Shown here: in pieces, positions 1 through 64,000 of the stretch
Numbering within the stretch: position 1 is the first letter of the stretch
How the letters are laid out: every line of letters starts with the position of its first letter
Origin: an uncultured Lachnospiraceae bacterium
Lineage (GTDB): Bacteria; Bacillota; Clostridia; Lachnospirales; Lachnospiraceae
DNA length: 64,000 nucleotides
Direction of reading: 5' to 3'
Assembly: GCA_930972465.1 (NCBI GenBank)
Contig: CAKNHF010000010.1
Coordinates: 1 to 64,000 of the forward strand
Notes under the pieces: generated by a model
The model's database searches: none
The model's input: the letters and a program-made list of their open reading frames with translations, nothing else
What the model was told of the DNA's origin: nothing
Program-made: the position numbers and the translations under genes

Positions 1-250
1 AAGTCTGCGGGAGATTTTATTTGTAAAAGTCAAAATTTTTCTTTTCAAACAGTAAGTAATTGATGTAGAATTAGCCATAAGGAATCCCCTTTCTTTTTTG
101 TTTAGTAAGGTTTTTGTTTGGTAGCTTAATTTTACATCAAAAAGGATCAGGATTCCTTATATTTTGGACATTTTTTGAAAGTTGTGGATAACAAAATTCA
201 GCAGATTTATCTTAGGGGATAATTCTGCGGAAACTCAAGAAAATTGATAC
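1..250. other. AT-rich intergenic region with inverted repeats
   Basis: No gene was found in this stretch. It is clearly more AT-rich than the coding sequence around it. Two inverted repeats are interleaved: about 61-75 with 124-139 (imperfect) and 77-87 with 150-160 (perfect 11-bp arms, TAAGGAATCC against GGATTCCTTA in the core). A third hairpin pairs 201-211 with 218-228, with one mismatch. A perfect reverse-strand DnaA-box 9-mer (TGTGGATAA) lies at 183-191 and a two-mismatch relative at 214-222. The region may contain the end of an upstream transcript; nothing here decides its role. Confidence 0.5.
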
Positions 251-279
251 TTGTGATAACTCTGAAAACGGAGTATAAT
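251..279 (+). promoter_or_regulatory. Predicted sigma-A promoter of the foldase lipoprotein gene
   Basis: A -35 TTGTGA (251-256) and a perfect -10 TATAAT (274-279) are separated by 17 bp. The untranslated leader that follows includes a short ACCGG/CCGGT hairpin before the AGGAGG ribosome site at about 344-349. Confidence 0.6.
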
Positions 280-354
280 ATTCGAGAATGTTATGGGCCG
301 GCCAGGTCTGAACCGGAGAGGCCGGTCGGAAAAACAGATACGTAGGAGGACTTT

Positions 355-1494
355 ATGATGAGATTCTGGAAAAGGGCAGCAGTGTTGACCGCTGTCGGTG
401 CTTTCGCAATTACAGGAGTGACCGGCTGCAGCGGTACTCTTGATTCCGACGCAGTCGTCGCAACAGTAGGCGGCGAAGATATCACTCTTGGCGTGGCGAA
501 TTTCTATGCAAGGATGCAGCAGGGAATGTATGAGACTTACTATGCCGGGCTTATGGGAACGACGGCGGAGGATATGTGGACACAGGAGTATGATGGCGAC
601 AGCACATATGAACAGTACACAAAGGAAGGGCTTCTGGAGACACTTGAGAATATGTATATCCTTTCACAGCATGCGACGGATTATGATGTTTCTCTGACGG
701 ATGATGAAAAGGAGTCCATCGAATCAGCAGCGTCCAATTTCAGCAATGACAACACTGAGGAGAGCAAAGAAGTTGTCACCGGGTATCAGAAAAATATAGA
801 GAAGTTCCTGGAACTTGCGACAATCCAGACAAAGATGGAAAGCGCCATGAAAGAAGGCGTGGATGAGGAAGTGTCGGATGATGAGGCGGCACAGAAGAGC
901 ATGGACTATGTTTTCTTTTCCTATACCACAACAGATGATTCGGGAAACAGTACAGAGCTTACGGATGATGAAAAAGAGGCATTAAAGACTACAGCTCAGG
1001 ATCTGGCAGATCAGGTGAGCGGCGGCGAGGATTTTGCATCGGCGGCAGAGAATGCGGGGGCCGAAGTGCAGACGGCAACGTTTGATGCGGACAGCACCAG
1101 CCCGGATGCGGATCTGATTGCGGCGGCGGATGCTCTGGAGAATGAAGGGGATGTGACAGCTCCGGTGGAGACTGACAGCGGAGTTTACGTGGCACAGCTG
1201 ACAAGTCTTCTGGATCGGGAGGCGACAGATGCGGAGAAGGAAAATATTGTTGAACAGCGCCGCCAGGATCAGTATGATTCTCTTCTGGAAGACTGGAGAG
1301 AAGACGCGGCTATCGACGTGAACGAGAGAGTATGGGATAAAGTGGATTTCATTGATCAGGGAATCACACTTATTTCTTCAGAAGATGAAGAGAGCAGTGC
1401 TTCTGACGATACTGCGGAGACAGAGCAGAATGAAGATGCGTCGTCCGAGGACGGCAGCGGGGCCGAGTCCGGCACTGAAGAAAACGCTGAATAA
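355..1494 (+). CDS. PrsA/SurA-like foldase lipoprotein (peptidyl-prolyl isomerase family)
   Basis: The 379-residue product begins with a lipoprotein signal peptide: basic start, hydrophobic core and lipobox VTGC with the lipidated Cys at 25. It should therefore sit on the outer face of the membrane. The body resembles SurA_N/PrsA extracytoplasmic foldases: a helical N-part (about 35-175), then a parvulin-like stretch around 180-290 that includes GGEDFASAAENAG, then a long helix and a Ser/Glu/Asp-rich tail (about 345-379) that is probably disordered. Such proteins help exported proteins fold. Isomerase activity cannot be judged because the parvulin core is divergent. An AGGAGG site precedes the first of two adjacent ATGs, and a strong terminator follows, so the gene appears monocistronic. 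Confidence 0.75.
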   Translation: MMRFWKRAAVLTAVGAFAITGVTGCSGTLDSDAVVATVGGEDITLGVANFYARMQQGMYETYYAGLMGTTAEDMWTQEYDGDSTYEQYTKEGLLETLENMYILSQHATDYDVSLTDDEKESIESAASNFSNDNTEESKEVVTGYQKNIEKFLELATIQTKMESAMKEGVDEEVSDDEAAQKSMDYVFFSYTTTDDSGNSTELTDDEKEALKTTAQDLADQVSGGEDFASAAENAGAEVQTATFDADSTSPDADLIAAADALENEGDVTAPVETDSGVYVAQLTSLLDREATDAEKENIVEQRRQDQYDSLLEDWREDAAIDVNERVWDKVDFIDQGITLISSEDEESSASDDTAETEQNEDASSEDGSGAESGTEENAE

Positions 1495-1510
1495 GACGAA
1501 GAGTATAAAA

Positions 1511-1548
1511 AACGGATCTGAGAGAAATTCTCCCGGATCCGTTTTTTT
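1511..1548 (+). terminator. Rho-independent terminator after the foldase gene
   Basis: Arms AACGGATC and GATCCGTT enclose a further GAGA/TCTC pairing and are followed by a run of seven T. Confidence 0.9.
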
Positions 1549-1579
1549 CTGCAGAAAACAGAATTAAAAGCTTTCCGCC

Positions 1580-2065
1580 TCAGATATATTCACATTTTTC
1601 AAAATAGTGCATCAGGATATCGGCGCAGTTTTCAACGCCCAGTTCTGAAGTATCAAGAATCATATGATAGTCATTCACATCACCCCAGGTTTTTCCTGTA
1701 TGCTCGTAATAGTAGGAAGCTCTTTCTTCATCAGTTTTTTCAACCTTTTCCTTTGCATCCTCATAGCTTAAGCTGTCTTTCTCCATGATCCTGCGGATAC
1801 GGTCTTCTTTGTCTGCACATACAAAAATGTTGAGAACATTCATTCTGTCCTTGAGGATATCCGAAGCACAGCGTCCAAGGATAATGCAGGGCTTTTCAGC
1901 AAGTCTGCGGATGGCCTCGGCCTCACTCTCATACATGTGATCGTTGAGTTTCTCCTCAATATATGCCTTGTCATATACAGGAATATCGAGCCGTTCGGAA
2001 AGTTCTTTGGCGATAATGCTTGCTCCAGTTCCGAAACGACGGCTCATGGTGATAACTAATTTCAT
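1580..2065 (-). CDS. Cytidylate kinase-like family protein, short form
   Basis: The 161-residue product opens with a beta-strand and P-loop-like segment (FGTGA at 11-15) and has GRCAS at 64-68 and a VCADKEDRIRRIME segment, all typical of the AAA_26/cytidylate-kinase-like family of nucleotide kinases. Relatives I know are around 200 residues; the region between the first helix and GRCAS is about 40 residues shorter here, so the nucleotide-monophosphate binding part may be reduced. Substrate is unknown. It lies 41 bp downstream of the flavodiiron gene on the same strand and has its own AGGAG site, so the two are probably co-transcribed. Confidence 0.7.
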   Translation of the reverse strand: MKLVITMSRRFGTGASIIAKELSERLDIPVYDKAYIEEKLNDHMYESEAEAIRRLAEKPCIILGRCASDILKDRMNVLNIFVCADKEDRIRRIMEKDSLSYEDAKEKVEKTDEERASYYYEHTGKTWGDVNDYHMILDTSELGVENCADILMHYFEKCEYI

Positions 2066-2106
2066 AAGAACTCCTCCTTTGTGACATAAAATTTAAGTAT
2101 CTATCA

Positions 2107-3309
2107 TTATAACACTTCTGCGGCGATTTGTCTGCTGAGAGATTTTAACTCTTCCATCTGTGCTTCCTTGAGAGAAGATTTGATGGTGACGCTGCCCTCA
2201 AGCAGAGTCATGTTCTTCATCTCACCGATCTTTGACGTCATCAGTTTTGTGGACTGAGGCGCCCAGGATCCGTTGCCCAGAAGCGCGATGGTGCGGTTCT
2301 GGAGCGCGAGAGCCTTCATATCTTCCAGATAGTTGTCCATGAGCGGATAGATGCCGTTATTATAGGTCGGCGCGGCCAGAACGATGTGGCTGTATTTAAA
2401 GCTGTCAGAGATCAGCTCGGACACATGTGTCTTGGAAATGTTGTGAATACGGATGTCTTTCACGCCTTCCTCAGCCAGCATGGCAGCGAATGTATCTACC
2501 ATGTTCTCGGTGTTCCCGTACATGGAAGCATATGCGATCATGACGCCTTTTTCTTCCGGTTCGTAGCGGCTCCATGTATCGTATTTACCAATGATATAGT
2601 CGAGATCTGTTCTCCAGATCGGGCCGTGGAGCGGGCAGATGACAGCGATATCAAGGGAAGCGGCTTTTTTCAGGACATTCTGTACCTGCATTCCGTATTT
2701 TCCCACAATATTTGTGTAGTAGCGGCGGGCTTCATCCAGCCAGTCTCTGTCAAAATTGACCTCGTCATTGAAAATATTTCCGTTTAAGGCTTTAAATGTT
2801 CCAAAACCGTCGGCGGAGAAGAGAACCTTATCGGTTTCATCGTATGTCATCATGACTTCCGGCCAGTGAACCATGGGTGCCATGACAAAGTGAAGGGTGT
2901 GCTTTCCGGAAGAGAAAGTATCGCCTTCTTTTACAATGATTTTCTTTCCGTCCAGATCGAAATTGAAGAACTGATCGATCATGGGGAAAGTTTTGGCGTT
3001 TCCGATGAGCTGCATCTGCGGGTAGCGCAGAACAAGTTCTTCAATCATTGCACAGTGATCAGGCTCCATATGATTTACCACAAGGTAGTCAAGCGGACGT
3101 CCGTTGAGAACTGCCTGTATGTTCTCAATAAACTGACGTCCCACGGCGTAATCAGCGGAATCAAACAGAACAGTCTTCTCATCCATCAGCAGATAGGAGT
3201 TATAGGATACTCCGTCTGAAAGCGGAAATATGTTTTCGAACAGCTCCAGCCTTCTGTCGCTGGCTCCAACCCAATACAGGTCCTCGGTTACTTTTCTGAA
3301 ACAATGCAT
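2107..3309 (-). CDS. Flavodiiron protein, FprA-type A flavoprotein
   Basis: This 400-residue cytoplasmic enzyme has an N-terminal metallo-beta-lactamase-like domain with the diiron motif H80-x-E82-x-D84-H85, and a C-terminal flavodoxin domain starting near 256 with the FMN phosphate-binding loop YASMYGNTENM. The family reduces oxygen and/or nitric oxide to water or nitrous oxide with electrons usually supplied by rubredoxin, protecting strict anaerobes. No rubredoxin or flavin-reductase domain is fused at the C-terminus. Its promoter lies in the divergent region shared with the Spx/ArsC-like gene, which suggests, but does not prove, a common redox theme. It is followed by the cytidylate-kinase-like gene. 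Confidence 0.93.
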   Translation of the reverse strand: MHCFRKVTEDLYWVGASDRRLELFENIFPLSDGVSYNSYLLMDEKTVLFDSADYAVGRQFIENIQAVLNGRPLDYLVVNHMEPDHCAMIEELVLRYPQMQLIGNAKTFPMIDQFFNFDLDGKKIIVKEGDTFSSGKHTLHFVMAPMVHWPEVMMTYDETDKVLFSADGFGTFKALNGNIFNDEVNFDRDWLDEARRYYTNIVGKYGMQVQNVLKKAASLDIAVICPLHGPIWRTDLDYIIGKYDTWSRYEPEEKGVMIAYASMYGNTENMVDTFAAMLAEEGVKDIRIHNISKTHVSELISDSFKYSHIVLAAPTYNNGIYPLMDNYLEDMKALALQNRTIALLGNGSWAPQSTKLMTSKIGEMKNMTLLEGSVTIKSSLKEAQMEELKSLSRQIAAEVL

Positions 3310-3380
3310 AGTAAATCCTCCTTTTATCCTCTCTATGGTTGTACTTTAATGTGAATCTGTCAGAAACTTTAACCGATTCT

Positions 3381-3408
3381 ATTCTATCATAAAAGATAAA
3401 TTTGGCAA
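3381..3408 (-). promoter_or_regulatory. Predicted promoter of the flavodiiron operon
   Basis: On the minus strand, -35 TTGCCA (3408-3403) and -10 TAGAAT (3386-3381) are separated by 16 bp. Confidence 0.55.
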
Positions 3409-3416
3409 GAAGAGTA

Positions 3417-3446
3417 TTGATTTTCATGCAAAGAATAATGTATGCT
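3417..3446 (+). promoter_or_regulatory. Predicted promoter of the Spx/ArsC-like gene
   Basis: -35 TTGATT (3417-3422), 18-bp spacer, -10 TATGCT (3441-3446). It is divergent from the flavodiiron promoter and about 10 bp away from it. Confidence 0.45.
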
Positions 3447-3490
3447 TGTCTGATAAAGGACTGATATGTATATATGGAAGGAGAAAGATT

Positions 3491-3844
3491 ATGCTGTTTG
3501 TGTGTTATCCAAAGTGCAGTACCTGCATGAAGGCGAAGAAATGGCTTGAAGAGAAAGGCGTGGAATATGAGATCAGAGATATCAGAGAAAATAATCCATC
3601 CTCGGAAGAACTGAGAGAGTGGTATGCAAAAAGCGGTCTTCCGCTGAAACGGTTTTTCAATACAAGCGGAAACCTTTACAAGGAACTGAAGCTTAAGGAC
3701 CGGCTTCCCGGGATGAGTGAAGAAGAACAGCTTCAGCTTCTGGGAACAGACGGAATGCTTGTAAAGCGTCCAGTTCTTGTTGACGGGGACATGGTTCTGG
3801 TCGGTTTTAAAGAAAAAGAATGGGATGAGAAAATCCGGCCATAA
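3491..3844 (+). CDS. Spx/ArsC/MgsR-type thioredoxin-fold protein (arsenate reductase family)
   Basis: The 117-residue product has the N-terminal CxxC of the ArsC/Spx family (C9-S-T-C12, with a further Cys at 5), the conserved RDIRENNPSSEEL segment and the late KRPVLVDGDMVLVGF strand with cis-Pro. The start at 3491 is chosen because AAGGAGA sits seven bases upstream; an in-frame ATG 45 bp earlier falls inside the promoter. Family members are either glutaredoxin/thioredoxin-dependent arsenate reductases or RNA-polymerase-binding Spx regulators. No arsenic-resistance gene is nearby, so a redox role is as likely as arsenate reduction. A terminator follows. Confidence 0.8.
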   Translation: MLFVCYPKCSTCMKAKKWLEEKGVEYEIRDIRENNPSSEELREWYAKSGLPLKRFFNTSGNLYKELKLKDRLPGMSEEEQLQLLGTDGMLVKRPVLVDGDMVLVGFKEKEWDEKIRP

Positions 3845-3863
3845 AAAACAGAGATGAAGAAGC

Positions 3864-3904
3864 GGGGATTCCCTCCGGAATAATTCCACAGGGAATCCCT
3901 TTTT
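3864..3904 (+). terminator. Rho-independent terminator
   Basis: Perfect 10-bp stem, GGGATTCCCT against AGGGAATCCC, followed by five T. It closes the Spx/ArsC-like gene just before the convergent DUF4097 gene. Confidence 0.88.
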
Positions 3905-3908
3905 CTGT

Positions 3909-4871
3909 CTATTTTTCTTCTATATCAATATCTCCTGAAGCCGCCGAAAAGGTGATCTTCTTCTCCTCTGTACCTGAAGATTCGTAAGACTCCTCCCCAA
4001 AGCCGTCGGATACATAGTTCCCCGGAGCGTTGTCCGGCAGGCTGATACTTCCGAAATCCGTGCTGATGTCACAGGAAAAGTCGGAGAGCGGAGCGTGGAG
4101 AATGATGTCGGTGCTGCCGAAGTCATTGGAACCGGTCAGATTTTCCAGATTCTCTGCATCCAGATATATAGAACCTCCTCCGGAAGTGATTTCGGCGGAT
4201 AATACAGACATTCCGCTGAAGGAAGAGTCCCCGAAGTCATTTCTGGAGATGAGGGTATCTGATCTGGTGTCAGTCACTTCGATCCCGCCGGATGAATCAT
4301 TCAGTTCCAGTGAACCGAAATCGCATCCGCTGATCGTGAGATTTCCGAAGTCTGCATTCAGAGAAGCTTTTTCTGAATGTATCTTTCGTACCTCTATACT
4401 GCCGGCATCGTTATAAATATCCAGATCTGAAAGGGATATATCCTCAGGCACATAAACGCGGATAAAGGGGTCTTGCCGGAGGGTCCGACCGAAGTCTGAA
4501 CCGAAAAAGAAGACTCCGCCTGAGATACCGCTGTCTTCCTGAGTCAGAGTGAGTGTACCGTCATGAACTTCCCATCGGGGTTCCGGATAGTCTCCATCCA
4601 GGAGATATTCCAGATAGCAGTTCCCGTCATCAGACGGGAGAATCTCGATGTCCGCGGAGGCATCCATGGTGACATTGACGGCTGTAAGTCTGTCGACAGA
4701 GGTCTTTTTGAGCTGATACATGTCATTGCGGGAGGAAGCCGTGCGGAGACCGCTGCCCGTGATCATATATCCGGGAGCTCCGCCGGCTATCAGTCCGGCT
4801 CCGGTCAGAAGCGCTCCGGCTGTCATAAGGCATGCGGAGGTGATCAGGATTATCTTCGTCGATTTTTTCAT
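3909..4871 (-). CDS. DUF4097 beta-strand-repeat protein
   Basis: The 320-residue protein has one N-terminal hydrophobic helix (about 7-30) acting as signal anchor. A predicted extracytoplasmic body follows, made of many short beta strands rich in Gly, Ser and Asp with recurring DFG/DFGS turns (for example near NADFGN, SRNDFG, TGSNDFGS), the look of a DUF4097 right-handed beta-solenoid. Function is unknown for the family; it is commonly the last gene of a PadR-DUF1700-DUF4097 set, as here. Its ATG overlaps the stop of the DUF1700 gene (ATGA), so translation is coupled. Confidence 0.85.
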   Translation of the reverse strand: MKKSTKIILITSACLMTAGALLTGAGLIAGGAPGYMITGSGLRTASSRNDMYQLKKTSVDRLTAVNVTMDASADIEILPSDDGNCYLEYLLDGDYPEPRWEVHDGTLTLTQEDSGISGGVFFFGSDFGRTLRQDPFIRVYVPEDISLSDLDIYNDAGSIEVRKIHSEKASLNADFGNLTISGCDFGSLELNDSSGGIEVTDTRSDTLISRNDFGDSSFSGMSVLSAEITSGGGSIYLDAENLENLTGSNDFGSTDIILHAPLSDFSCDISTDFGSISLPDNAPGNYVSDGFGEESYESSGTEEKKITFSAASGDIDIEEK

Positions 4872-5452
4872 TTTCTGTTTCCTCCTTTCACGATTTTGCC
4901 AAGTGAAACGGATATGGATCTCATAACACGCTTAAAAAGCAGGATGGAGCCGTATGTGAATAACAGGCCCGCACCAAGGAAAAAAAGTCCTGTCCCCAGA
5001 TTGCATATTCCGTCAGCGAAATTCCGGAAGAGCAGAACCACGCCCACGATGGCGGAAATAATTCCTGCCGCAGAAACAGACAGGGCGGTGATTACGACGC
5101 AGGCAAGGATAATGAGAGCCACCAGTACGAATACGGCAATGAGTATGACCAGCACGAAAGCAAGCGGCAGTGCCACAGGTGCCGCGCAGATGCCAAGAAT
5201 ACCGATCCAGACTGCGGACATGCCGCGTCTGACAGTTTTGGGCGGCTTATCTGCATTCTGCTCTGCAAGATTTATGATCAGTTCCCGCGCCGCTTCCTCG
5301 GGACTGCCAAGATCCCGGATTGCCTGCTGCTCATTTTCCGGTCCGGCTTCGGCAAAGTATTCTTCAAAGTATTCCACTGCACGATTATAGTCTTCCTTTG
5401 GAAGGCGGCGCAGTTTTTTTGAAAGCAGTTTCATATACTCAGTTTTTGTCAT
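4868..5452 (-). CDS. DUF1700 (HAAS) membrane protein
   Basis: The 194-residue product has an N-terminal HAAS-type helical domain (about 1-65; LSKKLRRLPKEDYNRAVEYF and DLGSPEEAARELI are visible) followed by about four hydrophobic helices between 75 and 185. The HAAS domain is thought to be a cytoplasmic interaction module. In this gene order it probably works with the DUF4097 partner at the membrane under control of the adjacent PadR repressor. Its start overlaps the end of the padR-like gene by 14 bp. Confidence 0.85.
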   Translation of the reverse strand: MTKTEYMKLLSKKLRRLPKEDYNRAVEYFEEYFAEAGPENEQQAIRDLGSPEEAARELIINLAEQNADKPPKTVRRGMSAVWIGILGICAAPVALPLAFVLVILIAVFVLVALIILACVVITALSVSAAGIISAIVGVVLLFRNFADGICNLGTGLFFLGAGLLFTYGSILLFKRVMRSISVSLGKIVKGGNRK

Positions 5453-5765
5453 CTGAAATCCCTCCTCTTACAATATCATCAATAATAAATTTGTACTCAT
5501 TCCATTCTTTCAGGAGCTCGTTCTGCCGAACCCGCCCGGCTTCAGTGATCCTGTAATACTTTCTGTTGCGTCCCTGATACTGCTGATCATAGGTCTCGAC
5601 AAAGCCATGTTCCTGAAGATGTTTCAGAACAGGATAAAGAGCGGAGTCTTTCATGGGCGCGGCACGTTTGACGATTTGAGTGATCTGATAGCCGTAGGCG
5701 TCGCTCTCTGTTATAACAGACAGTACAAGAAAATCCAGCAGAGGAGCAGTCAGTGGAAATGCCAT
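5439..5765 (-). CDS. PadR family transcriptional regulator
   Basis: The 108-residue winged-helix protein has the PadR core: LDFLVLSVI, YGYQI, an SALYPVLKHLQEHGFV recognition region, and the wing GRNRKYYRITEAG. The short C-terminal helix marks the small PadR subfamily (PadR-s2). It is first in the operon with DUF1700 and DUF4097 and is expected to repress that operon in response to an unknown signal. A 36-bp palindrome about 50 bp upstream of its start is the obvious operator candidate. Confidence 0.92.
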   Translation of the reverse strand: MAFPLTAPLLDFLVLSVITESDAYGYQITQIVKRAAPMKDSALYPVLKHLQEHGFVETYDQQYQGRNRKYYRITEAGRVRQNELLKEWNEYKFIIDDIVRGGISDDKN

Positions 5766-5810
5766 GTTACCAGTCCTTTCTATATATTCAAATTTTTTAT
5801 ATATTTAATT

Positions 5811-5846
5811 TATACATATTATATTTTATATAATATAATATGTATA
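5811..5846 (-). promoter_or_regulatory. 36-bp palindrome, likely PadR operator
   Basis: Perfect 14-bp arms, TATACATATTATAT (5811-5824) and its complement (5833-5846), flank an 8-bp centre in an A/T-only stretch containing -10-like hexamers. PadR-family operators are AT-rich dyads with ACAT/ATGT half-sites, which these arms contain. Confidence 0.6.
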
Positions 5847-5990
5847 TATAGAAATTTATAAGAATATGTTGCCTGTGCATATTGAAGAACTTTTTGTAAA
5901 AACAATGAAAATTTTGCTGATAAAGCTGTTCTGTACAAAAAAATCATGATAGAATGGGAGCATCCGGCGGACAATACCGGATACTTTTGT

Positions 5991-6035
5991 GAATATTCTG
6001 AAAACAGCGGCGCATGGGGGCCTGACCCCTTTGCA
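5991..6035. repeat. Hairpin-bearing dispersed repeat, copy 1
   Basis: This 45-nt stretch matches 63565-63608. The shared left part is GAATATTCTGAAAAC and the shared right part is GGGGCCTGACCCCTTTGCA, with small differences between them. The GGGG-CCTGA-CCCC hairpin is intact here but its outer stem is imperfect. It ends 25 bp before the MoxR start codon. Confidence 0.7.
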
Positions 6036-6059
6036 GCGAGAATGGAAAGGGGAGAAAGT

Positions 6060-7013
6060 ATGGCTGGACAGGAACGTTTGGCGTGGCAGGTCATTGATGA
6101 GGTGGAAAAAGCAGTGGTCGGCAAGAGGGATATTCTGACCAAAATTATGATGGCGATTCTTGCCGGAGGACATATTCTTATAGAAGATATCCCGGGAACC
6201 GGAAAGACAACGATGGCTCTGGCGTTTTCGAAAGCCATGGGGCTGGCGGTGAACCGGGTTCAGTTTACCCCTGATGTGCTTCCTTCGGATCTGACCGGAT
6301 TCACGATATACCGAAAGGAGACATCTGAGTTTGTTTACCAGCCCGGGGCAGTGATGTGCAATCTCCTGCTTGCAGATGAGATAAACAGGACTTCGCCGAA
6401 GACGCAGTCGGCGCTTCTTGAGGTAATGGAAGAGAAGCAGGTGACTGTTGACGGCATCACGCGGCAGACCGGAAGCCCGTTTATCGTGATCGCTACAGAG
6501 AATCCGGCGGGCTCGGCAGGGACTCAGCTTCTCCCGGAATCTCAGCTTGACCGTTTTATGATCTGTGTCAGTATGGGGTATCCGTCGGTGGATGAAGAGA
6601 TGGAGATCCTCAGAAGGAGCCGCGACAGCGTAAGTGCGGCGGATCTGGTACGCCCGGTACTGGATGCCTCGGCGCTCCTGACGATGAGACGTATGACGGA
6701 AGAAGTGTTCGTGCATGAACTTATCTACAGATATATTGCGGAACTGGCGAAAGCGACCCGGGAAAATGAATGGGCCGAACTGGGAGTGAGCCCGAGAGGA
6801 ACCGTAGCGCTCACATCGATGGCAAAGGCATGCGCATATCTGAAGGGGCGGGCTTTTGTCATACCCGCTGATGTGGCAGAGGTATTTCCCTGCACAGTGT
6901 CTCACAGAATCTACCTGAACATGAAGGCAAAGGTGGGACATATAAAGACGGAAGAGGTGGTGCGCAGGGTGCTGGAGGAAGTTCCGGAACCTTCTGTCAG
7001 GAAAAGGCGGTAG
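6060..7013 (+). CDS. MoxR-type AAA+ ATPase
   Basis: The 317-residue ATPase has Walker A (DIPGTGKT, 43-50), Walker B (LLLADE, 102-107) followed by INRTSPKTQSALLEVMEE, the sensor segment ATENPAG, and LPESQLDRFM, all diagnostic of MoxR (AAA_3 with C-terminal lid). MoxR ATPases act as chaperones that activate or assemble partner complexes, typically with a DUF58 protein encoded next door, as here. The start at 6060 is preferred because of the GGGGAGAAAG site; an upstream in-frame ATG at 5946 would translate through the dispersed repeat. The DUF58 gene follows after 4 bp. Confidence 0.92.
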   Translation: MAGQERLAWQVIDEVEKAVVGKRDILTKIMMAILAGGHILIEDIPGTGKTTMALAFSKAMGLAVNRVQFTPDVLPSDLTGFTIYRKETSEFVYQPGAVMCNLLLADEINRTSPKTQSALLEVMEEKQVTVDGITRQTGSPFIVIATENPAGSAGTQLLPESQLDRFMICVSMGYPSVDEEMEILRRSRDSVSAADLVRPVLDASALLTMRRMTEEVFVHELIYRYIAELAKATRENEWAELGVSPRGTVALTSMAKACAYLKGRAFVIPADVAEVFPCTVSHRIYLNMKAKVGHIKTEEVVRRVLEEVPEPSVRKRR

Positions 7014-7017
7014 AGCG

Positions 7018-8073
7018 ATGTTCGGTAGAATCACAGGATATCTGGCTGTCCTTCTGCTCACGGTATACATGTATTTTATGTATAATGATACGGTGATTTC
7101 CGGGATACTGATATTCATCCTTTTTTATCCGCTCTGCTCGGCATTCTGTCTTCTGTCAGTGAGAAACAGTATTGTCCCGGATCTTGAGAGAGTGCCTGCA
7201 ATGGGAGAAAGCGGCAGACCGGTAAAAGCGGATATCGTACTGGAAAACCGGTCGCGGATTTTCAGTATACGGTATGAAAATACAGTGTCTCTGAAGTACA
7301 GCTTTGATAAAAAGAAAAGAAAGAATAGATATCGCGGCGTGCTCGGGCCGGGAGAACATGAGGACTGCTGGTGCAGATTTGAGACCGACGTATGCGGGGC
7401 AGTGGAACTGGAACTTGAATCTGTGAGAATATATGATCCTCTGGGAATCTTTTATATAAGGAAAAGAATACGCCGGAAAACCAGGGTAAAAATTATGCCG
7501 GAATTCAGGCTTATGCCACTGGAAATCACAAAAAAAACACGGGATTTCCAGGCGGATGCCCCTGAGTATTCTGACAAAAAGAAAGGAAATGATCCGTCAG
7601 AGCTCTATCAGGTCAGAGAGTACCGCATTCAGGATTCTCTGAAAGATATTCACTGGAAAATGAGCGCAAAAGAAGATCAGATTATGATAAAAGAACGGGG
7701 ATTTCCCCTTGGATGCGCGGTGCTGATCTGGATCGACTTTCCGGAGAAAGAAAAGTCCGCGGAGGGGTTCTCTGCGCTTCTGGATACGGCGGCGTCGCTG
7801 TCAATTACTCTGGTTGAGTATAAATGCATTCATATGGCCGCCTGGTATGATGAGAAGGAAATGCAGGTGGTGCGCCGCAGGATACGGGATGAGGAAAGCG
7901 CTTGTGAATTTATATGGGAGCTGATGGATCTGCAGCCGTACCGGGACGGGGAGAAGGCGGAAATATGCCGCAAAGAGGCGTTCCGCGGACAGGAATTCAG
8001 CAGTGTGGTAACCTTGGACGGAAACGGCATGGTAAAGAAGGACGGAAGTGTCCAGGAATTTCTGAGGCTTTGA
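7018..8073 (+). CDS. DUF58 domain protein
   Basis: The 351-residue protein starts with two closely spaced membrane helices (about 5-50), followed by a cytoplasmic or external beta-rich region and the DUF58 core. The signature REYRIQDSLKDIHWKMSAK near 198-216 matches the family pattern RxYxxGDxxxxIxWxxSA, and the rest has a von-Willebrand-A-like arrangement. It is the standard partner of MoxR. Translationally linked genes on both sides (4 bp and 27 bp) indicate one operon with the transglutaminase. Confidence 0.88.
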   Translation: MFGRITGYLAVLLLTVYMYFMYNDTVISGILIFILFYPLCSAFCLLSVRNSIVPDLERVPAMGESGRPVKADIVLENRSRIFSIRYENTVSLKYSFDKKKRKNRYRGVLGPGEHEDCWCRFETDVCGAVELELESVRIYDPLGIFYIRKRIRRKTRVKIMPEFRLMPLEITKKTRDFQADAPEYSDKKKGNDPSELYQVREYRIQDSLKDIHWKMSAKEDQIMIKERGFPLGCAVLIWIDFPEKEKSAEGFSALLDTAASLSITLVEYKCIHMAAWYDEKEMQVVRRRIRDEESACEFIWELMDLQPYRDGEKAEICRKEAFRGQEFSSVVTLDGNGMVKKDGSVQEFLRL

Positions 8074-8100
8074 GAAAAGGCTGCCGGAGGAAGGGCGGAA

Positions 8101-10179
8101 ATGAAGAAAAGAGATTCAGGAATAAAGATATACAGAGACAGAAAAGGGCAAAAAGGATACCGCGGCATTTCCATGTGGATTTTTCAGTCGGCGGCCGTCT
8201 GGTTTCTGGCTGCGGCCTGGTGGAATGCCATCCTTTCCGTATTTCCGATAGAGACAGGGGGAGGAATGGTTTATCTCTGGCTGGCAGTGCTTACGGCGGG
8301 GCTTGTGCTGCTGCATCAGAAGACGGGCGGATGGACGGTGCTTCTTGTGCTTGCCCTGACAGGAGTCCTTGTGTGGATCAGAAGAGACGTATTCACAGAG
8401 TATATAGAGAGCATAAGCAGGAATATTGCAGGGATGATATCCCCCGGAAATGGGGAAGAAGCGGCGGCATGGCATATGTCCGGACTTTTTACACGTCTGA
8501 ATGGGGAGGTCGGAGCAGGACTGACCGCGTCAGTGCTTTCAGTTCCGTTTCTTGAAATATGGATTATGGTTCTGAAAACGGGGAAAGGGAAACTGGCGGC
8601 AGGTGTTACGGCGGCTGTTCCGTTTTTCTGTTCTGCCGCCGCGGGATATTTTCCTCCGGAGATTCCTGCGTGGCTTCTGGTTCTGGCAGCCTGCGTTTAT
8701 TTTGCCGCCGGGACTGCAGGAGGAGAAAACTCAAAGCATTTTCTTTCACAGTGGGGCAGATGTATGATTGCGGCGGCTGTTCTGTGCGGAGCTGTGGTTC
8801 TGGCGGCCGGCGCGGGAAAGCTGCTTGATAGCGGGAGAGATGTTCCGGGAAGCTTTTATCAGGAAGCCCGGTCCACAATCCGGGCAGGAGTTATAGAACG
8901 GATACGGGAATCTGCTTCCGGAAGAGATGCAGAGCCGGAACAGACTGAGAACACGGATCCGGGAGCAGAAGAAGCGGACAGACAAGTGAGAAATTCCGGG
9001 GACACACAAGAAGAACCGACGGATACAGGCAGGGAACAGCTTTTGGGAGAGGAACAGCTTCCGTCCGGAAGCGGTATGGAGGATCTCCGTTCTCTTTCTG
9101 CTTTTGTTCCGGAAGAAGGAATCGGGGAGACTGTAACACTGGATGAACTGCCGGAGAGTACGGTGTACCTGCCGGAAAGATATGGGATTGTTTACAGCGG
9201 AGGAGCATGGTCTGATATGGAGGACATGCAGGAAAACGCCGATGAGATTCTGGAGAACTGCAGGGAGTATCCGGAAGGACTGGAACGTCTGGAAGATCTG
9301 TGCAGCGGATGGGATGTCAGTTCCTATGAAAATGTGGGAGAAAGGATTGACTCTGAACTGTCCGCAAGAGCGGTCTATGATACGAACCCCGGGACAACGC
9401 CTTCGGATCAGGATTTTGTCGAATATTTCCTGTTTGAAAGAGGGCGTGGATTCTGTGTTCATTTTGCCTCTGCCTCTGTTCTGCTTTACCGGATGTGCGG
9501 ATATCCGGCCCGGTATGCGGAAGGCTACGCAGTCCCGGCATCTGCTTTTTCTGAGAACGGAAACGGCGGCTACACGGCACGGATAGACGGGAGCATGGGG
9601 CATGCCTGGTGCCAGGTATATGACAGCCGGACCGGAAACTGGATTGATGCGGACCATACCCCGGCGGCACCCCGGAGTCAGTTCAGTGAAGAATCCGGCG
9701 GGGCTGATAAATCAGAGACGGGAGAACGGCTTCAGAATACGGCCCTGTGGCGTGTCCTTACGGTGATCGTTATATGTGCGGCGGTTCTGATCGTGCTTTC
9801 TGCCGTGACGGCTGCGCAGGCGGCTGTCCGAAGAAAATATCTCAGAAAGCGGTTTGAAGAAACGGGTAACGGCAGAGGGATTCTGGCCATGTACGAAAGT
9901 ATTCTCAGGACGGCCCGATACCAGGGGACAGAAACAGGTGATATCTTTGATGCGCATACAGCGGAGATTCTGGAGTGCGCATATCCCGAGATCAGCGGAC
10001 GGGAGTGGAAATGGATATATGAGAAAGTACTGGAGAGTATGTTCTATCACCTTGCGGATGAGAAGGCGGCGGCCGGAGAGATGAAAGTGCTTTATAAGAG
10101 ATTTGTGGAGTCGGCAGAGGTCAGGATGAGCAGAGGACAGAGACTGATAATGAAGTATATCCGGTGCTGTGCGGTCTGA
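8101..10179 (+). CDS. Membrane transglutaminase-like protein (TgpA-type)
   Basis: The 692-residue protein has about six N-terminal membrane helices (residues 20-245), a long acidic linker (about 270-340), a transglutaminase-core domain on the outer face and a C-terminal membrane helix near 547-570 followed by a cytoplasmic tail. The Cys-His-Asp triad is intact: C452 in RGFCVHFASA, H501 in GHAWCQVYD and D516 in NWIDADHTP. The MoxR-DUF58-transglutaminase order is widespread; the enzyme may be a peptidase, cross-linker or other cysteine acyltransferase, and its substrate is unknown. Confidence 0.87.
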   Translation: MKKRDSGIKIYRDRKGQKGYRGISMWIFQSAAVWFLAAAWWNAILSVFPIETGGGMVYLWLAVLTAGLVLLHQKTGGWTVLLVLALTGVLVWIRRDVFTEYIESISRNIAGMISPGNGEEAAAWHMSGLFTRLNGEVGAGLTASVLSVPFLEIWIMVLKTGKGKLAAGVTAAVPFFCSAAAGYFPPEIPAWLLVLAACVYFAAGTAGGENSKHFLSQWGRCMIAAAVLCGAVVLAAGAGKLLDSGRDVPGSFYQEARSTIRAGVIERIRESASGRDAEPEQTENTDPGAEEADRQVRNSGDTQEEPTDTGREQLLGEEQLPSGSGMEDLRSLSAFVPEEGIGETVTLDELPESTVYLPERYGIVYSGGAWSDMEDMQENADEILENCREYPEGLERLEDLCSGWDVSSYENVGERIDSELSARAVYDTNPGTTPSDQDFVEYFLFERGRGFCVHFASASVLLYRMCGYPARYAEGYAVPASAFSENGNGGYTARIDGSMGHAWCQVYDSRTGNWIDADHTPAAPRSQFSEESGGADKSETGERLQNTALWRVLTVIVICAAVLIVLSAVTAAQAAVRRKYLRKRFEETGNGRGILAMYESILRTARYQGTETGDIFDAHTAEILECAYPEISGREWKWIYEKVLESMFYHLADEKAAAGEMKVLYKRFVESAEVRMSRGQRLIMKYIRCCAV

Positions 10180-10243
10180 GGCGGGCGGAAAGAATCAGGG
10201 CATACATGTATACAATTGGGAAATAAATTGTTATATTCCCCCA

Positions 10244-10273
10244 TTGCCATATACTGTACAATGATGATATAAT
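10244..10273 (+). promoter_or_regulatory. Predicted promoter of the DUF5717-like operon
   Basis: -35 TTGCCA (10244-10249), 18-bp spacer, perfect -10 TATAAT (10268-10273). Confidence 0.6.
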
Positions 10274-10331
10274 TCATAGTAGCGTCTTTTTGCCTGCCGG
10301 CAGGGACAAGTATTATGAGTAGGTGACGGAT

Positions 10332-13300
10332 TTGAAAAATAAGATCAAACGTTTTGCAAAAGGGGATTTCCATATCCCGCAGCCGGAAATTATCTTTCCC
10401 GAAACCCATATTGTGATGAGGGTCGGAGAAGGAGAGGAATATAAAGGAAGCTTTTCGCTTCAGAATCAGGGAGAGGGAACGATAAGGGGACTGGTCTATC
10501 CGTCCTCGTACCGCGTTCAGTGCGCCGAAGAAGGATTCGACGGCAATCCGGTAAATATATATTATACATATGACGGAAGAGGGCTTGTGCCGGGGCATGT
10601 GGAGCATGGAAAATTCACCATTGTCTGCAACGGCGGCGAATTTGATATTGCCTTTACAGCCATCATTGAGAAGCCTTTTGTCATGACAAGCTACGGCAAG
10701 GTACAGAGTCTTGAGGACTTTAAAAAGCTGGCCTTCCGAGATGCGGCAGAGGCTGAGAAGCTGTTCAGATCCCGCGATTTTTATGAGATTCTGAAATATG
10801 AGGACATCCGCATCCAGGCTCTCTACGATAATATGAGAAAGTGGGAGCTTGATCAGCATGCCCTTGAGGAGTTCCTTGTAGGATGCAAACAGAAGGAAAA
10901 GATATTCCTTACTCTTGAAGAAGAGAGCAGGGCTTTCATCTCTCTTACAGAGGCAAGAAAAGAGACTTTTACGATCCGGAAAAACACATGGGGATACCTT
11001 GAGATCGATGTGAGAACAGAGGGAGATTTTCTCTATGTGGAGCATACACGCATCACGACCGAGGAATTCATCGGGAACTCATACCGGCTGGAGTATTTCA
11101 TCACGATGGAGAATCTTCATGCGGGAAGCAATTTCGGACAGATCATTCTGGAGACTCCTTACGAGACTCTTACCTATGAAATCGTAGTTGAGAAAGATAT
11201 CCGCAGGGATGAGGAACGCAGAAACCGTGAGAGAGACTTCAGCGGGATCATAAAGGGCTATCTGGATTACGAGGGGGGCAGGACGGATCTGAATACATGG
11301 ACAGAGGATGCCCTTAAAAGAATCGGACGGCTGAGGGAGGCGGATGAGAGAAATGAATATTTTCTGCTTGCCCATGCTCATATCTGTCTGATCGGAGGAA
11401 GGACGGATGAGGCAAAATGGATTCTGGAATCATATAATTATAACCGTTTTGCCATCGGCAAAGACGTGGAGCTGAGTTCTTACTATCTGTATCTTACGAC
11501 TCTTCTGAGCAATGATACGATCGGTCAGCGGAGAGTGGCGGAGGAGCTGTCAAGATCATTTATGAAGCATCCGGACAGCTGGCTGATTCTCTGCATGCTG
11601 GTGGAAGTTGACTCGGAATATAAGATCTACAGTGAGCGGCTGCGCGCCCTTGAGAAGCAGTTTTATGAAGACCGGTCTCACAGTATCTGGTTCTATCTCC
11701 AGGCTTTCCGGTGTTTCCGGGAGAAGAGTTCGTCTCTGAAGAAACTCGGAATGTTTGAAGTGCGGGTTCTACTTTTTGCGGTAAAATACAAACTTATGAC
11801 AAAGGAGCTGGCGCTTTATACAGCCAATCTCGCCAGCCAGATGAAGGTGTTCGACAGGCATCTGTATAAAGTGCTTGTGCTGGCATACGACATGTATGAG
11901 GAATCGATGATCCTTACGGCGATCTGCACCCTCCTCATCAAAGGAAACTGTATGGACAGCTGTTATTTCAAATGGTACGAGAAAGCGGTGGAATCAGAGC
12001 TTAAGATAGCGCAGCTCTATGAGTATTACATGGCTGCGGCCAGGCCGGATCAGTTCCATAAGCCGCTGCCCCGGTCGGTATATCTGTATTTTATGCACGG
12101 GAACTCTCTGGATTATCATAAATGTGCATTTTTATATTCGAACCTGATCACGTATGAAGATGAGTCGAGCGAGATCTATGCCCATTACCGTGATGAGATG
12201 GAGGCATTTGTCTGGAATCAGCTGGAGAGAAGAAATGTGGACGAGCAGCTCCGCATTATCTATAAGAGGTTTGTGGTCGAGTCTTCATTGAATTCGGAGA
12301 GGGTGAAGGCGCTTTATGATATCTGCCATGCCTACTGGATTACCACAAAGGTTCCCAACATGAAATACGTCCATGTGATCGCGGAGGACGGCACGATCAC
12401 GCAGAAAGCGGCGTATCTGGAAAACGGAGCCAGAGTATTTCTGTATTCGAAGACAGACCGTCTTGTATGGGAGGCCCGGGACGGGAGACATTATACAGAC
12501 TCCATCCCCTATGAGAGCAAGCGGCTCTTTTATGAGCTCAGATATATGGACATGTGCCGGAAATATCTGAACGGCATGATGAGAAGCGGCAGGGTTGAAG
12601 AAGAGGAAGAGCTTACGCTTGAAACCGTCAGGGCGAAAGGACTTGAGAATTTCCCGGAGGACGAAGTGTTTACGCTCTGCAGCAAGACCATCCGTGAGAA
12701 CAATTACGAGAATGATGATTTCCTTACGTATGTCTGCTTTGACCTGTTTAAGAAGCATCAGTATGATAAAGTGATACTTACTTATCTTGCCAATTATTAC
12801 TGCGGTGCCACGCTTGATATGAAACTTCTGTGGAAAGAAGCGCGGGACTATGAGGTGCATACGCATAAACTCGGCGAGAGAATCCTGACACAGATGCTGT
12901 TCTCGGAAGAGCTGTTCCAGGAATCTCAGATTTTCGAGGAATACTATGAGGAGGGAGCTTATTTCCGGCTCCAGCAGGCATATCTCGCATATGTGTCAAG
13001 GGAATATGTCGTAGAGGACAGAAAGATCGGAAGAAATATCATAGACATCATATGCAGGGAATATGAAAAGGGAGAAGAGACGATTGATGTCTGCAAGCTG
13101 GCTGTGCTTAAATATTACTCCACCCGGGAATATAATTCAAAAACCCGGAAGACGCTGAAAAAATTCCTTCAGGAACTGTGCAGCAGACAGATTTATTTCC
13201 CGTTTTTCCTCGCTTATGAGAAGGAATGGCTGATCGAGCTTCAGCTGTGGGATAAAGTCCTGATTGAATATAAGGGACAGAGAGGAAGCAGGGTTATGCT

Positions 13301-13625
13301 CTATTATCAGCTTCAGAAGGGAGAGCGGGAGCCGGCCGACTATTCAACAGAGATACTTACTCCGATGTATGAGAATCTTTATGTGAAAAAGTTTGTACTG
13401 TTTGCCAATGAAAAGCTGAAATACTATTTCAAGGAGACCATTGACGGCAATTCCTACAGAAGCGACAAAGAGACATGCGTCAGGGATACCGAGCCGGGAG
13501 AACCGGGAAGGTACGGCAGGCTCAATGATATTCTTCTCGAGAAGAATGAAAGAGAACGAGAGAGAAAGATGAAGGCATATGCTCTGGAGGACGCTCTTGC
13601 GGCGCATATGTTCGAACAGTATTAA
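10332..13625 (+). CDS. Giant DUF5717-like protein: two beta domains plus helical solenoid
   Basis: I recognise this as a DUF5717-type protein of Clostridia with no established function. The 1097-residue product has no signal peptide or membrane helix. Residues about 10-120 and 195-290 look like two beta-sandwich domains, each with a GxxYxGSFxLxNxG- or YFITMENLHAGSNFG-like strand pattern. From about 300 on it is a long run of amphipathic helix pairs of TPR/HAT type, ending in a charged Glu/Arg tail. TTG at 10332 is chosen over GTG at 10323 because AGGTGA lies 5 bp before the TTG. It heads a three-gene operon with an actin-like and a TPR-like protein, suggesting an intracellular scaffold or chaperone machine. 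Confidence 0.7.
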   Translation: MKNKIKRFAKGDFHIPQPEIIFPETHIVMRVGEGEEYKGSFSLQNQGEGTIRGLVYPSSYRVQCAEEGFDGNPVNIYYTYDGRGLVPGHVEHGKFTIVCNGGEFDIAFTAIIEKPFVMTSYGKVQSLEDFKKLAFRDAAEAEKLFRSRDFYEILKYEDIRIQALYDNMRKWELDQHALEEFLVGCKQKEKIFLTLEEESRAFISLTEARKETFTIRKNTWGYLEIDVRTEGDFLYVEHTRITTEEFIGNSYRLEYFITMENLHAGSNFGQIILETPYETLTYEIVVEKDIRRDEERRNRERDFSGIIKGYLDYEGGRTDLNTWTEDALKRIGRLREADERNEYFLLAHAHICLIGGRTDEAKWILESYNYNRFAIGKDVELSSYYLYLTTLLSNDTIGQRRVAEELSRSFMKHPDSWLILCMLVEVDSEYKIYSERLRALEKQFYEDRSHSIWFYLQAFRCFREKSSSLKKLGMFEVRVLLFAVKYKLMTKELALYTANLASQMKVFDRHLYKVLVLAYDMYEESMILTAICTLLIKGNCMDSCYFKWYEKAVESELKIAQLYEYYMAAARPDQFHKPLPRSVYLYFMHGNSLDYHKCAFLYSNLITYEDESSEIYAHYRDEMEAFVWNQLERRNVDEQLRIIYKRFVVESSLNSERVKALYDICHAYWITTKVPNMKYVHVIAEDGTITQKAAYLENGARVFLYSKTDRLVWEARDGRHYTDSIPYESKRLFYELRYMDMCRKYLNGMMRSGRVEEEEELTLETVRAKGLENFPEDEVFTLCSKTIRENNYENDDFLTYVCFDLFKKHQYDKVILTYLANYYCGATLDMKLLWKEARDYEVHTHKLGERILTQMLFSEELFQESQIFEEYYEEGAYFRLQQAYLAYVSREYVVEDRKIGRNIIDIICREYEKGEETIDVCKLAVLKYYSTREYNSKTRKTLKKFLQELCSRQIYFPFFLAYEKEWLIELQLWDKVLIEYKGQRGSRVMLYYQLQKGEREPADYSTEILTPMYENLYVKKFVLFANEKLKYYFKETIDGNSYRSDKETCVRDTEPGEPGRYGRLNDILLEKNERERERKMKAYALEDALAAHMFEQY

Positions 13626-13640
13626 GGAGGATGTCTTTCC

Positions 13641-14924
13641 ATGGGAGAAGGCAATATAATCGGATATGAGATAAATGAAAAGACATGCCAGATCAGCTAT
13701 TATAATGAACAGCAGATGGAACCGGAGACTCTGGAGGTAGATACGGATAATTATCAGATTCCTCTGATCATTGGAAAGCTGAGAGACACATGGGCTTACG
13801 GCAAGGAAGCCAAGAGACTTGTCTCAATAAAAGAGGGCTTTACTCTGACGCGGCTTCTGAGCAGGGCGCTGGCAGGAGATAAGGTGGAATTCGGGGAAGA
13901 GACGTATGACGCAGTGTGGCTTCTGTCACAGTTTATTCAGATGTCGCTGCAGGCATTCCCGAAGATCGACGGAATCGTTTTTACCGTTCCAACACTTACG
14001 GAAGAACTTGCACAGATGCTCAGAGGGATTGCGGTGCGAATGAATATCGACAAGAGACATATCTTCATTCAGGATTATAAGGAGAGTTACTGCAATTATC
14101 TGTTCTATCAGCCGAAGGAACTCTGGCAGTATGACGCTGCGCTGTTCAGCTGCGACAGGAATGAGATAAAGGCATATATGCTCAGACGGCTGAAACCCGG
14201 ACTGGGGGGAGGCAGAACGACTTTTGTGACTGTGGATGAAGTGGCCAGTGCCCATATGAAAGAACTGGCCATGGTCTATCCTGTGCTGAACGAGGATAAG
14301 GCGAAAGAAGCGGATGCCATGTTCTGTAAATTCATTGAGAGTGTGTTTGACAAGAGAATCGTGTCATCTGTCTTTCTCACCGGCGAAGGTTTTGAGAACA
14401 ACTGGTATCCGAAAGCGCTGAGAGTGCTCTGCAACGGACGCCGTGCTTTTATAGGAAATAATCTGTACAGCAAAGGGGCATGCTATACGGCTTACCGGAA
14501 GCTGTACATGCATATCGAGAACCCGGTCTATCTTTCAGAGGATAAGCTGACGGATCAGATTACTGTCAATATGCGCGTTGACGGACAGGAGATGTGGTAT
14601 CCCATTGTCTCCTGGGGAGCACACTGGTATGAATCAAACAATCAGTGGGAAGTGCTTATGGAGGATGTGGAAGATATAGAATTTCATGTTGAATCTCTGA
14701 TCCAGGGAACACTCAAGACAGAGAAAATATCTCTGGAAAAATTCCCGAAGAGAGCGGAATATTCCATGAGACTGCAGATAGAGACTCTGTTTCTGGATGA
14801 GAAGACCTGCAAGATCACGGTGAAGGATGTAGGATTCGGAGACTTTTTCCTTCCGACGGATTTTCAGGAGGAGAAGATTATTCACTTAGGAGGCAATGAT
14901 GGGAAATTTAATTCTTTGTCATGA
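13641..14924 (+). CDS. DUF5716-like protein with degenerate actin/Hsp70-like layout
   Basis: The 427-residue protein is probably a DUF5716-family member; the function is unknown. Its layout recalls actin/Hsp70 ATPases: an opening IIGYEINEKTCQISYY strand pair, a middle FTVPTL segment like the VxTVPA of Hsp70, ALFSCDRNEIKAYML where phosphate-2 would be, and SSVFLTGEGFENNWYPKAL like the adenosine motif. The usual DxGxx residues are missing, so ATP hydrolysis is doubtful. The last 120 residues form a beta-rich C-terminal domain resembling the Hsp70 substrate-binding half. It lies 15 bp after the giant gene and overlaps the next gene, so all three are translated together. Confidence 0.65.
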   Translation: MGEGNIIGYEINEKTCQISYYNEQQMEPETLEVDTDNYQIPLIIGKLRDTWAYGKEAKRLVSIKEGFTLTRLLSRALAGDKVEFGEETYDAVWLLSQFIQMSLQAFPKIDGIVFTVPTLTEELAQMLRGIAVRMNIDKRHIFIQDYKESYCNYLFYQPKELWQYDAALFSCDRNEIKAYMLRRLKPGLGGGRTTFVTVDEVASAHMKELAMVYPVLNEDKAKEADAMFCKFIESVFDKRIVSSVFLTGEGFENNWYPKALRVLCNGRRAFIGNNLYSKGACYTAYRKLYMHIENPVYLSEDKLTDQITVNMRVDGQEMWYPIVSWGAHWYESNNQWEVLMEDVEDIEFHVESLIQGTLKTEKISLEKFPKRAEYSMRLQIETLFLDEKTCKITVKDVGFGDFFLPTDFQEEKIIHLGGNDGKFNSLS

Positions 14925-15666
14925 CAAACATGCGACTCATCCCTATGAGATTACCAGGATACACTGCAGGATATTTACCATTGAAGAGCTCTGCTATTAT
15001 CTGTGCAATAATCTCTATCTGATTGACTATACGATCATGAATGAGCAGCTCTGCACCTGGCTGGAGGAAGAGATCGGCATGCCGGAACTGGCGGACAGTC
15101 TGCGGGATGTGCTTCGGCTGAGAGGGTCTGTCGAAAAATTCGTGCTTACGATTCTGAAGGCGTCCAAGATATACCGGGAGCCTCAGATGATACATATTCA
15201 GAATGTGCTGGAACATCTGAAGAATCAGAGAGATATAGAACGACAGAAATACAAGGCGGACAACCTGCTGGAGAGCGGTGAGATAGAAGAGGCTATCCTT
15301 GTGTATCAGACGATCCTGAATCAGGAGAAGGATGAGAGCGTGGACGAAAAGTTCTATGGGAAGATTTATGCCGGGCTTGGAGCGGCTTACGGACGGCTTT
15401 TCCTGTATCAGGAATCTGCGCGCATGTATGACAGGGCCTATCAGATCTGTGAGGACAGAGCGCTTCTGAAACCTTATCTCTATGCATCCTATAAATATAT
15501 GTCACTTGAAGAATTCCATATTCTGATCACGAAACATGATGATTACATGGAGGTAAATGCGCAGATGCGCCGGGAAATCGATGAGATCCGGAAAAATCTG
15601 CAGACAGATCCCACGCCTGTGCTTCTTGAAAAGTGGAAGAGGCAGCACAGAAGAAGCCATACCTGA
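14899..15666 (+). CDS. Small TPR-like protein of the DUF5717 operon
   Basis: The 255-residue protein is not firmly recognised. The first 90 residues are alpha/beta with a conserved-looking YEITRIHCRIFTIEELCYYL. From about 110 to 215 there are TPR-like helix pairs, best seen in ADNLLESGEIEEAILVYQTI and IYAGLGAAYGRLFLYQESA. No signal or membrane segment is present. It overlaps the end of the actin-like gene; AGGAGG is 5 bp before the second of two adjacent ATGs, so 14899 is preferred over 14896. The shared operon and solenoid architecture suggest it is a subunit of the same assembly as its two upstream neighbours. Confidence 0.65.
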   Translation: MGNLILCHDKHATHPYEITRIHCRIFTIEELCYYLCNNLYLIDYTIMNEQLCTWLEEEIGMPELADSLRDVLRLRGSVEKFVLTILKASKIYREPQMIHIQNVLEHLKNQRDIERQKYKADNLLESGEIEEAILVYQTILNQEKDESVDEKFYGKIYAGLGAAYGRLFLYQESARMYDRAYQICEDRALLKPYLYASYKYMSLEEFHILITKHDDYMEVNAQMRREIDEIRKNLQTDPTPVLLEKWKRQHRRSHT

Positions 15667-15712
15667 TAACGCATATATCTGCAGGAAAAGACGGAGCAGG
15701 GGAAAGAAAGAT

Positions 15713-15741
15713 TTGACACAGGAATATCAGTGTGGTAGAAT
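15713..15741 (+). promoter_or_regulatory. Strong sigma-A promoter of the amino-acid ABC operon
   Basis: Consensus -35 TTGACA (15713-15718), 17-bp spacer, -10 TAGAAT (15736-15741). An inverted repeat, CAACGGTA (15743-15750) with TACCGTTG (15794-15801), begins at the expected transcription start, and TACCG/CGGTA (15794-15798 and 15805-15809) can form an alternative hairpin just before the ribosome site. Confidence 0.75.
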
Positions 15742-15822
15742 ACAACGGTACTTTATCGTGGTGCAGTGACTCATTGATAGAGAAAAAAAGTAATACCGTT
15801 GATACGGTAGTGGGAGGAAGAA

Positions 15823-16650
15823 ATGAAAAAAAGAGTTTTAAGTGTTTTGTTATGTGCTGCTTTTGCGGTATCCATGCTGCCGGGGTGCGGTTCTGATACT
15901 GCGGACTCCGGAAATGCCTCTTCTTCGGGAGAAACCGAAGAAAGCAGTGATATGGAGTATGTGAAGGACAAAGGAACGCTTGTGGTTGGAATTACAAATT
16001 TCGCACCCATGGACTATAAGGATGACAACGGAGACTGGATCGGATTTGATGCGGATATGGCAAAAGCATTCGCAGAGAGTCTTGGCGTAGATGTGGAATT
16101 CGTTGAGATCGACTGGGACAATAAGGTTCTTGAGCTGGATGCGAAGTCCATAGACTGCGTATGGAACGGAATGACTCTTACGGATGAAGTGACAAGCGCA
16201 ATGGAGTGCACAAACGCATACCTGAATAATGCCCAGGTGGTTGTTGTGCCGGCTGATGTGGCAGATCAGTATCAGGATGAAGAAAGCCTTTCGGACCTGA
16301 ATTTTGCGGTTGAGGCGGGAAGCGCCGGAGAACAGGAAGTCAGCGACCGCGGCCTGAATTATACGGCGGTGACCGCACAGTCAGACGCCCTGATGGAGGT
16401 TGCGGCGGGAACATCAGACGCCGCTGTGATTGATTCCCTTATGGCAGCTGCCATGATCGGTGAGGGGACAGGCTACGAGGATCTGACCTACACCATCGGA
16501 CTGAACACAGAAGAGTATGGCGTCGGATTCCGCAAAGGATCTGATCTTGCAGAAGAGCTGAACAACTTCTTCACTGAAAGCTATGCAGACGGAAGCATGA
16601 AAGAATGTGCGGAGACATATAAAGTACAGGCCGCTCTGATCGAGCAGTAA
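15823..16650 (+). CDS. Polar amino-acid ABC transporter, substrate-binding lipoprotein
   Basis: The 275-residue lipoprotein (lipobox LPGC, Cys22) belongs to the type II periplasmic-binding-protein family 3 that binds glutamine, cystine, arginine or related amino acids. Visible hallmarks are GTLVVGITNFAPMDYKDDNGDWIGFDADMAKAF-like residues (near 45-75), VEFVEIDWDNKVLEL, and the central NGMTLTDEV. The exact substrate cannot be read from sequence. The acidic spacer after Cys22 (about 25-40) tethers the domain outside the membrane. It is first in a binding protein-permease-ATPase operon. Confidence 0.9.
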   Translation: MKKRVLSVLLCAAFAVSMLPGCGSDTADSGNASSSGETEESSDMEYVKDKGTLVVGITNFAPMDYKDDNGDWIGFDADMAKAFAESLGVDVEFVEIDWDNKVLELDAKSIDCVWNGMTLTDEVTSAMECTNAYLNNAQVVVVPADVADQYQDEESLSDLNFAVEAGSAGEQEVSDRGLNYTAVTAQSDALMEVAAGTSDAAVIDSLMAAAMIGEGTGYEDLTYTIGLNTEEYGVGFRKGSDLAEELNNFFTESYADGSMKECAETYKVQAALIEQ

Positions 16651-16674
16651 AAGAAATACAGATGGAGCTGTGAC

Positions 16675-17358
16675 ATGGAACTGATATTAGAACAATTTCC
16701 AATTGTTATCCACTCATTGAACATAGGATTCATACAGACACTGAAGCTGTTCTTTGTGACACTTCTCGGAGCGGTGCCTCTGGGACTGATCATTTCATTC
16801 GGATCGATGTCCCGTTTCCGGCCACTGAGTTATCTTGTAAAAATCATTGTATGGATCATCAGGGGAACCCCTCTGATGATCCAGCTTTTGATCATCTATT
16901 ATTTTCCCGGACTTGTGTTTGGCAATTCCATATGGATCGGAGAGACAGGACGTTTTCTGGCGGCAGCGGTGGCGTTTATCTTCAACTATGCCTGCTATTT
17001 CTCAGAGATCTACCGCGGAGGAATACAGGGTGTGCCCCGCGGGCAGGAGGAGGCCGGACTGGTGCTGGGTATGACAAGAAGCCAGATCTTTTTCAAGGTT
17101 ACGCTTCTTCAGATGATCAAGAGGATTGTTCCTCCGATGTCCAATGAGATCATTACACTTGTAAAAGATACTTCCCTCGCGCGGATCATCGCGCTGCAGG
17201 AGATCATATGGGCAGGTCAGTCTTTCCTCAAGGGATCCCAGGGAATCTCGGGGGCGATATGGCCGCTGTTTTTTACCGCTGTTTATTATCTGATCTTTAA
17301 CGGAATCCTGACGGTTCTTTTGGGCGGACTGGAGAAAAAACTGGATTATTTCAGATAG
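16675..17358 (+). CDS. Polar amino-acid ABC transporter, permease
   Basis: The 227-residue membrane protein of the HisM/GlnP type has about five helices and the EAA cytoplasmic loop with G at its centre (EEAGLVLGMTRSQIFFKVTLLQ, near 122-143) that docks to the ATPase. It presumably works as a homodimer because the operon has only one permease gene. It lies 24 bp after the binding-protein gene and 12 bp before the ATPase gene. Confidence 0.92.
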   Translation: MELILEQFPIVIHSLNIGFIQTLKLFFVTLLGAVPLGLIISFGSMSRFRPLSYLVKIIVWIIRGTPLMIQLLIIYYFPGLVFGNSIWIGETGRFLAAAVAFIFNYACYFSEIYRGGIQGVPRGQEEAGLVLGMTRSQIFFKVTLLQMIKRIVPPMSNEIITLVKDTSLARIIALQEIIWAGQSFLKGSQGISGAIWPLFFTAVYYLIFNGILTVLLGGLEKKLDYFR

Positions 17359-17370
17359 GAGGCGGAGAGC

Positions 17371-18156
17371 ATGGCGATTCTTGAAGTAGAACATTTACAT
17401 AAAAATTTTGAACGTACGGAAGTGCTGAAGGATATCAGCTTTTCACTGGAAAAGGGACAGGTGCTTTCCATTATCGGATCATCAGGAAGCGGAAAGACGA
17501 CGCTGCTGAGATGTCTGAATTTCCTCGAGCGTCCCGACAAAGGCGTGATACGCGTAAACGGAGAGACCCTGTTTGATGCGGAGAATCCGGTTACCACACA
17601 GGAGGCGGAGATCCGGAGAAAGAGGCTTCATTTCGGACTGGTTTTCCAGTCGTTTAACCTGTTTCCGCAGTATACCGCTCTGGGCAATGTAATGCTGGCA
17701 AAAGAGCTGCTTGCCAAGGCCCAGCCTGATTATAAGGCGCGGAAAAAGGAGATCCACGCGGAGATAGAACGTGAGGCAAAGAGTCTGCTGGATCAGATGG
17801 GACTTTCAGACAGAATGAACAATTATCCGCATCAGCTGTCCGGCGGTCAGTGCCAGCGTGTCGCGATCGCCCGTGCCCTTGCTCTTAAGCCGGTTATTCT
17901 CTGCTTTGACGAGCCGACTTCGGCTCTTGACCCGGAGCTGACCGGAGAAGTGCTGAAGGTTATACGGGGACTGGCGGATCAGGAAACGACAATGATCATT
18001 GTAACCCACGAGATGGCTTTTGCCCGTGATGTTTCCAGCCATGTGATTTTCATGGATGACGGACATATTCTGGAGCAGGGAACGCCGGAAAGGGTGTTCG
18101 AGCATCCGGAGGAAGAGCGGACAAAGCAGTTTTTATCCAGGTTTACCCGGGGCTGA
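17371..18156 (+). CDS. Polar amino-acid ABC transporter, ATPase
   Basis: The 261-residue ABC ATPase has Walker A GSSGSGKTT (near 36-44), a Q-loop in LVFQSFNLFPQY, signature LSGGQCQRVAIARAL, Walker B VILCFDEPTSALDPE and H-loop ITHE-type VTHEMAF. It is of the GlnQ/HisP type. A small charged insertion (about 115-130) between Q-loop and signature is seen in some family members. It completes the importer with the two preceding genes. Confidence 0.93.
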   Translation: MAILEVEHLHKNFERTEVLKDISFSLEKGQVLSIIGSSGSGKTTLLRCLNFLERPDKGVIRVNGETLFDAENPVTTQEAEIRRKRLHFGLVFQSFNLFPQYTALGNVMLAKELLAKAQPDYKARKKEIHAEIEREAKSLLDQMGLSDRMNNYPHQLSGGQCQRVAIARALALKPVILCFDEPTSALDPELTGEVLKVIRGLADQETTMIIVTHEMAFARDVSSHVIFMDDGHILEQGTPERVFEHPEEERTKQFLSRFTRG

Positions 18157-18269
18157 GTATGAAAAAATGCATTAGAAAAGCTGGATACTGGCTTTAAACT
18201 ATAAGTGTGGCTTATAGATATTGGATGGATAAAATAATGAACCGGGAGAAGTACAAGGCAGGGGGAATG

Positions 18270-18298
18270 TTGATTTTCACCCTGCCTTATATTATAAT
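18270..18298 (+). promoter_or_regulatory. Predicted purF promoter within an inverted repeat
   Basis: -35 TTGATT (18270-18275), 17-bp spacer, perfect -10 TATAAT (18293-18298). A perfect 9-bp inverted repeat, AAGGCAGGG (18255-18263) and CCCTGCCTT (18280-18288), straddles the -35 element. It could be the end of the preceding transcript or an operator; there is no T-run. Confidence 0.6.
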
Positions 18299-18364
18299 CG
18301 AGATTGGTAACTGAGAAAGTCATCAAATGGATCGGCATAAAAACAGATAAGGAGTTAATTCTGA

Positions 18365-19804
18365 ATGAGTGAATTTGAAAAAACCACGACAGGACTCGGA
18401 GAGGAATGCGGGGTTTTCGGAGCTTATGATATGGATGGGCGCAATGTCGCCACGTCTATCTACTACGGACTTTTTGCGCTGCAGCACCGGGGACAGGAAA
18501 GCTGCGGCATTGCTGTTACGGATACATTCGGACAGCGCAGGGTTTTATCAAAGAAGGGGCTGGGACATGTCAATGATGTATTTGACGAAGAAACTCTTTC
18601 GGAGCTGAAGGGGAATCTTGGGGTAGGACATGTGCGTTATTCCACGGCCGGAGGAACGCGGGTTGAGAATGCACAGCCGCTCGTTATTAATTATGTAAAG
18701 GGCACTCTGGCCATCGCCCATAACGGAAATCTTGTCAACGTTCTGGAACTGAGAAAAGAGCTGGAGTACACCGGCGCTATTTTTCAGACGACCATCGATT
18801 CGGAAGTAATAGCATACCACATTGCCAGAGAACGGCTCAATGCTCCCAATGCAGAATCCGCCGTGAAAAATGCTATGAAGAAGATCAAGGGAGCATATGC
18901 CCTTGTCATCAGCAGCCCGAGGAAGATGATCGGCGCCCGGGATCCTCTGGGGCTCAGACCTCTCTGCATCGGAAAAAGAGACAATACGTATTTCCTTGCG
19001 TCGGAAAGCTGCGCTATCGCTGCAGTAGACGGAGAGTTTATCCGTGATGTCCGCCCGGGAGAGATCGTTACCATTACAAAGGAAGGAATCCATTCGGATA
19101 TGAGCATGGCGCTTCCTGAGGAGCAGGAGGCAAGATGTATTTTTGAGTATATTTATTTTGCGAGAACAGACAGTACCATTGACGGAGTGAATGTCTATCA
19201 TTCAAGAATTACTGCGGGAAAAGCTCTCGCGCAGTCTTATCCGGTGGATGCGGATCTGGTTGTCGGTGTGCCCGATTCGGGGCTTGTCGCTGCGAAAGGA
19301 TATTCTGAGGAATCCGGAATTCCCTACGGCATGGCTTTCCATAAAAACAGCTATGTGGGCAGAACCTTCATAAAGCCCAAACAGAGTGATCGTGAATCCA
19401 GTGTGAAGGTGAAACTGAATGTGATTCCCGAGGTTGTAAAGGGAAAGAGAATTGTTATGGTGGACGATTCTATCGTCCGGGGGACAACCTGCGCGAATAT
19501 CATCAAGATGCTGAAAAAAGCCGGGGCCACGGAAGTACATGTGCGGATCAGCTCTCCGCCGTTTCTTTATCCGTGCTATTTTGGGGTGGACGTGCCTTCC
19601 AATGAACAGCTTATCGCCCATTCCCACACTACAGAGCAGATCCGGGAGCTGATCGGAGCAGATTCACTGGGATACATGGAGATTGAAAAACTGAAGGATA
19701 TGGTCGGAAACCTTAAATTCTGCGACGCATGTTTTACCGGCAGGTATCCGATGGAAGTTCCTGGAAGAGATATCAGTTTTGCAATAGAAAAAGGAGAGTA
19801 TTAG
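18365..19804 (+). CDS. purF: Amidophosphoribosyltransferase
   Basis: The 479-residue enzyme catalyses the first committed step of purine synthesis, PRPP plus glutamine to phosphoribosylamine. A 14-residue propeptide precedes the N-terminal nucleophile C15 (EECGVFGAYD), as in the Fe-S-containing Bacillus-type enzymes. The glutaminase domain shows LQHRGQESCGI and HNGNLVN. The PRPP-binding loop is VMVDDSIVRGTT near 361-372. Cysteines in YPCYFGVD and FCDACFTG fit the 4Fe-4S cluster. purB follows after 1 bp, so the pair is one operon. Confidence 0.96.
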   Translation: MSEFEKTTTGLGEECGVFGAYDMDGRNVATSIYYGLFALQHRGQESCGIAVTDTFGQRRVLSKKGLGHVNDVFDEETLSELKGNLGVGHVRYSTAGGTRVENAQPLVINYVKGTLAIAHNGNLVNVLELRKELEYTGAIFQTTIDSEVIAYHIARERLNAPNAESAVKNAMKKIKGAYALVISSPRKMIGARDPLGLRPLCIGKRDNTYFLASESCAIAAVDGEFIRDVRPGEIVTITKEGIHSDMSMALPEEQEARCIFEYIYFARTDSTIDGVNVYHSRITAGKALAQSYPVDADLVVGVPDSGLVAAKGYSEESGIPYGMAFHKNSYVGRTFIKPKQSDRESSVKVKLNVIPEVVKGKRIVMVDDSIVRGTTCANIIKMLKKAGATEVHVRISSPPFLYPCYFGVDVPSNEQLIAHSHTTEQIRELIGADSLGYMEIEKLKDMVGNLKFCDACFTGRYPMEVPGRDISFAIEKGEY

Positions 19805-19805
19805 T

Positions 19806-21239
19806 ATGAGTAATGACCGTTATGTAAGTCCGCTTTCTGAACGTTATGCGAGCAAGGAGATGCAGTACATCTTTTCTCCGGATAAAAAGTTCCGGACATG
19901 GAGAAGACTGTGGATCGCACTTGCAGAGACAGAGAAGGAACTCGGTTTGAATATCACCGAGGAACAGATTGAAGAACTGAAAGCCCACGCAGATGATATC
20001 AATTATGATGTGGCGAAAGAAAGAGAGAAGGTCGTCCGTCACGATGTCATGTCCCATGTCTATGCATATGGGGTACAGTGCCCCAAGGCGAAAGGGATCA
20101 TCCATCTGGGCGCGACCTCCTGCTATGTTGGGGATAATACGGATATTATCATCATGTCTGAGGCATTGAAGCTGGTGAGAAAGAAACTTGTGAATGTGAT
20201 TGCAGAGCTGGCGGATTTTGCAGAGCAGCAGAAAGGGCAGCCCACGCTTGCGTTTACACATTTTCAGCCGGCGCAGCCTACTACGGTAGGAAAGAGAGCG
20301 ACGCTCTGGATGCAGGAGTTTGAGATGGATCTGGAGGATCTGGATTATGTGCTGGGAAGCCTCAAGCTTCTCGGGTCAAAGGGAACGACGGGAACACAGG
20401 CAAGTTTCCTGGAACTCTTTGACGGAGATCAGGAGACGATTGACAAGATCGATCCGATGATCGCAGAGAAGATGGGATTCAAGGCATGCTATCCGGTATC
20501 AGGCCAGACTTATTCCAGAAAAGTGGATACGAGAGTTCTCAATGTGCTGGCCGGTATCGCGGCAAGCGCCCACAAGTTCTCAAATGATATCCGCCTGCTT
20601 CAGCACCTGAAGGAAGTGGAGGAACCGTTCGAGAAGACACAGATCGGATCTTCCGCCATGGCCTATAAGAGAAACCCCATGAGAAGCGAAAGGATTGCCT
20701 CTCTGTCAAGATATGTTATGATCGACGCTCTGAATCCGGCGGTGACTTCTGCTACACAGTGGTTTGAGCGTACGCTTGACGATTCGGCAAATAAGCGGCT
20801 CAGTGTTCCGGAAGGATTCCTTGCCATTGACGGCATACTGGATCTGTGCCTGAATGTCGTAGACGGTCTTGTAGTCTATCCGAAGGTAATCGAGAAGCAT
20901 CTGATGGCTGAACTTCCGTTCATGGCCACCGAAAATATCATGATGGATGCCGTGAAGGCCGGCGGCGACAGACAGGAACTCCATGAAAGGATCCGGGAGC
21001 TTTCCATGGAAGCAGGGAAAAATGTGAAGGAAAAGGGGCAGGACAATAATCTTCTGGAACTTATCGCGGCCGATCCCGCGTTCAATCTCAGCCTCGAAGA
21101 TCTTCAGAAAGCGATGGAACCATCCCGGTACGTAGGACGCGCAAAGGAGCAGGTGGAAGCTTATCTTAAAAATGTGATCCGTCCTCTGCTTGAGAAAAAT
21201 AAAGACCTTCTCGGGGTAAAGGCAGAAATCAACGTGTAG
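19806..21239 (+). CDS. purB: Adenylosuccinate lyase
   Basis: The 477-residue enzyme acts twice in purine synthesis, splitting fumarate from SAICAR and from adenylosuccinate. Fumarase-superfamily signatures are present: GATSCYVGDNTD, TLAFTHFQPAQPTT with the catalytic His region, and the flexible loop GSSAMAYKRNPMRSE holding the catalytic Ser. The long C-terminal tail is normal for the larger PurB subgroup. Its ribosome site AAGGAG is inside the end of purF, which couples translation. A terminator follows. Confidence 0.96.
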   Translation: MSNDRYVSPLSERYASKEMQYIFSPDKKFRTWRRLWIALAETEKELGLNITEEQIEELKAHADDINYDVAKEREKVVRHDVMSHVYAYGVQCPKAKGIIHLGATSCYVGDNTDIIIMSEALKLVRKKLVNVIAELADFAEQQKGQPTLAFTHFQPAQPTTVGKRATLWMQEFEMDLEDLDYVLGSLKLLGSKGTTGTQASFLELFDGDQETIDKIDPMIAEKMGFKACYPVSGQTYSRKVDTRVLNVLAGIAASAHKFSNDIRLLQHLKEVEEPFEKTQIGSSAMAYKRNPMRSERIASLSRYVMIDALNPAVTSATQWFERTLDDSANKRLSVPEGFLAIDGILDLCLNVVDGLVVYPKVIEKHLMAELPFMATENIMMDAVKAGGDRQELHERIRELSMEAGKNVKEKGQDNNLLELIAADPAFNLSLEDLQKAMEPSRYVGRAKEQVEAYLKNVIRPLLEKNKDLLGVKAEINV

Positions 21240-21280
21240 TCCGGAAGATTCCACGTAATGTTTCATATTTCGGAAAATGC

Positions 21281-21316
21281 AAAGGAATGTTGCAAAAGAT
21301 TGCGGCATTCCTTTTT
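21281..21316 (+). terminator. Rho-independent terminator after purB
   Basis: AAAGGAATG and CATTCCTTT form a 9-bp stem that runs into a T tract. Confidence 0.82.
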
Positions 21317-21440
21317 CTCTGCTACGGTATCCTGGAAAGTATCCGGGGAGACGGCAGCAGAGCTCTCCGGAAAGTTATCTGACAGCAAAGAATGGGATCT
21401 GTGAAATCGGTGGATAAAGAAAGGACAGGTGTATGAAACA

Positions 21441-22565
21441 ATGGAGTGGTGTGAAGAACTGAGGGAGGAGTGGAAGCCGGAGGAACAGCTTCGACGGGGT
21501 GTTCGTACAGCGGCAGTGTTTCTTGTATTCTGCCTGCTCGTGCTTACTGTGTTTGATCCGGATTCTGCCGGTTCTCTGTCCGGCACGGGAGTTGCCGGCT
21601 CCCTGAGAAAACTGGAAGGGGTGAAAGAGGAGAAATATCCGGCTGTAAGGGAGAATGAAGAAATACCGGAACCGCCGGCCGGTATGGCAAAGTACAGTCC
21701 GGATGCGGTTGAAGGAAAAATCAGAAATCCGCAGATAAGTACACCGGAAGAAGCAACTTATGCTGCGGGAAACGGGGCAGTGGGAGATGCGGTGAGCATT
21801 GTCCCGTCTCCTGTGGCCGGAATACTGCCGGCAGAGGAAGAAGGAGATGTGGTATCCTCGGAGAACATGATGATATCCGGGACAGATCCGTCCGGGGAGA
21901 GCATGACGGAAGAAATGACACCGGAGAAAGAAGACGAAACAGCCTCTTTTCATCCGGCTGTTCCGGAAATGCCGTCTGAGGACATTGCAGCGTCTGAAGA
22001 GAACGATATGCCTGATGCGGCACAGGACGATGATGTAATTGCCGGCGGAACAACAGAAGCGCGGCCGGAAGAGACGCCGGACGGAGTTCCCGGAGGGATG
22101 ATTACAGACAGCGGATTCCTGATCGACGGTGCAGGTATGATCTGCGGAGTTGCAGATCTGTCTGCCGTTGTCTCCGACGGATGTCTGGAACTTCCGTCGG
22201 AGGGATGCAGGGGAATTTCCAGAGGCGCTCTTGCGGAAATCGGAAGCGAAGTTATAGAAATCTATATTCCTGCCAACATATCCGTTATCGAGAACGGCGC
22301 GTTTCTCGGACTGGACCGGGTGGAATGGTATGAGGCAGAGACGGGAAATGCGGCGTATTTTACCGAGGATGGGGTGCTGTTTTCTGCAGACAGAACATGT
22401 ATTGAAGCGTTTCCGTCAGGAAGGACCGGAGGTTATCCGGTCCCCGGGACAGTTGTGCGGATCGCGGAAGACGCGTTTACAGGGGCGCAGCTGGACAAAC
22501 TTGACACAAGAGGATGTACCCTCCTTGATACGGGCAATCTTCCCGGGAGCATAACGGTATTATAA
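21441..22565 (+). CDS. Membrane-anchored BspA-type leucine-rich-repeat protein
   Basis: The 374-residue product has a short cytoplasmic start, one membrane helix (about 24-39) and a long low-complexity, acidic, Pro/Glu-rich stalk (about 45-235). A C-terminal BspA-like LRR_5 block follows (about 240-370), seen in ALAEIGSEVIEIYIPANISVIENGAFLG and VPGTVVRIAEDAFTG-type repeats. It is predicted to display the repeats outside the cell. Such repeats often mediate adhesion or recognition; the ligand is unknown. GTG at 21429 is an alternative start. Confidence 0.7.
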   Translation: MEWCEELREEWKPEEQLRRGVRTAAVFLVFCLLVLTVFDPDSAGSLSGTGVAGSLRKLEGVKEEKYPAVRENEEIPEPPAGMAKYSPDAVEGKIRNPQISTPEEATYAAGNGAVGDAVSIVPSPVAGILPAEEEGDVVSSENMMISGTDPSGESMTEEMTPEKEDETASFHPAVPEMPSEDIAASEENDMPDAAQDDDVIAGGTTEARPEETPDGVPGGMITDSGFLIDGAGMICGVADLSAVVSDGCLELPSEGCRGISRGALAEIGSEVIEIYIPANISVIENGAFLGLDRVEWYEAETGNAAYFTEDGVLFSADRTCIEAFPSGRTGGYPVPGTVVRIAEDAFTGAQLDKLDTRGCTLLDTGNLPGSITVL

Positions 22566-22579
22566 TCTCTTTTTGTTTA

Positions 22580-22608
22580 TTGAAGAATCCCCGGACTTGT
22601 TCTATAAT
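22580..22608 (+). promoter_or_regulatory. Predicted promoter of the sirtuin-like/gltX group, with leader hairpin
   Basis: -35 TTGAAG (22580-22585), 17-bp spacer, -10 TATAAT (22603-22608). The transcript would begin just before a perfect 8-bp hairpin, AACAGGCG/CGCCTGTT (22616-22623 and 22630-22637). Confidence 0.55.
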
Positions 22609-22669
22609 ATTAAGAAACAGGCGGAAAAACGCCTGTTAATGTCATACAGAACTGAAGGGAGGGGATCGC

Positions 22670-23422
22670 ATGAAAGAAAAAAACATGCTCCAGATATTGA
22701 GAGAAAGCAGGTATACGGTTGTACTGAGCGGAATCGAGCTTCTCGGAGAGAGCGGATATCCGCTTCTGAGGGATGGGGATGAGTCCTATGATATAGAGAG
22801 CAAATACGGGTATTCTTTTGAAGAAATATTCAGCAGCGGATTTTATTCGGCCAGGAAAGAGCTGTTTTTCAGGTTTTATAAAGAAGTGATTCTGAAAGCT
22901 GCGGAGATCCCGCCGGGTGAAGGATTTCAAAATCTCAGAAAACTGCAGGACATGGGGCTGATTCATTCGATTATCACCCGAAGAATCGCAGGGCTTGAAG
23001 ATCGGGTCGGCTGCAGAAATGTGCTGAATCTGAAAGGAACCGTATTTAACAATAAGTGCCCGAACTGCGGAAAACATTATTCCATGGAGTATGTAAAGAA
23101 TGCAAAGGGCGTTCCTCTCTGTGAGGACTGTCTTGTGGCGATACGTCCGGAAGTATGTCTGTTCGGCGAGATGATCGACAACGGTCTGATGACCCGTGCG
23201 GCTGGAGAAGTGGAGAAGGCGGATGTTCTTCTCGTACTCGGATCCACACTTCATTCTCCTCTCTGCAGCCAGATGCTGCAGTATTATACGGGGACACATC
23301 TGATTCTTGTGACAGAGTCAGAACATTATTCGGACCAGCAGGCAGATGTTATTGTGTATGGCAGAAGCGATGATTTCGTAAGGAGTCTTGCGGAAGAATA
23401 TGAAAAAGAACAGAAAGGCTAG
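22670..23422 (+). CDS. Sirtuin-fold protein lacking catalytic residues
   Basis: The 250-residue protein follows the Sir2 fold and keeps the structural zinc site (C130, C133, C151, C154) and the RPEVCLFGE strand (159-167). The active site is gone: the segment aligning with TQNxDxLHxxAG reads TRRIAGLEDRVG (103-114), the catalytic His of LHG is Lys122 (LKG), and the GAGxS Rossmann loop is SGIELLGESG (20-29). NAD-dependent deacylation is therefore unlikely. It may have become a binding or scaffold protein. It starts a group with gltX, 9 bp downstream, under its own promoter. Confidence 0.8.
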   Translation: MKEKNMLQILRESRYTVVLSGIELLGESGYPLLRDGDESYDIESKYGYSFEEIFSSGFYSARKELFFRFYKEVILKAAEIPPGEGFQNLRKLQDMGLIHSIITRRIAGLEDRVGCRNVLNLKGTVFNNKCPNCGKHYSMEYVKNAKGVPLCEDCLVAIRPEVCLFGEMIDNGLMTRAAGEVEKADVLLVLGSTLHSPLCSQMLQYYTGTHLILVTESEHYSDQQADVIVYGRSDDFVRSLAEEYEKEQKG

Positions 23423-23431
23423 AAACTGGAA

Positions 23432-24889
23432 ATGAGCAGGAAAATCAGAACAAGATTTGCTCCGAGCCCGACGGGACGGATGCATGTGGGAAATCTGCGT
23501 ACGGCGCTGTATGCGTATCTGATCGCAAAACATGAGGGAGGAGATTTTATTCTCCGCGTGGAAGATACAGATCAGGAAAGATTTGTCGAGGGAGCGCTGG
23601 ATATTATTTACAGAACGCTCGAGAAAACCGGGCTTGTACATGATGAGGGACCGGACAAGGACGGAGGATACGGGCCTTACGTGCAGAGTGAGAGAAATGC
23701 TTCAGGCATTTATCTGAAATATGCCAAACAGCTTGTGGAGCAGGGCGACGCATATTACTGCTTCTGTGACAAGGAGAGGCTGGAATCTCTCAGAACCTCC
23801 GTTTCTGAGGACGGAACTGACATTGTAGTATATGACAAACACTGCCTGGGACTCAGCAGAGAAGAGGTGGAGGCAAACCTTGCGGCAGGAAAGCCCTGGG
23901 TTATCCGTCTGAATGTGCCCAATGAAGGCGAGACGACATTCCACGATGAGATATATGGGGACATTACAGTGCCCAACAGCGAACTGGATGATATGATACT
24001 GATCAAATCGGACGGATTTCCGACATATAATTTCGCAAATGTGGTGGATGATCATCTGATGGAGATTACTCACGTGGTCAGAGGAAACGAGTATCTTTCT
24101 TCCGCTCCGAAGTATAACAGGCTGTATGAAGCTTTCGGATGGGAGATACCGGTTTATGTACACTGTCCTCTGATTACAGACGAAAATCATAAGAAACTGA
24201 GCAAGCGGTGCGGACATTCTTCATATGAAGATCTGATCGAGCAGGGGTTTGTCTCCGAGGCCGTTGTCAATTATGTGGCTCTTCTGGGCTGGTGTCCGTC
24301 GGACAACCGTGAGATCTTTTCTCTGGAAGAGCTGGTAAAGGCGTTTGATTATCGTCATATGAGCAAATCCCCGGCGGTTTTCGATACGACAAAGCTTAAA
24401 TGGATGAACGGAGAATATCTGAAAGCGATGGATTTCGAGCGCTTCTATGAGATGGCGGAACCGTATATACGCCGGACAGTGACAAAAGATTACGACCTCA
24501 GAAAGATAGCGGCTCTTGTCAAGACAAGGATTGAGATATTCCCGGATATTGACGCGCAGATTGACTTCTTTGAAGAACTGCCGGAGTATGATACCGCTCT
24601 CTATACACATAAAAAGATGAAGACAGATCCGGAGAAATCTCTGGCGCTGCTGAAGGAAGTGCTTCCTCTTCTGGAAGCGCAGGAAGATTACAGCAACGAT
24701 GCTCTTTTTGAGTCTCTGAAAGCGTTTGCGGGAGAAAAGGGCTATAAGATAGGGTATGTGATGTGGCCGCTTCGCACCGCGGTTTCCGGCAAGCAGAACA
24801 CACCGGGCGGTGCCACCGAGCTGATGGAGGTATTCGGGAAAGAAGAGTCCCTTCGCAGGATCAGACTTGGAATTGATAAACTCAGCTAG
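23432..24889 (+). CDS. gltX: Glutamate--tRNA ligase
   Basis: The 485-residue class I synthetase charges tRNA-Glu (and perhaps tRNA-Gln for the amidation route). It carries [13 protein letters not shown] with the HIGH-type motif at 18-21, the DTDQER glutamate-binding region, and the KMSKS-type loop KKLSKRCG near 254. The helical anticodon-binding domain occupies about 330-480. It is of normal length. The ribosome site is weak and the gene is 9 bp from the sirtuin-like gene, pointing to co-expression. The helicase gene follows after 11 bp. Confidence 0.95.
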
Positions 24890-24900
24890 AAAGGGAAGAC

Positions 24901-26730
24901 ATGGGACTGAATCAGGCACAGAAGAAGGCGGCCGCCCACGGCAGGGGTCCCTGCCTTGTGCTCGCAGGGCCCGGATCGGGCAAGACGCTGACCATTGTCA
25001 GCAGAATTAAATATCTGATTGAGAAATATAAAGTAAGACCAGAAGAAATTCTGGTCGTTACTTTTACCCGCTATGCGGCGGGAGAAATGAAATCACGTCT
25101 CTGCGCGGCAATGGACCAGAGAGAAATTCCCGTGACGGTGGGTACATTCCATGGTATCTATTACGGAATCCTCAGATGGACTTATCGTATGGGACCGCAG
25201 AATATTCTTTCTGAAGAGGAAAAATACCAGATACTGCGCGGAGTTATCAGCCGTCAGAAAGTGGAAGTTTTTGATGAGGAAGATTTCCTGCAGGATATTG
25301 CTGCAGAGATAGGCAGGATAAAAAATAACAGACTTGATATTGAGAGCTTTGTCTCGGAGAAATGCAGTGCGGATGCTTTCCGTGCTGTTTACAGAGAATA
25401 TGAAGCTCAGAGAAAAAAATTAAAAAAGATAGACTTTGATGACATGCTTGTGCTGTGTTATGAGCTGTTTGTCTCCAGACCGGAGGTGCTTTCACGGTGG
25501 CAGAAGAAGTTCAGGTATATCCTGATTGACGAATTTCAGGATATTAACAGGATCCAGTATGATGTGATACGGATGCTGGCGGAACCGGAAAACAATATTT
25601 TCGCTGTCGGCGACGATGATCAGGCGATTTACGGATTCCGCGGCGCTGATTCTTCTCTTATGTTTCAGTTCGGACAGGATTATCCGGACGCGGCCCGGAT
25701 CCTGCTCGGTACGAATTACCGTTCCACGGAAAATATTGTAAAGAATTCTCTGAAAGTGATCTCCCATAATGAAAAAAGGTTTGAAAAAGAGCTGCGGGCG
25801 TCGAAGGGAAGAGGCGAGTGTCTTCACGTCCAGGAAGTGAAGGATCCGTCGGAGGAGGCGGAATATATACTGGAAGAAGCGGAAAAAAGAATAAGAGAGG
25901 GGGTTAAAGCGGAGGATATCGCTGTTCTGTTCCGGATACATACGGATGCCAGGCCTCTGGTTGAAGCGCTTCTGGAGAGAAGGATTCCGTTTCAGATGAA
26001 GGAACATCTGCCGAATATTTACAATCATTTTATCGCAAGAGATCTTCAGGCATATTTCCGTCTTGCCCTGGGCGAGCGGAGAAGGCAGGATTTCCTGCAG
26101 ATTATGAACCGTCCCACCAGATATATCGGGAGAGACAGCCTGCCGGGACCGACGGTTTCTTTTGAGGATATAAGGAAGTTTTACAGCGAAAGAGAGTGGA
26201 TGATGGATCGGATCGATCAGTTTGAGTGGGATGTGAAAATGCTGGCCAGGATGGCCCCCTATGCGGCGATCCAATATATAAGAAAAAGGATCGGATACGA
26301 TGATTTCCTTAAAGACTATGCCATTACTCATAAAGTGAACAGGGCAGATCTCACGGAAATCCTGTCCGAGATCGAGGAGGCGGCCAGGCCGTTCCGGTCT
26401 GTTGAAGACTGGTTCGAACATATTCAGGAGTATACCGAGGCTCTGAGGCAGAAGGAAAAGCAGAAAAATCTGCAGCAGGAAGGAATCCGGCTTATGACCA
26501 TTCATGCGGCAAAAGGTCTTGAGTTTGATACTGTTTTTGTAATTGAGGCAAACGAAGGAAGACTGCCCTACAAGAAAGCAGAGGGGATGAAGGAGACGGA
26601 GGAGGAGAGAAGGCTTTTCTATGTGGCGATGACCCGCGCAAAGGAAATGCTCAAGATATGTTATGTGAGAACCAAAAGCGGAAAGGAGGTATCTCCTTCC
26701 CGCTTTGTCGAGGAACTGCTTGAGGAATAG
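24901..26730 (+). CDS. UvrD/Rep-type superfamily 1 DNA helicase
   Basis: The 609-residue 3'-to-5' helicase shows the full set of motifs: N-terminal NQAQKKAAAHGRGPCLVLAGPGSGKT-type Q motif and Walker A, VTFTRYAAGEM (Ia), LIDEFQDIN (II), VGDDDQAIYGFRGAD (III), LGTNYRST (IV), IHAAKGLEFDTVFVIEANEG (V) and RRLFYVAMTRAKE (VI). At about 600 residues it is shorter than PcrA (about 730), because the 2B subdomain and C-terminal tail are reduced. It probably acts in DNA repair, but the exact pathway is not shown by context. Confidence 0.92.
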   Translation: MGLNQAQKKAAAHGRGPCLVLAGPGSGKTLTIVSRIKYLIEKYKVRPEEILVVTFTRYAAGEMKSRLCAAMDQREIPVTVGTFHGIYYGILRWTYRMGPQNILSEEEKYQILRGVISRQKVEVFDEEDFLQDIAAEIGRIKNNRLDIESFVSEKCSADAFRAVYREYEAQRKKLKKIDFDDMLVLCYELFVSRPEVLSRWQKKFRYILIDEFQDINRIQYDVIRMLAEPENNIFAVGDDDQAIYGFRGADSSLMFQFGQDYPDAARILLGTNYRSTENIVKNSLKVISHNEKRFEKELRASKGRGECLHVQEVKDPSEEAEYILEEAEKRIREGVKAEDIAVLFRIHTDARPLVEALLERRIPFQMKEHLPNIYNHFIARDLQAYFRLALGERRRQDFLQIMNRPTRYIGRDSLPGPTVSFEDIRKFYSEREWMMDRIDQFEWDVKMLARMAPYAAIQYIRKRIGYDDFLKDYAITHKVNRADLTEILSEIEEAARPFRSVEDWFEHIQEYTEALRQKEKQKNLQQEGIRLMTIHAAKGLEFDTVFVIEANEGRLPYKKAEGMKETEEERRLFYVAMTRAKEMLKICYVRTKSGKEVSPSRFVEELLEE

Positions 26731-26737
26731 ATGAAAG

Positions 26738-27040
26738 TCAGTCCAGCCCGTCCAGATCAATGGTTTCCGGCTCGTGCTCTTCCATCCATTTGTTGAATGC
26801 GTCGGAAGCTCGTTCGAATTCATCATCTTCGATAATGTTTTCCAGATCCGGATCCCCGTCTTTGCTGTCAATGTAGCGATAGAGATATACCTGTCCGCCG
26901 GCTTCCTCTCCGTTCTCGTCAAGGGGAAGAAGAGCGGCATATTTCTGCCCGGCTGTTTCAAAAACGGCAAGAACAGCACACTCCAGTTCCTCGTCGTTGT
27001 CCAGTGTAAGAGTGACAGTAATTGTTTCATTTTCATTCAT
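26738..27040 (-). CDS. DUF1292 domain protein
   Basis: This small acidic protein (100 residues) matches the DUF1292 pattern: ITVTLTLDNDEELECAVLAVF, then a YAALLPLDE strand, then QVYLYRYIDSKDGDPDLENI and a final acidic helix. Function is unknown; it is common and often single-copy in Firmicutes. It converges on the helicase gene with a 7-bp gap. Translation starts 8 bp after an AAAGGAGAAC site. Confidence 0.85.
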   Translation of the reverse strand: MNENETITVTLTLDNDEELECAVLAVFETAGQKYAALLPLDENGEEAGGQVYLYRYIDSKDGDPDLENIIEDDEFERASDAFNKWMEEHEPETIDLDGLD

Positions 27041-27138
27041 ATGTCTGTGTTCTCCTTTTGTGTGAGCGATATGATCCTCTGCCTAATGTTAGCAAAAACA
27101 GAGGGAAAAAGCAAGGCGGTCTTATCCGGCGGTATCTA

Positions 27139-27166
27139 TTGACATTCCCCCGAAACAAGGTAGAAT
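27139..27166 (+). promoter_or_regulatory. Predicted promoter of the sugar-binding/isoamylase-like operon
   Basis: Consensus -35 TTGACA (27139-27144), 16-bp spacer, -10 TAGAAT (27161-27166). Confidence 0.65.
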
Positions 27167-27212
27167 GTAAGAGTGGATGCTGAAAAAGTCGAGAGATAAC
27201 GAGGAGTAGATA

Positions 27213-28217
27213 ATGAGAAAAAGAATATTGCTTATATTTCTGACAGTCTTTTCCGCGGCCGTACTTATGTCCGGATGCAAGAGGAATGTGGGAACACCTG
27301 AGGATAATGCGGTGGTGGAAGAGACGGATGAGACGGACGAGAATGAGGGGGAGGAGAACGAAGGGCGGATTTTCGGCTACAGCTGTTCCGATATGTCGAA
27401 TCCCTTTTATGAGACTCTCAAAGATTCTATCCGGACTTCACTGGAGGAACAGGGCGACGGGATTCTGGTAAAGGATCCGGCCGGAGATGCCGCGGCTCAG
27501 GTTACTCAGATTCGCGAGATGATCGAGGCGGAAGTGGATGCCGTGTTCGTCTGCCCTGTGGACTGGGAAGAGATAACTCCGGCGCTTGAGGAACTGGAAG
27601 AAGCGGATATCCCGGTGATCAATCTGGATATTGAAGTGAAGGATACAGATCTCACTGATGCTTTTGTCGGATCTGACAATCATAATGCGGGATATGTGTG
27701 CGGGGAGAATCTGACGGAGAAAAGGCCGGACGGGGGAAGGATTGTCATAGTGGAGAATCCTTCTGTCAATTCCATCAATGAACGGATAACAGGATTTGAG
27801 GAAGCAATCGCAAATGCGGGATTCGAGGTGGTCAGAAGAATAGACGCCGGCGGGGACATAAGTGCGGTGAAGGAAGAAATGAAAGCTCTTTTTGCGCAGG
27901 ATATGCAGATTGATGCAGTGATGTGCGGAAATGACCAGATGGCAGAGCAGGTTCTTGCGGCGGCCGAGGAATCGGAAGGGTGGGACGGGCTTGTCTACAG
28001 TGTGGACGGTTCCCCCGAAATCAAAAGCGCACTCACGGATCCGGAAAGCCCCATGGAGGCAGCCGGCGCCCAGTCTCCGATTAATATAGGAAAAACGGCA
28101 GTACAGGTTGCAACGGCGATTTTAAATGGAGATGATTATGAAAAAGAAAATTATGAAGACACATTTTTGATCAACAGGGATAATGTAGAGATGTATGGAA
28201 CAGATGGCTGGCAGTAG
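27213..28217 (+). CDS. Orphan sugar-binding lipoprotein (RbsB-type)
   Basis: The 334-residue lipoprotein has lipobox MSGC (Cys22), a Glu/Asp-rich linker (about 28-52) and a type I periplasmic-binding fold: FGYSCSDMSNPFYETLKDSI, an Asp-rich hinge, VFVCPVDWEEITPALEEL, FVGSDNHNAGYVCGENL and DAVMCGNDQMAEQVLAA. These resemble ribose, galactose or autoinducer-2 binding proteins. No permease or ABC ATPase gene adjoins it, so it either uses a transporter encoded elsewhere or works as a sensor. The next gene (isoamylase-like) begins 17 bp later. Confidence 0.88.
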   Translation: MRKRILLIFLTVFSAAVLMSGCKRNVGTPEDNAVVEETDETDENEGEENEGRIFGYSCSDMSNPFYETLKDSIRTSLEEQGDGILVKDPAGDAAAQVTQIREMIEAEVDAVFVCPVDWEEITPALEELEEADIPVINLDIEVKDTDLTDAFVGSDNHNAGYVCGENLTEKRPDGGRIVIVENPSVNSINERITGFEEAIANAGFEVVRRIDAGGDISAVKEEMKALFAQDMQIDAVMCGNDQMAEQVLAAAEESEGWDGLVYSVDGSPEIKSALTDPESPMEAAGAQSPINIGKTAVQVATAILNGDDYEKENYEDTFLINRDNVEMYGTDGWQ

Positions 28218-28234
28218 GAAAGGAAAAGTATTAT

Positions 28235-29935
28235 ATGATAAAAAGACAGGGAAGCCCGCAGCCTTTCGGGGCGGTTGTGACAGAGAATGAAGTTAACTTT
28301 TCAGTTCAGGTTCCGGGAGGGAAAAAATGCGAGCTTTTGATTTACAGGGCCGGGAAGACGTCTCCGGAGCAGTGTTTTGAGATGCCGGAAGAAGAAGGTA
28401 TAGGAGAGGTCAGATTTCTCGCCCTTGAAGGACTGGATCCGAAAAAGTATGAATACAATTACCGGATCGGAAAAAAGATCTGCGTGGATCCATACGTAAA
28501 GGAAATTGCCGGCAAAGAGACGTTCGGTGTCAGGAAAAATCTCCAGGAACATCAGATCAGGGGAAAGCTGGTATCTCAGGAATATGACTGGGGAGATGAC
28601 AGAAGACTCCATATTCCATGGAATCAGGTTATCGCATACAGTCTTCATGTCAGAGGATTTACCAGACACAGTTCGTCAAAAGCGGCGCACAAAGGAACAT
28701 TTCAGGGAATCATTGAGAAAATCCCGTATCTGACAGACCTCGGGATCAATCAGATTCAGTGCATGCCGGTCTATGAATTTGAAGAGTGCGACAATGGACA
28801 TATCAATTACTGGGGATATGGGCCCGGGTATTATTTTGCGCCCAAGAGATCTTATTCATCAGGAAAGAGCGCATCCCGCGAACTGAAAGATATGGTCAGG
28901 GAATGCCACAGCGCGGGGATTGAAGTCGTGCTGGAAATGCCTTTTGATGCAGGAATATCCCCCCAGACAGTTGTCGAATGTCTCCGCTTCTATATGTTTG
29001 AATATCATATTGACGGATTTGTGGTAAACCCGTATGTTGTTCCGTGGGATATCCTGAGCATGGACCCCTTCCTTAAGGACATCAAGCTGATGCGGAAGGA
29101 CGACGGGTTCCAGAATGTGATGCGCCGGTATCTTAAGGGTGACGAGAACATGGTGAACGATGTTATATGGGCCCTCGGGCATAACTCCGGGTATGACGGA
29201 AAGTGTAATTACATCACCACCCATACCGGTTTTACACTGTTGGACCTTGTCTCTTATGACGGAAAGCACAATGAGGCGAACGGAGAGAGAAACCATGACG
29301 GTCCGGACTATAACTACAGCTGGAACTGCGGCGCGGAAGGACCGAGCCGGAAAAAAGCCGTTGTCTCGCTTCGAAAAAATCAGGTCAGAAATGCATTTCA
29401 GCTTCTGCTGACCGCGCAGGGAACGCCGTGTCTTCTTGCAGGTGATGAGTTCGGAAATTCTCAGAAGGGCAACAATAATGTCTACTGTCAGGACAATGAG
29501 ACGGCCTGGGTGAACTGGAGCAGACTCAGAACCGATGATTCCCTGTTCCGCTATGTAAAAGCTCTGATCGCTTTCCGCAAGGCGCATGAATGTCTCCATC
29601 GTGAGACAGCGCTTGAAGGGATGGACCGGACGGCCTGCGGAATGCCGGATGTGTCTTATCATGGAGAGAACGCGTGGCGGGTAAAGTCGGAGGTGTCAAG
29701 CCGGCAGCTTGGAGTGCTTTATTCCGGGGTGAATAAGCAGGATGAAGCCTGCTTTGCCGCTTATAATATGCACTGGCTTGAGCATTCCTTCGCTCTTCCT
29801 TCTCCCGGAAAAGGGAAGAAATGGTATCTGGCTGCAGATACCGCTGACGGAGTTCTTGAAAAACCGGAACTTCTGGAAGAACAGAAGAGCATTGACCTGA
29901 AGGCGAGGAGCATCTCTCTTCTGGTCAGCAGATAG
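28235..29935 (+). CDS. Isoamylase-like GH13 protein with no catalytic triad
   Basis: The 566-residue protein has an N-terminal CBM48-like domain (about 8-95) and a TreX/isoamylase-like barrel, seen in MPVYEFEE, INYWGYGPGYYFAPK, DLVSYDGKHNEANGE and YSWNCGAEGP. All three GH13 catalytic carboxylates are replaced: the DGFRxD nucleophile region reads DGFVVN (N265), the acid/base segment KLIAEPW reads KLMRKDD (K288) and the THDG motif is THTG (T331). The reading frame is uninterrupted. Hydrolysis of alpha-1,6 links is therefore very unlikely; glycan binding or sensing is an inference. It has no signal peptide, and so is cytoplasmic. Confidence 0.85.
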   Translation: MIKRQGSPQPFGAVVTENEVNFSVQVPGGKKCELLIYRAGKTSPEQCFEMPEEEGIGEVRFLALEGLDPKKYEYNYRIGKKICVDPYVKEIAGKETFGVRKNLQEHQIRGKLVSQEYDWGDDRRLHIPWNQVIAYSLHVRGFTRHSSSKAAHKGTFQGIIEKIPYLTDLGINQIQCMPVYEFEECDNGHINYWGYGPGYYFAPKRSYSSGKSASRELKDMVRECHSAGIEVVLEMPFDAGISPQTVVECLRFYMFEYHIDGFVVNPYVVPWDILSMDPFLKDIKLMRKDDGFQNVMRRYLKGDENMVNDVIWALGHNSGYDGKCNYITTHTGFTLLDLVSYDGKHNEANGERNHDGPDYNYSWNCGAEGPSRKKAVVSLRKNQVRNAFQLLLTAQGTPCLLAGDEFGNSQKGNNNVYCQDNETAWVNWSRLRTDDSLFRYVKALIAFRKAHECLHRETALEGMDRTACGMPDVSYHGENAWRVKSEVSSRQLGVLYSGVNKQDEACFAAYNMHWLEHSFALPSPGKGKKWYLAADTADGVLEKPELLEEQKSIDLKARSISLLVSR

Positions 29936-29956
29936 AAAGCAGAGGTTTCAATTTCA

Positions 29957-30511
29957 ATGAAGGCAGTAAAGCATTTCTGTACAATTACAAAACATAAAGC
30001 TCTGGTCATGAAGGAATGCTTCCGTGTTGGGCTGTACAGACAGGGGATTCTGCATGATCTGTCGAAATACAGCTGGACAGAGTTCAAAGTGGGATGCAGA
30101 TATTATCAGGGAACAAGAAGTCCCAATAATGCGGAAAGAGAGGCAAAGGGCTATTCTTCCGCCTGGCTCCACCACAAAGGCCGGAACAAACATCATTATG
30201 AATACTGGGTAGATTACAGTCTTGACGGCAGCGGAAGACTGACGGGGATGGAGATGCCCACAAGATATATTGTGGAAATGTTTCTGGACCGGATTGCAGC
30301 CAGCAAAGTTTACAAAGGCAGCAGTTATCAGGACAGCGATCCGCTGAATTATTACCGTCGGGGGAAAGCAAATGAACTGATGCATCCGAAGACAAGAAAA
30401 CTGCTCGAAAAGCTTCTGTATATGCTGGCCGAGGAGGGAGAGGAGCGGACATACCGTTATATCAGGAAAGAAGTGCTCAGAAAGAATAGGCAGAAAGACC
30501 GGAAGGGATAA
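29957..30511 (+). CDS. DUF5662 family protein
   Basis: The 184-residue protein matches DUF5662, of unknown function. The histidine-rich signatures FCTITKHKALVM, GILHDLSKYSWTEF and LHHKGRNKHHYEYWVDY suggest a metal-binding helical fold like the HD-domain hydrolases, with conserved His/Asp at about 35-36 and 73-81. No signal peptide is visible. It lies 21 bp downstream of the isoamylase-like gene and is the last gene before a strong terminator. Confidence 0.82.
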   Translation: MKAVKHFCTITKHKALVMKECFRVGLYRQGILHDLSKYSWTEFKVGCRYYQGTRSPNNAEREAKGYSSAWLHHKGRNKHHYEYWVDYSLDGSGRLTGMEMPTRYIVEMFLDRIAASKVYKGSSYQDSDPLNYYRRGKANELMHPKTRKLLEKLLYMLAEEGEERTYRYIRKEVLRKNRQKDRKG

Positions 30512-30531
30512 GAAGGGATAAAATGAAGCGG

Positions 30532-30575
30532 GCCGGCACACGATGTGTATGTTACACAGGTGTGCCGGCTTCTGC
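30532..30575. terminator. Long terminator hairpin between DUF5662 and luxS
   Basis: A perfect 10-bp stem, GCCGGCACAC with GTGTGCCGGC, encloses TGTGTA-TGT-TACACA. It lies between convergent genes and may serve both, though the T-runs are short. Confidence 0.75.
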
Positions 30576-30578
30576 TGT

Positions 30579-31064
30579 TTATTCCGGATAGTAGAGCTGG
30601 CTGTCCTGGATGTCGGTCAGGACATCATGAAGATAGCGCTTTGCCAGAAATCTTGCCATGGGAAGATTCATATCAAGATAATTCCCGCAGTCTCTGGCGG
30701 ATGCGCCGGGTACTTCTCCTTCGTAGGATGCGATGAAAGAAAACATTTCTTTCATAAGAAGCACAATGTCAGAGGATGAATAATCTCCGGTGAGAAGAAG
30801 ATAAAATCCGGTCCGGCATCCCATGGGGCCAAAGTACAGGACTTTGTCAGCGTATTCGCTGTGATTCCGGAGAAATGTCGCCCCCAGATGTTCAATCGTG
30901 TGTACTTCGGCAGTATTCATAACAGGCTCGTCGTTCGGGCTGGTCATGCGGATGTCAAAAGTGGTGATTACGGTCTCCCCTGCCATATCCTTCCGGGATA
31001 CATAGATGCCGGGAGTAAGCTTCAGGTGATCGATTGTGAAACTGGTTATTTTTTTCATTTCCAT
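30579..31064 (-). CDS. luxS: S-ribosylhomocysteine lyase (autoinducer-2 synthase)
   Basis: The 161-residue enzyme splits S-ribosylhomocysteine into homocysteine and the precursor of autoinducer-2. The metal site motif HTIEH (HxxEH) is intact, followed by HLGATFLRNH. GPMGCRTGFYLLL holds the catalytic Cys, and the C-terminal LPMARFLAKRYL is typical. Length is normal. It is transcribed alone from its own promoter, and converges on the DUF5662 operon. Confidence 0.96.
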   Translation of the reverse strand: MEMKKITSFTIDHLKLTPGIYVSRKDMAGETVITTFDIRMTSPNDEPVMNTAEVHTIEHLGATFLRNHSEYADKVLYFGPMGCRTGFYLLLTGDYSSSDIVLLMKEMFSFIASYEGEVPGASARDCGNYLDMNLPMARFLAKRYLHDVLTDIQDSQLYYPE

Positions 31065-31143
31065 AGTGTCATTCCGTCCTTTCTCTTCCCGATGCCGGGA
31101 GTTCTCTGGGGGCAGAGGATCCCGCAGGGATTCCGCCCTGTAT

Positions 31144-31173
31144 ATTATAACCGCTTCGGATCGGGGAATGCAA
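31144..31173 (-). promoter_or_regulatory. Predicted luxS promoter
   Basis: On the minus strand, -35 TTGCAT (31173-31168), 18-bp spacer, -10 TATAAT (31149-31144). Confidence 0.55.
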
Positions 31174-31223
31174 GTCTGCTATTTGCCGGTGTCAATAGCA
31201 GCGGTTTTCCCGGACAGGAGGTG

Positions 31224-31251
31224 TTGACGTTCTTCCGGCGGGTGTTATACT
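31224..31251 (+). promoter_or_regulatory. Predicted promoter of the histidine phosphatase gene
   Basis: -35 TTGACG (31224-31229), 16-bp spacer, -10 TATACT (31246-31251). Confidence 0.6.
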
Positions 31252-31294
31252 AAAAAAGGCAGAAGAAAAACAGATAATCAGGAGGAAAATTCAA

Positions 31295-31939
31295 ATGATG
31301 CTCTACATTGTACGACATGGCGAGACTGACTGGAACAGGCTGAGGAGAGTCCAGGGACATACGGATATTCCCTTAAATGACTATGGACGCCATCTTGCAC
31401 GGGAGACGGCAGAAGGAATGAAAGACATACAGATCGATCTTGCATATACAAGTCCGCTCAGGCGGGCGGAAGAGACAGCAGAGATTATTCTGGGTTCCAG
31501 AGAGATTCCTCTTTTTCGGGATGACAGGCTGAAAGAGATCGGTTTCGGAAGTTATGAGGGAATGATCTGCGGAGGTGCAGAGCAGGATCCGAAGAGTGAA
31601 GCGTTCAACCGTTTCTTTACTGACACTGCAAATTACATCTCTCCGGAGGATGGTGAGACAGTCCTTCAGCTTTACGAGAGAACAGGCGGATTTCTGAAGG
31701 AACTGTGCGAGAGGGAAGACCTTGCTGAGAAGAATATTCTCATATCAACTCACGGAGCGGCCATGACCGCGATCCTGAACAGGATAAAGGGAAAGGTGAC
31801 GACGGCCGGCTTCTGGCCGGAAGAAGTGCCTCCGAACTGTTCGGTAACAATAGTGAAAGTAGAAGATAAAAAGCCGGAGATCGTGAAGGAAGGCGTGATC
31901 TTTTACAAAGAAAAAGTGCGGAAGTGGAAGGCCGTATAG
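31295..31939 (+). CDS. Histidine phosphatase superfamily protein
   Basis: The 214-residue phosphoglycerate-mutase-like enzyme carries RHGETDWN (7-14, catalytic His8), the YTSPLRRAEETAEII loop, and STHGAAMTAIL with the second catalytic His. In place of the cofactor-dependent mutase features it looks like a broad-specificity phosphatase of the PhoE/CobC type. The substrate is unknown. AGGAGG lies 9 bp before the first ATG; a second ATG follows immediately. A weak GCGGAAG/CTTCCGC hairpin overlaps its stop. Confidence 0.88.
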   Translation: MMLYIVRHGETDWNRLRRVQGHTDIPLNDYGRHLARETAEGMKDIQIDLAYTSPLRRAEETAEIILGSREIPLFRDDRLKEIGFGSYEGMICGGAEQDPKSEAFNRFFTDTANYISPEDGETVLQLYERTGGFLKELCEREDLAEKNILISTHGAAMTAILNRIKGKVTTAGFWPEEVPPNCSVTIVKVEDKKPEIVKEGVIFYKEKVRKWKAV

Positions 31940-32005
31940 CCCCCGCTTCCGCCGCACTGCTGAAATCTGTACCGAGTTCATACACATCTTCGGAAGAAAA
32001 GAGAA

Positions 32006-33640
32006 TCAGTCTTCTTCCTCTGTCTGTACAGAATAAGTCTGACGTTTCCTTGCCATCTCATCACTCTCAAGGTATTCATCGTAAGTTGTGATCTTGTCGA
32101 TCAGCTGGCCGCCCGGGACGATCTCCATGATTCGGTTGGCAGTCGTCTGTACGATCTGGTGGTCTCTTGAGGTAAAGAGAATCACGCCCGGGAATTTGAT
32201 CATTCCGTTGTTCAGCGCGGTGATGGCTTCCATGTCAAGGTGGTTGGTAGGTTCATCCATAAGAAGGACATTTGCACCGGAAATCATCATCTTTGACAGG
32301 AGACAGCGCACTTTCTCTCCACCTGAGAGAACTTTAAGCCTCTTGACGCCGTCTTCACCGGAGAACAGCATCCGGCCAAGGAAGCCGCGGACATAAGTGG
32401 CATCCTTGTTTTCGGAATACTGGGTGAGCCATTCCGTGATCGTATAGTCACTGTCGAACTCGCCGCCGAAGTCCTTGGGGAAATACGCCTGTGAGGTAGT
32501 GACGCCCCATTTATATGTTCCTTCATCCGGCTCCATCTCTCCGATGAGAATCTTGAAAAGCACGGTTTTGGCCAGCTCATTGCTTCCGACGAACGCAACT
32601 TTGTCGTCGTGGCCGAGTGTAAAGCTGATGTTGTCCAGTATCTTTTCACCGTCGATTGTCTTGGAAAGTCCTTCCACCATGAGCACTTCGTTTCCGATCT
32701 CGCGGTTTGGACGGAAGTCAATGTATGGATATTTACGGCTGGAGGGTTTGATCTCGTCGAGCTGTATCTTTTCCAGAGCGCGTTTTCTTGAAGTGGCCTG
32801 CTTGGATTTTGAAGCATTGGCGCTGAATCTGGAAATGAATTCCTGCAGCTCTTTGATCTTTTCCTCTTTCTTTTTGTTCGCCTCTTTCATCTGTCGGATG
32901 AGCAGCTGGCTGGATTCATACCAGAAGTCATAGTTTCCGGCATAAAGCTGGATCTTCCCGTAGTCTATGTCTGCGATCTGGGTGCAGACCTTGTTCAGGA
33001 AATAGCGGTCATGGGACACAACGATGACAGTATTGTCAAAGTTGATCAGGAACTCTTCAAGCCAGGCGATAGCATCCAGATCAAGGTGGTTGGTAGGCTC
33101 ATCCAGCAGAAGAATGTCCGGATTGCCGAACAGAGCCTGGGCCAGAAGGACCTTGACCTTTTCCGGTCCGGTGAGATCACGCATGTATTTATAGTGAAGA
33201 TCTGTTTCGATACCGAGACCGTTGAGAAGGGAAGCGGCGTCTGACTCGGCTTCCCAGCCGTTCATTGTAGCGAATTCGGCTTCCAGTTCGCTGGCCTTGA
33301 TCCCGTCCTCATCTGTGAAATCTTCTTTCGCGTATATTTCTTCCTTTTCTTTCATAATTTCATAGAGACGTGCATTCCCCATGATAACAGTGTCCAGGAC
33401 CGGATATTCATCGTATTTAAAATGGTCCTGCTGCAGAAACGACAGACGTTCTCCCGGCGTGATGGAGACATCTCCCTGGGTGGGTTCAAGCTGTCCGGAG
33501 AGAATCTTGAGGAAAGTGGACTTTCCCGCACCGTTGGCTCCGATCAGGCCGTAGCAGTTTCCCTCGGTAAACTTAATATTGACATCTTCAAAAAGCGCTT
33601 TTTTTCCGACGCGCAGAGTCACATTATTTGCACTAATCAT
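32006..33640 (-). CDS. ABC-F family ATPase (YkpA/YbiT-like)
   Basis: This 544-residue soluble protein has two ABC domains joined by a linker rich in Lys, Glu and Arg (about 245-305) and no membrane part, the mark of translation-associated ABC-F proteins. The first domain has Walker A GANGAGKST (34-42) but an altered signature, LTGPEKVK, before LLLDEPTNHLDLD. The second has a canonical LSGGEKVR and LLMDEPTNHLDME but a degenerate Walker A, GSNELAKTV. Members of this subgroup probably act on ribosomes; antibiotic resistance should not be assumed. It is monocistronic and minus-strand. Confidence 0.88.
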   Translation of the reverse strand: MISANNVTLRVGKKALFEDVNIKFTEGNCYGLIGANGAGKSTFLKILSGQLEPTQGDVSITPGERLSFLQQDHFKYDEYPVLDTVIMGNARLYEIMKEKEEIYAKEDFTDEDGIKASELEAEFATMNGWEAESDAASLLNGLGIETDLHYKYMRDLTGPEKVKVLLAQALFGNPDILLLDEPTNHLDLDAIAWLEEFLINFDNTVIVVSHDRYFLNKVCTQIADIDYGKIQLYAGNYDFWYESSQLLIRQMKEANKKKEEKIKELQEFISRFSANASKSKQATSRKRALEKIQLDEIKPSSRKYPYIDFRPNREIGNEVLMVEGLSKTIDGEKILDNISFTLGHDDKVAFVGSNELAKTVLFKILIGEMEPDEGTYKWGVTTSQAYFPKDFGGEFDSDYTITEWLTQYSENKDATYVRGFLGRMLFSGEDGVKRLKVLSGGEKVRCLLSKMMISGANVLLMDEPTNHLDMEAITALNNGMIKFPGVILFTSRDHQIVQTTANRIMEIVPGGQLIDKITTYDEYLESDEMARKRQTYSVQTEEED

Positions 33641-33676
33641 GATAAAATCTCCTTACTGAATCCATTTTCAACGCCT

Positions 33677-33706
33677 ATATTAACATGGAAGTGAGGAGAA
33701 TGGCAA
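33677..33706 (-). promoter_or_regulatory. Predicted promoter of the ABC-F gene
   Basis: On the minus strand, -35 TTGCCA (33706-33701), 18-bp spacer, -10 TAATAT (33682-33677). Confidence 0.45.
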
Positions 33707-33844
33707 GACTGCATCCCCTACATGTGCGGACGAAACTTGAAAAACTGGTTTTCGAACCGCCAAACATGTTATATAATAGCTGTATCGGGCCGTGCCGCAC
33801 AGAGACGGACGGCGACGAGAAGCAGAGAAAAGTGAGGAAAAGAT

Positions 33845-34708
33845 ATGAATATAAAAAAAGCAACAATTGTTCTTGAGGGAGGTGCCACAAGAGGCGTGTT
33901 CACGTCCGGAGTGCTTGACTGCATGATGGAGAGGGGGATTTATGTCTCTCATGTGATCGGCGTGTCCGCCGGCGCGTGCAATGCGGTGAGCTATGTATCA
34001 AGACAGCCGGGACGTACACGAGACTGTATGATTCCCTCTGATAAAAGCGGAACCTACTACTACGGAATCCGGGATTTTGTCAAGGAAAAGAGCGTCATGA
34101 ACATGGATATGATCTTTGACAGATATCCCAATGATCTGTACCCGTTTGATTATGACACGTATTTTACATCCGAGATGGAGTGTGAGATCGTGACGACGAA
34201 CTGTCTGACCGGCAAGGCGGAATATATGAAAGAGAGAGAGGACCGGGAACGGCTTATGAAGATCTGCAGGGCTTCCTGCAGCATGCCGCTTCTGACGCCG
34301 ATTGTCAATGTGGACAATGTTCCTTATCTGGACGGAGGTCTGGCTGATTCGGTTCCTATCCGGCGGGCAGGGGAGATCGGAAATGACAAGATTATTGTAG
34401 TGCTGACCAAAAATGCCGGATACAGGAAGAAGACCATTTCCAGAAGCATGCAGAGAATCTACCGACGGGCTTACGGCTCTTACCCGAATCTGATCCGGAC
34501 GATTTTCCGGAGAAGTTTTGAATACAACAGGACGATGAATCACATCGATCAGCTGGAGAAGCAGGGAAAGATTTTTGTGCTGCGTCCCCAGGTGAAACCG
34601 GTGGCTAGGCTGGAGCGAAACAAAGATACGCTGCTGGCCTTTTATGAACACGGTTATCATCTCACGGAGCGCAGCCTGGAAGCGATGGAGGCATATCTGG
34701 AGAAGTAA
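33845..34708 (+). CDS. Patatin-like phospholipase
   Basis: The 287-residue cytoplasmic protein shows the patatin Ser-Asp dyad: the oxyanion loop GGATRG (12-17), GVSAG with Ser41, and DGG with Asp163 (YLDGGLADS). It is close in plan to the bacterial RssA/YlbK-type hydrolases. It likely cleaves acyl esters of lipids; the substrate is unknown. The Lys/Arg-rich C-terminal region might touch membranes. The polyphosphate kinase gene begins 21 bp downstream. A TATAAT element lies at 33772-33777, but no good -35 was found. Confidence 0.87.
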   Translation: MNIKKATIVLEGGATRGVFTSGVLDCMMERGIYVSHVIGVSAGACNAVSYVSRQPGRTRDCMIPSDKSGTYYYGIRDFVKEKSVMNMDMIFDRYPNDLYPFDYDTYFTSEMECEIVTTNCLTGKAEYMKEREDRERLMKICRASCSMPLLTPIVNVDNVPYLDGGLADSVPIRRAGEIGNDKIIVVLTKNAGYRKKTISRSMQRIYRRAYGSYPNLIRTIFRRSFEYNRTMNHIDQLEKQGKIFVLRPQVKPVARLERNKDTLLAFYEHGYHLTERSLEAMEAYLEK

Positions 34709-34729
34709 GCACGGAAAGGGGGAGTGGAC

Positions 34730-36853
34730 ATGAACAGGCAGGAAATCCTTGACTATACACAGAACAGAGAACTTTCATGGCTCAGATTTAACAAAAGGGT
34801 CCTTGAAGAGGCGAGAGATGAAAGCGTTCCTCTGATGGAGCGGATGAAATTTGTCGCCATATTTACCAGCAATCTTGATGAATTCTTTATGATCCGGGTG
34901 GGAAGTCTTTATGATATGGCTGCGGCCGATAACAGCAAGCTGGATACAAAGTCCGGCATGACGCCGAAACAGCAGCTGGAGGCGATCTACAAGGCAGTCG
35001 CGCCGCTCTACAAAGAGCGCGACAAAACATATGCCGAGCTGAAGAAACAGCTTACGCCTTATGGGGTCTGCGGACTCGGATTCAAGGAACTGGAACAGTC
35101 GGAAAAAAAATATGTTAAGAAATACTTCAGAGAACAGGTCCTTCCGGTGCTTTCCCCGCAGATCGTGGACGCCAATCATCCGTTTCCGCATCTCCTGAAC
35201 AAGGAGATCTATGTGGTTGCAAATCTGAGGACGGGAAATAAAAATATGATGGGGATTGTGCCTGTCCCCCAGTATATCTCGGATGTTCTGTATCTGCCGG
35301 GGCATGATATACGCTATATCAGGATGGAGAAGGTTATCATGGAATATCTGGAGCTGGTATTTGATCAGTATCAGGTGTCCGACAAGAACTATATCTGCGT
35401 TACAAGAAATGCGGACATCTCTCCGGACGATGAGGCATTTGCGGACAATGACGATTTCCGTGACATCATGCAGGAGACACTTCACAAGAGACGGAGAATG
35501 GCAGTTGTGCGTCTGGAAACGGCGTCGCGTCTGGAAAAAGAGATGGAAAAATACTTCTGCGACAGATTCAGCATCACTCCGGAATGCATCTTCCGGACAA
35601 AAATGCCGATGAAGCTTGCGTTTATCTTTTCGATTGCCGATAAACTTCCGGAATCCATGAGGCGGGCGCTTACATATGAGCCTTTCGAGCCTCAGCCGCC
35701 GGCCATGCTTGCGGATGGAAATGTGATGGACCAGGTTAAGAAAAAAGATGTCCTTCTCTCATATCCGTATGAAAGCATGGAGCCGTTCCTTCAGATGATC
35801 AAGGAAGCGGCCTCGGATCCGGATGTGATGACGATCAAGATCACTATCTACCGTCTGGCCAAGAAAGCAAGGCTGGTGGAATACCTCTGCGCTGCCGCGG
35901 AAAACGGAAAAGAAGTAACAGTTCTGATTGAGCTGAGGGCAAGATTTGACGAGCAGAATAATATTGACTGGTCCGAGCGGATGGAGGAAGCGGGATGCCG
36001 TGTGATCTACGGTTTTGAAGGATACAAGGTCCATTCGAAAATCTGCCTGATCACATATCGGAGCAGAAATGAGATCCGCTATATCACCCAGATCGGAACG
36101 GGCAACTACAATGAGAAGACGGCCAGAATGTACACCGATTATTCTCTGATAACAGCAGATCAGGAGATCGGGGAGGATGCGGCGGAATTCTTTAAGAATA
36201 TGTCGATCGGCAACCTCAGCGGAGTATACAGGCATCTTATCGTTTCACCTACAAGCCTGAAGCAGAAAGTGCTTGCGCTTATGGACGAAGAGATAAAGAA
36301 GGGAAATGCCGGCCGCATTGTCATGAAAATGAATTCCGTTACGGATATGGACTTTATACGGAAAGCAGAGGAGGCTTCCCGCGCCGGCGTGCATATTGAT
36401 CTTATCGTGCGGGGAATCTGCTGCATCCTTCCCGGGATTCCGGGAAAAACCGAGAACCTCAGGGTGACCAGTATTGTAGGGAGATATCTGGAACATCCCA
36501 GGGTGTTTGCTTTCGGCAGCGGAGCGGATACAAAGATCTACATCGGCTCAGCAGACATGATGACACGCAATACGGAAAAGCGCGTAGAAGTCGCATGTCC
36601 GGTTTATGACGAGGAGATCAGAAAATATCTCATACACTGTCTCAGAGTCATGCTGGCGGACAATCTGAAAGCCCGGGAGATGATGCCGGACGGGACTTAC
36701 CGGAAAAAAGCGGGCGGAGGCAGACCGGTGGATGCGCAGGCAGAATTTATGAAGGAGGCCATTAATGCAAAACGGCCTTCGGCTTCAGAACCCGGCAAAA
36801 AGAAAACGGGAGTGTTCGGAAAAATGCTCGGGTGGTTCAGAAGAAAACAGTAG
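34730..36853 (+). CDS. ppk1: Polyphosphate kinase 1
   Basis: The 707-residue enzyme polymerises inorganic polyphosphate from ATP. All four PPK1 domains are present: the N-domain with NRELSWLRFNKRVLEEA, the middle domain with FTSNLDEFFMIRVG, and two phospholipase-D-like C-domains. The phosphorylated His is H435 in YKVHSKICLIT, and the second domain has FAFGSGADTKIYIGSADMMTRN. The C-terminal 40 residues are a basic, Ala/Gly-rich tail. ATG at 34730 is preferred over GTG at 34724 because GGGGGA sits at correct distance. It is probably in one operon with the patatin gene before and the epimerase gene after. Confidence 0.95.
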   Translation: MNRQEILDYTQNRELSWLRFNKRVLEEARDESVPLMERMKFVAIFTSNLDEFFMIRVGSLYDMAAADNSKLDTKSGMTPKQQLEAIYKAVAPLYKERDKTYAELKKQLTPYGVCGLGFKELEQSEKKYVKKYFREQVLPVLSPQIVDANHPFPHLLNKEIYVVANLRTGNKNMMGIVPVPQYISDVLYLPGHDIRYIRMEKVIMEYLELVFDQYQVSDKNYICVTRNADISPDDEAFADNDDFRDIMQETLHKRRRMAVVRLETASRLEKEMEKYFCDRFSITPECIFRTKMPMKLAFIFSIADKLPESMRRALTYEPFEPQPPAMLADGNVMDQVKKKDVLLSYPYESMEPFLQMIKEAASDPDVMTIKITIYRLAKKARLVEYLCAAAENGKEVTVLIELRARFDEQNNIDWSERMEEAGCRVIYGFEGYKVHSKICLITYRSRNEIRYITQIGTGNYNEKTARMYTDYSLITADQEIGEDAAEFFKNMSIGNLSGVYRHLIVSPTSLKQKVLALMDEEIKKGNAGRIVMKMNSVTDMDFIRKAEEASRAGVHIDLIVRGICCILPGIPGKTENLRVTSIVGRYLEHPRVFAFGSGADTKIYIGSADMMTRNTEKRVEVACPVYDEEIRKYLIHCLRVMLADNLKAREMMPDGTYRKKAGGGRPVDAQAEFMKEAINAKRPSASEPGKKKTGVFGKMLGWFRRKQ

Positions 36854-36866
36854 GAGGGTAAGGAAC

Positions 36867-37916
36867 ATGGAAAAACTGACAGTAAAAGATTTCGGAACGA
36901 CGGAGAAAGGACAGAAGGCGCTTCTTTATACGATGAAAAACGACGCGGGAACATCGGTGTCGGTCAGTGATTACGGAGCGGCTCTCGTCAGTCTGTTCGT
37001 GAGAGGAAAAGACGGGAATCCGGTGGACGTCGTACTTGGCTATGACAATGTGACAGGGTATGAAAAAGGCGGTGATTCTATCGGAGCTACAGTCGGAAGG
37101 AATGCCAACCGGATCGGCGGGGCTTCCATAGAAATAAACGGTGTTACATATGAACTGGATAAAAATGATAACGGAAATAATCTTCACAGCGGATACGACT
37201 ACTATAACAAACGGTTCTGGGATGTGGCGGAAAACGCGGATGATCATGTGACATTCCGGCTTCACAGCCCGGACAAAGATCAGGGATATCCCGGGGCGCT
37301 GGATATGTATGTGACCTATACGCTGGATGAAGACAGTATGCTGACGATTCATTATGAAGCCGTGCCCGACAAGGATACGGTGATCAACATGACAAACCAC
37401 AGCTATTTTAATCTGAACGGACATGACAGCGGGACAGTCCTGAACCACTCTGTCACGCTGGATGCGGAGAGCTTTACTCCTGCTGACAGGGAATCCATTC
37501 CTACCGGAGAGATCCGTTCCGTGGACGGAACGCCCATGGATTTCCGAAGCGGGAAGACGCTCGGGAAAGAGATTGATGCAGATTATGAGCCGCTCCGGTT
37601 CGGCGGCGGATACGACCATAACTGGGTATTGAAAAACGAGGGCAGATTTGATAAAGTAGCAGAAGTGACGGCCGACAGGAGCGGAATCCGGATGGAGGTA
37701 TATACGGATCTTCCGGGAGTGCAGATGTACACGGCAAATTTCCTGAATGGAGAGCCGGGAAAAGAAGGCGCGCTGTACGGAAAGAGGAGCGCAGTGTGTC
37801 TGGAGACACAGTATTTCCCGGATGCCATCCATCATGATAATTTCCCGGGACCGGTATGTCGTGCCGGAGAAAAGTACGATACCCGGACGGCCTACCGTTT
37901 TGTGCCGTGCGAATAA
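36867..37916 (+). CDS. galM: Aldose 1-epimerase (galactose mutarotase)
   Basis: The 349-residue enzyme interconverts alpha and beta anomers of galactose, glucose and related sugars. It has the mutarotase landmarks TVGRNANRIGGA, NLHSGYDYYNKRFW, the catalytic-His segment NMTNHSYFNLNGHDSG, GGYDHNWVL, and the catalytic Glu in VCLETQYFPDAIHH. The start at 36867 follows TAGGAGGGTAAGGAAC; the upstream extension of the same frame overlaps ppk1 and should be ignored. No galactose-pathway genes are adjacent. Confidence 0.93.
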   Translation: MEKLTVKDFGTTEKGQKALLYTMKNDAGTSVSVSDYGAALVSLFVRGKDGNPVDVVLGYDNVTGYEKGGDSIGATVGRNANRIGGASIEINGVTYELDKNDNGNNLHSGYDYYNKRFWDVAENADDHVTFRLHSPDKDQGYPGALDMYVTYTLDEDSMLTIHYEAVPDKDTVINMTNHSYFNLNGHDSGTVLNHSVTLDAESFTPADRESIPTGEIRSVDGTPMDFRSGKTLGKEIDADYEPLRFGGGYDHNWVLKNEGRFDKVAEVTADRSGIRMEVYTDLPGVQMYTANFLNGEPGKEGALYGKRSAVCLETQYFPDAIHHDNFPGPVCRAGEKYDTRTAYRFVPCE

Positions 37917-37944
37917 GAAACAGGACAGAGAATAAAGACATCAG

Positions 37945-40032
37945 ATGGGAAAATCAATATATATTGCAGAAAAGCCGAGCGTGGCTCAGGAGTTCGCAAA
38001 GGCTTTAAAACTGAATACAAAAAGAAGAGACGGATATCTGGAGTCGGAGAACGCGATTGTCACATGGTGCGTCGGACATCTTGTGACGATGAGCTATCCG
38101 GAGGCTTATGATCCGTCTCTGAAAAGATGGAGTCTGGAAACGCTTCCTTTTATTCCCGAGGAATTCAAATATGAGATCATTCCGGGAGTCGCGAAGCAGT
38201 TTCAGATCGTAAGCGGACTGCTTACCAGAGAGGATGTGGATACGATCTATGTGTGTACCGATTCCGGGCGTGAAGGAGAGTATATCTATCGTCTTGTGGA
38301 GCAGGAAGCCCATGTGAAAGGAAAGAAAAGACGCAGAGTCTGGATTGATTCTCAGACCGAGGAGGAGATACTCAGAGGAATACGCGAGGCAAAGGATCTG
38401 TCGGAATATGACAATCTGAGCGCGTCCGCTTATCTGAGAGCCAAGGAAGACTATCTGATGGGGATCAATTTTTCACGGCTTCTCACATTAAAATACGGCA
38501 GCAGCATATCAGGATATCTTCACACGAAGTATGCGGTTGTCTCCGTGGGAAGGGTGATGACCTGCGTGCTGGGCATGGTGGTGCGGCGAGAGAGAGAAAT
38601 AAGAAATTTTGTGAAGACACCGTTTTACCGCGTAGTCAGTATCGCAGATGTTTCCGGGCATACTTTTGAGAGTGAATGGCGCGCCGTACAGGGATCAAAA
38701 TACTTTGAATCTTTTGATCTCTACAAGGAAAATGGATTCAAAGAGAGAAAAAAGGCGGAGGAACTGATTGATTTCCTGAAAGAAAGGGAACCTGTGTCCT
38801 GTGAGATACAGTCCATTGAAAGGAAAAAAGAGAAGAAGAATCCGCCTCTGCTCTATAATCTGGCGGAACTTCAGAATGACTGCTCAAAGAGATTCAAGAT
38901 AAGTCCGGATGAGACCCTGAAAATCGTCCAGGAGCTGTATGAAAAGAAACTGGTCACATATCCGAGAACAGATGCAAGGGTCCTTTCTACAGCAGTGGCA
39001 AAAGAGATCAGCCGTAATCTGAATGGTCTGTCGAAGTATCCAATGGCAGCGCCTTATCTCCAGGATATCCTGGCATTCGGAAGCCATAAAAAGCTGGCGG
39101 GAACGCGGTATGTCAATGATAAGCAGATCACGGACCACTATGCGATTATTCCTACCGGTCAGGGCCTGCCGGCTCTGAAATCAGTGTCCGCGTCTTCTCA
39201 GAAAATCTATGATCTGATTGTCAGGAGGTTCCTGAGTATTTTTTATCCTCCTGCAGTATACCAGAAGGTTTCGGTTACTACAAAGATCAGGGGAGAGAGT
39301 TTCTTCTCCGGATTCAAGGTGCTGGCAGAGGAGGGTTATCTGAAAGTGGCCGGAATCCCCGGACAGAAGAAAAAGACCCGGAACGCGCAGGCTCAGGGCG
39401 GTGTACAGGGTGACGATCAGACAGAGGATATGCCGGAAAGTCCATCGGAACAGAGCTCTGACAGAGCGCTTTTTGAAGCGGTAAAAACTCTGAAAAAAGG
39501 TATGACCCTTCCGATAAGGACACTGGAGATCAGAGAAGGGGAGACTTCTCCTCCGAAGCGGTATAATTCCGGATCCATGATCCTGGCCATGGAGAATGCG
39601 GGGCAGCTTATTGAAGATGAAGAACTGCGGGCGCAGATCAAGGGAAGCGGAATCGGAACAAGTGCCACAAGAGCCGAGATCCTTAAAAAGCTGATCAATA
39701 TTAAATACCTTGCACTCAGCAAAAAGACACAGATCATTACACCGACTCTCCAGGGGGAGATGGTCTATGACGTGGTGGATCATTCTATCCGGTCGCTGCT
39801 CAATCCCGAGCTTACGGCAAGCTGGGAGAAAGGGCTGACCTATGTGGCGGAAGGAAGCATTACTCCTGACGAGTATATGCAGAAGCTGGATCATTTTATC
39901 ACGAGCAGAACACTTGGAGTAAAAGGATTGAATAATCAGTATCAGCTAAGGGCCTGCTATGACCGGGCGGCCGGATTTTATAAAAAGAACGGGCCGAAAA
40001 AGGCGGCTGCCGGTAAGAAAACAGAAAAATAG
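37945..40032 (+). CDS. DNA topoisomerase III (type IA)
   Basis: The 695-residue type IA enzyme has a Toprim domain (SIYIAEKPSVAQEFAKAL; TDSGREGEYI), the active-site Tyr339 in LVTYPRTDAR, and RYNSGSMILAMENAG and the GIGTSATRAEIL motif late in the core. There are no C-terminal zinc fingers, which fits TopB-like enzymes rather than topoisomerase I. A hydrophilic insertion (about 475-510) of unclear purpose precedes the last core block. It may be the chromosomal decatenase, but plasmid/ICE-associated TopB-like paralogs also exist; no mobile genes adjoin it here. Confidence 0.88.
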   Translation: MGKSIYIAEKPSVAQEFAKALKLNTKRRDGYLESENAIVTWCVGHLVTMSYPEAYDPSLKRWSLETLPFIPEEFKYEIIPGVAKQFQIVSGLLTREDVDTIYVCTDSGREGEYIYRLVEQEAHVKGKKRRRVWIDSQTEEEILRGIREAKDLSEYDNLSASAYLRAKEDYLMGINFSRLLTLKYGSSISGYLHTKYAVVSVGRVMTCVLGMVVRREREIRNFVKTPFYRVVSIADVSGHTFESEWRAVQGSKYFESFDLYKENGFKERKKAEELIDFLKEREPVSCEIQSIERKKEKKNPPLLYNLAELQNDCSKRFKISPDETLKIVQELYEKKLVTYPRTDARVLSTAVAKEISRNLNGLSKYPMAAPYLQDILAFGSHKKLAGTRYVNDKQITDHYAIIPTGQGLPALKSVSASSQKIYDLIVRRFLSIFYPPAVYQKVSVTTKIRGESFFSGFKVLAEEGYLKVAGIPGQKKKTRNAQAQGGVQGDDQTEDMPESPSEQSSDRALFEAVKTLKKGMTLPIRTLEIREGETSPPKRYNSGSMILAMENAGQLIEDEELRAQIKGSGIGTSATRAEILKKLINIKYLALSKKTQIITPTLQGEMVYDVVDHSIRSLLNPELTASWEKGLTYVAEGSITPDEYMQKLDHFITSRTLGVKGLNNQYQLRACYDRAAGFYKKNGPKKAAAGKKTEK

Positions 40033-40085
40033 ATCGGAACAGAGAATCTGAAAGCCGTGGAACGGCGGAAAAGGAGTGAAGCAAG

Positions 40086-40751
40086 ATGGAAGCATTGACA
40101 GTAAAGGAACTCTATACACTGGAGGAGACGATCGCTGCGGATATTTTTGAAGGGGTGACTTATCCCTGGGAGGTACTTCCGAAGATCGGCAGCTTTATCC
40201 TGGAGCTGGGAAATACGCTGAGCAGCGAGGAGTATGAAAAACGGGGAGACAATGTGTGGATTGCCAGATCAGCGAAGGTTGCCCCCACGGCATATATCAA
40301 CGGGCCGGCTATTATCGGCAAAGAGGCGGAAGTGCGCCACTGTGCGTTTATCAGGGGAAATGCCATCGTAGGAGAAGGAGCGGTTGTGGGCAATTCCACA
40401 GAACTTAAGAATGTGATCCTGTTCAATAAAGTGCAGGTTCCTCATTACAACTATGTGGGAGATTCTGTTCTGGGTTACAAGTCACATATGGGAGCAGGGT
40501 CTATCACATCCAACGTGAAGTCCGATAAGAAACCGGTGGTTGTCAAGACCCCGGAGGGAAATATAGAGACCGGGATGAAAAAGTTCGGAGCAATGCTGGG
40601 AGATGAAGTGGAAGTGGGATGCGGAAGCGTTCTGAATCCGGGTACTGTCGTCGGAAGCCATACGAATATCTATCCGCTGTCTTCGGTCAGGGGATTTGTG
40701 CCTGCGGACAGTATCTATAAGAAACAGGGTGAAGTTGTAAAAAAAGATTGA
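40086..40751 (+). CDS. Left-handed beta-helix (hexapeptide repeat) protein, UDP-GlcNAc pyrophosphorylase-like
   Basis: The 221-residue protein is built on hexapeptide repeats from about 55 to 200 (WIARSAKVAPTAYINGPAII; VRHCAFIRGNAIVGEGAVVG). A helical N-terminal segment of about 50 residues precedes them. It resembles the acyltransferase half of GlmU, but the nucleotidyltransferase domain is missing. The family is frequently called UDP-N-acetylglucosamine pyrophosphorylase in Clostridia by similarity only. An acyltransferase or sugar-nucleotide role is possible. Confidence 0.75.
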   Translation: MEALTVKELYTLEETIAADIFEGVTYPWEVLPKIGSFILELGNTLSSEEYEKRGDNVWIARSAKVAPTAYINGPAIIGKEAEVRHCAFIRGNAIVGEGAVVGNSTELKNVILFNKVQVPHYNYVGDSVLGYKSHMGAGSITSNVKSDKKPVVVKTPEGNIETGMKKFGAMLGDEVEVGCGSVLNPGTVVGSHTNIYPLSSVRGFVPADSIYKKQGEVVKKD

Positions 40752-40773
40752 AGATTAGACGGAGAGTACGGTT

Positions 40774-41655
40774 ATGAAAAAAATAGGATTTATTGGTGTG
40801 GGAATCATGGGAAAGCCCATGGTGCGCAATCTCATGAAAGCCGGGTTTGAGCTTCATATCTACGCCCGGACGCGGTCAAAAGTGGAAGATGTAATCGGCG
40901 AAGGCGCCCTTTTTCATCCGTCCATAGGGGAATGCGTAAAAGAATGCGACGCTGTCATCACCATTGTGGGGTACCCGAAAGATGTGGAGGAAGTTTATTT
41001 TGACAAGGGAAATATACTGGACAGTGCCGGGGCGGGCACCTATCTGATCGATATGACAACCACAAGTCCGCAGATCGCCGAAAAGCTGTATCAGGAGGGC
41101 GCAAAGAGAGGATTCCATGTGCTGGATGCGCCGGTTACGGGCGGAGACACGGGAGCGAAAGCGGGAACTCTGTCAATTCTCGTGGGAGGCGACAGAGAGG
41201 ACTATGAAGCGTGTATGGAGATCTTCCGCGCGATGGGAACGAACATCAACTATGAAGGCAAGGCAGGATGCGGTCAGCACTGCAAGCTGGCGAACCAGAT
41301 CATGATTGCAGGAGCACTTTCGGGTGTGTGCGAGGCACTTACTTATGCAGAGAGCAAAGGCCTGGATCTGGATACATTCTTCCGGTCTGTTTCGTCAGGG
41401 GCGGCGGGAAGCCGTCAGTTTGACACCCTGGGACCAAAGATCATCAAAGGCGATTATGCGCCCGGATTTTTCATGAAGCACTTTATCAAGGATATGAAAC
41501 TTGCTCTGATCGAGTCCAACCGGAGCGGTCTTTCTCTGGGAGTATTAAGTCAGGTGCTGGCGGACTGTGAAGAACTGGAAGCGGAGGGATACGGCGATCT
41601 GGGAACCCAGGCGCTGATGAAATACTATGATGAGGAGCACAGAGGAGAAGAATAA
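40774..41655 (+). CDS. 3-hydroxyisobutyrate dehydrogenase-family reductase
   Basis: The 293-residue beta-hydroxyacid dehydrogenase has the Rossmann loop GFIGVGIMGKPM (5-16), the substrate segment DAPVTGGDTGAKAGTLSI, and the catalytic Lys in GCGQHCKLANQI. It is in the same family as tartronate semialdehyde reductase and 3-hydroxyisobutyrate dehydrogenase. The physiological substrate is uncertain, but methylglyoxal synthase is encoded 15 bp downstream, which could hint at small-aldehyde metabolism. Confidence 0.85.
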   Translation: MKKIGFIGVGIMGKPMVRNLMKAGFELHIYARTRSKVEDVIGEGALFHPSIGECVKECDAVITIVGYPKDVEEVYFDKGNILDSAGAGTYLIDMTTTSPQIAEKLYQEGAKRGFHVLDAPVTGGDTGAKAGTLSILVGGDREDYEACMEIFRAMGTNINYEGKAGCGQHCKLANQIMIAGALSGVCEALTYAESKGLDLDTFFRSVSSGAAGSRQFDTLGPKIIKGDYAPGFFMKHFIKDMKLALIESNRSGLSLGVLSQVLADCEELEAEGYGDLGTQALMKYYDEEHRGEE

Positions 41656-41670
41656 CAGGAGGTATGAACT

Positions 41671-42150
41671 ATGCTGGATGACAACTATGTAACAATGGAG
41701 ATCGAAAAGTCGAAACATATCGCACTGGTGGCGCATGACAGAAAGAAAAAGGCACTGGTGGACTGGTGTGATAAGAATAAGGATGTGCTGAAGAGTCATT
41801 TCCTGTGCGGCACGGGGACAACGGCGCGTCTGATCGCGGAGCGGACAGGTCTTCCTGTAAAAGGATTCTGCAGCGGACCTCTGGGCGGAGATCAGCAGAT
41901 CGGCGCCAAGATCGTTGAAGGACAGATTGACTTTATGATCTTTCTGTGGGATCCGCTTGAGGCGCAGCCTCATGATCCGGATGTGAAAGCGCTTCTCCGT
42001 ATTGCTGTCGTATATGACATACCGATCGCGAATAATCTGGCCACAGCGGATTTCATGCTCAATTCGAAGTATATGAATGAGCCGTACAGCCGCAGGATCG
42101 AGAATTTCAACAAGACGATTCAGAACAGAGTAGAGCAGATGAAAATTTAA
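41671..42150 (+). CDS. mgsA: Methylglyoxal synthase
   Basis: The 159-residue enzyme converts dihydroxyacetone phosphate to methylglyoxal and phosphate, bypassing lower glycolysis when phosphate is short. Characteristic motifs are HDRKKKALVDWC, GTGTTARLIAERTGL (phosphate loop) and SGPLGGDQQIGAKI with the catalytic Asp, then FLWDPLEAQPHDPDVKALLR. Length is normal. It is co-directional with the reductase upstream (15 bp), and a promoter with palindromes follows for the transporter. Confidence 0.96.
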   Translation: MLDDNYVTMEIEKSKHIALVAHDRKKKALVDWCDKNKDVLKSHFLCGTGTTARLIAERTGLPVKGFCSGPLGGDQQIGAKIVEGQIDFMIFLWDPLEAQPHDPDVKALLRIAVVYDIPIANNLATADFMLNSKYMNEPYSRRIENFNKTIQNRVEQMKI

Positions 42151-42161
42151 CAGATTTACTG

Positions 42162-42191
42162 TTGACACGGGCACATTGCCCGTGTTATTCT
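42162..42191 (+). promoter_or_regulatory. Promoter with an inverted repeat in its spacer (sodium symporter)
   Basis: -35 TTGACA (42162-42167) and -10 TATTCT (42186-42191) have an 18-bp spacer. A perfect repeat, ACACGGGCA (42165-42173) with TGCCCGTGT (42177-42185), fills nearly all of the spacer. That position is what operator-in-spacer regulation would use; it might also be the mgsA terminator stem. Confidence 0.6.
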
Positions 42192-42210
42192 ATGGCTACA
42201 TACTTTAACA

Positions 42211-42233
42211 CTTTAAAGCGTTGCGCTTTAAAG
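42211..42233 (+). repeat. Second palindrome in the symporter leader
   Basis: Perfect 10-bp arms, CTTTAAAGCG and CGCTTTAAAG, around TTG. It lies about 20 bp after the -10 box, and could fold in the leader RNA or bind a protein. Confidence 0.65.
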
Positions 42234-42263
42234 CGAATCAGTAAAAACAGAGAGGTAGAGAGA

Positions 42264-43787
42264 ATGGGGATCAAGATTTTTTTACTTGTAATTTTTTTCG
42301 CGGTGATGGTTGGAGTGGGAATCTATTCCAGACGTCATGCCAGGAGTGTTGACGGTTTTGTCCTCGGAGGACGCTCCGTCGGTCCGTGGCTTACAGCCTT
42401 TGCCTATGGCACCTCTTACTTTTCCGCGGTGGTATTTGTAGGATATGCAGGGCAGTTCGGGTGGAAATACGGAATTGCCAGCACATGGATCGGGATTGGA
42501 AATGCGGTTCTCGGAAGTCTGCTTGCCTGGGTTGTGCTGGGAAGAAGAACAAAAGTTATGACACAGCATCTGGGGTCCAAGACCATGCCGGATTTCTTCG
42601 GGCAGAGATATGACAGCAAGGCGCTGAAGATCACGGCGTCGTTAATCGTTTTTGTATTTCTTATACCGTATACGGCATCCGTCTACAACGGACTTTCCAG
42701 ACTGTTCGGAATGGCTTTCAATATTCCCTACAGCTGGTGTGTGATCGCAATGGCAGTGTTTACCGCGCTGTATGTAATCCTGGGAGGATACATGGCTACG
42801 GCCATCAATGATTTCATCCAGGGAATCATTATGCTGATTGGAATCGTAGCGGTTATTGCAGCGGTGCTGAGCGGACAGGGGGGATTCATGAATGCCATAT
42901 CAGAGATGGCGCAGATTCCGAGCGATGTGGCCGTAACTCAGGGACAGCCCGGGGCATTTACTTCATTTTTCGGGCCGGATCCGATAAATCTTCTTGGAGT
43001 AGTGGTTCTCACTTCGCTGGGCACCTGGGGACTTCCCCAGATGATCGGCAAATTCTATGCGATCAGAGATGAGAAGTCCATTAATACAGGAACTGTGATT
43101 TCCACGCTCTTTGCAGTGGTCGTCTCGGGAGGGTGCTATTTTCTGGGAGGCTTCGGACGTCTCTTTGATTCGCCGGAGATCTACGACGGAACCGGAGTGA
43201 TCGTGTATGACAGCATTATCCCGTATATGCTGTCCTCCCTTCCGGATATCCTTATCGGCATCGTTGTAGTTCTGGTACTGTCAGCCTCCATGTCAACTCT
43301 GTCTTCTCTGGTGCTGACTTCCAGTTCCACACTGACTCTGGATCTTCTGAAAGACAATGTGGTGAAAAACATGAGCGAGAAAAAGCAGATCGTCACCATG
43401 CAGATACTGATCGTATTTTTCCTCGTGGTTTCAGTTGTGATCGCTCTGGATCCTCCGACTTTTATCGCGCAGCTTATGGGCATTTCCTGGGGCGCCCTGG
43501 CCGGGGCATTTCTGGCTCCGTTTCTGTACGGTCTGTACTGGAAGCGGGTTACGAAAGCCGGTGTGTGGGCGGGATTCCTTGTGGGAACAGGCCTTACGGT
43601 GTCAAATATGTTTATCGGATACATTGAATCTTCGATCAATGCGGGAGCAGCGGCCATGGTTGCGGGGCTTATCGTTGTTCCGGTGGTCAGCATACTTACC
43701 CCGGGACCGGAGAAGAAGAGAGTAGATGAAATATTCGAATGTTATAATGAAAAAGTGACCATAACAAGAAAACGGTCACTGGAGTAG
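42264..43787 (+). CDS. Sodium:solute symporter family transporter
   Basis: The 507-residue integral membrane protein shows the SSS plan: about 13 helices with GGRSVGPWLTAFAYGTSYFSAVVFVGYAGQ near the first helices and a later AAVLSGQGGF and GTWGLPQMIGKFYAI segment. It couples sodium entry to uptake of an unknown solute such as an amino acid, pyruvate or a sugar acid. The start at 42264 is chosen over the longer in-frame reading because an AGAGGTAGAGA site precedes it and the longer form would start inside the promoter. A terminator follows at 43873. Confidence 0.9.
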   Translation: MGIKIFLLVIFFAVMVGVGIYSRRHARSVDGFVLGGRSVGPWLTAFAYGTSYFSAVVFVGYAGQFGWKYGIASTWIGIGNAVLGSLLAWVVLGRRTKVMTQHLGSKTMPDFFGQRYDSKALKITASLIVFVFLIPYTASVYNGLSRLFGMAFNIPYSWCVIAMAVFTALYVILGGYMATAINDFIQGIIMLIGIVAVIAAVLSGQGGFMNAISEMAQIPSDVAVTQGQPGAFTSFFGPDPINLLGVVVLTSLGTWGLPQMIGKFYAIRDEKSINTGTVISTLFAVVVSGGCYFLGGFGRLFDSPEIYDGTGVIVYDSIIPYMLSSLPDILIGIVVVLVLSASMSTLSSLVLTSSSTLTLDLLKDNVVKNMSEKKQIVTMQILIVFFLVVSVVIALDPPTFIAQLMGISWGALAGAFLAPFLYGLYWKRVTKAGVWAGFLVGTGLTVSNMFIGYIESSINAGAAAMVAGLIVVPVVSILTPGPEKKRVDEIFECYNEKVTITRKRSLE

Positions 43788-43872
43788 CGGAGAAAGCTTT
43801 GTAAATTCCGCTGAATTTTCAGACGACAGTTGCTTTTTCTGTCCTGTATATGTTAATCTGTAATTGATGATA

Positions 43873-43901
43873 ACGGCGGCGTTCTTGCCGCCGTATTTCT
43901 T
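43873..43901 (+). terminator. Rho-independent terminator of the symporter gene
   Basis: ACGGCGGC/GCCGCCGT stem with GTTCTT loop, then ATTTCTT. It lies within the 329-bp gap between the symporter and recA; no gene was seen in that gap apart from this and the recA control region. Confidence 0.8.
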
Positions 43902-44038
43902 CAGGCCTCAGGGCGTCTCATTTTCGGCACTTCAATTCGAAGTATTATCCGGCAATGAATTCTGTAACATGAAAATCAGATATGGTGCGGAAGGGGGGAA
44001 TCGTATGTGTGAAGCGTTGTTTTTGCATTAAAATGTTG

Positions 44039-44067
44039 TTGACATTTGAAAACAAGTATAATACTAT
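44039..44067 (+). promoter_or_regulatory. Predicted recA promoter
   Basis: Consensus -35 TTGACA (44039-44044), 17-bp spacer, -10 TACTAT (44062-44067). Confidence 0.6.
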
Positions 44068-44078
44068 AGTAACGTAAA

Positions 44079-44092
44079 CGAACAGTTGTTCG
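44079..44092 (+). promoter_or_regulatory. LexA (SOS) box of recA
   Basis: CGAAC-AGTT-GTTCG exactly fits the Gram-positive LexA/DinR consensus CGAAC-N4-GTTCG and overlaps the start of transcription predicted from the promoter. recA is the classical SOS target. Confidence 0.9.
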
Positions 44093-44116
44093 ATAAGTCA
44101 GAAGGAGAACTGGAAT

Positions 44117-45190
44117 ATGGCAAATAATAATGAAGATAAGAAAAAGGCGCTTGACGCTGCGATAGCGAAACTGGAAAAAGACTTCGGGAAAGGGACTGTC
44201 ATGCGTCTGGGTGAATCCGGAGCTCATGTGGCAGTGGAAACAGTGCCGACAGGATGTCTGAGCCTGGATCTGGCTCTCGGTCTCGGAGGAGTGCCGAAAG
44301 GGCGTATTATAGAGGTGTACGGACCGGAGTCCAGCGGTAAGACGACGGTGGCCCTTCACATGATAGCGGAAGTACAGAAGCGCGGAGGAATTGCAGGTTT
44401 TATTGACGCCGAACATGCGCTGGATCCTGTTTATGCGAAGAACATAGGCGTGGATATAGATGAACTGTATATTTCACAGCCGGACAGCGGGGATCAGGCG
44501 CTGGAGATCGCGGAGACGATGGTGCGTTCCGGGGCCATAGATATCATTGTTATCGACTCGGTGGCGGCTCTTGTGCCGAGACAGGAGATTGAAGGCGACA
44601 TGGGAGACAGCCATGTGGGACTGCAGGCCCGACTGATGTCACAGGCGCTCAGAAAACTGACTCCGGTCATCAGCAAATCAAATTGTATCGTGATTTTTAT
44701 CAATCAGCTGAGAGAGAAGGTAGGCGTCATGTTCGGAAATCCGGAGACCACAACCGGAGGACGTGCGCTGAAATTCTATGCCTCCGTCCGCATGGATGTG
44801 AGAAGAATCGAGACATTAAAGCAGAGCGGAGAGATGGTCGGAAACAGGACGAGAATCAAGATCGTGAAGAATAAGATCGCTCCGCCGTTCAAGGAAGCTG
44901 AGTTCGATATCATGTTCGGAAAGGGAATTTCCAGAGCAGGAGATATTCTGGATCTTGCTGCAGGAATCGATCTGATCAGAAAAAGCGGCGCCTGGTATGC
45001 GTACGAAGGAGAGAAGATCGGACAGGGCCGGGAAAATGCAAAGGCGTACCTGGAATCACATCCGGAATTAATGGATGAGCTGGACAGAAAAGTGCGCGCG
45101 CATTATCATCTTTCCGACTCGGAAGAAGGGCAGGAAGAAGAGAATCCGTCAGCAGATCTGAAACTGAAGCCGGATAAAAAGGAATCCTGA
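44117..45190 (+). CDS. recA: Recombinase RecA
   Basis: The 357-residue strand-exchange ATPase carries Walker [10 protein letters not shown], Walker [12 protein letters not shown] (here [12 protein letters not shown]), L1 and L2 loop segments and [25 protein letters not shown]. It drives homologous recombination and LexA self-cleavage. The acidic C-terminal tail (about 330-357) is normal. A LexA box 24 bp upstream shows SOS control. recX, its modulator, follows after 61 bp. Confidence 0.98.
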
Positions 45191-45251
45191 CTGATGTATG
45201 AGAAAAGCGGAAATATGCTCTTAAGATCCTGAAGGGAGGAGCGCAGATATT

Positions 45252-45866
45252 ATGATTGTTACCAGGACAGAACCCTGTACAAAAACAAAGTTCAAGGTGT
45301 ATCTGGACGGAGAATTTGCGTTCGTGCTCTATAGAGGAGAAATGAAGCGCTGGGGGATCTGTGAGGGCGGTGAGGTTGCGGACGAGACCGCGGAGAAGAT
45401 ACGGAATGAAGTGGTCCTGAAGCGGGCGCGCCTTTATGCGATGCATCTTCTGGAGGACATGGACCGTACAGAATCCGCCCTTCGGGAAAAGCTGAAAAAA
45501 GCGATGTATCCCGAGTCGGCGGTAGAAGGCGCTGTAGAGTATGTGAGATCTTTCGGATATCTTGACGACAGGCGGTATGCAGAGAATTTTGTTCTGAGCC
45601 GGAAGGATGTGAAGAGCCGAAGGGAGATAAGGGCGCTCCTTCTCCGGAAGGGGATTCCGCCCGAGACAGCGGATGCCGCGCTTGAAACCTGCTGCGAAAG
45701 CGGAGGTGAATATGAAGCGATCCGGAAGATTTTCAGAAAAAAGCATTTTGATCCGGTTAAGGCCGGAGAGGCGGAGAGACAGAAGATATTCGGCTATCTG
45801 GCAAGGAAAGGATTCCGTTACGAAGATGTCCGTCAAGTGATACAAGATTATAATGAGAATGCTTGA
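45252..45866 (+). CDS. recX: Regulatory protein RecX
   Basis: The 204-residue all-helical protein consists of RecX three-helix repeats; the pattern ALREKLKKAMYPESAVEGAVEYVRSFGYLDDRRYAENFV is typical. It caps or disassembles RecA filaments. It lies 61 bp downstream of recA, almost certainly in the same SOS operon. GGGAGGAG precedes the ATG. Confidence 0.93.
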   Translation: MIVTRTEPCTKTKFKVYLDGEFAFVLYRGEMKRWGICEGGEVADETAEKIRNEVVLKRARLYAMHLLEDMDRTESALREKLKKAMYPESAVEGAVEYVRSFGYLDDRRYAENFVLSRKDVKSRREIRALLLRKGIPPETADAALETCCESGGEYEAIRKIFRKKHFDPVKAGEAERQKIFGYLARKGFRYEDVRQVIQDYNENA

Positions 45867-45891
45867 CATTGTTGTGAAAACAGTATAAAAT
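45863..45891 (+). promoter_or_regulatory. Predicted rny promoter
   Basis: -35 TTGACA (45863-45868, overlapping the recX stop), 17-bp spacer, -10 TAAAAT (45886-45891). Confidence 0.6.
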
Positions 45892-45947
45892 TTAACTGTT
45901 GTATTTAAATATTATGTACAATGAAAATTGAATAAGGAGGTGCTCCT

Positions 45948-47507
45948 GTGCAATTGAGTCTAGGTTTATGTATAGGCATTGCTGTGGCCCTCGCGTTGAT
46001 AGTTGGGATTATTACCCGTCTTCTGACGATTTCCAATCTTAAGAAGAACGCAGAAAGCAAAATTGGAAATGCGGAAAGCAGAGCAAGGGAAATAATCGAC
46101 GATGCTGTGAAAACTGCTGAGACAACGAAAAAAGAAGCTCTTTTGGAAGTGAAGGAGGAGTCCATCAAGACAAAGAATGATCTTGAGAAGGAGACGAAGG
46201 AAAGAAGAGCCGAACTGCAGCGCTATGAGAAAAGAGTGCTTGCAAAAGAGGAAGCTGTCGACAAGCGGTCAGATGTTCTTGAACACAGAGAGAACAAGAT
46301 CTCAGCCAAGGAAGAGCAGCTGCGCCAGCGCGAAGCCAAAGTAGAAGAACTTAGTCAGAAACGAGTGCAGGAACTGGAACGAATCTCAGGACTTACCTCC
46401 GAACAGGCAAAAGAATATCTGTTGAAAACTGTTGAAGATGATGTCAAACATGACACGGCTAAGATGATCAGAGAACTGGAGACGCAGGCGAAAGAAGAAG
46501 CAGACAAGAAGGCAAAGGAATACGTTGTCAATGCTATTCAGAGATGTGCCGCTGATCATGTGGCCGAGACTACGATCTCTGTAGTTCAGCTGCCGAGCGA
46601 TGAGATGAAGGGAAGGATTATCGGCCGGGAAGGAAGAAATATCCGTACTCTTGAGACTCTTACAGGTGTGGAACTCATCATTGATGATACACCGGAAGCG
46701 GTCGTTCTCTCCGGCTTTGATCCGATCCGTCGGGAGGTGGCCAGAATAGCCCTTGAAAGGCTGATCGTAGACGGAAGAATACATCCCGCAAGAATTGAGG
46801 AAATGGTGGAAAAGGCTCAGAAAGAAGTCGACGCCATGATACGTGAAGAGGGAGAGGCCGCTGCTATTGAAGTCGGTGTGACAGGCATTCATCCCGAACT
46901 GATCCGTCTTCTCGGACGTATGAAGTTCAGAACAAGCTATGGGCAGAATGCACTGAAGCATTCCATTGAGGTGGCGCAGCTTGCCGGACTTCTGGCAGGC
47001 GAGATCGGACTGGATGTGAGGATGGCAAAGCGTGCAGGACTTCTTCATGACATAGGAAAATCTATCGATCACGATGTAGAAGGATCCCATATTCAGATCG
47101 GTGCTGATCTTTGCAGAAAATATAAAGAATCTGCAACGGTCATCAATGCTGTTGAGGCGCACCATGGCGACGTTGAGCCGCAGAGCCTGATCGCCTGTGT
47201 TGTTCAGGCTGCAGATACGATTTCCGCAGCAAGACCGGGGGCGAGACGGGAAACAATTGAAACATATACAAACAGATTAAAACAGTTAGAAGAGATCACC
47301 AATCAGTTTAAAGGTGTAGATAAGTCTTTTGCTATTCAGGCAGGAAGAGAGATTCGAGTTATGGTAGTTCCGGAGCAGGTATCTGATGATGATATGGTGC
47401 TTCTGGCAAGGGATATCGCAAAACAGATCGAGTTCGAGCTGGAATATCCCGGACAGATCAAGGTGAATGTAATCCGTGAGTCACGGGCAACAGACTATGC
47501 AAAATAA
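45948..47507 (+). CDS. rny: Ribonuclease Y
   Basis: The 519-residue endonuclease starts mRNA decay in Firmicutes. A single membrane helix (about 5-25) anchors it; a long coiled coil (about 30-190), KH domain ([20 protein letters not shown]) and HD domain ([17 protein letters not shown]) follow. The GTG start at 45948 is 5 bp after AAGGAGGTG, so it is well supported. Length is typical of the family. A terminator follows. Confidence 0.96.
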
Positions 47508-47537
47508 TTAAGAATCAGATCGGAAAATGAAAGATGC

Positions 47538-47566
47538 AGCCCTTGTCGTAAGACGAGGGCTTTCTT
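47538..47566 (+). terminator. Rho-independent terminator after rny
   Basis: AGCCCT/AGGGCT stem with an inner GTC/GAC pairing, followed by TTCTT. Confidence 0.75.
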
Positions 47567-47595
47567 AATCCGGAGAGAAAGGAAGGAAAGAGAGA

Positions 47596-48141
47596 ATGAG
47601 CGACAAGATCAAACGACTGAACAGGGAATTGAAATTTAAAGGGAAAATCATTGATTTCTATCAGGATACCATGGAAATCAACGGAGATCACACAGTGATA
47701 TGGGATTTTATCAAGCATAAAGGAGCTGCGGCGGTAGTACCGGTCTGCCCGGACGGAAAGATTCTTATGGTGAGACAGTACAGAAATGCTCTGGAGCGCT
47801 ATACCCTGGAAATACCGGCCGGAGCACTTGACGAAGCCGATGAGCCGGGAATAAACTGCGCTGCAAGAGAACTTGAGGAAGAGACCGGGTACAGAAGTGA
47901 AAAACTGGAATGGCTGATCAATCTCAGGACCACGGTTGCTTTCTGCAATGAAAAAATTGAGGTATATGTAGCAAGAGATCTGATCCCTTCCAGACAGCAC
48001 CTGGATGAAGATGAATTTATTGAGCTGAAGACCTACACCATTGAAGAGCTGAAGGAGAAGATTTTCTCCGGCGAGATTGAAGACGCAAAAACAGTGTCCG
48101 CCCTGCTGGCCTACGATACCAGATACGGAAAAGGAGAATAA
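47596..48141 (+). CDS. Nudix hydrolase, ADP-ribose pyrophosphatase type
   Basis: The 181-residue enzyme resembles NudF-like ADP-ribose pyrophosphatases (MVRQYRNALERYTLEIPAG is the family's signature before the Nudix box). The Nudix box begins at the G of PAGALDEA and ends in RELEEETGY; it has one extra residue compared with the usual GX5E spacing, so the exact metal ligands should be checked by structure prediction. It probably splits ADP-ribose to AMP and ribose 5-phosphate. Confidence 0.85.
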   Translation: MSDKIKRLNRELKFKGKIIDFYQDTMEINGDHTVIWDFIKHKGAAAVVPVCPDGKILMVRQYRNALERYTLEIPAGALDEADEPGINCAARELEEETGYRSEKLEWLINLRTTVAFCNEKIEVYVARDLIPSRQHLDEDEFIELKTYTIEELKEKIFSGEIEDAKTVSALLAYDTRYGKGE

Positions 48142-48192
48142 TTAAAAAGTCCTGGCATATAATGAAATATCTTAACACGGGGAGGAGTGGAC

Positions 48193-48732
48193 TTGAAGAT
48201 ACTTCATACGAGAAAACATCTTCTTGTTTTCTTTATGCCGGGATTTCTGCTGGGGACAGCCTATGTAAATCTGCTGGCGAAAAAGTATGTGGCTGAACCG
48301 GGAATATTCAGTGATTACTTTCTGAGCCAATTTCAGACAATTGAAATCAATGTCGGAGAATATATCTGGTATCTTTTAAGACTCAGGCTGCTGCCTCTGG
48401 CAATGCTGGCATTTTTCTCTTTTACCAGACTCAGAAAGGCGGCGGCAGTACTTTTTTTGATATGGGCAGGGATTTCCGGAGGGATTCTTATATCTCTGGC
48501 GGTTCTGAGTCTTGGGCTCAAGGGAAGCTTCCTGTGTCTTGCAGGAATATTTCCGCAGTTTCTGTGTTATGTTCCGGCGTATCTGATCCTGATATGGCAC
48601 TGCTGTTTGTATCCGCAGAACCGGTGGAACCGGCAGAAGACGGCGTTTGTATCGGCGGCAATGCTTATCGGTCTGATTCTCGAGATTTACGTGAATCCGT
48701 CTGTTGTAAGAGCATTCCTGTCGACCATGTAA
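48193..48732 (+). CDS. SpoIIM-like integral membrane protein
   Basis: The 179-residue protein has about five membrane helices and resembles stage II sporulation protein M, which acts with SpoIID and SpoIIP in peptidoglycan remodelling during engulfment. Similarity rests on the pattern FMPGFLLGTAYVNLL, the central SGGILISLAVLSLGLKG, and FPQFLCYVPAYLILIW. TTG at 48193 is preferred to GTG at 48187 because GGAGGAG would overlap the latter. Whether this strain sporulates cannot be judged from the window. Confidence 0.72.
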   Translation: MKILHTRKHLLVFFMPGFLLGTAYVNLLAKKYVAEPGIFSDYFLSQFQTIEINVGEYIWYLLRLRLLPLAMLAFFSFTRLRKAAAVLFLIWAGISGGILISLAVLSLGLKGSFLCLAGIFPQFLCYVPAYLILIWHCCLYPQNRWNRQKTAFVSAAMLIGLILEIYVNPSVVRAFLSTM

Positions 48733-48739
48733 ATCATAT

Positions 48740-48789
48740 AAACAGAAAGAGTCCGCGGCCGTGATACCGGCTGCGGACTCTTTCTGTTT
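48740..48789. terminator. Bidirectional terminator
   Basis: A perfect 17-bp stem, AAACAGAAAGAGTCCGC paired with its complement at 48773-48789, sits between the convergent SpoIIM-like and SpoVB-like genes and has A/T runs for both directions. Its right arm touches the SpoVB-like stop codon. Confidence 0.88.
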
Positions 48790-50119
48790 ATGTGTCTGTT
48801 GCCGGAATTCTTCCGGATATGATCCACAGGATCCATACTGCCATTCCACTGACAATAAACTGACTGAGGAGAAGGCCCCAGAGATATCCCTGGATACCAA
48901 AGTGCGGAATAACCAGAAAAACACTGGCAATGCGTATGGCGAGACCTGATGTATTGATCAGGAAGGTAAAAAGGGTTTTCCCCAGACCGTTTATGGTGCT
49001 GATAAGAGCCGAATTGGTGTACAGGAAAGGACAGATCCAGGCAAGAGTAACAATAAATTTTCCGGCTGTATCGCTGTGAAAAAGAATATTTCCGATAAAT
49101 GTACCAAAAATAAGAAAAAAAAGACAGCATGCCATTCCGAGAAGGAAACAGCCGCCGGCCGCACGGCGGATCAGATGCATCATGCCGGTTCTGTTTCCGG
49201 AGGCCTGTTTTTCTGCTACGGCGGGCATCAGCATTACTCCGACGGAATTTGTGACAGCAGATGGAAAGAGAATGCACGGCAGGGCCATCCCTGTAAGCAC
49301 ACCATAGATAATCAGTGTATCGCCGGTACCGTGTCCATATGCTCTGAGACATGCGGGAATGGATACCGCCTCAATGCTCTGCAGAAGAGTGACAACGGCG
49401 CGGTTGGCCGTCAGGGGAAGGGACAGAGGAATCAGTTCTCTGAAACTTTTTCCGAACAGATCGGCACTGAAATATCCCCGGTTTCCACCGGTACCGGAAA
49501 ACATTCTGGCGGAATATAACGCGGATGCGAATTCACCGATGACGATACCTGCTACGGCAAGACTGACAGACGGTGTACGCCCGGATTCACGCAGCAGAAA
49601 GAAAAAGATAAGCACGGATGAAATACGTGCGGTCTGCTCAACAAGCTGCGACACGGCGGGAGTTTTTGTCTGCTGCAGACCGTAGCTGTAGCCGCAGATA
49701 CAGCTGTGGACGGACGCACAGGGAAGCGCATAGGAAATAATGAGCAGAAGCTCGGTACATCGTATGTCTCCCAGAAAACGCTGTGCGATCATACCTGCGT
49801 TCTGCTGAATGAATATGACTTCGGCCAGCGAGAACGAAACAGTGACTGCCAGTCCGGCGTAAAGGACATTTCTGGCATCTTCCGGCCTGCCCATAGATAC
49901 TTTTCTGGCTACAGTCCGGGAGAGCGCTGTCTGTATTCCGGCAGTTCCGAGAGAAAAACACAGGGAATAGACGGGGAAGACAAGCTGATAGAGACCGACG
50001 CTTTCTTCTCCGAAGGCATGGCTGAGAAAAATGCGGAAAAAGAATCCCATGAAACGGCTGAGCAGTCCGGCGGATGTCAGGATCAGTGTGCCGCGGATCA
50101 TTTTATGTTTTACTGACAT
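48788..50119 (-). CDS. SpoVB/MurJ-type polysaccharide flippase
   Basis: The 443-residue membrane protein of the MATE-like MVF/polysaccharide-transporter superfamily has about 12-14 helices. The start KMIRGTLILTSAGLLSRFMGFFFRIFLSHAFGEESVG is that of stage V sporulation protein B relatives. Such proteins move lipid-linked precursors across the membrane; SpoVB serves the spore cortex. It is about 70 residues shorter than Bacillus SpoVB, mainly at the C-terminus. Transcribed from the minus strand, divergent from iscR. Confidence 0.83.
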   Translation of the reverse strand: MSVKHKMIRGTLILTSAGLLSRFMGFFFRIFLSHAFGEESVGLYQLVFPVYSLCFSLGTAGIQTALSRTVARKVSMGRPEDARNVLYAGLAVTVSFSLAEVIFIQQNAGMIAQRFLGDIRCTELLLIISYALPCASVHSCICGYSYGLQQTKTPAVSQLVEQTARISSVLIFFFLLRESGRTPSVSLAVAGIVIGEFASALYSARMFSGTGGNRGYFSADLFGKSFRELIPLSLPLTANRAVVTLLQSIEAVSIPACLRAYGHGTGDTLIIYGVLTGMALPCILFPSAVTNSVGVMLMPAVAEKQASGNRTGMMHLIRRAAGGCFLLGMACCLFFLIFGTFIGNILFHSDTAGKFIVTLAWICPFLYTNSALISTINGLGKTLFTFLINTSGLAIRIASVFLVIPHFGIQGYLWGLLLSQFIVSGMAVWILWIISGRIPATDT

Positions 50120-50177
50120 TGAACACCTCGTGCAGATAGATGCAGAGTTCTTTTTACAACATATTCGGGAATCCGCC

Positions 50178-50206
50178 TTGACAGAACCGGGATGAGATGA
50201 TATTCT
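50178..50206 (+). promoter_or_regulatory. Strong promoter of the isc operon
   Basis: Consensus -35 TTGACA (50178-50183), 17-bp spacer, -10 TATTCT (50201-50206). Confidence 0.75.
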
Positions 50207-50217
50207 GTTTGAGAAAA

Positions 50218-50234
50218 CCTAGTAAAATACTAGG
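50218..50234 (+). promoter_or_regulatory. Palindrome at the start of iscR transcription, likely Rrf2 operator
   Basis: CCTAGTA-AAA-TACTAGG is a perfect 17-bp inverted repeat immediately after the predicted transcription start. Rrf2/IscR repressors commonly control their own operon through such sites. Confidence 0.65.
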
Positions 50235-50260
50235 GAATGCATACCGGGGAAGGTGAAAGT

Positions 50261-50722
50261 ATGAAGCTGTCAACAAAGGGACGGTACGGACTGCGCGCAT
50301 TGATTGATCTTGCGCAGTACAGCGGAGGAGATACTCCTGTCTCTATCACGAGTATTTCTGATCGTCAGGCTATCTCAGAACGATATCTGGAACAGCTTAT
50401 GGCAAAGCTGAAGAAAGCGGGGCTTGTCAGGAGCGTACGGGGAGCCGGCGGAGGTTACATTCTGGCAAAGGACATCCACGAAATCTCAGTAGGAGATGTA
50501 CTCAGAGCTCTTGAAGGAAACCTGGATCCGGTTGAATGTGCCGGACTGGAGCCGGACGGAGAATGCAAGGCGGCAGACAGCTGCGTGACGAAATATGTAT
50601 GGAAGCGGATCAATGAGAGTATCAATCGTACGGTTGATGAAATCCGACTGGACCAGCTTGTGGAAGAGAGCAGGAAGAAGTGCTCCGGAGGTTCGACAGA
50701 CTGGTCAGAATGCAGAAACTGA
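50261..50722 (+). CDS. iscR: Rrf2/IscR-type Fe-S-responsive regulator
   Basis: The 153-residue winged-helix protein begins MKLSTKGRYGLRALIDLAQY, the Rrf2 signature, and has three cysteines spaced C-x8-C-x5-C near 102-117 that can hold an Fe-S cluster. It is expected to sense cluster supply and repress its own operon. The start at 50261 follows AAGGTGAAAGT; the longer in-frame ORF from 50237 lacks a ribosome site. It is followed by the cysteine desulfurase gene after 32 bp. Confidence 0.92.
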   Translation: MKLSTKGRYGLRALIDLAQYSGGDTPVSITSISDRQAISERYLEQLMAKLKKAGLVRSVRGAGGGYILAKDIHEISVGDVLRALEGNLDPVECAGLEPDGECKAADSCVTKYVWKRINESINRTVDEIRLDQLVEESRKKCSGGSTDWSECRN

Positions 50723-50754
50723 CTTGAAGACAGAGAGAAAGAGGAGGTACTGAT

Positions 50755-51939
50755 TTGGAAAAATTAATTTATCTGGATAATGCGGCGACTACCAGGACCG
50801 CACCGGAGGTAGTGGAGGCAATGCTGCCGTACTTTACAGAGAAGTATGGGAATCCGTCCAGCGTGTACGGGTTTGCCTCGGCGAATAAAGAAGTGATAAC
50901 ACAACAGAGAGAGAAAATAGCGGAGGTGCTCGGTGCGAAGACGGATGAGATTTACTTTACGGCAGGAGGAACAGAGTCCGATAACTGGGCTCTGACAGCA
51001 ACGGCAGAGGCATACGTGTCAAAAGGAAAACATATCATCACGAGCAGGATCGAGCATCACGCGATTCTTCACACCTGTGAATATCTGGAAAAGCGGGGAT
51101 ATGAGGTGACTTACCTGGATGTGGACGAAAACGGTCTGGTGGATCCGAACGCTGTAGAAGCAGCCATACGGCCGGATACGATACTGATCAGCATTATGTT
51201 CGCAAATAATGAGATCGGAACGATTCAGCCGATCCGGGAGATCGGAACGATTGCCCGTGAACATGGGGTTCTCTTCCATACGGATGCTGTCCAGGCTTTC
51301 GCTCAGGTGCCGATCAATGTAGATGAGTATAATATTGACATGCTCAGTGCCAGCGGACACAAGCTCAACGGACCTAAGGGAATCGGATTCCTCTATATCA
51401 GAAAAGGGGTGAAGATCCGCTCCTTTATCCATGGAGGCGCGCAGGAGAGAAAGCGCCGTGCCGGCACGGAAAATGTGCCTGGCATTGTGGGACTTGGAAA
51501 GGCTGTGGAGCTGGCGGCAGCGACGATGGCCGAGAGGGCTGAAAAGGAGACAAAACTCAGAGATTATATGATAGGCAGAATCGAAAATGAGATCCCCTAT
51601 TGCAGACTGAACGGAGACCGGAAGAAACGGCTGCCGAATAATATAAACTTCAGTTTCCGGTTTATCGAAGGGGAAGGCATGCTGATCAGTCTGGACCTGA
51701 AAGGAATCTGTGCTTCCAGTGGCTCGGCATGTACTTCCGGATCTCTGGATCCGTCCCATGTGCTTCTTGCGATCGGTCTGCCCCATGAGATCGCCCATGG
51801 CTCTCTGCGGATGACTCTGGGAGCAGATACGACGAGAGAAGATATTGATTACACAGTTGACTGCCTGAAAGAAATTGTGGCGGATATCCGCAATATGTCC
51901 CCTCTGTATGAAGATTTTCTGAAGAAACAGAGGAAATAG
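50755..51939 (+). CDS. nifS: Cysteine desulfurase
   Basis: The 394-residue PLP enzyme takes sulfur from cysteine for Fe-S clusters and thio-tRNA. PLP-binding Lys is in SASGHKLNGPKGIGFLY and the sulfur-carrying Cys in SSGSACTSGSLDPSHV; HTDAVQAF and GTENVPGIVGLG are also typical. It uses a TTG start with GAGGAGGT upstream. It is of the NifS/IscS group and is encoded with the scaffold NifU and MnmA. Confidence 0.95.
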   Translation: MEKLIYLDNAATTRTAPEVVEAMLPYFTEKYGNPSSVYGFASANKEVITQQREKIAEVLGAKTDEIYFTAGGTESDNWALTATAEAYVSKGKHIITSRIEHHAILHTCEYLEKRGYEVTYLDVDENGLVDPNAVEAAIRPDTILISIMFANNEIGTIQPIREIGTIAREHGVLFHTDAVQAFAQVPINVDEYNIDMLSASGHKLNGPKGIGFLYIRKGVKIRSFIHGGAQERKRRAGTENVPGIVGLGKAVELAAATMAERAEKETKLRDYMIGRIENEIPYCRLNGDRKKRLPNNINFSFRFIEGEGMLISLDLKGICASSGSACTSGSLDPSHVLLAIGLPHEIAHGSLRMTLGADTTREDIDYTVDCLKEIVADIRNMSPLYEDFLKKQRK

Positions 51940-51976
51940 AAAGACACCGAAAAATAAAACACGGAGGAAATTTAGA

Positions 51977-52420
51977 ATGTATACAGAAAAAGTAATGGAT
52001 CATTTCCAGCATCCGAGAAATGTCGGGGAGATCGAAAATGCCAGCGGAGTTGGAACTGTAGGAAACGCAAAGTGCGGTGATATCATGAGAATCTATCTGG
52101 ATATCGATGAAAATCAGATCATCCGGGACGTAAAGTTTAAAACATTCGGATGCGGCGCGGCGATCGCCACATCCAGCATGGCAACAGAACTGGTAAAAGG
52201 GAAAAACATTCAGGAGGCAATGCAGGTTACGAATAAAGCGGTTATGGAAGCGCTGGACGGGCTTCCGCCGGTGAAAGTTCACTGTTCCCTGCTGGCGGAA
52301 GAGGCGATTCATGCGGCTCTCTGGGATTACGCTGAGAAAAACGGAATTAAAATCGAAGGACTGGAAAAGCCGAAGTCCGATATCCACGAGGGTGAAGAAG
52401 AGGAAGAAGAGGAATACTGA
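51977..52420 (+). CDS. nifU: Fe-S cluster scaffold protein, NifU/IscU type
   Basis: The 147-residue scaffold has the three cluster cysteines in NAKCGD, KTFGCGAAIATSSM and VKVHCSLLAEEAI. It begins MYTEKVMDHFQHPRNVGEIE as the IscU/NifU N-terminal family does; a short acidic tail (Glu-rich, last 12 residues) is extra. The stop overlaps the mnmA start by 1 bp. Confidence 0.93.
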   Translation: MYTEKVMDHFQHPRNVGEIENASGVGTVGNAKCGDIMRIYLDIDENQIIRDVKFKTFGCGAAIATSSMATELVKGKNIQEAMQVTNKAVMEALDGLPPVKVHCSLLAEEAIHAALWDYAEKNGIKIEGLEKPKSDIHEGEEEEEEEY

Positions 52421-53499
52421 TGAGCAGAGTGGTCGTAGGAATGTCAGGCGGGGTGGATTCTTCTGTCGCAGCCTGGCTCCTGAAAGAGCAGGGATATGAT
52501 GTGATCGGCGTTACCATGCAGATCTGGCAGGATGAGGATGCCTGTTCTGTCGAGGAAAACGGGGGCTGCTGCGGCCTGAGCGCTGTCGAGGATGCGCGGA
52601 GAGTTGCGGCAGTTCTTGATATCCCTTATTATGTCATGAATTTTAAAGATGAGTTTCGAAATCAGGTGATCGACTATTTTAATGCAGAGTATCTGAACGG
52701 ACGTACGCCCAATCCCTGTATTGCATGTAACCGGTATGTCAAGTGGGAAGCTCTTCTGAACAGAAGTCTTTCCATCGGGGCGGAGTATATCGCTACCGGA
52801 CATTATGCAAGAATCGAACAGCTGGAAAACGGGAGATATGCCCTCAGGCGGGCTTCGGTGCCTGGGAAGGATCAGACCTACGCCCTCTATAACCTGACGC
52901 AGGAACAGCTGAAGAGAACTTTAATGCCTGACGGAGATTATTCGAAAGAGCAGATACGCCGGTTTGCGGCGGAACTCGGACTTCAGGTGGCGGATAAACC
53001 GGACAGCCAGGACATCTGCTTTGTGCCTGACGGAGATTACGCTTCTTTTATTGAGAAGACAACGGGAAAGAAAATTCCCGGAGGGAATTTTGTGACGCCG
53101 GAAGGAAAAATTCTGGGGAGACACAGGGGGATTATTCACTACACAGTAGGACAGAGAAAAGGACTGGGACTTGCGCTGGGATATCCGGCTTTTGTGCTGG
53201 AAATACGTCCGGAGACAAATGAGGTGGTTATCGGAACTTATGAGGAATCTCTGACGCGGGTGCTTAAGGCTGATCAACTGAATTTTATGGCTGTCTCTGA
53301 TCTGAAAGAACCCAGAAGGGTATTCGCGAAGATAAGATATAATCATAAGGGAGCATGGTGCACTGTGGAGAAGACCGGAGAGGATGAAATCACCTGCGTG
53401 TTCGAGGAACCGATCCGGGCTGTGACACCGGGACAGGCGGTTGTGCTTTATGATGGAGAATATGTTCTTGGAGGGGGAACGATACAGCGTCAGTTTTAG
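52420..53499 (+). CDS. mnmA: tRNA-specific 2-thiouridylase
   Basis: The 359-residue enzyme places sulfur at U34 of tRNAs for Lys, Glu and Gln. It has the PP-loop GMSGGVDSSVAAWLL (8-22), the insertion CIACNRYVKW with one catalytic Cys (CIACN), the second catalytic Cys in SQDICFVPDGDY, and GQRKGLGLALGYP. It is the last gene of the isc operon, fitting the direct use of NifS sulfur. Confidence 0.95.
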   Translation: MSRVVVGMSGGVDSSVAAWLLKEQGYDVIGVTMQIWQDEDACSVEENGGCCGLSAVEDARRVAAVLDIPYYVMNFKDEFRNQVIDYFNAEYLNGRTPNPCIACNRYVKWEALLNRSLSIGAEYIATGHYARIEQLENGRYALRRASVPGKDQTYALYNLTQEQLKRTLMPDGDYSKEQIRRFAAELGLQVADKPDSQDICFVPDGDYASFIEKTTGKKIPGGNFVTPEGKILGRHRGIIHYTVGQRKGLGLALGYPAFVLEIRPETNEVVIGTYEESLTRVLKADQLNFMAVSDLKEPRRVFAKIRYNHKGAWCTVEKTGEDEITCVFEEPIRAVTPGQAVVLYDGEYVLGGGTIQRQF

Positions 53500-53529
53500 G
53501 AAGAACTTGTATAAAAATACATTTTCTAC

Positions 53530-53558
53530 TTGAATTTTTGTTCCCGGTTTAGTACAAT
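53530..53558 (+). promoter_or_regulatory. Predicted promoter of the gap operon
   Basis: -35 TTGAAT (53530-53535), 17-bp spacer, -10 TACAAT (53553-53558). Confidence 0.6.
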
Positions 53559-53569
53559 TATTTTAGTTG

Positions 53570-53606
53570 ATGAATCCTTAACAATCACGGACTGGTAAGG
53601 ATTCAT
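53570..53606 (+). repeat. 5' leader stem-loop of gap mRNA
   Basis: ATGAATCCTTA (53570-53580) pairs perfectly with TAAGGATTCAT (53596-53606). It begins close to the predicted transcription start and may protect the mRNA 5' end. Confidence 0.65.
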
Positions 53607-53660
53607 TGCCATGGCTGACACACAGTCAAATATTTTTTAAACTTTTAGGAGGAATTAATC

Positions 53661-54680
53661 ATGGCAGTAAAAGTAGCGATTAATGGATTTGGACGTATCG
53701 GACGTCTCGCTTTCAGACAGATGTTTGGAGCAGAAGGATTTGAGATCGTGGCAATCAACGACCTTACATCCCCGAAAATGCTGGCTCACTTACTGAAATA
53801 TGACTCAACACAGGGCAGATATGCACTGGCTGACAAAGTTGAGGCAGGAGAGGATTCCATCACTGTTGACGGAAAAGAAATCAAAATCTATGCTGAGGCT
53901 GATGCTAACAACCTTCCGTGGGGTGAGATCGGCGTTGACGTAGTTCTTGAGTGTACAGGATTCTACACAAAGAAAGAGAAAGCTCAGGCACACATCAATG
54001 CAGGTGCTAAGAAAGTTATCATCTCTGCTCCGGCAGGAAATGATCTTCCGACAATCGTTTACAATGTAAACCACGAGACACTTACAAAGGATGACGACAT
54101 TATTTCTGCAGCATCCTGTACAACAAACTGCCTTGCTCCGATGGCTAAGGCTCTGAACGACCTTGTACCGATCAAATCCGGTATCATGTGCACAATCCAC
54201 GCTTACACAGGCGATCAGATGACACTTGACGGACCGCAGAGAAAAGGCGATCTGAGAAGATCACGTGCTGCAGCTGTTAACATCGTTCCGAACAGCACAG
54301 GTGCAGCTAAGGCTATCGGTCTTGTTATTCCGGAACTGAACGGCAAACTGATCGGATCCGCTCAGCGTGTTCCGACTCCGACAGGATCTACAACAATCCT
54401 GACAGCAGTTGTTGACGGAGAAGTTACAGTTGATCAGATCAACGCAGCTATGAAGGCAGCAGCTAACGAGTCTTACGGCTACAACGAGGATCAGATCGTA
54501 TCCAGCGATATCGTTGGTATGACATATGGTTCCCTGTTCGACGCTACACAGACAATGGCTCTTCCGGTTGGCGACGGCACAACAGAGGTTCAGGTTGTTT
54601 CATGGTATGACAACGAGAACTCTTACACAAGCCAGATGGTAAGAACAATCAAATACTTCGGAAAACTGCTTGAGGCTTAA
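53661..54680 (+). CDS. gap: Glyceraldehyde-3-phosphate dehydrogenase
   Basis: The 339-residue glycolytic dehydrogenase has the NAD-binding [15 protein letters not shown] start, the active-site [13 protein letters not shown] and the [20 protein letters not shown] end. Threonine is almost always ACA and the codon set is narrow, the usual sign of very high expression. It starts the gap-pgk-tpiA cluster and has a strong AGGAGG site. Confidence 0.97.
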
Positions 54681-54741
54681 TTCATTCTTTTGAATGAGGA
54701 CAGGTACTCGGAAGATTATTCTGAATAATTGACTCACAATG

Positions 54742-54775
54742 GGGTCCGGTCTTATTGTAGGACCGGACCCTATTT
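54742..54775 (+). terminator. Intergenic hairpin between gap and pgk
   Basis: A perfect 10-bp stem, GGGTCCGGTC and GACCGGACCC, followed by TATTT. It may lower readthrough into pgk rather than stop it. Confidence 0.65.
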
Positions 54776-54845
54776 AGTGAAAATGTGTCCGGAGATGATT
54801 CCGGCGCTACACAAATGGTATATCAAGTATCAGGAGGCTATTAAA

Positions 54846-56045
54846 ATGGCAGCACTTAACAAAAAAACAGTAGATGACATCAATGTAAAGGGCAAAAGAG
54901 TCCTTGTAAGATGTGACTTCAACGTACCGCTTCAGGATGGAAAAATCACAGATGAGACACGTATCGTGGCAGCTCTTCCGACAATCAAGAAACTGATCGG
55001 CGACGGCGGCAAAGTGATCCTCTGCTCACACCTTGGAAAACCGAAGGGAGAGCCGAAACCGGAGCTTTCTCTTGCACCGGTTGCAGTAAGACTTTCCGAG
55101 CTTCTCGGACAGGAAGTAAAATTCGCGGCTGATCCGGAAGTTGTCGGACCGAACGCAAAAGCCGCAGTTGCAGAGATGAAGGATGGAGATGTCGTTCTTC
55201 TTGAGAACACACGTTACAGAGCTGAGGAGACGAAGAACGGAGAAGCGTTCTCCAAAGAGCTTGCTTCCCTCTGCGATGTATTTGTAAACGACGCATTTGG
55301 TACAGCTCACAGAGCTCACTGCTCAAACGTAGGCGTGACAGAATATGTTGATACAGCGGTTGTAGGATACCTGATGGAGAAAGAAATCAAGTTCCTCGGA
55401 AACGCAGTAGAGAATCCGGAGAGACCGTTCGTTGCGATCCTTGGAGGATCCAAAGTATCCAGCAAGATCTCTGTTATCAATAACCTGCTTGACAAGGTTG
55501 ACACTCTGATCATCGGAGGCGGAATGTGCTATACATTTACAAAAGCCCAGGGCGGAAGCGTAGGTACCTCACTCCTTGAGGAAGATTATCTTCAGTATGC
55601 TCTTGACATGATCAAGAAAGCAGAGGAGAAAGGTGTAAAACTTCTTCTTCCTGTTGACTCTATCGCAGCAGACGCATTCTCAAACGATGCAAATACAAAG
55701 GTTGTTCCGCAGAATGAGATCCCGGACGGATGGATGGGACTTGATATCGGACCGGAGACAGCGAAGATGTATGCTGATGCTGTTAAATCAGCAAAGACGG
55801 TTGTATGGAACGGACCGATGGGATGCTTTGAGATGCCGAAATTCGCAGATGGAACAAAAGCAGTTGCTGAGGCTCTTGCAAACACAGATGCTGTTACGAT
55901 CATCGGCGGCGGTGATTCCGCTGCAGCTGTAAACCAGCTCGGATACGGCGATAAGATGACACACATCTCTACAGGCGGCGGCGCTTCTCTTGAGTTCCTG
56001 GAAGGAAAAGAACTTCCGGGCGTAGCAGCAGCAAACGATAAATAA
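54846..56045 (+). CDS. pgk: Phosphoglycerate kinase
   Basis: The 399-residue kinase transfers phosphate from 1,3-bisphosphoglycerate to [38 protein letters not shown], the GGSKVSSKI turn and [13 protein letters not shown] are all present. The start at 54846 is preceded by AGGAGG; a longer frame from 54729 runs through the gap-pgk hairpin and should not be used. Length is normal. Confidence 0.97.
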
Positions 56046-56109
56046 GTGAGCCTGGTATGGCGAACATACCTCTCCTCTTCCGGGGAGAAAAAAGCAAGGA
56101 GAAAAGAAA

Positions 56110-56859
56110 ATGGGAAGAAAGAAGATCATTGCGGGCAACTGGAAAATGAACAAGACTCCCAGCGAGGCAGTTGCTCTTGTTGAAGAATTAAAACCACTCG
56201 TAGCAAACGAGGAAGTTGATGTAGTATTCTGCGTACCGGCAATCGACATTGTTCCGGTCGTAGAGGCAGTGAAGGGAACCAATATCCAGGTTGGCGCTGA
56301 AAATATGTATTTTGAGGAGAGCGGAGCTTACACAGGTGAGATCTCTCCGGCTATGCTTGTAGACGCGGGCGTAAAATACGTTGTTCTCGGTCACTCAGAA
56401 AGAAGAGATTACTTCGGTGAAACAAACGAGGATGTAAACAAGAAAGTTCTCAAAGCATTTGAGCATGGCATTACGCCGATCATGTGCTGCGGCGAGACTC
56501 TGGAGCAGAGAGAGCAGGGCGTGACAATGGATTTTATTCGCCAGCAGGTAAAGGTTGGAATGCAGAATGTAACGGCTGACCAGGCTAAGACAATGGTTAT
56601 TGCATACGAGCCGATCTGGGCAATCGGAACAGGTAAAACTGCTACAACAGAGCAGGCTGAGGAGGTATGCAAGGGTATCCGTGAGTGTGTGGCTGAGGTT
56701 TATGACGAGGCTACAGCAGAGGCGATCCGTATTCAGTACGGCGGATCCGTGAATGCGGGCAATGCTGCAGAGCTGTTCGCACAGGCTGACATCGATGGCG
56801 GACTTGTAGGAGGAGCTTCCCTGAAAGCCGACTTCGGAAAGATTGTAAACTACAAATAA
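56110..56859 (+). CDS. tpiA: Triose-phosphate isomerase
   Basis: The 249-residue TIM-barrel enzyme shows [12 protein letters not shown], the catalytic His in [10 protein letters not shown], the catalytic Glu in [14 protein letters not shown], and [12 protein letters not shown]. Length is normal. Third gene in the glycolytic operon; a terminator follows. Confidence 0.97.
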
Positions 56860-56873
56860 AGATTTTCTGTATC

Positions 56874-56900
56874 AGGCGCGGAGTAAATCCGCGCCTTTTC
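56874..56900 (+). terminator. Rho-independent terminator after tpiA
   Basis: AGGCGCGGA and TCCGCGCCT form a 9-bp stem with a GTAAA loop, followed by TTTTCC. Confidence 0.85.
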
Positions 56901-57004
56901 CATGTATGGGAATATATTTGCCCTGTAAATTGCAACTTGTTTTGCAGTCATTTTTTTGTTTCAACTGAAAAGATGAAGAAAAAATACAGAACAAACCAGC
57001 TTCA

Positions 57005-57033
57005 TTGACGATGAAGATATGTCCGGCTACAAT
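57005..57033 (+). promoter_or_regulatory. Predicted promoter of the GH1 gene
   Basis: -35 TTGACG (57005-57010), 17-bp spacer, -10 TACAAT (57028-57033). Confidence 0.5.
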
Positions 57034-57041
57034 TTATATAA

Positions 57042-57653
<612 letters not shown>

Positions 57654-57822
57654 TGATGTTAAGCAAGAATTCCCCTAACCTCTGCAGGTGGCGGGATGAA
57701 TTGCTATTATTATTTGAATATTTTGATTTTTTTCTGACCGCAAAAGAACACTTGTTCTGCCTGCAAAGATGTATTATAATATAATCAGTCGAAAAGAGAA
57801 AGGGCTGATTATATTGAGAGAA

Positions 57823-58275
57823 ATGGATCGTAATGCTCATTCAGTTTTTCTTCTTTATTATCATCTCGTAATGGTGGTAAAGTATCGCAGAAAAGTGATT
57901 GATGATCAGATTTCTGACCGCGCAAAGAATATTTTTGAGTATATTTCACCAAAGTACGGAATTGTTTTGGAAGAATGGAATCATGATCAGGATCATGTCC
58001 ATGTTATGTTCCGTGCACAGCCCAAATCGGAGATCAGTAAATTTATCAATGCATATAAAAGTGCGAGCAGTCGTCTGCTCAAGAAGGAATATCCACAGAT
58101 CCGTGAGAAGTTGTGGAAAGAAACATTCTGGAGCCAGAGCTTTTGTCTGATGACTGCGGGAGGAGCATCGATTGAAGTAATAAGGTCTTACATAGAAAGT
58201 CAGGGGGAAAAGGATGAACAGAGCATACAAGTTTCGGATCTATCCGACCAGGGAGCAGGAGATCCTGATCCATAA
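57823..58275 (+). CDS. tnpA: IS200/IS605-family transposase TnpA
   Basis: The 150-residue Y1 single-strand transposase contains the HUH motif at H58-V-H60 (DHVHVMF) and the nucleophile Tyr123 in IRSYIESQGEK. It should cut and rejoin single-stranded ends at the hairpins. ATG at 57823 is chosen; an in-frame ATG at 57769 and TTG at 57814 are alternatives. It overlaps the tnpB start by 62 bp. It looks intact, so the element may still move. Confidence 0.9.
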   Translation: MDRNAHSVFLLYYHLVMVVKYRRKVIDDQISDRAKNIFEYISPKYGIVLEEWNHDQDHVHVMFRAQPKSEISKFINAYKSASSRLLKKEYPQIREKLWKETFWSQSFCLMTAGGASIEVIRSYIESQGEKDEQSIQVSDLSDQGAGDPDP

Positions 58276-58940
58276 AACCTTTGGCTGCTGCAGGTTTGTC
58301 TATAACCACATGCTGGCAGATAAGAAGCAGGCGTATGAAGAAACAAAAAAAGACGATAAAGATCACCCCTGCAGCTTATAAAAAGGAATATCCCTGGCTG
58401 AAAGAGGTCGATTCCCTTGCACTTGCTAATGAGCAGCTTCATCTGGAACGTGCATACCGGAAATTCTTCGAGGAATCAAAGACCGGATTTCCAAAGTTCA
58501 AGTCTAAACACGGCAGCCGGTACTATCAGAAGCAGAAGCGGAAAGTGGCAAGATGTCATGAAAAGGTCAGAAATCAACGGAAGGATTACCATCACAAGCT
58601 CAGCTTCAGACTGGCAGAGGAATATGATGCTGTGGCAGTGGAGGATCTGGATCTGAAAGCAATGATCAGGGGTCTGAACTTCGGGAAAAGCGTCATGGAT
58701 AATGGGGATGGAAATTTCCTGAATATGCTCTCCTACAAATTAGAACAACGGGGGAAGGTACTCGTAAAGACAGACCGATTCTATCCATCCAGCAAGAAAT
58801 GCAGCAAATGCGGAAAGGTAAAAGAAACACTGGCATTATCCGAGCGGACCTATCATTGCAGCTGTGGAAATCATATGGACAGGGATGTGAACGCGGCGAT
58901 CAATATGCGGGAGGAGGGAAAACGATTATTATGCGCATAA
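58214..58940 (+). pseudogene. TnpB, frameshifted and internally deleted
   Basis: The frame starts MNRAYKFRIYPTREQEILI at 58214, but runs to a stop at 58381. Around 58344-58350 there is an A7 tract; with six A the frame would pass into the second ORF (…TIKITPAAYKKEYPWLKEVDS…), so a one-base insertion is the simplest cause. The second part lacks the usual stretch between FPKFKSKHG and YYQKQKRKVARCHEKV, which holds the RuvC-I Asp. The RuvC-II segment AVAVEDLDLKAM, zinc cysteines and DRDVNAA remain. Nuclease activity is thus very unlikely. Slippage on A7 could restore only the frame, not the missing domain. Confidence 0.85.
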
Positions 58941-58983
58941 CAGCGCAGAAAAAGGTGCCCGTATCCGGGCGATAAATAAAAAG

Positions 58984-60338
<1,355 letters not shown>

Positions 60339-60474
60339 TGATTCAGAGTTGTTAGGAGCTTGTGTTATATTGGCGACCAATTCAGACGATTTCCCGGATA
60401 TGCTTTTACAAAGCGGTATGAATGCCGAACAAAATGTAACTGAAATCTGTAAATTTAAATAATCTGTGAGTGTA

Positions 60475-60502
60475 TTCGACTCCTTTCTCTTTTGAGTATA
60501 AT
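60475..60502 (+). promoter_or_regulatory. Promoter-like element of a short transcript
   Basis: -35 TTCGAC (60475-60480), 16-bp spacer, perfect -10 TATAAT (60497-60502), followed 10 bp later by a terminator-like hairpin. Confidence 0.4.
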
Positions 60503-60512
60503 ATTTAGATGA

Positions 60513-60544
60513 AACAGACCCTTTGGAGAAAGGAGCCTGTTTTT
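60513..60544 (+). terminator. Terminator-like hairpin in the 351-bp gap before gpmI
   Basis: AACAG/CTGTT and CCTTT/AAAGG stems separated by a small internal loop, followed by five T. Apart from this, the promoter-like element and the gpmI promoter, no gene or clear remnant was seen between 60339 and 60690. Confidence 0.6.
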
Positions 60545-60620
60545 AGAGAGAATTATTATGGGATTTGTCAAATGAAATCACCAGAGAGGATCTTTCTCGC
60601 TGGAAGAGCAACAGTGTATC

Positions 60621-60649
60621 TTGCAAAATCTACGAAAAGCGGGTACAAT
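60621..60649 (+). promoter_or_regulatory. Predicted gpmI promoter
   Basis: -35 TTGCAA (60621-60626), 17-bp spacer, -10 TACAAT (60644-60649). Confidence 0.5.
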
Positions 60650-60696
60650 AAGTAACGGGACAAGGCCCCAAATGTACAGATAAAGGAGATATGGAT

Positions 60697-62235
60697 ATGA
60701 GTAAGAAACCAACCGTATTGATGATATTAGACGGCTACGGCTTAAGAGATGACAAACACGGTAATGCAGTTGCAGAGGCTGCTACGCCGGTGATGGACAA
60801 GCTGATGGCAGAGTGTCCGTTTGTGAGAGGAAATGCCAGCGGAATGGCAGTAGGTCTTCCGGACGGACAGATGGGAAACTCTGAGGTAGGACATCTGAAC
60901 ATGGGTGCCGGACGTATCGTATATCAGGACCTTACAAAGATTACAAAAGCGATCCAGGATGGGGATTTCTTTGAGAACAAGGCGCTTGTGGAAGCATGCG
61001 AGAATGTGAAGAAGAACGATTCCGCACTTCACTTAATGGGACTGGTCTCTGACGGAGGAGTTCACAGCCATAATACGCATATCTACGGCCTTCTGGAGCT
61101 GGCAAAGAGACAGGGCATTGAGAAAGTCTATGTACACTGCTTCCTTGACGGCCGTGATACACCTCCGGCATCAGGAAAAGAATATGTAGAAGAACTGGAA
61201 GCGAAGATGAAAGAAATCGGCGTAGGTGAGGTTGCTACAGTTTCCGGCCGTTATTATGCTATGGATCGTGACAACCGCTGGGATCGTGTGGAAAAGGCGT
61301 ACAGAGCACTTGTAAACGGCGAGGGAGACACAGCCGATTCTGCAACAGACGGTATTCAGGCTTCCTATGATAAAGATGTGACAGACGAATTTGTAGTGCC
61401 TATGGTCGTTATGAAAGACGGCGCTCCGACAGCTACTGTAAAGGACGGGGATTCCATTATCTTCTTCAACTTCCGTCCGGACCGTGCAAGAGAGATCACA
61501 AGAACCTTCTGTGATGATGATTTCACAGAATTTGACAGAGGAGCAAGAGTGAAGACAACATATGTTTGCTTCACAGAATACGATGTGACGATTCCGAACA
61601 AGCTGGTGGCATTCGTCAAAGAGGAAATCACGAATACTTTCGGCGAGTTCCTTGCAGCTCATGATATGAAGCAGGCCCGTATTGCCGAGACTGAGAAGTA
61701 TGCACATGTTACTTTCTTCTTTAACGGCGGTGTCGAGGAGCCGAATCCGGGTGAGGACAGGATCCTCGTAAAATCACCGAAGGTTGCAACCTATGATCTG
61801 AAACCGGAGATGAGCGCGTACGAGGTATGTGATAAGCTTGTCGAAGCGATCAAATCCGGCAAATATGATGTGATCATTATTAACTTTGCAAATCCGGATA
61901 TGGTCGGACATACGGGTGTTGAGTCTGCTGCAATCAAAGCCATCGAGGCAGTTGACGAGTGTGTTGGAAAAGCAGTAGATGCAATTAAGGAGGTCGACGG
62001 ACAGATGTTTATCTGTGCGGACCATGGAAATGCAGAGCAGCTTATCGACGAGGAGACAGGAGAACCGTTTACGGCCCACACGACCAATCAGGTGCCGTTC
62101 ATTCTTGTCAATGCTGATCCGTCATACAAGCTGAGAGAGGGCGGATGCCTGGCAGATATTGCTCCGACCCTGATCGAGATGATGGGAATGGAGAAGCCGA
62201 AAGAGATGACAGGAAAATCTCTGCTTGTAAAATAG
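60697..62235 (+). CDS. gpmI: 2,3-bisphosphoglycerate-independent phosphoglycerate mutase
   Basis: The 512-residue alkaline-phosphatase-fold enzyme interconverts 3- and 2-phosphoglycerate with Mn2+ and a phosphoserine. The catalytic Ser is in [52 protein letters not shown] and [11 protein letters not shown] supply the metal ligands. ATG at 60697 fits the AAAGGAG site better than 60691. It completes the glycolytic set here after gap, pgk and tpiA; those genes are separated from it by the decayed locus. Confidence 0.96.
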
Positions 62236-62271
62236 ATTAGCGCAGAATAAGATAACCGGTATTTAAAAATG

Positions 62272-62303
62272 AACTCTCAGGAGCAGGTCTCCTGAGAGTT
62301 TTC
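62272..62303 (+). terminator. Rho-independent terminator after gpmI
   Basis: Perfect 12-bp stem AACTCTCAGGAG/CTCCTGAGAGTT followed by TTC. Confidence 0.82.
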
Positions 62304-62379
62304 ACTCTGTCCTGGCTTCGCGGAGTGATGACCGGCATGCGCAGCAGAGAGAGCAGTAAAATGCAAAGAGGTAGGTATT

Positions 62380-62883
62380 ATGCGTGAAAAACTGACAAAA
62401 AATGATGTGGAAAAGATCCAGGCAGAGATTGAGCATCGTAAGCTTGTGGAGAGAAAAGAACTGATCGAAGCGGTAAAAGAAGCACGTTCTCACGGCGATC
62501 TGAGCGAGAATTTTGAGTATCATGCGGCAAAGAAAGAAAAGAACCGCAATGAGAGCAGGATCCGTTATCTTGAAAGAATGCTTAAGACTGCAATTATCGT
62601 GGAAGACCACTCCGGTGCAGACGAGGTAGGTCTGAATAACACGGTGGAAATTTACTGTGAAGATGATGACCAGGTAGAGACATACCGCATCGTCACATCT
62701 GTGAGGGGAAGCTCCCTGAACGGACTGGTAAGTATTGAATCCCCTCTGGGAAAAGCTCTTCTTGGGCATAAGGAGGGGGACAGAGTATACATCAAAGTGA
62801 ATGATGATTATGGATATTACGTTGTAATCCGCAAAGTTGTAAATACACAGAGCGAGGACGAGGATCATATAAGAAGTTATTAG
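62380..62883 (+). CDS. greA: Transcription elongation factor GreA family
   Basis: The 167-residue factor rescues backtracked RNA polymerase. The N-terminal coiled coil includes EARSHGDLSENFEYHAAKKEKNRNESRI, with the acidic tip needed for cleavage (GDLSENFEY), and the C-terminal FKBP-like domain ends in the usual VYIKVNDDYGYYVVIRKV style. Length is in the normal range for GreA/GreB. It precedes a HAD-phosphatase gene by 12 bp. Confidence 0.92.
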   Translation: MREKLTKNDVEKIQAEIEHRKLVERKELIEAVKEARSHGDLSENFEYHAAKKEKNRNESRIRYLERMLKTAIIVEDHSGADEVGLNNTVEIYCEDDDQVETYRIVTSVRGSSLNGLVSIESPLGKALLGHKEGDRVYIKVNDDYGYYVVIRKVVNTQSEDEDHIRSY

Positions 62884-62895
62884 GGGAGGAGAGAG

Positions 62896-63564
62896 ATGAA
62901 GATTCACACGGTTTTATTTGACCTTGACGGAACAATTACGGACTCCGGACCGGGAATTATGGGCGGCGTAAGATATGCTCTGAGAAAATGCGGAAAAGAC
63001 ATTCCGGATGAAAGCGACCTGCGGACCTTCATCGGTCCTCCTTTGAAAGAACAGTTCCGGGACTTCTGCGGGATCACAGATGCAGAGGCTGCGGATATGG
63101 TGACAGCTTACAGAGAATATTACAGCGACAGAGGGATATTTGAAAACAGAGTATACGAGGGAGTAATATCACTTCTCAAAAGCCTGAAAAGTTCGGGAAT
63201 CCGCGTGCTGATGGCAACTTCAAAGCCGGAAAAATACGCAAAACAGATAGCAGAGCATTTTGATTTTGCCCCCTATTTTGACTTTATAGGCGGGTCCCGG
63301 ATGGATGGAAGCAGAACCATAAAGCAGGAAGTTATAGAATACGTGCTGAACAGCTGCATGATACATGACCGGAAAGGAGTTCTGATGATCGGAGACCGAT
63401 CCTATGACATTATCGGTGCAAAGAATGCCGGAGTTCTTTCGATGGGCGTCCTTTATGGATACGGCAGTCCGGAAGAACTGGAGTCTGTTTCACCGGACTA
63501 TATTGCAGACAGTCCGAGAGAAGCCGGGGAGATTATTTCGAAAATAAATGCAGGAGAAATGTAA
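62896..63564 (+). CDS. HAD-superfamily hydrolase (phosphoglycolate phosphatase-like)
   Basis: The 222-residue hydrolase carries the DLDGT motif (FDLDGTITDSG, catalytic Asp at 9 and 11), a helical cap, ATSKPEKYAKQ for motif II/III and MIGDRSYDIIGAKNAGV for motif IV. It probably removes phosphate from a small metabolite such as phosphoglycolate or pyrophosphate (PpaX/Gph group). It immediately precedes copy 2 of the hairpin repeat. Confidence 0.88.
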   Translation: MKIHTVLFDLDGTITDSGPGIMGGVRYALRKCGKDIPDESDLRTFIGPPLKEQFRDFCGITDAEAADMVTAYREYYSDRGIFENRVYEGVISLLKSLKSSGIRVLMATSKPEKYAKQIAEHFDFAPYFDFIGGSRMDGSRTIKQEVIEYVLNSCMIHDRKGVLMIGDRSYDIIGAKNAGVLSMGVLYGYGSPEELESVSPDYIADSPREAGEIISKINAGEM

Positions 63565-63608
63565 GAATATTCTGAAAACGGTGCGCAAAGGGGCCTGACC
63601 CCTTTGCA
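63565..63608. repeat. Hairpin-bearing dispersed repeat, copy 2
   Basis: This 44-nt stretch matches 5991-6035. It starts directly after the HAD stop codon and contains a perfect 9-bp stem, GCAAAGGGG-CCTGA-CCCCTTTGC. No T-run follows, so ordinary termination is not evident. Confidence 0.7.
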
Positions 63609-63719
63609 AATTTTACAAAAATTTATCTGTCAGAAAAGCATAGCTTTTACATTCTGAACTTATAATAAGAATACATTAAATCTGATGAGAAGATCAGTTA
63701 TATGAAATGAGGGATCAGA

Positions 63720-63965
63720 ATGTACAGAGGATTATGGAATTTTATTAATCGTTATATGGATGAGGGGCATGCCGTGTCGGTCTTTCTTCCGGTAATGATT
63801 GCCGGATGGACAGCGGCCGGAGTGGCAGCGGGGGTTATCGGATGCATGTTTTTCGGGATGGATATTATGAAATCGCTGGCGGAAATTGTCTGTGCCGGAG
63901 GATACGCGGGGATTATCCTGGGACTTTTCGGAGGAGCTTTTTTCCTGTACAGGCAGGATTTATAG
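63720..63965 (+). CDS. Small membrane protein, two predicted helices
   Basis: I do not recognise this 81-residue protein. It has a short amphipathic start (MYRGLWNFINRYMDEGHA), then helices at about 20-45 and 55-77 rich in Gly and Ala (VMIAGWTAAGVAAGVIGCMF; GYAGIILGLFGGAFFLY), ending in RQDL. GAGGG lies 7 bp before the ATG. There is no neighbour on the right in this window to guide function. Confidence 0.6.
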   Translation: MYRGLWNFINRYMDEGHAVSVFLPVMIAGWTAAGVAAGVIGCMFFGMDIMKSLAEIVCAGGYAGIILGLFGGAFFLYRQDL

Positions 63966-64000
63966 CAGTAGGTAGTTGTAAAATATAAAAAGCAATAAAA

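Follow-up and report, generated by a model that had tools for sequence, protein, structure and literature searches.

A near-universal three-gene operon of Lachnospiraceae encodes an Hsp70-derived protein that lacks ATP motifs

A three-gene operon, near-universal in the Lachnospiraceae, encodes a protein of Hsp70 descent known as DUF5716. As shown by sequence comparison, a tree and a structure model, this protein no longer has the nucleotide motifs or the IIB stretch and still carries a domain of the SBD-beta type. It seems that a multi-Hsp70 machine was stripped of its ATPases in the Lachnospiraceae, where only an ATP-dead core is left, and we lean, by a little, towards the operon being the ATP-independent core left from such a machine. 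Hsp70s are generally regarded as ATP-driven machines. Here, in a dominant gut family, almost every genome searched retains an Hsp70-descended protein without ATP motifs, and related bacteria preserve intermediate stages of the motif loss. The trio is a testable case of a chaperone becoming a protein that binds or scaffolds without ATP.

The window, that is, the whole stretch of 64,000 nucleotides analysed here, comes from an uncultured Lachnospiraceae bacterium. The ORF listing places all three genes on the + strand, where the original prediction had put them. The tight spacing described there was also found, genes 1 and 2 being 15 bp apart, with a 29-bp overlap between genes 2 and 3. The promoter that had been called good matches at 11 of 12 positions with an 18-nt spacer; the scanned region has four promoter-like sites, where shuffles gave 1.2 on average. 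The features are as follows.

10244..10273, + strand: promoter-like site, TTGCCA-18 nt-TATAAT, with TG preceding the second hexamer
10332..13625, + strand: gene 1, DUF5717, 1097 aa from TTG at 10332; PF18984, PF18983
10407..10670, + strand: DUF5717 residues 26-113, PapD/MSP-like Ig sandwich (structure model)
10908..11195, + strand: DUF5717 residues 193-288, second beta domain (structure model)
11211..13238, + strand: DUF5717 residues 294-969, TPR-like helical solenoid (structure model)
12330-12524, + strand: DUF5717 residues 667-731, beta domain interrupting the solenoid (structure model)
13254..13481, + strand: DUF5717 residues 975-1050, C-terminal beta domain (structure model)
13641..14924, + strand: gene 2, DUF5716, 427 aa, pseudo-Hsp70; PF18980
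13641..14510, + strand: DUF5716 residues 1-290, nucleotide-binding lobes of Hsp70 type that lack ATP motifs and the IIB stretch
14376..14483, + strand: DUF5716 residues 246-281, former adenosine-binding block; invariant columns are most closely packed here
14526..14885, + strand: DUF5716 residues 296-415, SBD-beta-like domain (structure model, profile alignment)
14896..15666, + strand: gene 3, TPR-like, 256 aa, with an N-terminal domain and weak TPRs

The AF2 model of DUF5716 (pLDDT 88, pTM 0.86) has the Hsp70 fold across both NBD and SBD on structure comparison, and it contains the actin-type nucleotide-binding-domain fold. With DnaK (7kru_A), 390 residues could be aligned at an rmsd of 9.5. 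The SBD-beta is present by fold and profile alignment, peptide binding being only predicted. The lid is missing, as no SBD-alpha helices are seen in the model, and the distance from the adenosine motif to the C-terminal end is 181 residues, compared with 275 in DnaK. This distance is also short, at 141-201 residues, in types A, B and C of the large operon described below. In place of GIDLGTT, DLGGGT and GGST (phosphate-1, phosphate-2 and adenosine motifs), the protein carries GYEINEK, SCDRNEI and GEGF. Subdomain IIB, which we take to lie between the phosphate-2 and adenosine motifs, is absent as well; these motifs are 77 residues apart, against 142 in a DnaK of the same genome. The model and the motif table bear out the prediction of an actin/Hsp70 domain order without the ATP-binding residues, and the fold is that of Hsp70 rather than one unrelated to actin/Hsp70.

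The loss is not uniform, since two of the ten DUF5716 rows compared (L012 and L154) keep GxDLG at phosphate-1. The former adenosine block holds 14 of the 37 invariant alignment columns, a number reached in any 36-residue stretch of DUF5716 by none of 2000 shuffles. Direct searches do not connect the protein to Hsp70: PF00012 matched none of the 80 Lachnospiraceae DUF5716 members at E 0.01, the window protein gave nothing credible against PDB sequences by phmmer (best E 1.3), and a profile of the 80 members matched no PDB sequence at E <= 1.

The connection is provided by related families. Elsewhere in the order, outside the Lachnospiraceae, DUF5717 belongs to a larger run with Hsp70-A, a GrpE fusion, B, Hsp70-C, Hsp70-vWA (D) and a TPR gene, in which type B is a DUF5716-like pseudo-Hsp70; three loci have an additional membrane protein gene. 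PF18980 and PF00012 are matched simultaneously by two B proteins. For L139, the closest B, and for the divergent L154, PF18980 is the sole match. Lachnospiraceae DUF5716 aligns with Hsp70s A, C and D by hhalign (prob 99.0, E 5.7e-18, 412 columns). The ATP motifs are graded, being intact in 16 of 16 rows of A, C, D and DnaK, partial in B, and lost or nearly so in DUF5716. The IIB-holding stretch measures 132-151 residues in all ten B rows, compared with 68-77 in all ten DUF5716 rows. In a tree of hand-picked rows, some on long branches and with DnaK as the outgroup root, DUF5716 is nested inside B, with support of 100/100 for DUF5716 with B and 100/99 for DUF5716 with the L139 B protein; row K_L185, with a wrong longest ORF and a very long branch, was excluded. 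A clade of DUF5716 with DnaK was rejected (p-AU 1.7e-5).

Of the 113 Lachnospiraceae loci, window included, 111 carry the three genes side by side, more than chance would give; within this family, the gene-neighbourhood survey proposed with the original prediction found the trio conserved. These loci combine 80 named ones with 33 from a second genome set, and species may be common to both. Among the named loci, 78 have the contiguous trio, the two misses being a contig end (L088) and a locus with no TPR gene within 3 kb (L102); in the second set it was found in all 33, one of which is the window itself. PF18980 was found in 244 of the 250 genomes searched. Where the locus leaves enough room to look (67 cases), a purB-like gene lies within 10 kb of the trio in 60. 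A MoxR-DUF58-transglutaminase set immediately upstream was weighed as a possible component and discarded, because it is present in only 18 of 69 loci with room and the trio has a promoter-like site of its own.

Orthologues of Hsp70-A, Hsp70-C and Hsp70-D were found in none of the 22, 100 and 60 Lachnospiraceae genomes searched for each, respectively. The Lachnospiraceae operon has neither the three ATPase-type Hsp70 genes nor, at the level of the operon, the GrpE-fusion gene; no Pfam match to GrpE or PF00012 was seen in the trio. Outside the Lachnospiraceae, DUF5717 and Hsp70-A (called at a best E <= 1e-80) occur together in 67 genomes, one alone in seven (five with DUF5717 only, two with Hsp70-A only) and neither in 100. 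The absence of these orthologues, the large operon elsewhere and the nesting in the tree together lead to the suggestion that the ATPases were lost in the Lachnospiraceae. Reduction is favoured over expansion because of the DnaK rooting, an inference which the long branches weaken.

The DUF5717- and DUF5716-type names given to genes 1 and 2 proved correct, the Pfam matches being PF18984 (E 3e-212) and PF18983 (E 1e-101) for gene 1 and PF18980 (E 1e-100) for gene 2. An in-frame GTG at 10323 is an alternative start for gene 1 and gives 1100 aa. Its two N-terminal beta domains and solenoid were anticipated, whereas the two further beta domains (667-731 and 975-1050) had been missed; with a pTM of 0.43 (pLDDT 83), the arrangement of the domains is uncertain. 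The DUF5717 profile gave seven matches to PDB sequences, the best at E 0.06, six of them to one protease family over residues 318-375. From the model, DUF5717 is proposed to be a scaffold. Gene 3 is indeed a small TPR-like protein, with weak TPRs below the Pfam cut-off (TPR_12, E 0.005), and aligns over 202 columns with T, the large operon's TPR gene (hhalign prob 99.8, E 1.4e-27). Judged by sequence, both the DUF5717 gene and the TPR gene have homologues in the large operon, namely its scaffold gene and its TPR gene. The hydropathy scan detected no transmembrane-like stretch in the three proteins, in agreement with gene 1 having been called soluble.

The mechanism that fits best would be an ATP-independent client-binding or adaptor complex. 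The three products may form one cytoplasmic complex, with DUF5717, through its MSP/PapD-like beta domains and solenoid, as the scaffold and the TPR protein as an adaptor. DUF5716 would be locked in one state and act as the binding subunit, its SBD-beta and rebuilt former ATP cleft serving as docking faces. Ssz1 and Hsp110 act next to active Hsp70s, and, by analogy, the complex might hold clients or hand them to the housekeeping DnaK. On a wider scale, the chances are about even that the order has an undescribed chaperone machine in which three ATPase-type Hsp70s, one of them a vWA fusion, are combined with a pseudo-Hsp70, a GrpE fusion, scaffolds of MSP-like and solenoid type and a TPR adaptor. 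On this view, the Lachnospiraceae shed every ATPase and retained the pseudo-Hsp70, scaffold and adaptor as a near-universal machine, which would keep the shape of an Hsp70 but work free of nucleotide, the old ATP cleft having been remodelled into a surface for binding.

Other explanations were also weighed. DUF5716 could be an Hsp110-like regulator on the NBD of the housekeeping DnaK, serving as an exchange factor or a brake with its partners as specificity factors, which we consider unlikely. It is rather improbable that the genes serve signalling or conflict at the membrane or envelope, in the manner of the GTPase/Hsp70/GrpE/FNIII-TPR systems that Kaur et al. 2020 describe. The large operon does share with these an Hsp70, GrpE, a degenerate Hsp70, a beta domain with repeats and vWA, to which three loci add a membrane protein. 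However, GAP1-N2 was found in none of 14 genomes searched, 12 of which have the large operon or parts of it, and the same search matched one of 14 control genomes (Corynebacterium glutamicum). PADLOC gave only low-scoring matches, PDC-M61B to the three ATPase Hsp70s (E 8e-9 to 5e-5) and PDC-S28 to the TPR protein (E 1.5e-4). Unlike mobile conflict genes, the trio occurs almost throughout the Lachnospiraceae and usually sits close to a purB-like gene.

That the trio is the ancestral state, to which other families added Hsp70 copies, is highly improbable. The outgroup root and the long branches leave some room for it, but DUF5716 is placed inside B in the DnaK-rooted tree, most B proteins keep traces of the ATP motifs, and every B row keeps the stretch that DUF5716 is missing. 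The slightest chance is given to the reading of DUF5716 as an actin-like protein that forms filaments or serves the cytoskeleton, together with scaffolds. It would account for the actin-type lobes but not for the missing ATP motifs and IIB stretch or the SBD-beta-like domain. MreB, ParM and FtsA are not among the best 50 structure matches listed for DUF5716, which is no proof against actin folds, as Hsp70 chains fill those 50. The original picture of a pseudo-Hsp70 with solenoid scaffolds is partly supported: the pseudo-Hsp70 stands by model, tree and motifs, and the cytoskeletal option is rated low. The ATP-independent core left from a multi-Hsp70 machine is the reading that we prefer.

Among known systems, Ssz1 of the yeast ribosome-associated complex has a J-protein as its partner and keeps its ATP site (the title of 4gni has it bound to ATP); DUF5716 differs in this respect, and no J domain was matched by Pfam in the three trio proteins. 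The GAP1-N2 GTPase-centric systems include an Hsp70/GrpE theme of Hsp70, GrpE, a second Hsp70 without the peptide-binding domain and beta repeats fused to TPR (PMC7159879). The large operon likewise has Hsp70, GrpE and a beta-repeat/TPR protein; the degenerate Hsp70 here, however, retains SBD-beta, and the trio is without an active Hsp70 and without GrpE. A literature search, leaving aside most subscription papers and bioRxiv, found no account of the trio or of the multi-Hsp70 operon. With Hsp70 itself (PF00012, DnaK), DUF5716 shares the NBD lobes, the SBD-beta fold and, via B, a place in the tree, but it differs in the lack of ATP motifs, IIB stretch, SBD-alpha lid and a direct profile match. 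By profile, genes 1 and 2 are members of PF18983, PF18984 and PF18980; NCBIfam has no name for either family, and the Pfam description lines give "unknown function" and mention neither descent from Hsp70 nor an operon nor a larger relative. A likely origin is offered here for both of these families, as well as for the multi-Hsp70 operon.

The contig that holds the window (C10) belongs to an assembly of 2.8 Mb, the closest named relatives of which are Mediterraneibacter and other Lachnospiraceae. The trio lies in the window as follows:

10332-13625, + strand: gene 1, Pfam families DUF5717_N and DUF5717
13641-14924, + strand: gene 2, Pfam family DUF5716_C
14896-15666, + strand: gene 3, no Pfam family above cut-off

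The tight spacing and the promoter of the original prediction are both recovered. The ORF coordinates give gaps of 15 and -29 bp, and a promoter-like site ahead of the trio matches at 11 of 12 positions. According to ORFs and Pfam, a MoxR ATPase, a DUF58-like protein (below its model's cut-off) and a membrane transglutaminase are encoded upstream on the same strand (5946-10179, 152 bp ahead of gene 1); of 69 loci with room, 18 have MoxR and transglutaminase close to the trio. The region downstream of gene 3 encodes a solute-binding protein plus an ABC permease and ATPase (names from sequence); it also has a purF-like gene.

The expectation of a conserved trio was confirmed by the neighbourhood survey, the genes being contiguous in 78 of 80 named Lachnospiraceae loci and in all 33 further loci from PF18980 genome searches, the window among them. 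The profile PF18980 (DUF5716) was detected in 244/250 Lachnospiraceae genomes, once per genome in 239 of these, and in 198/201 with completeness of at least 90% and contamination of at most 5%. The trio's position is fairly stable, like that of a vertically inherited gene set, since 60 of the 67 loci with room have a purB-like gene no more than 10 kb away. Some departures were also observed. In a Lachnospiraceae MAG (L102, 11300-14358), no TPR gene was found over the 3 kb past DUF5716, which contain two response-regulator-like ORFs (named from sequence). The 853-aa DUF5717 of a divergent member (L154, 8387-10948, genome G495) matches its profile only from position 279 and thus lacks the N-terminal beta domains; it still adjoins DUF5716, TPR, purF and purB-like genes. 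A single 555-aa database protein (P0090) fuses DUF5716 with PF17802, perhaps through an assembly join.

A search of the order yielded 20 hand-picked DUF5717 places, 19 of them in other families by the tool's labels. In 17 of the 19 (L139-L151, L153, L155, L156 and L158; for L150, the DUF5717 side comes from profile-search coordinates), the DUF5717 gene(s) have an Hsp70-A gene with intact ATP motifs at most 1.5 kb away. At L152, no Hsp70-A gene was found near DUF5717. The remaining place (L157, 3-4705, in G702, labelled other family f129) holds a Lachnospiraceae-type trio instead; its DUF5716 falls inside the Lachnospiraceae group of the tree (100/100 with L014), reflecting either transfer or contamination.

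The complete run comprises, in order, a beta-domain gene, a solenoid gene (split or fused), Hsp70-A, a helical protein ending in GrpE, the DUF5716-like B, Hsp70-C, Hsp70-D and the TPR protein T, with a membrane-type protein Y at three loci. The GrpE end matches PF01025 in three of four proteins scanned (E 1e-14, 3e-13 and 5e-12), that of L145 giving no match. B is present at 14 of the 17 loci (at L146 via its extension L169), while L142, L153 and L156 reach contig ends ahead of it; in some genomes, match coordinates place the operon pieces on separate contigs. By hhalign (99.8, E 1.4e-27), T and the window's gene 3 are homologues. The one Hsp70-D scanned carries a C-terminal vWA domain (L159, 4500-6590; PF25106 E 1.6e-10, PF00092 E 3e-7), in the place of DnaK's SBD-alpha lid. 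In G548 (L160), the T and Hsp70-D genes (8205-9231, 9340-11384) are each broken into two frames, by decay or sequence error.

The link between DUF5716 and Hsp70 is visible in B. Both PF18980 and PF00012 are matched by B of L141 (E 1.8e-25 and 1.9e-16) and of L145 (4.8e-18 and 5.7e-12), as well as by the C protein of L145 (6.9e-11 and 1.4e-60); PF18980 alone is matched by the closest B (L139) and by L154. In the aligned rows, the ATP motifs decay stepwise from A, C, D and DnaK through B to DUF5716. GxDxGTT, D(F/L)GGGT and GG(S/T)(S/T) are intact in 16/16 A, C, D and DnaK rows. Among ten B rows, GxDxG of phosphate-1 is kept in eight, D(Y/F)G of phosphate-2 in seven with GGGT in none, and the adenosine GG in seven; DUF5716 keeps GxDLG in 2/10, and phosphate-2 and the adenosine GG in 0/10. 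The stretch in which subdomain IIB lies in Hsp70s measures 132-151 residues in 10 B proteins as against 68-77 in 10 DUF5716 proteins.

In a DnaK-rooted tree of 44 hand-picked proteins, where the branches of B and DUF5716 are long, the DUF5716 proteins group together (100/97); B of L139 is the next branch (100/99), and both fall within a DUF5716+B group (100/100). The alternative, a grouping of DUF5716 with DnaK, was rejected (p-AU 1.7e-5). L139 retains both a GrpE-type gene and the IIB stretch, and the Lachnospiraceae operon has lost both. As GrpE binds subdomain IIB in DnaK, this joint loss makes sense, but it counts as a single event only.

Outside Lachnospiraceae, 174 genomes of the order were compared: 67 have both DUF5717_N and Hsp70-A, five have only DUF5717 (G559, G649, G697, G702, G721), two have only Hsp70-A (G596, G659) and 100 have neither (Fisher p 2e-39, kinship ignored). 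Hsp70-A reaches E 1e-145 or better in 68 of the 69 positive genomes, the remaining one (5e-81) being a fragment. No Hsp70-A orthologue was found in 22 Lachnospiraceae genomes (best E 1e-43 to 3e-50, the DnaK level) or in 299 genomes drawn from the phylum (best 195 bits). Similarly, 100 Lachnospiraceae genomes gave no Hsp70-C orthologue (top score 196 bits, three genomes without any match; full-length orthologues score at least 668) and 60 gave no Hsp70-D orthologue (top 271 bits, one without match, against at least 983). In a class draw of 245 genomes, DUF5717_N exceeds its cut-off in the nine Lachnospiraceae genomes and in no other; one non-Lachnospiraceae genome matches below it. PF18980 occurs in 89/196 genomes over the order; in other families, 67 match at E <= 0.001 and 60 exceed the cut-off, some via Hsp70-C and not B. 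The phylum draw gave 4/299, a figure that reflects that draw.

The window's genome also holds a second DnaK-like gene (L189, G000:C19, 11920-13677, 585 aa), about 60% identical to the DnaKs of three Lachnospiraceae genomes. Its neighbours on either side encode a PurF-like protein and an Mrp-like ATPase (both named from sequence), and about 11 kb away is a dnaK-dnaJ pair, the dnaK of which is apparently split between contigs C40 and C19.

For the trio, the analysis shows homology, a predicted fold for DUF5716, the disappearance of motifs, the lack of partner genes and conservation. The former adenosine block of DUF5716 (246-281) has 14 of the protein's 37 invariant columns, a density attained in 0/2000 shuffles. 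That the dead ATP pocket is the best-conserved part of the protein suggests a new binding face there. For this reason, the favoured reading is that DUF5716 would be a pseudo-Hsp70 held in a fixed state, binding a partner or client with no need of ATP. The trio may be pictured as a complex that would bind clients and link to DnaK.

DUF5716 lacks some defining features of an Hsp70 chaperone and is, therefore, classed as Hsp70-derived and not as such a chaperone. The closest published system found is the Hsp70/GrpE theme of the GAP1-N2 systems (PMC7159879), but GAP1-N2 itself turned up in 0/14 genomes searched here.
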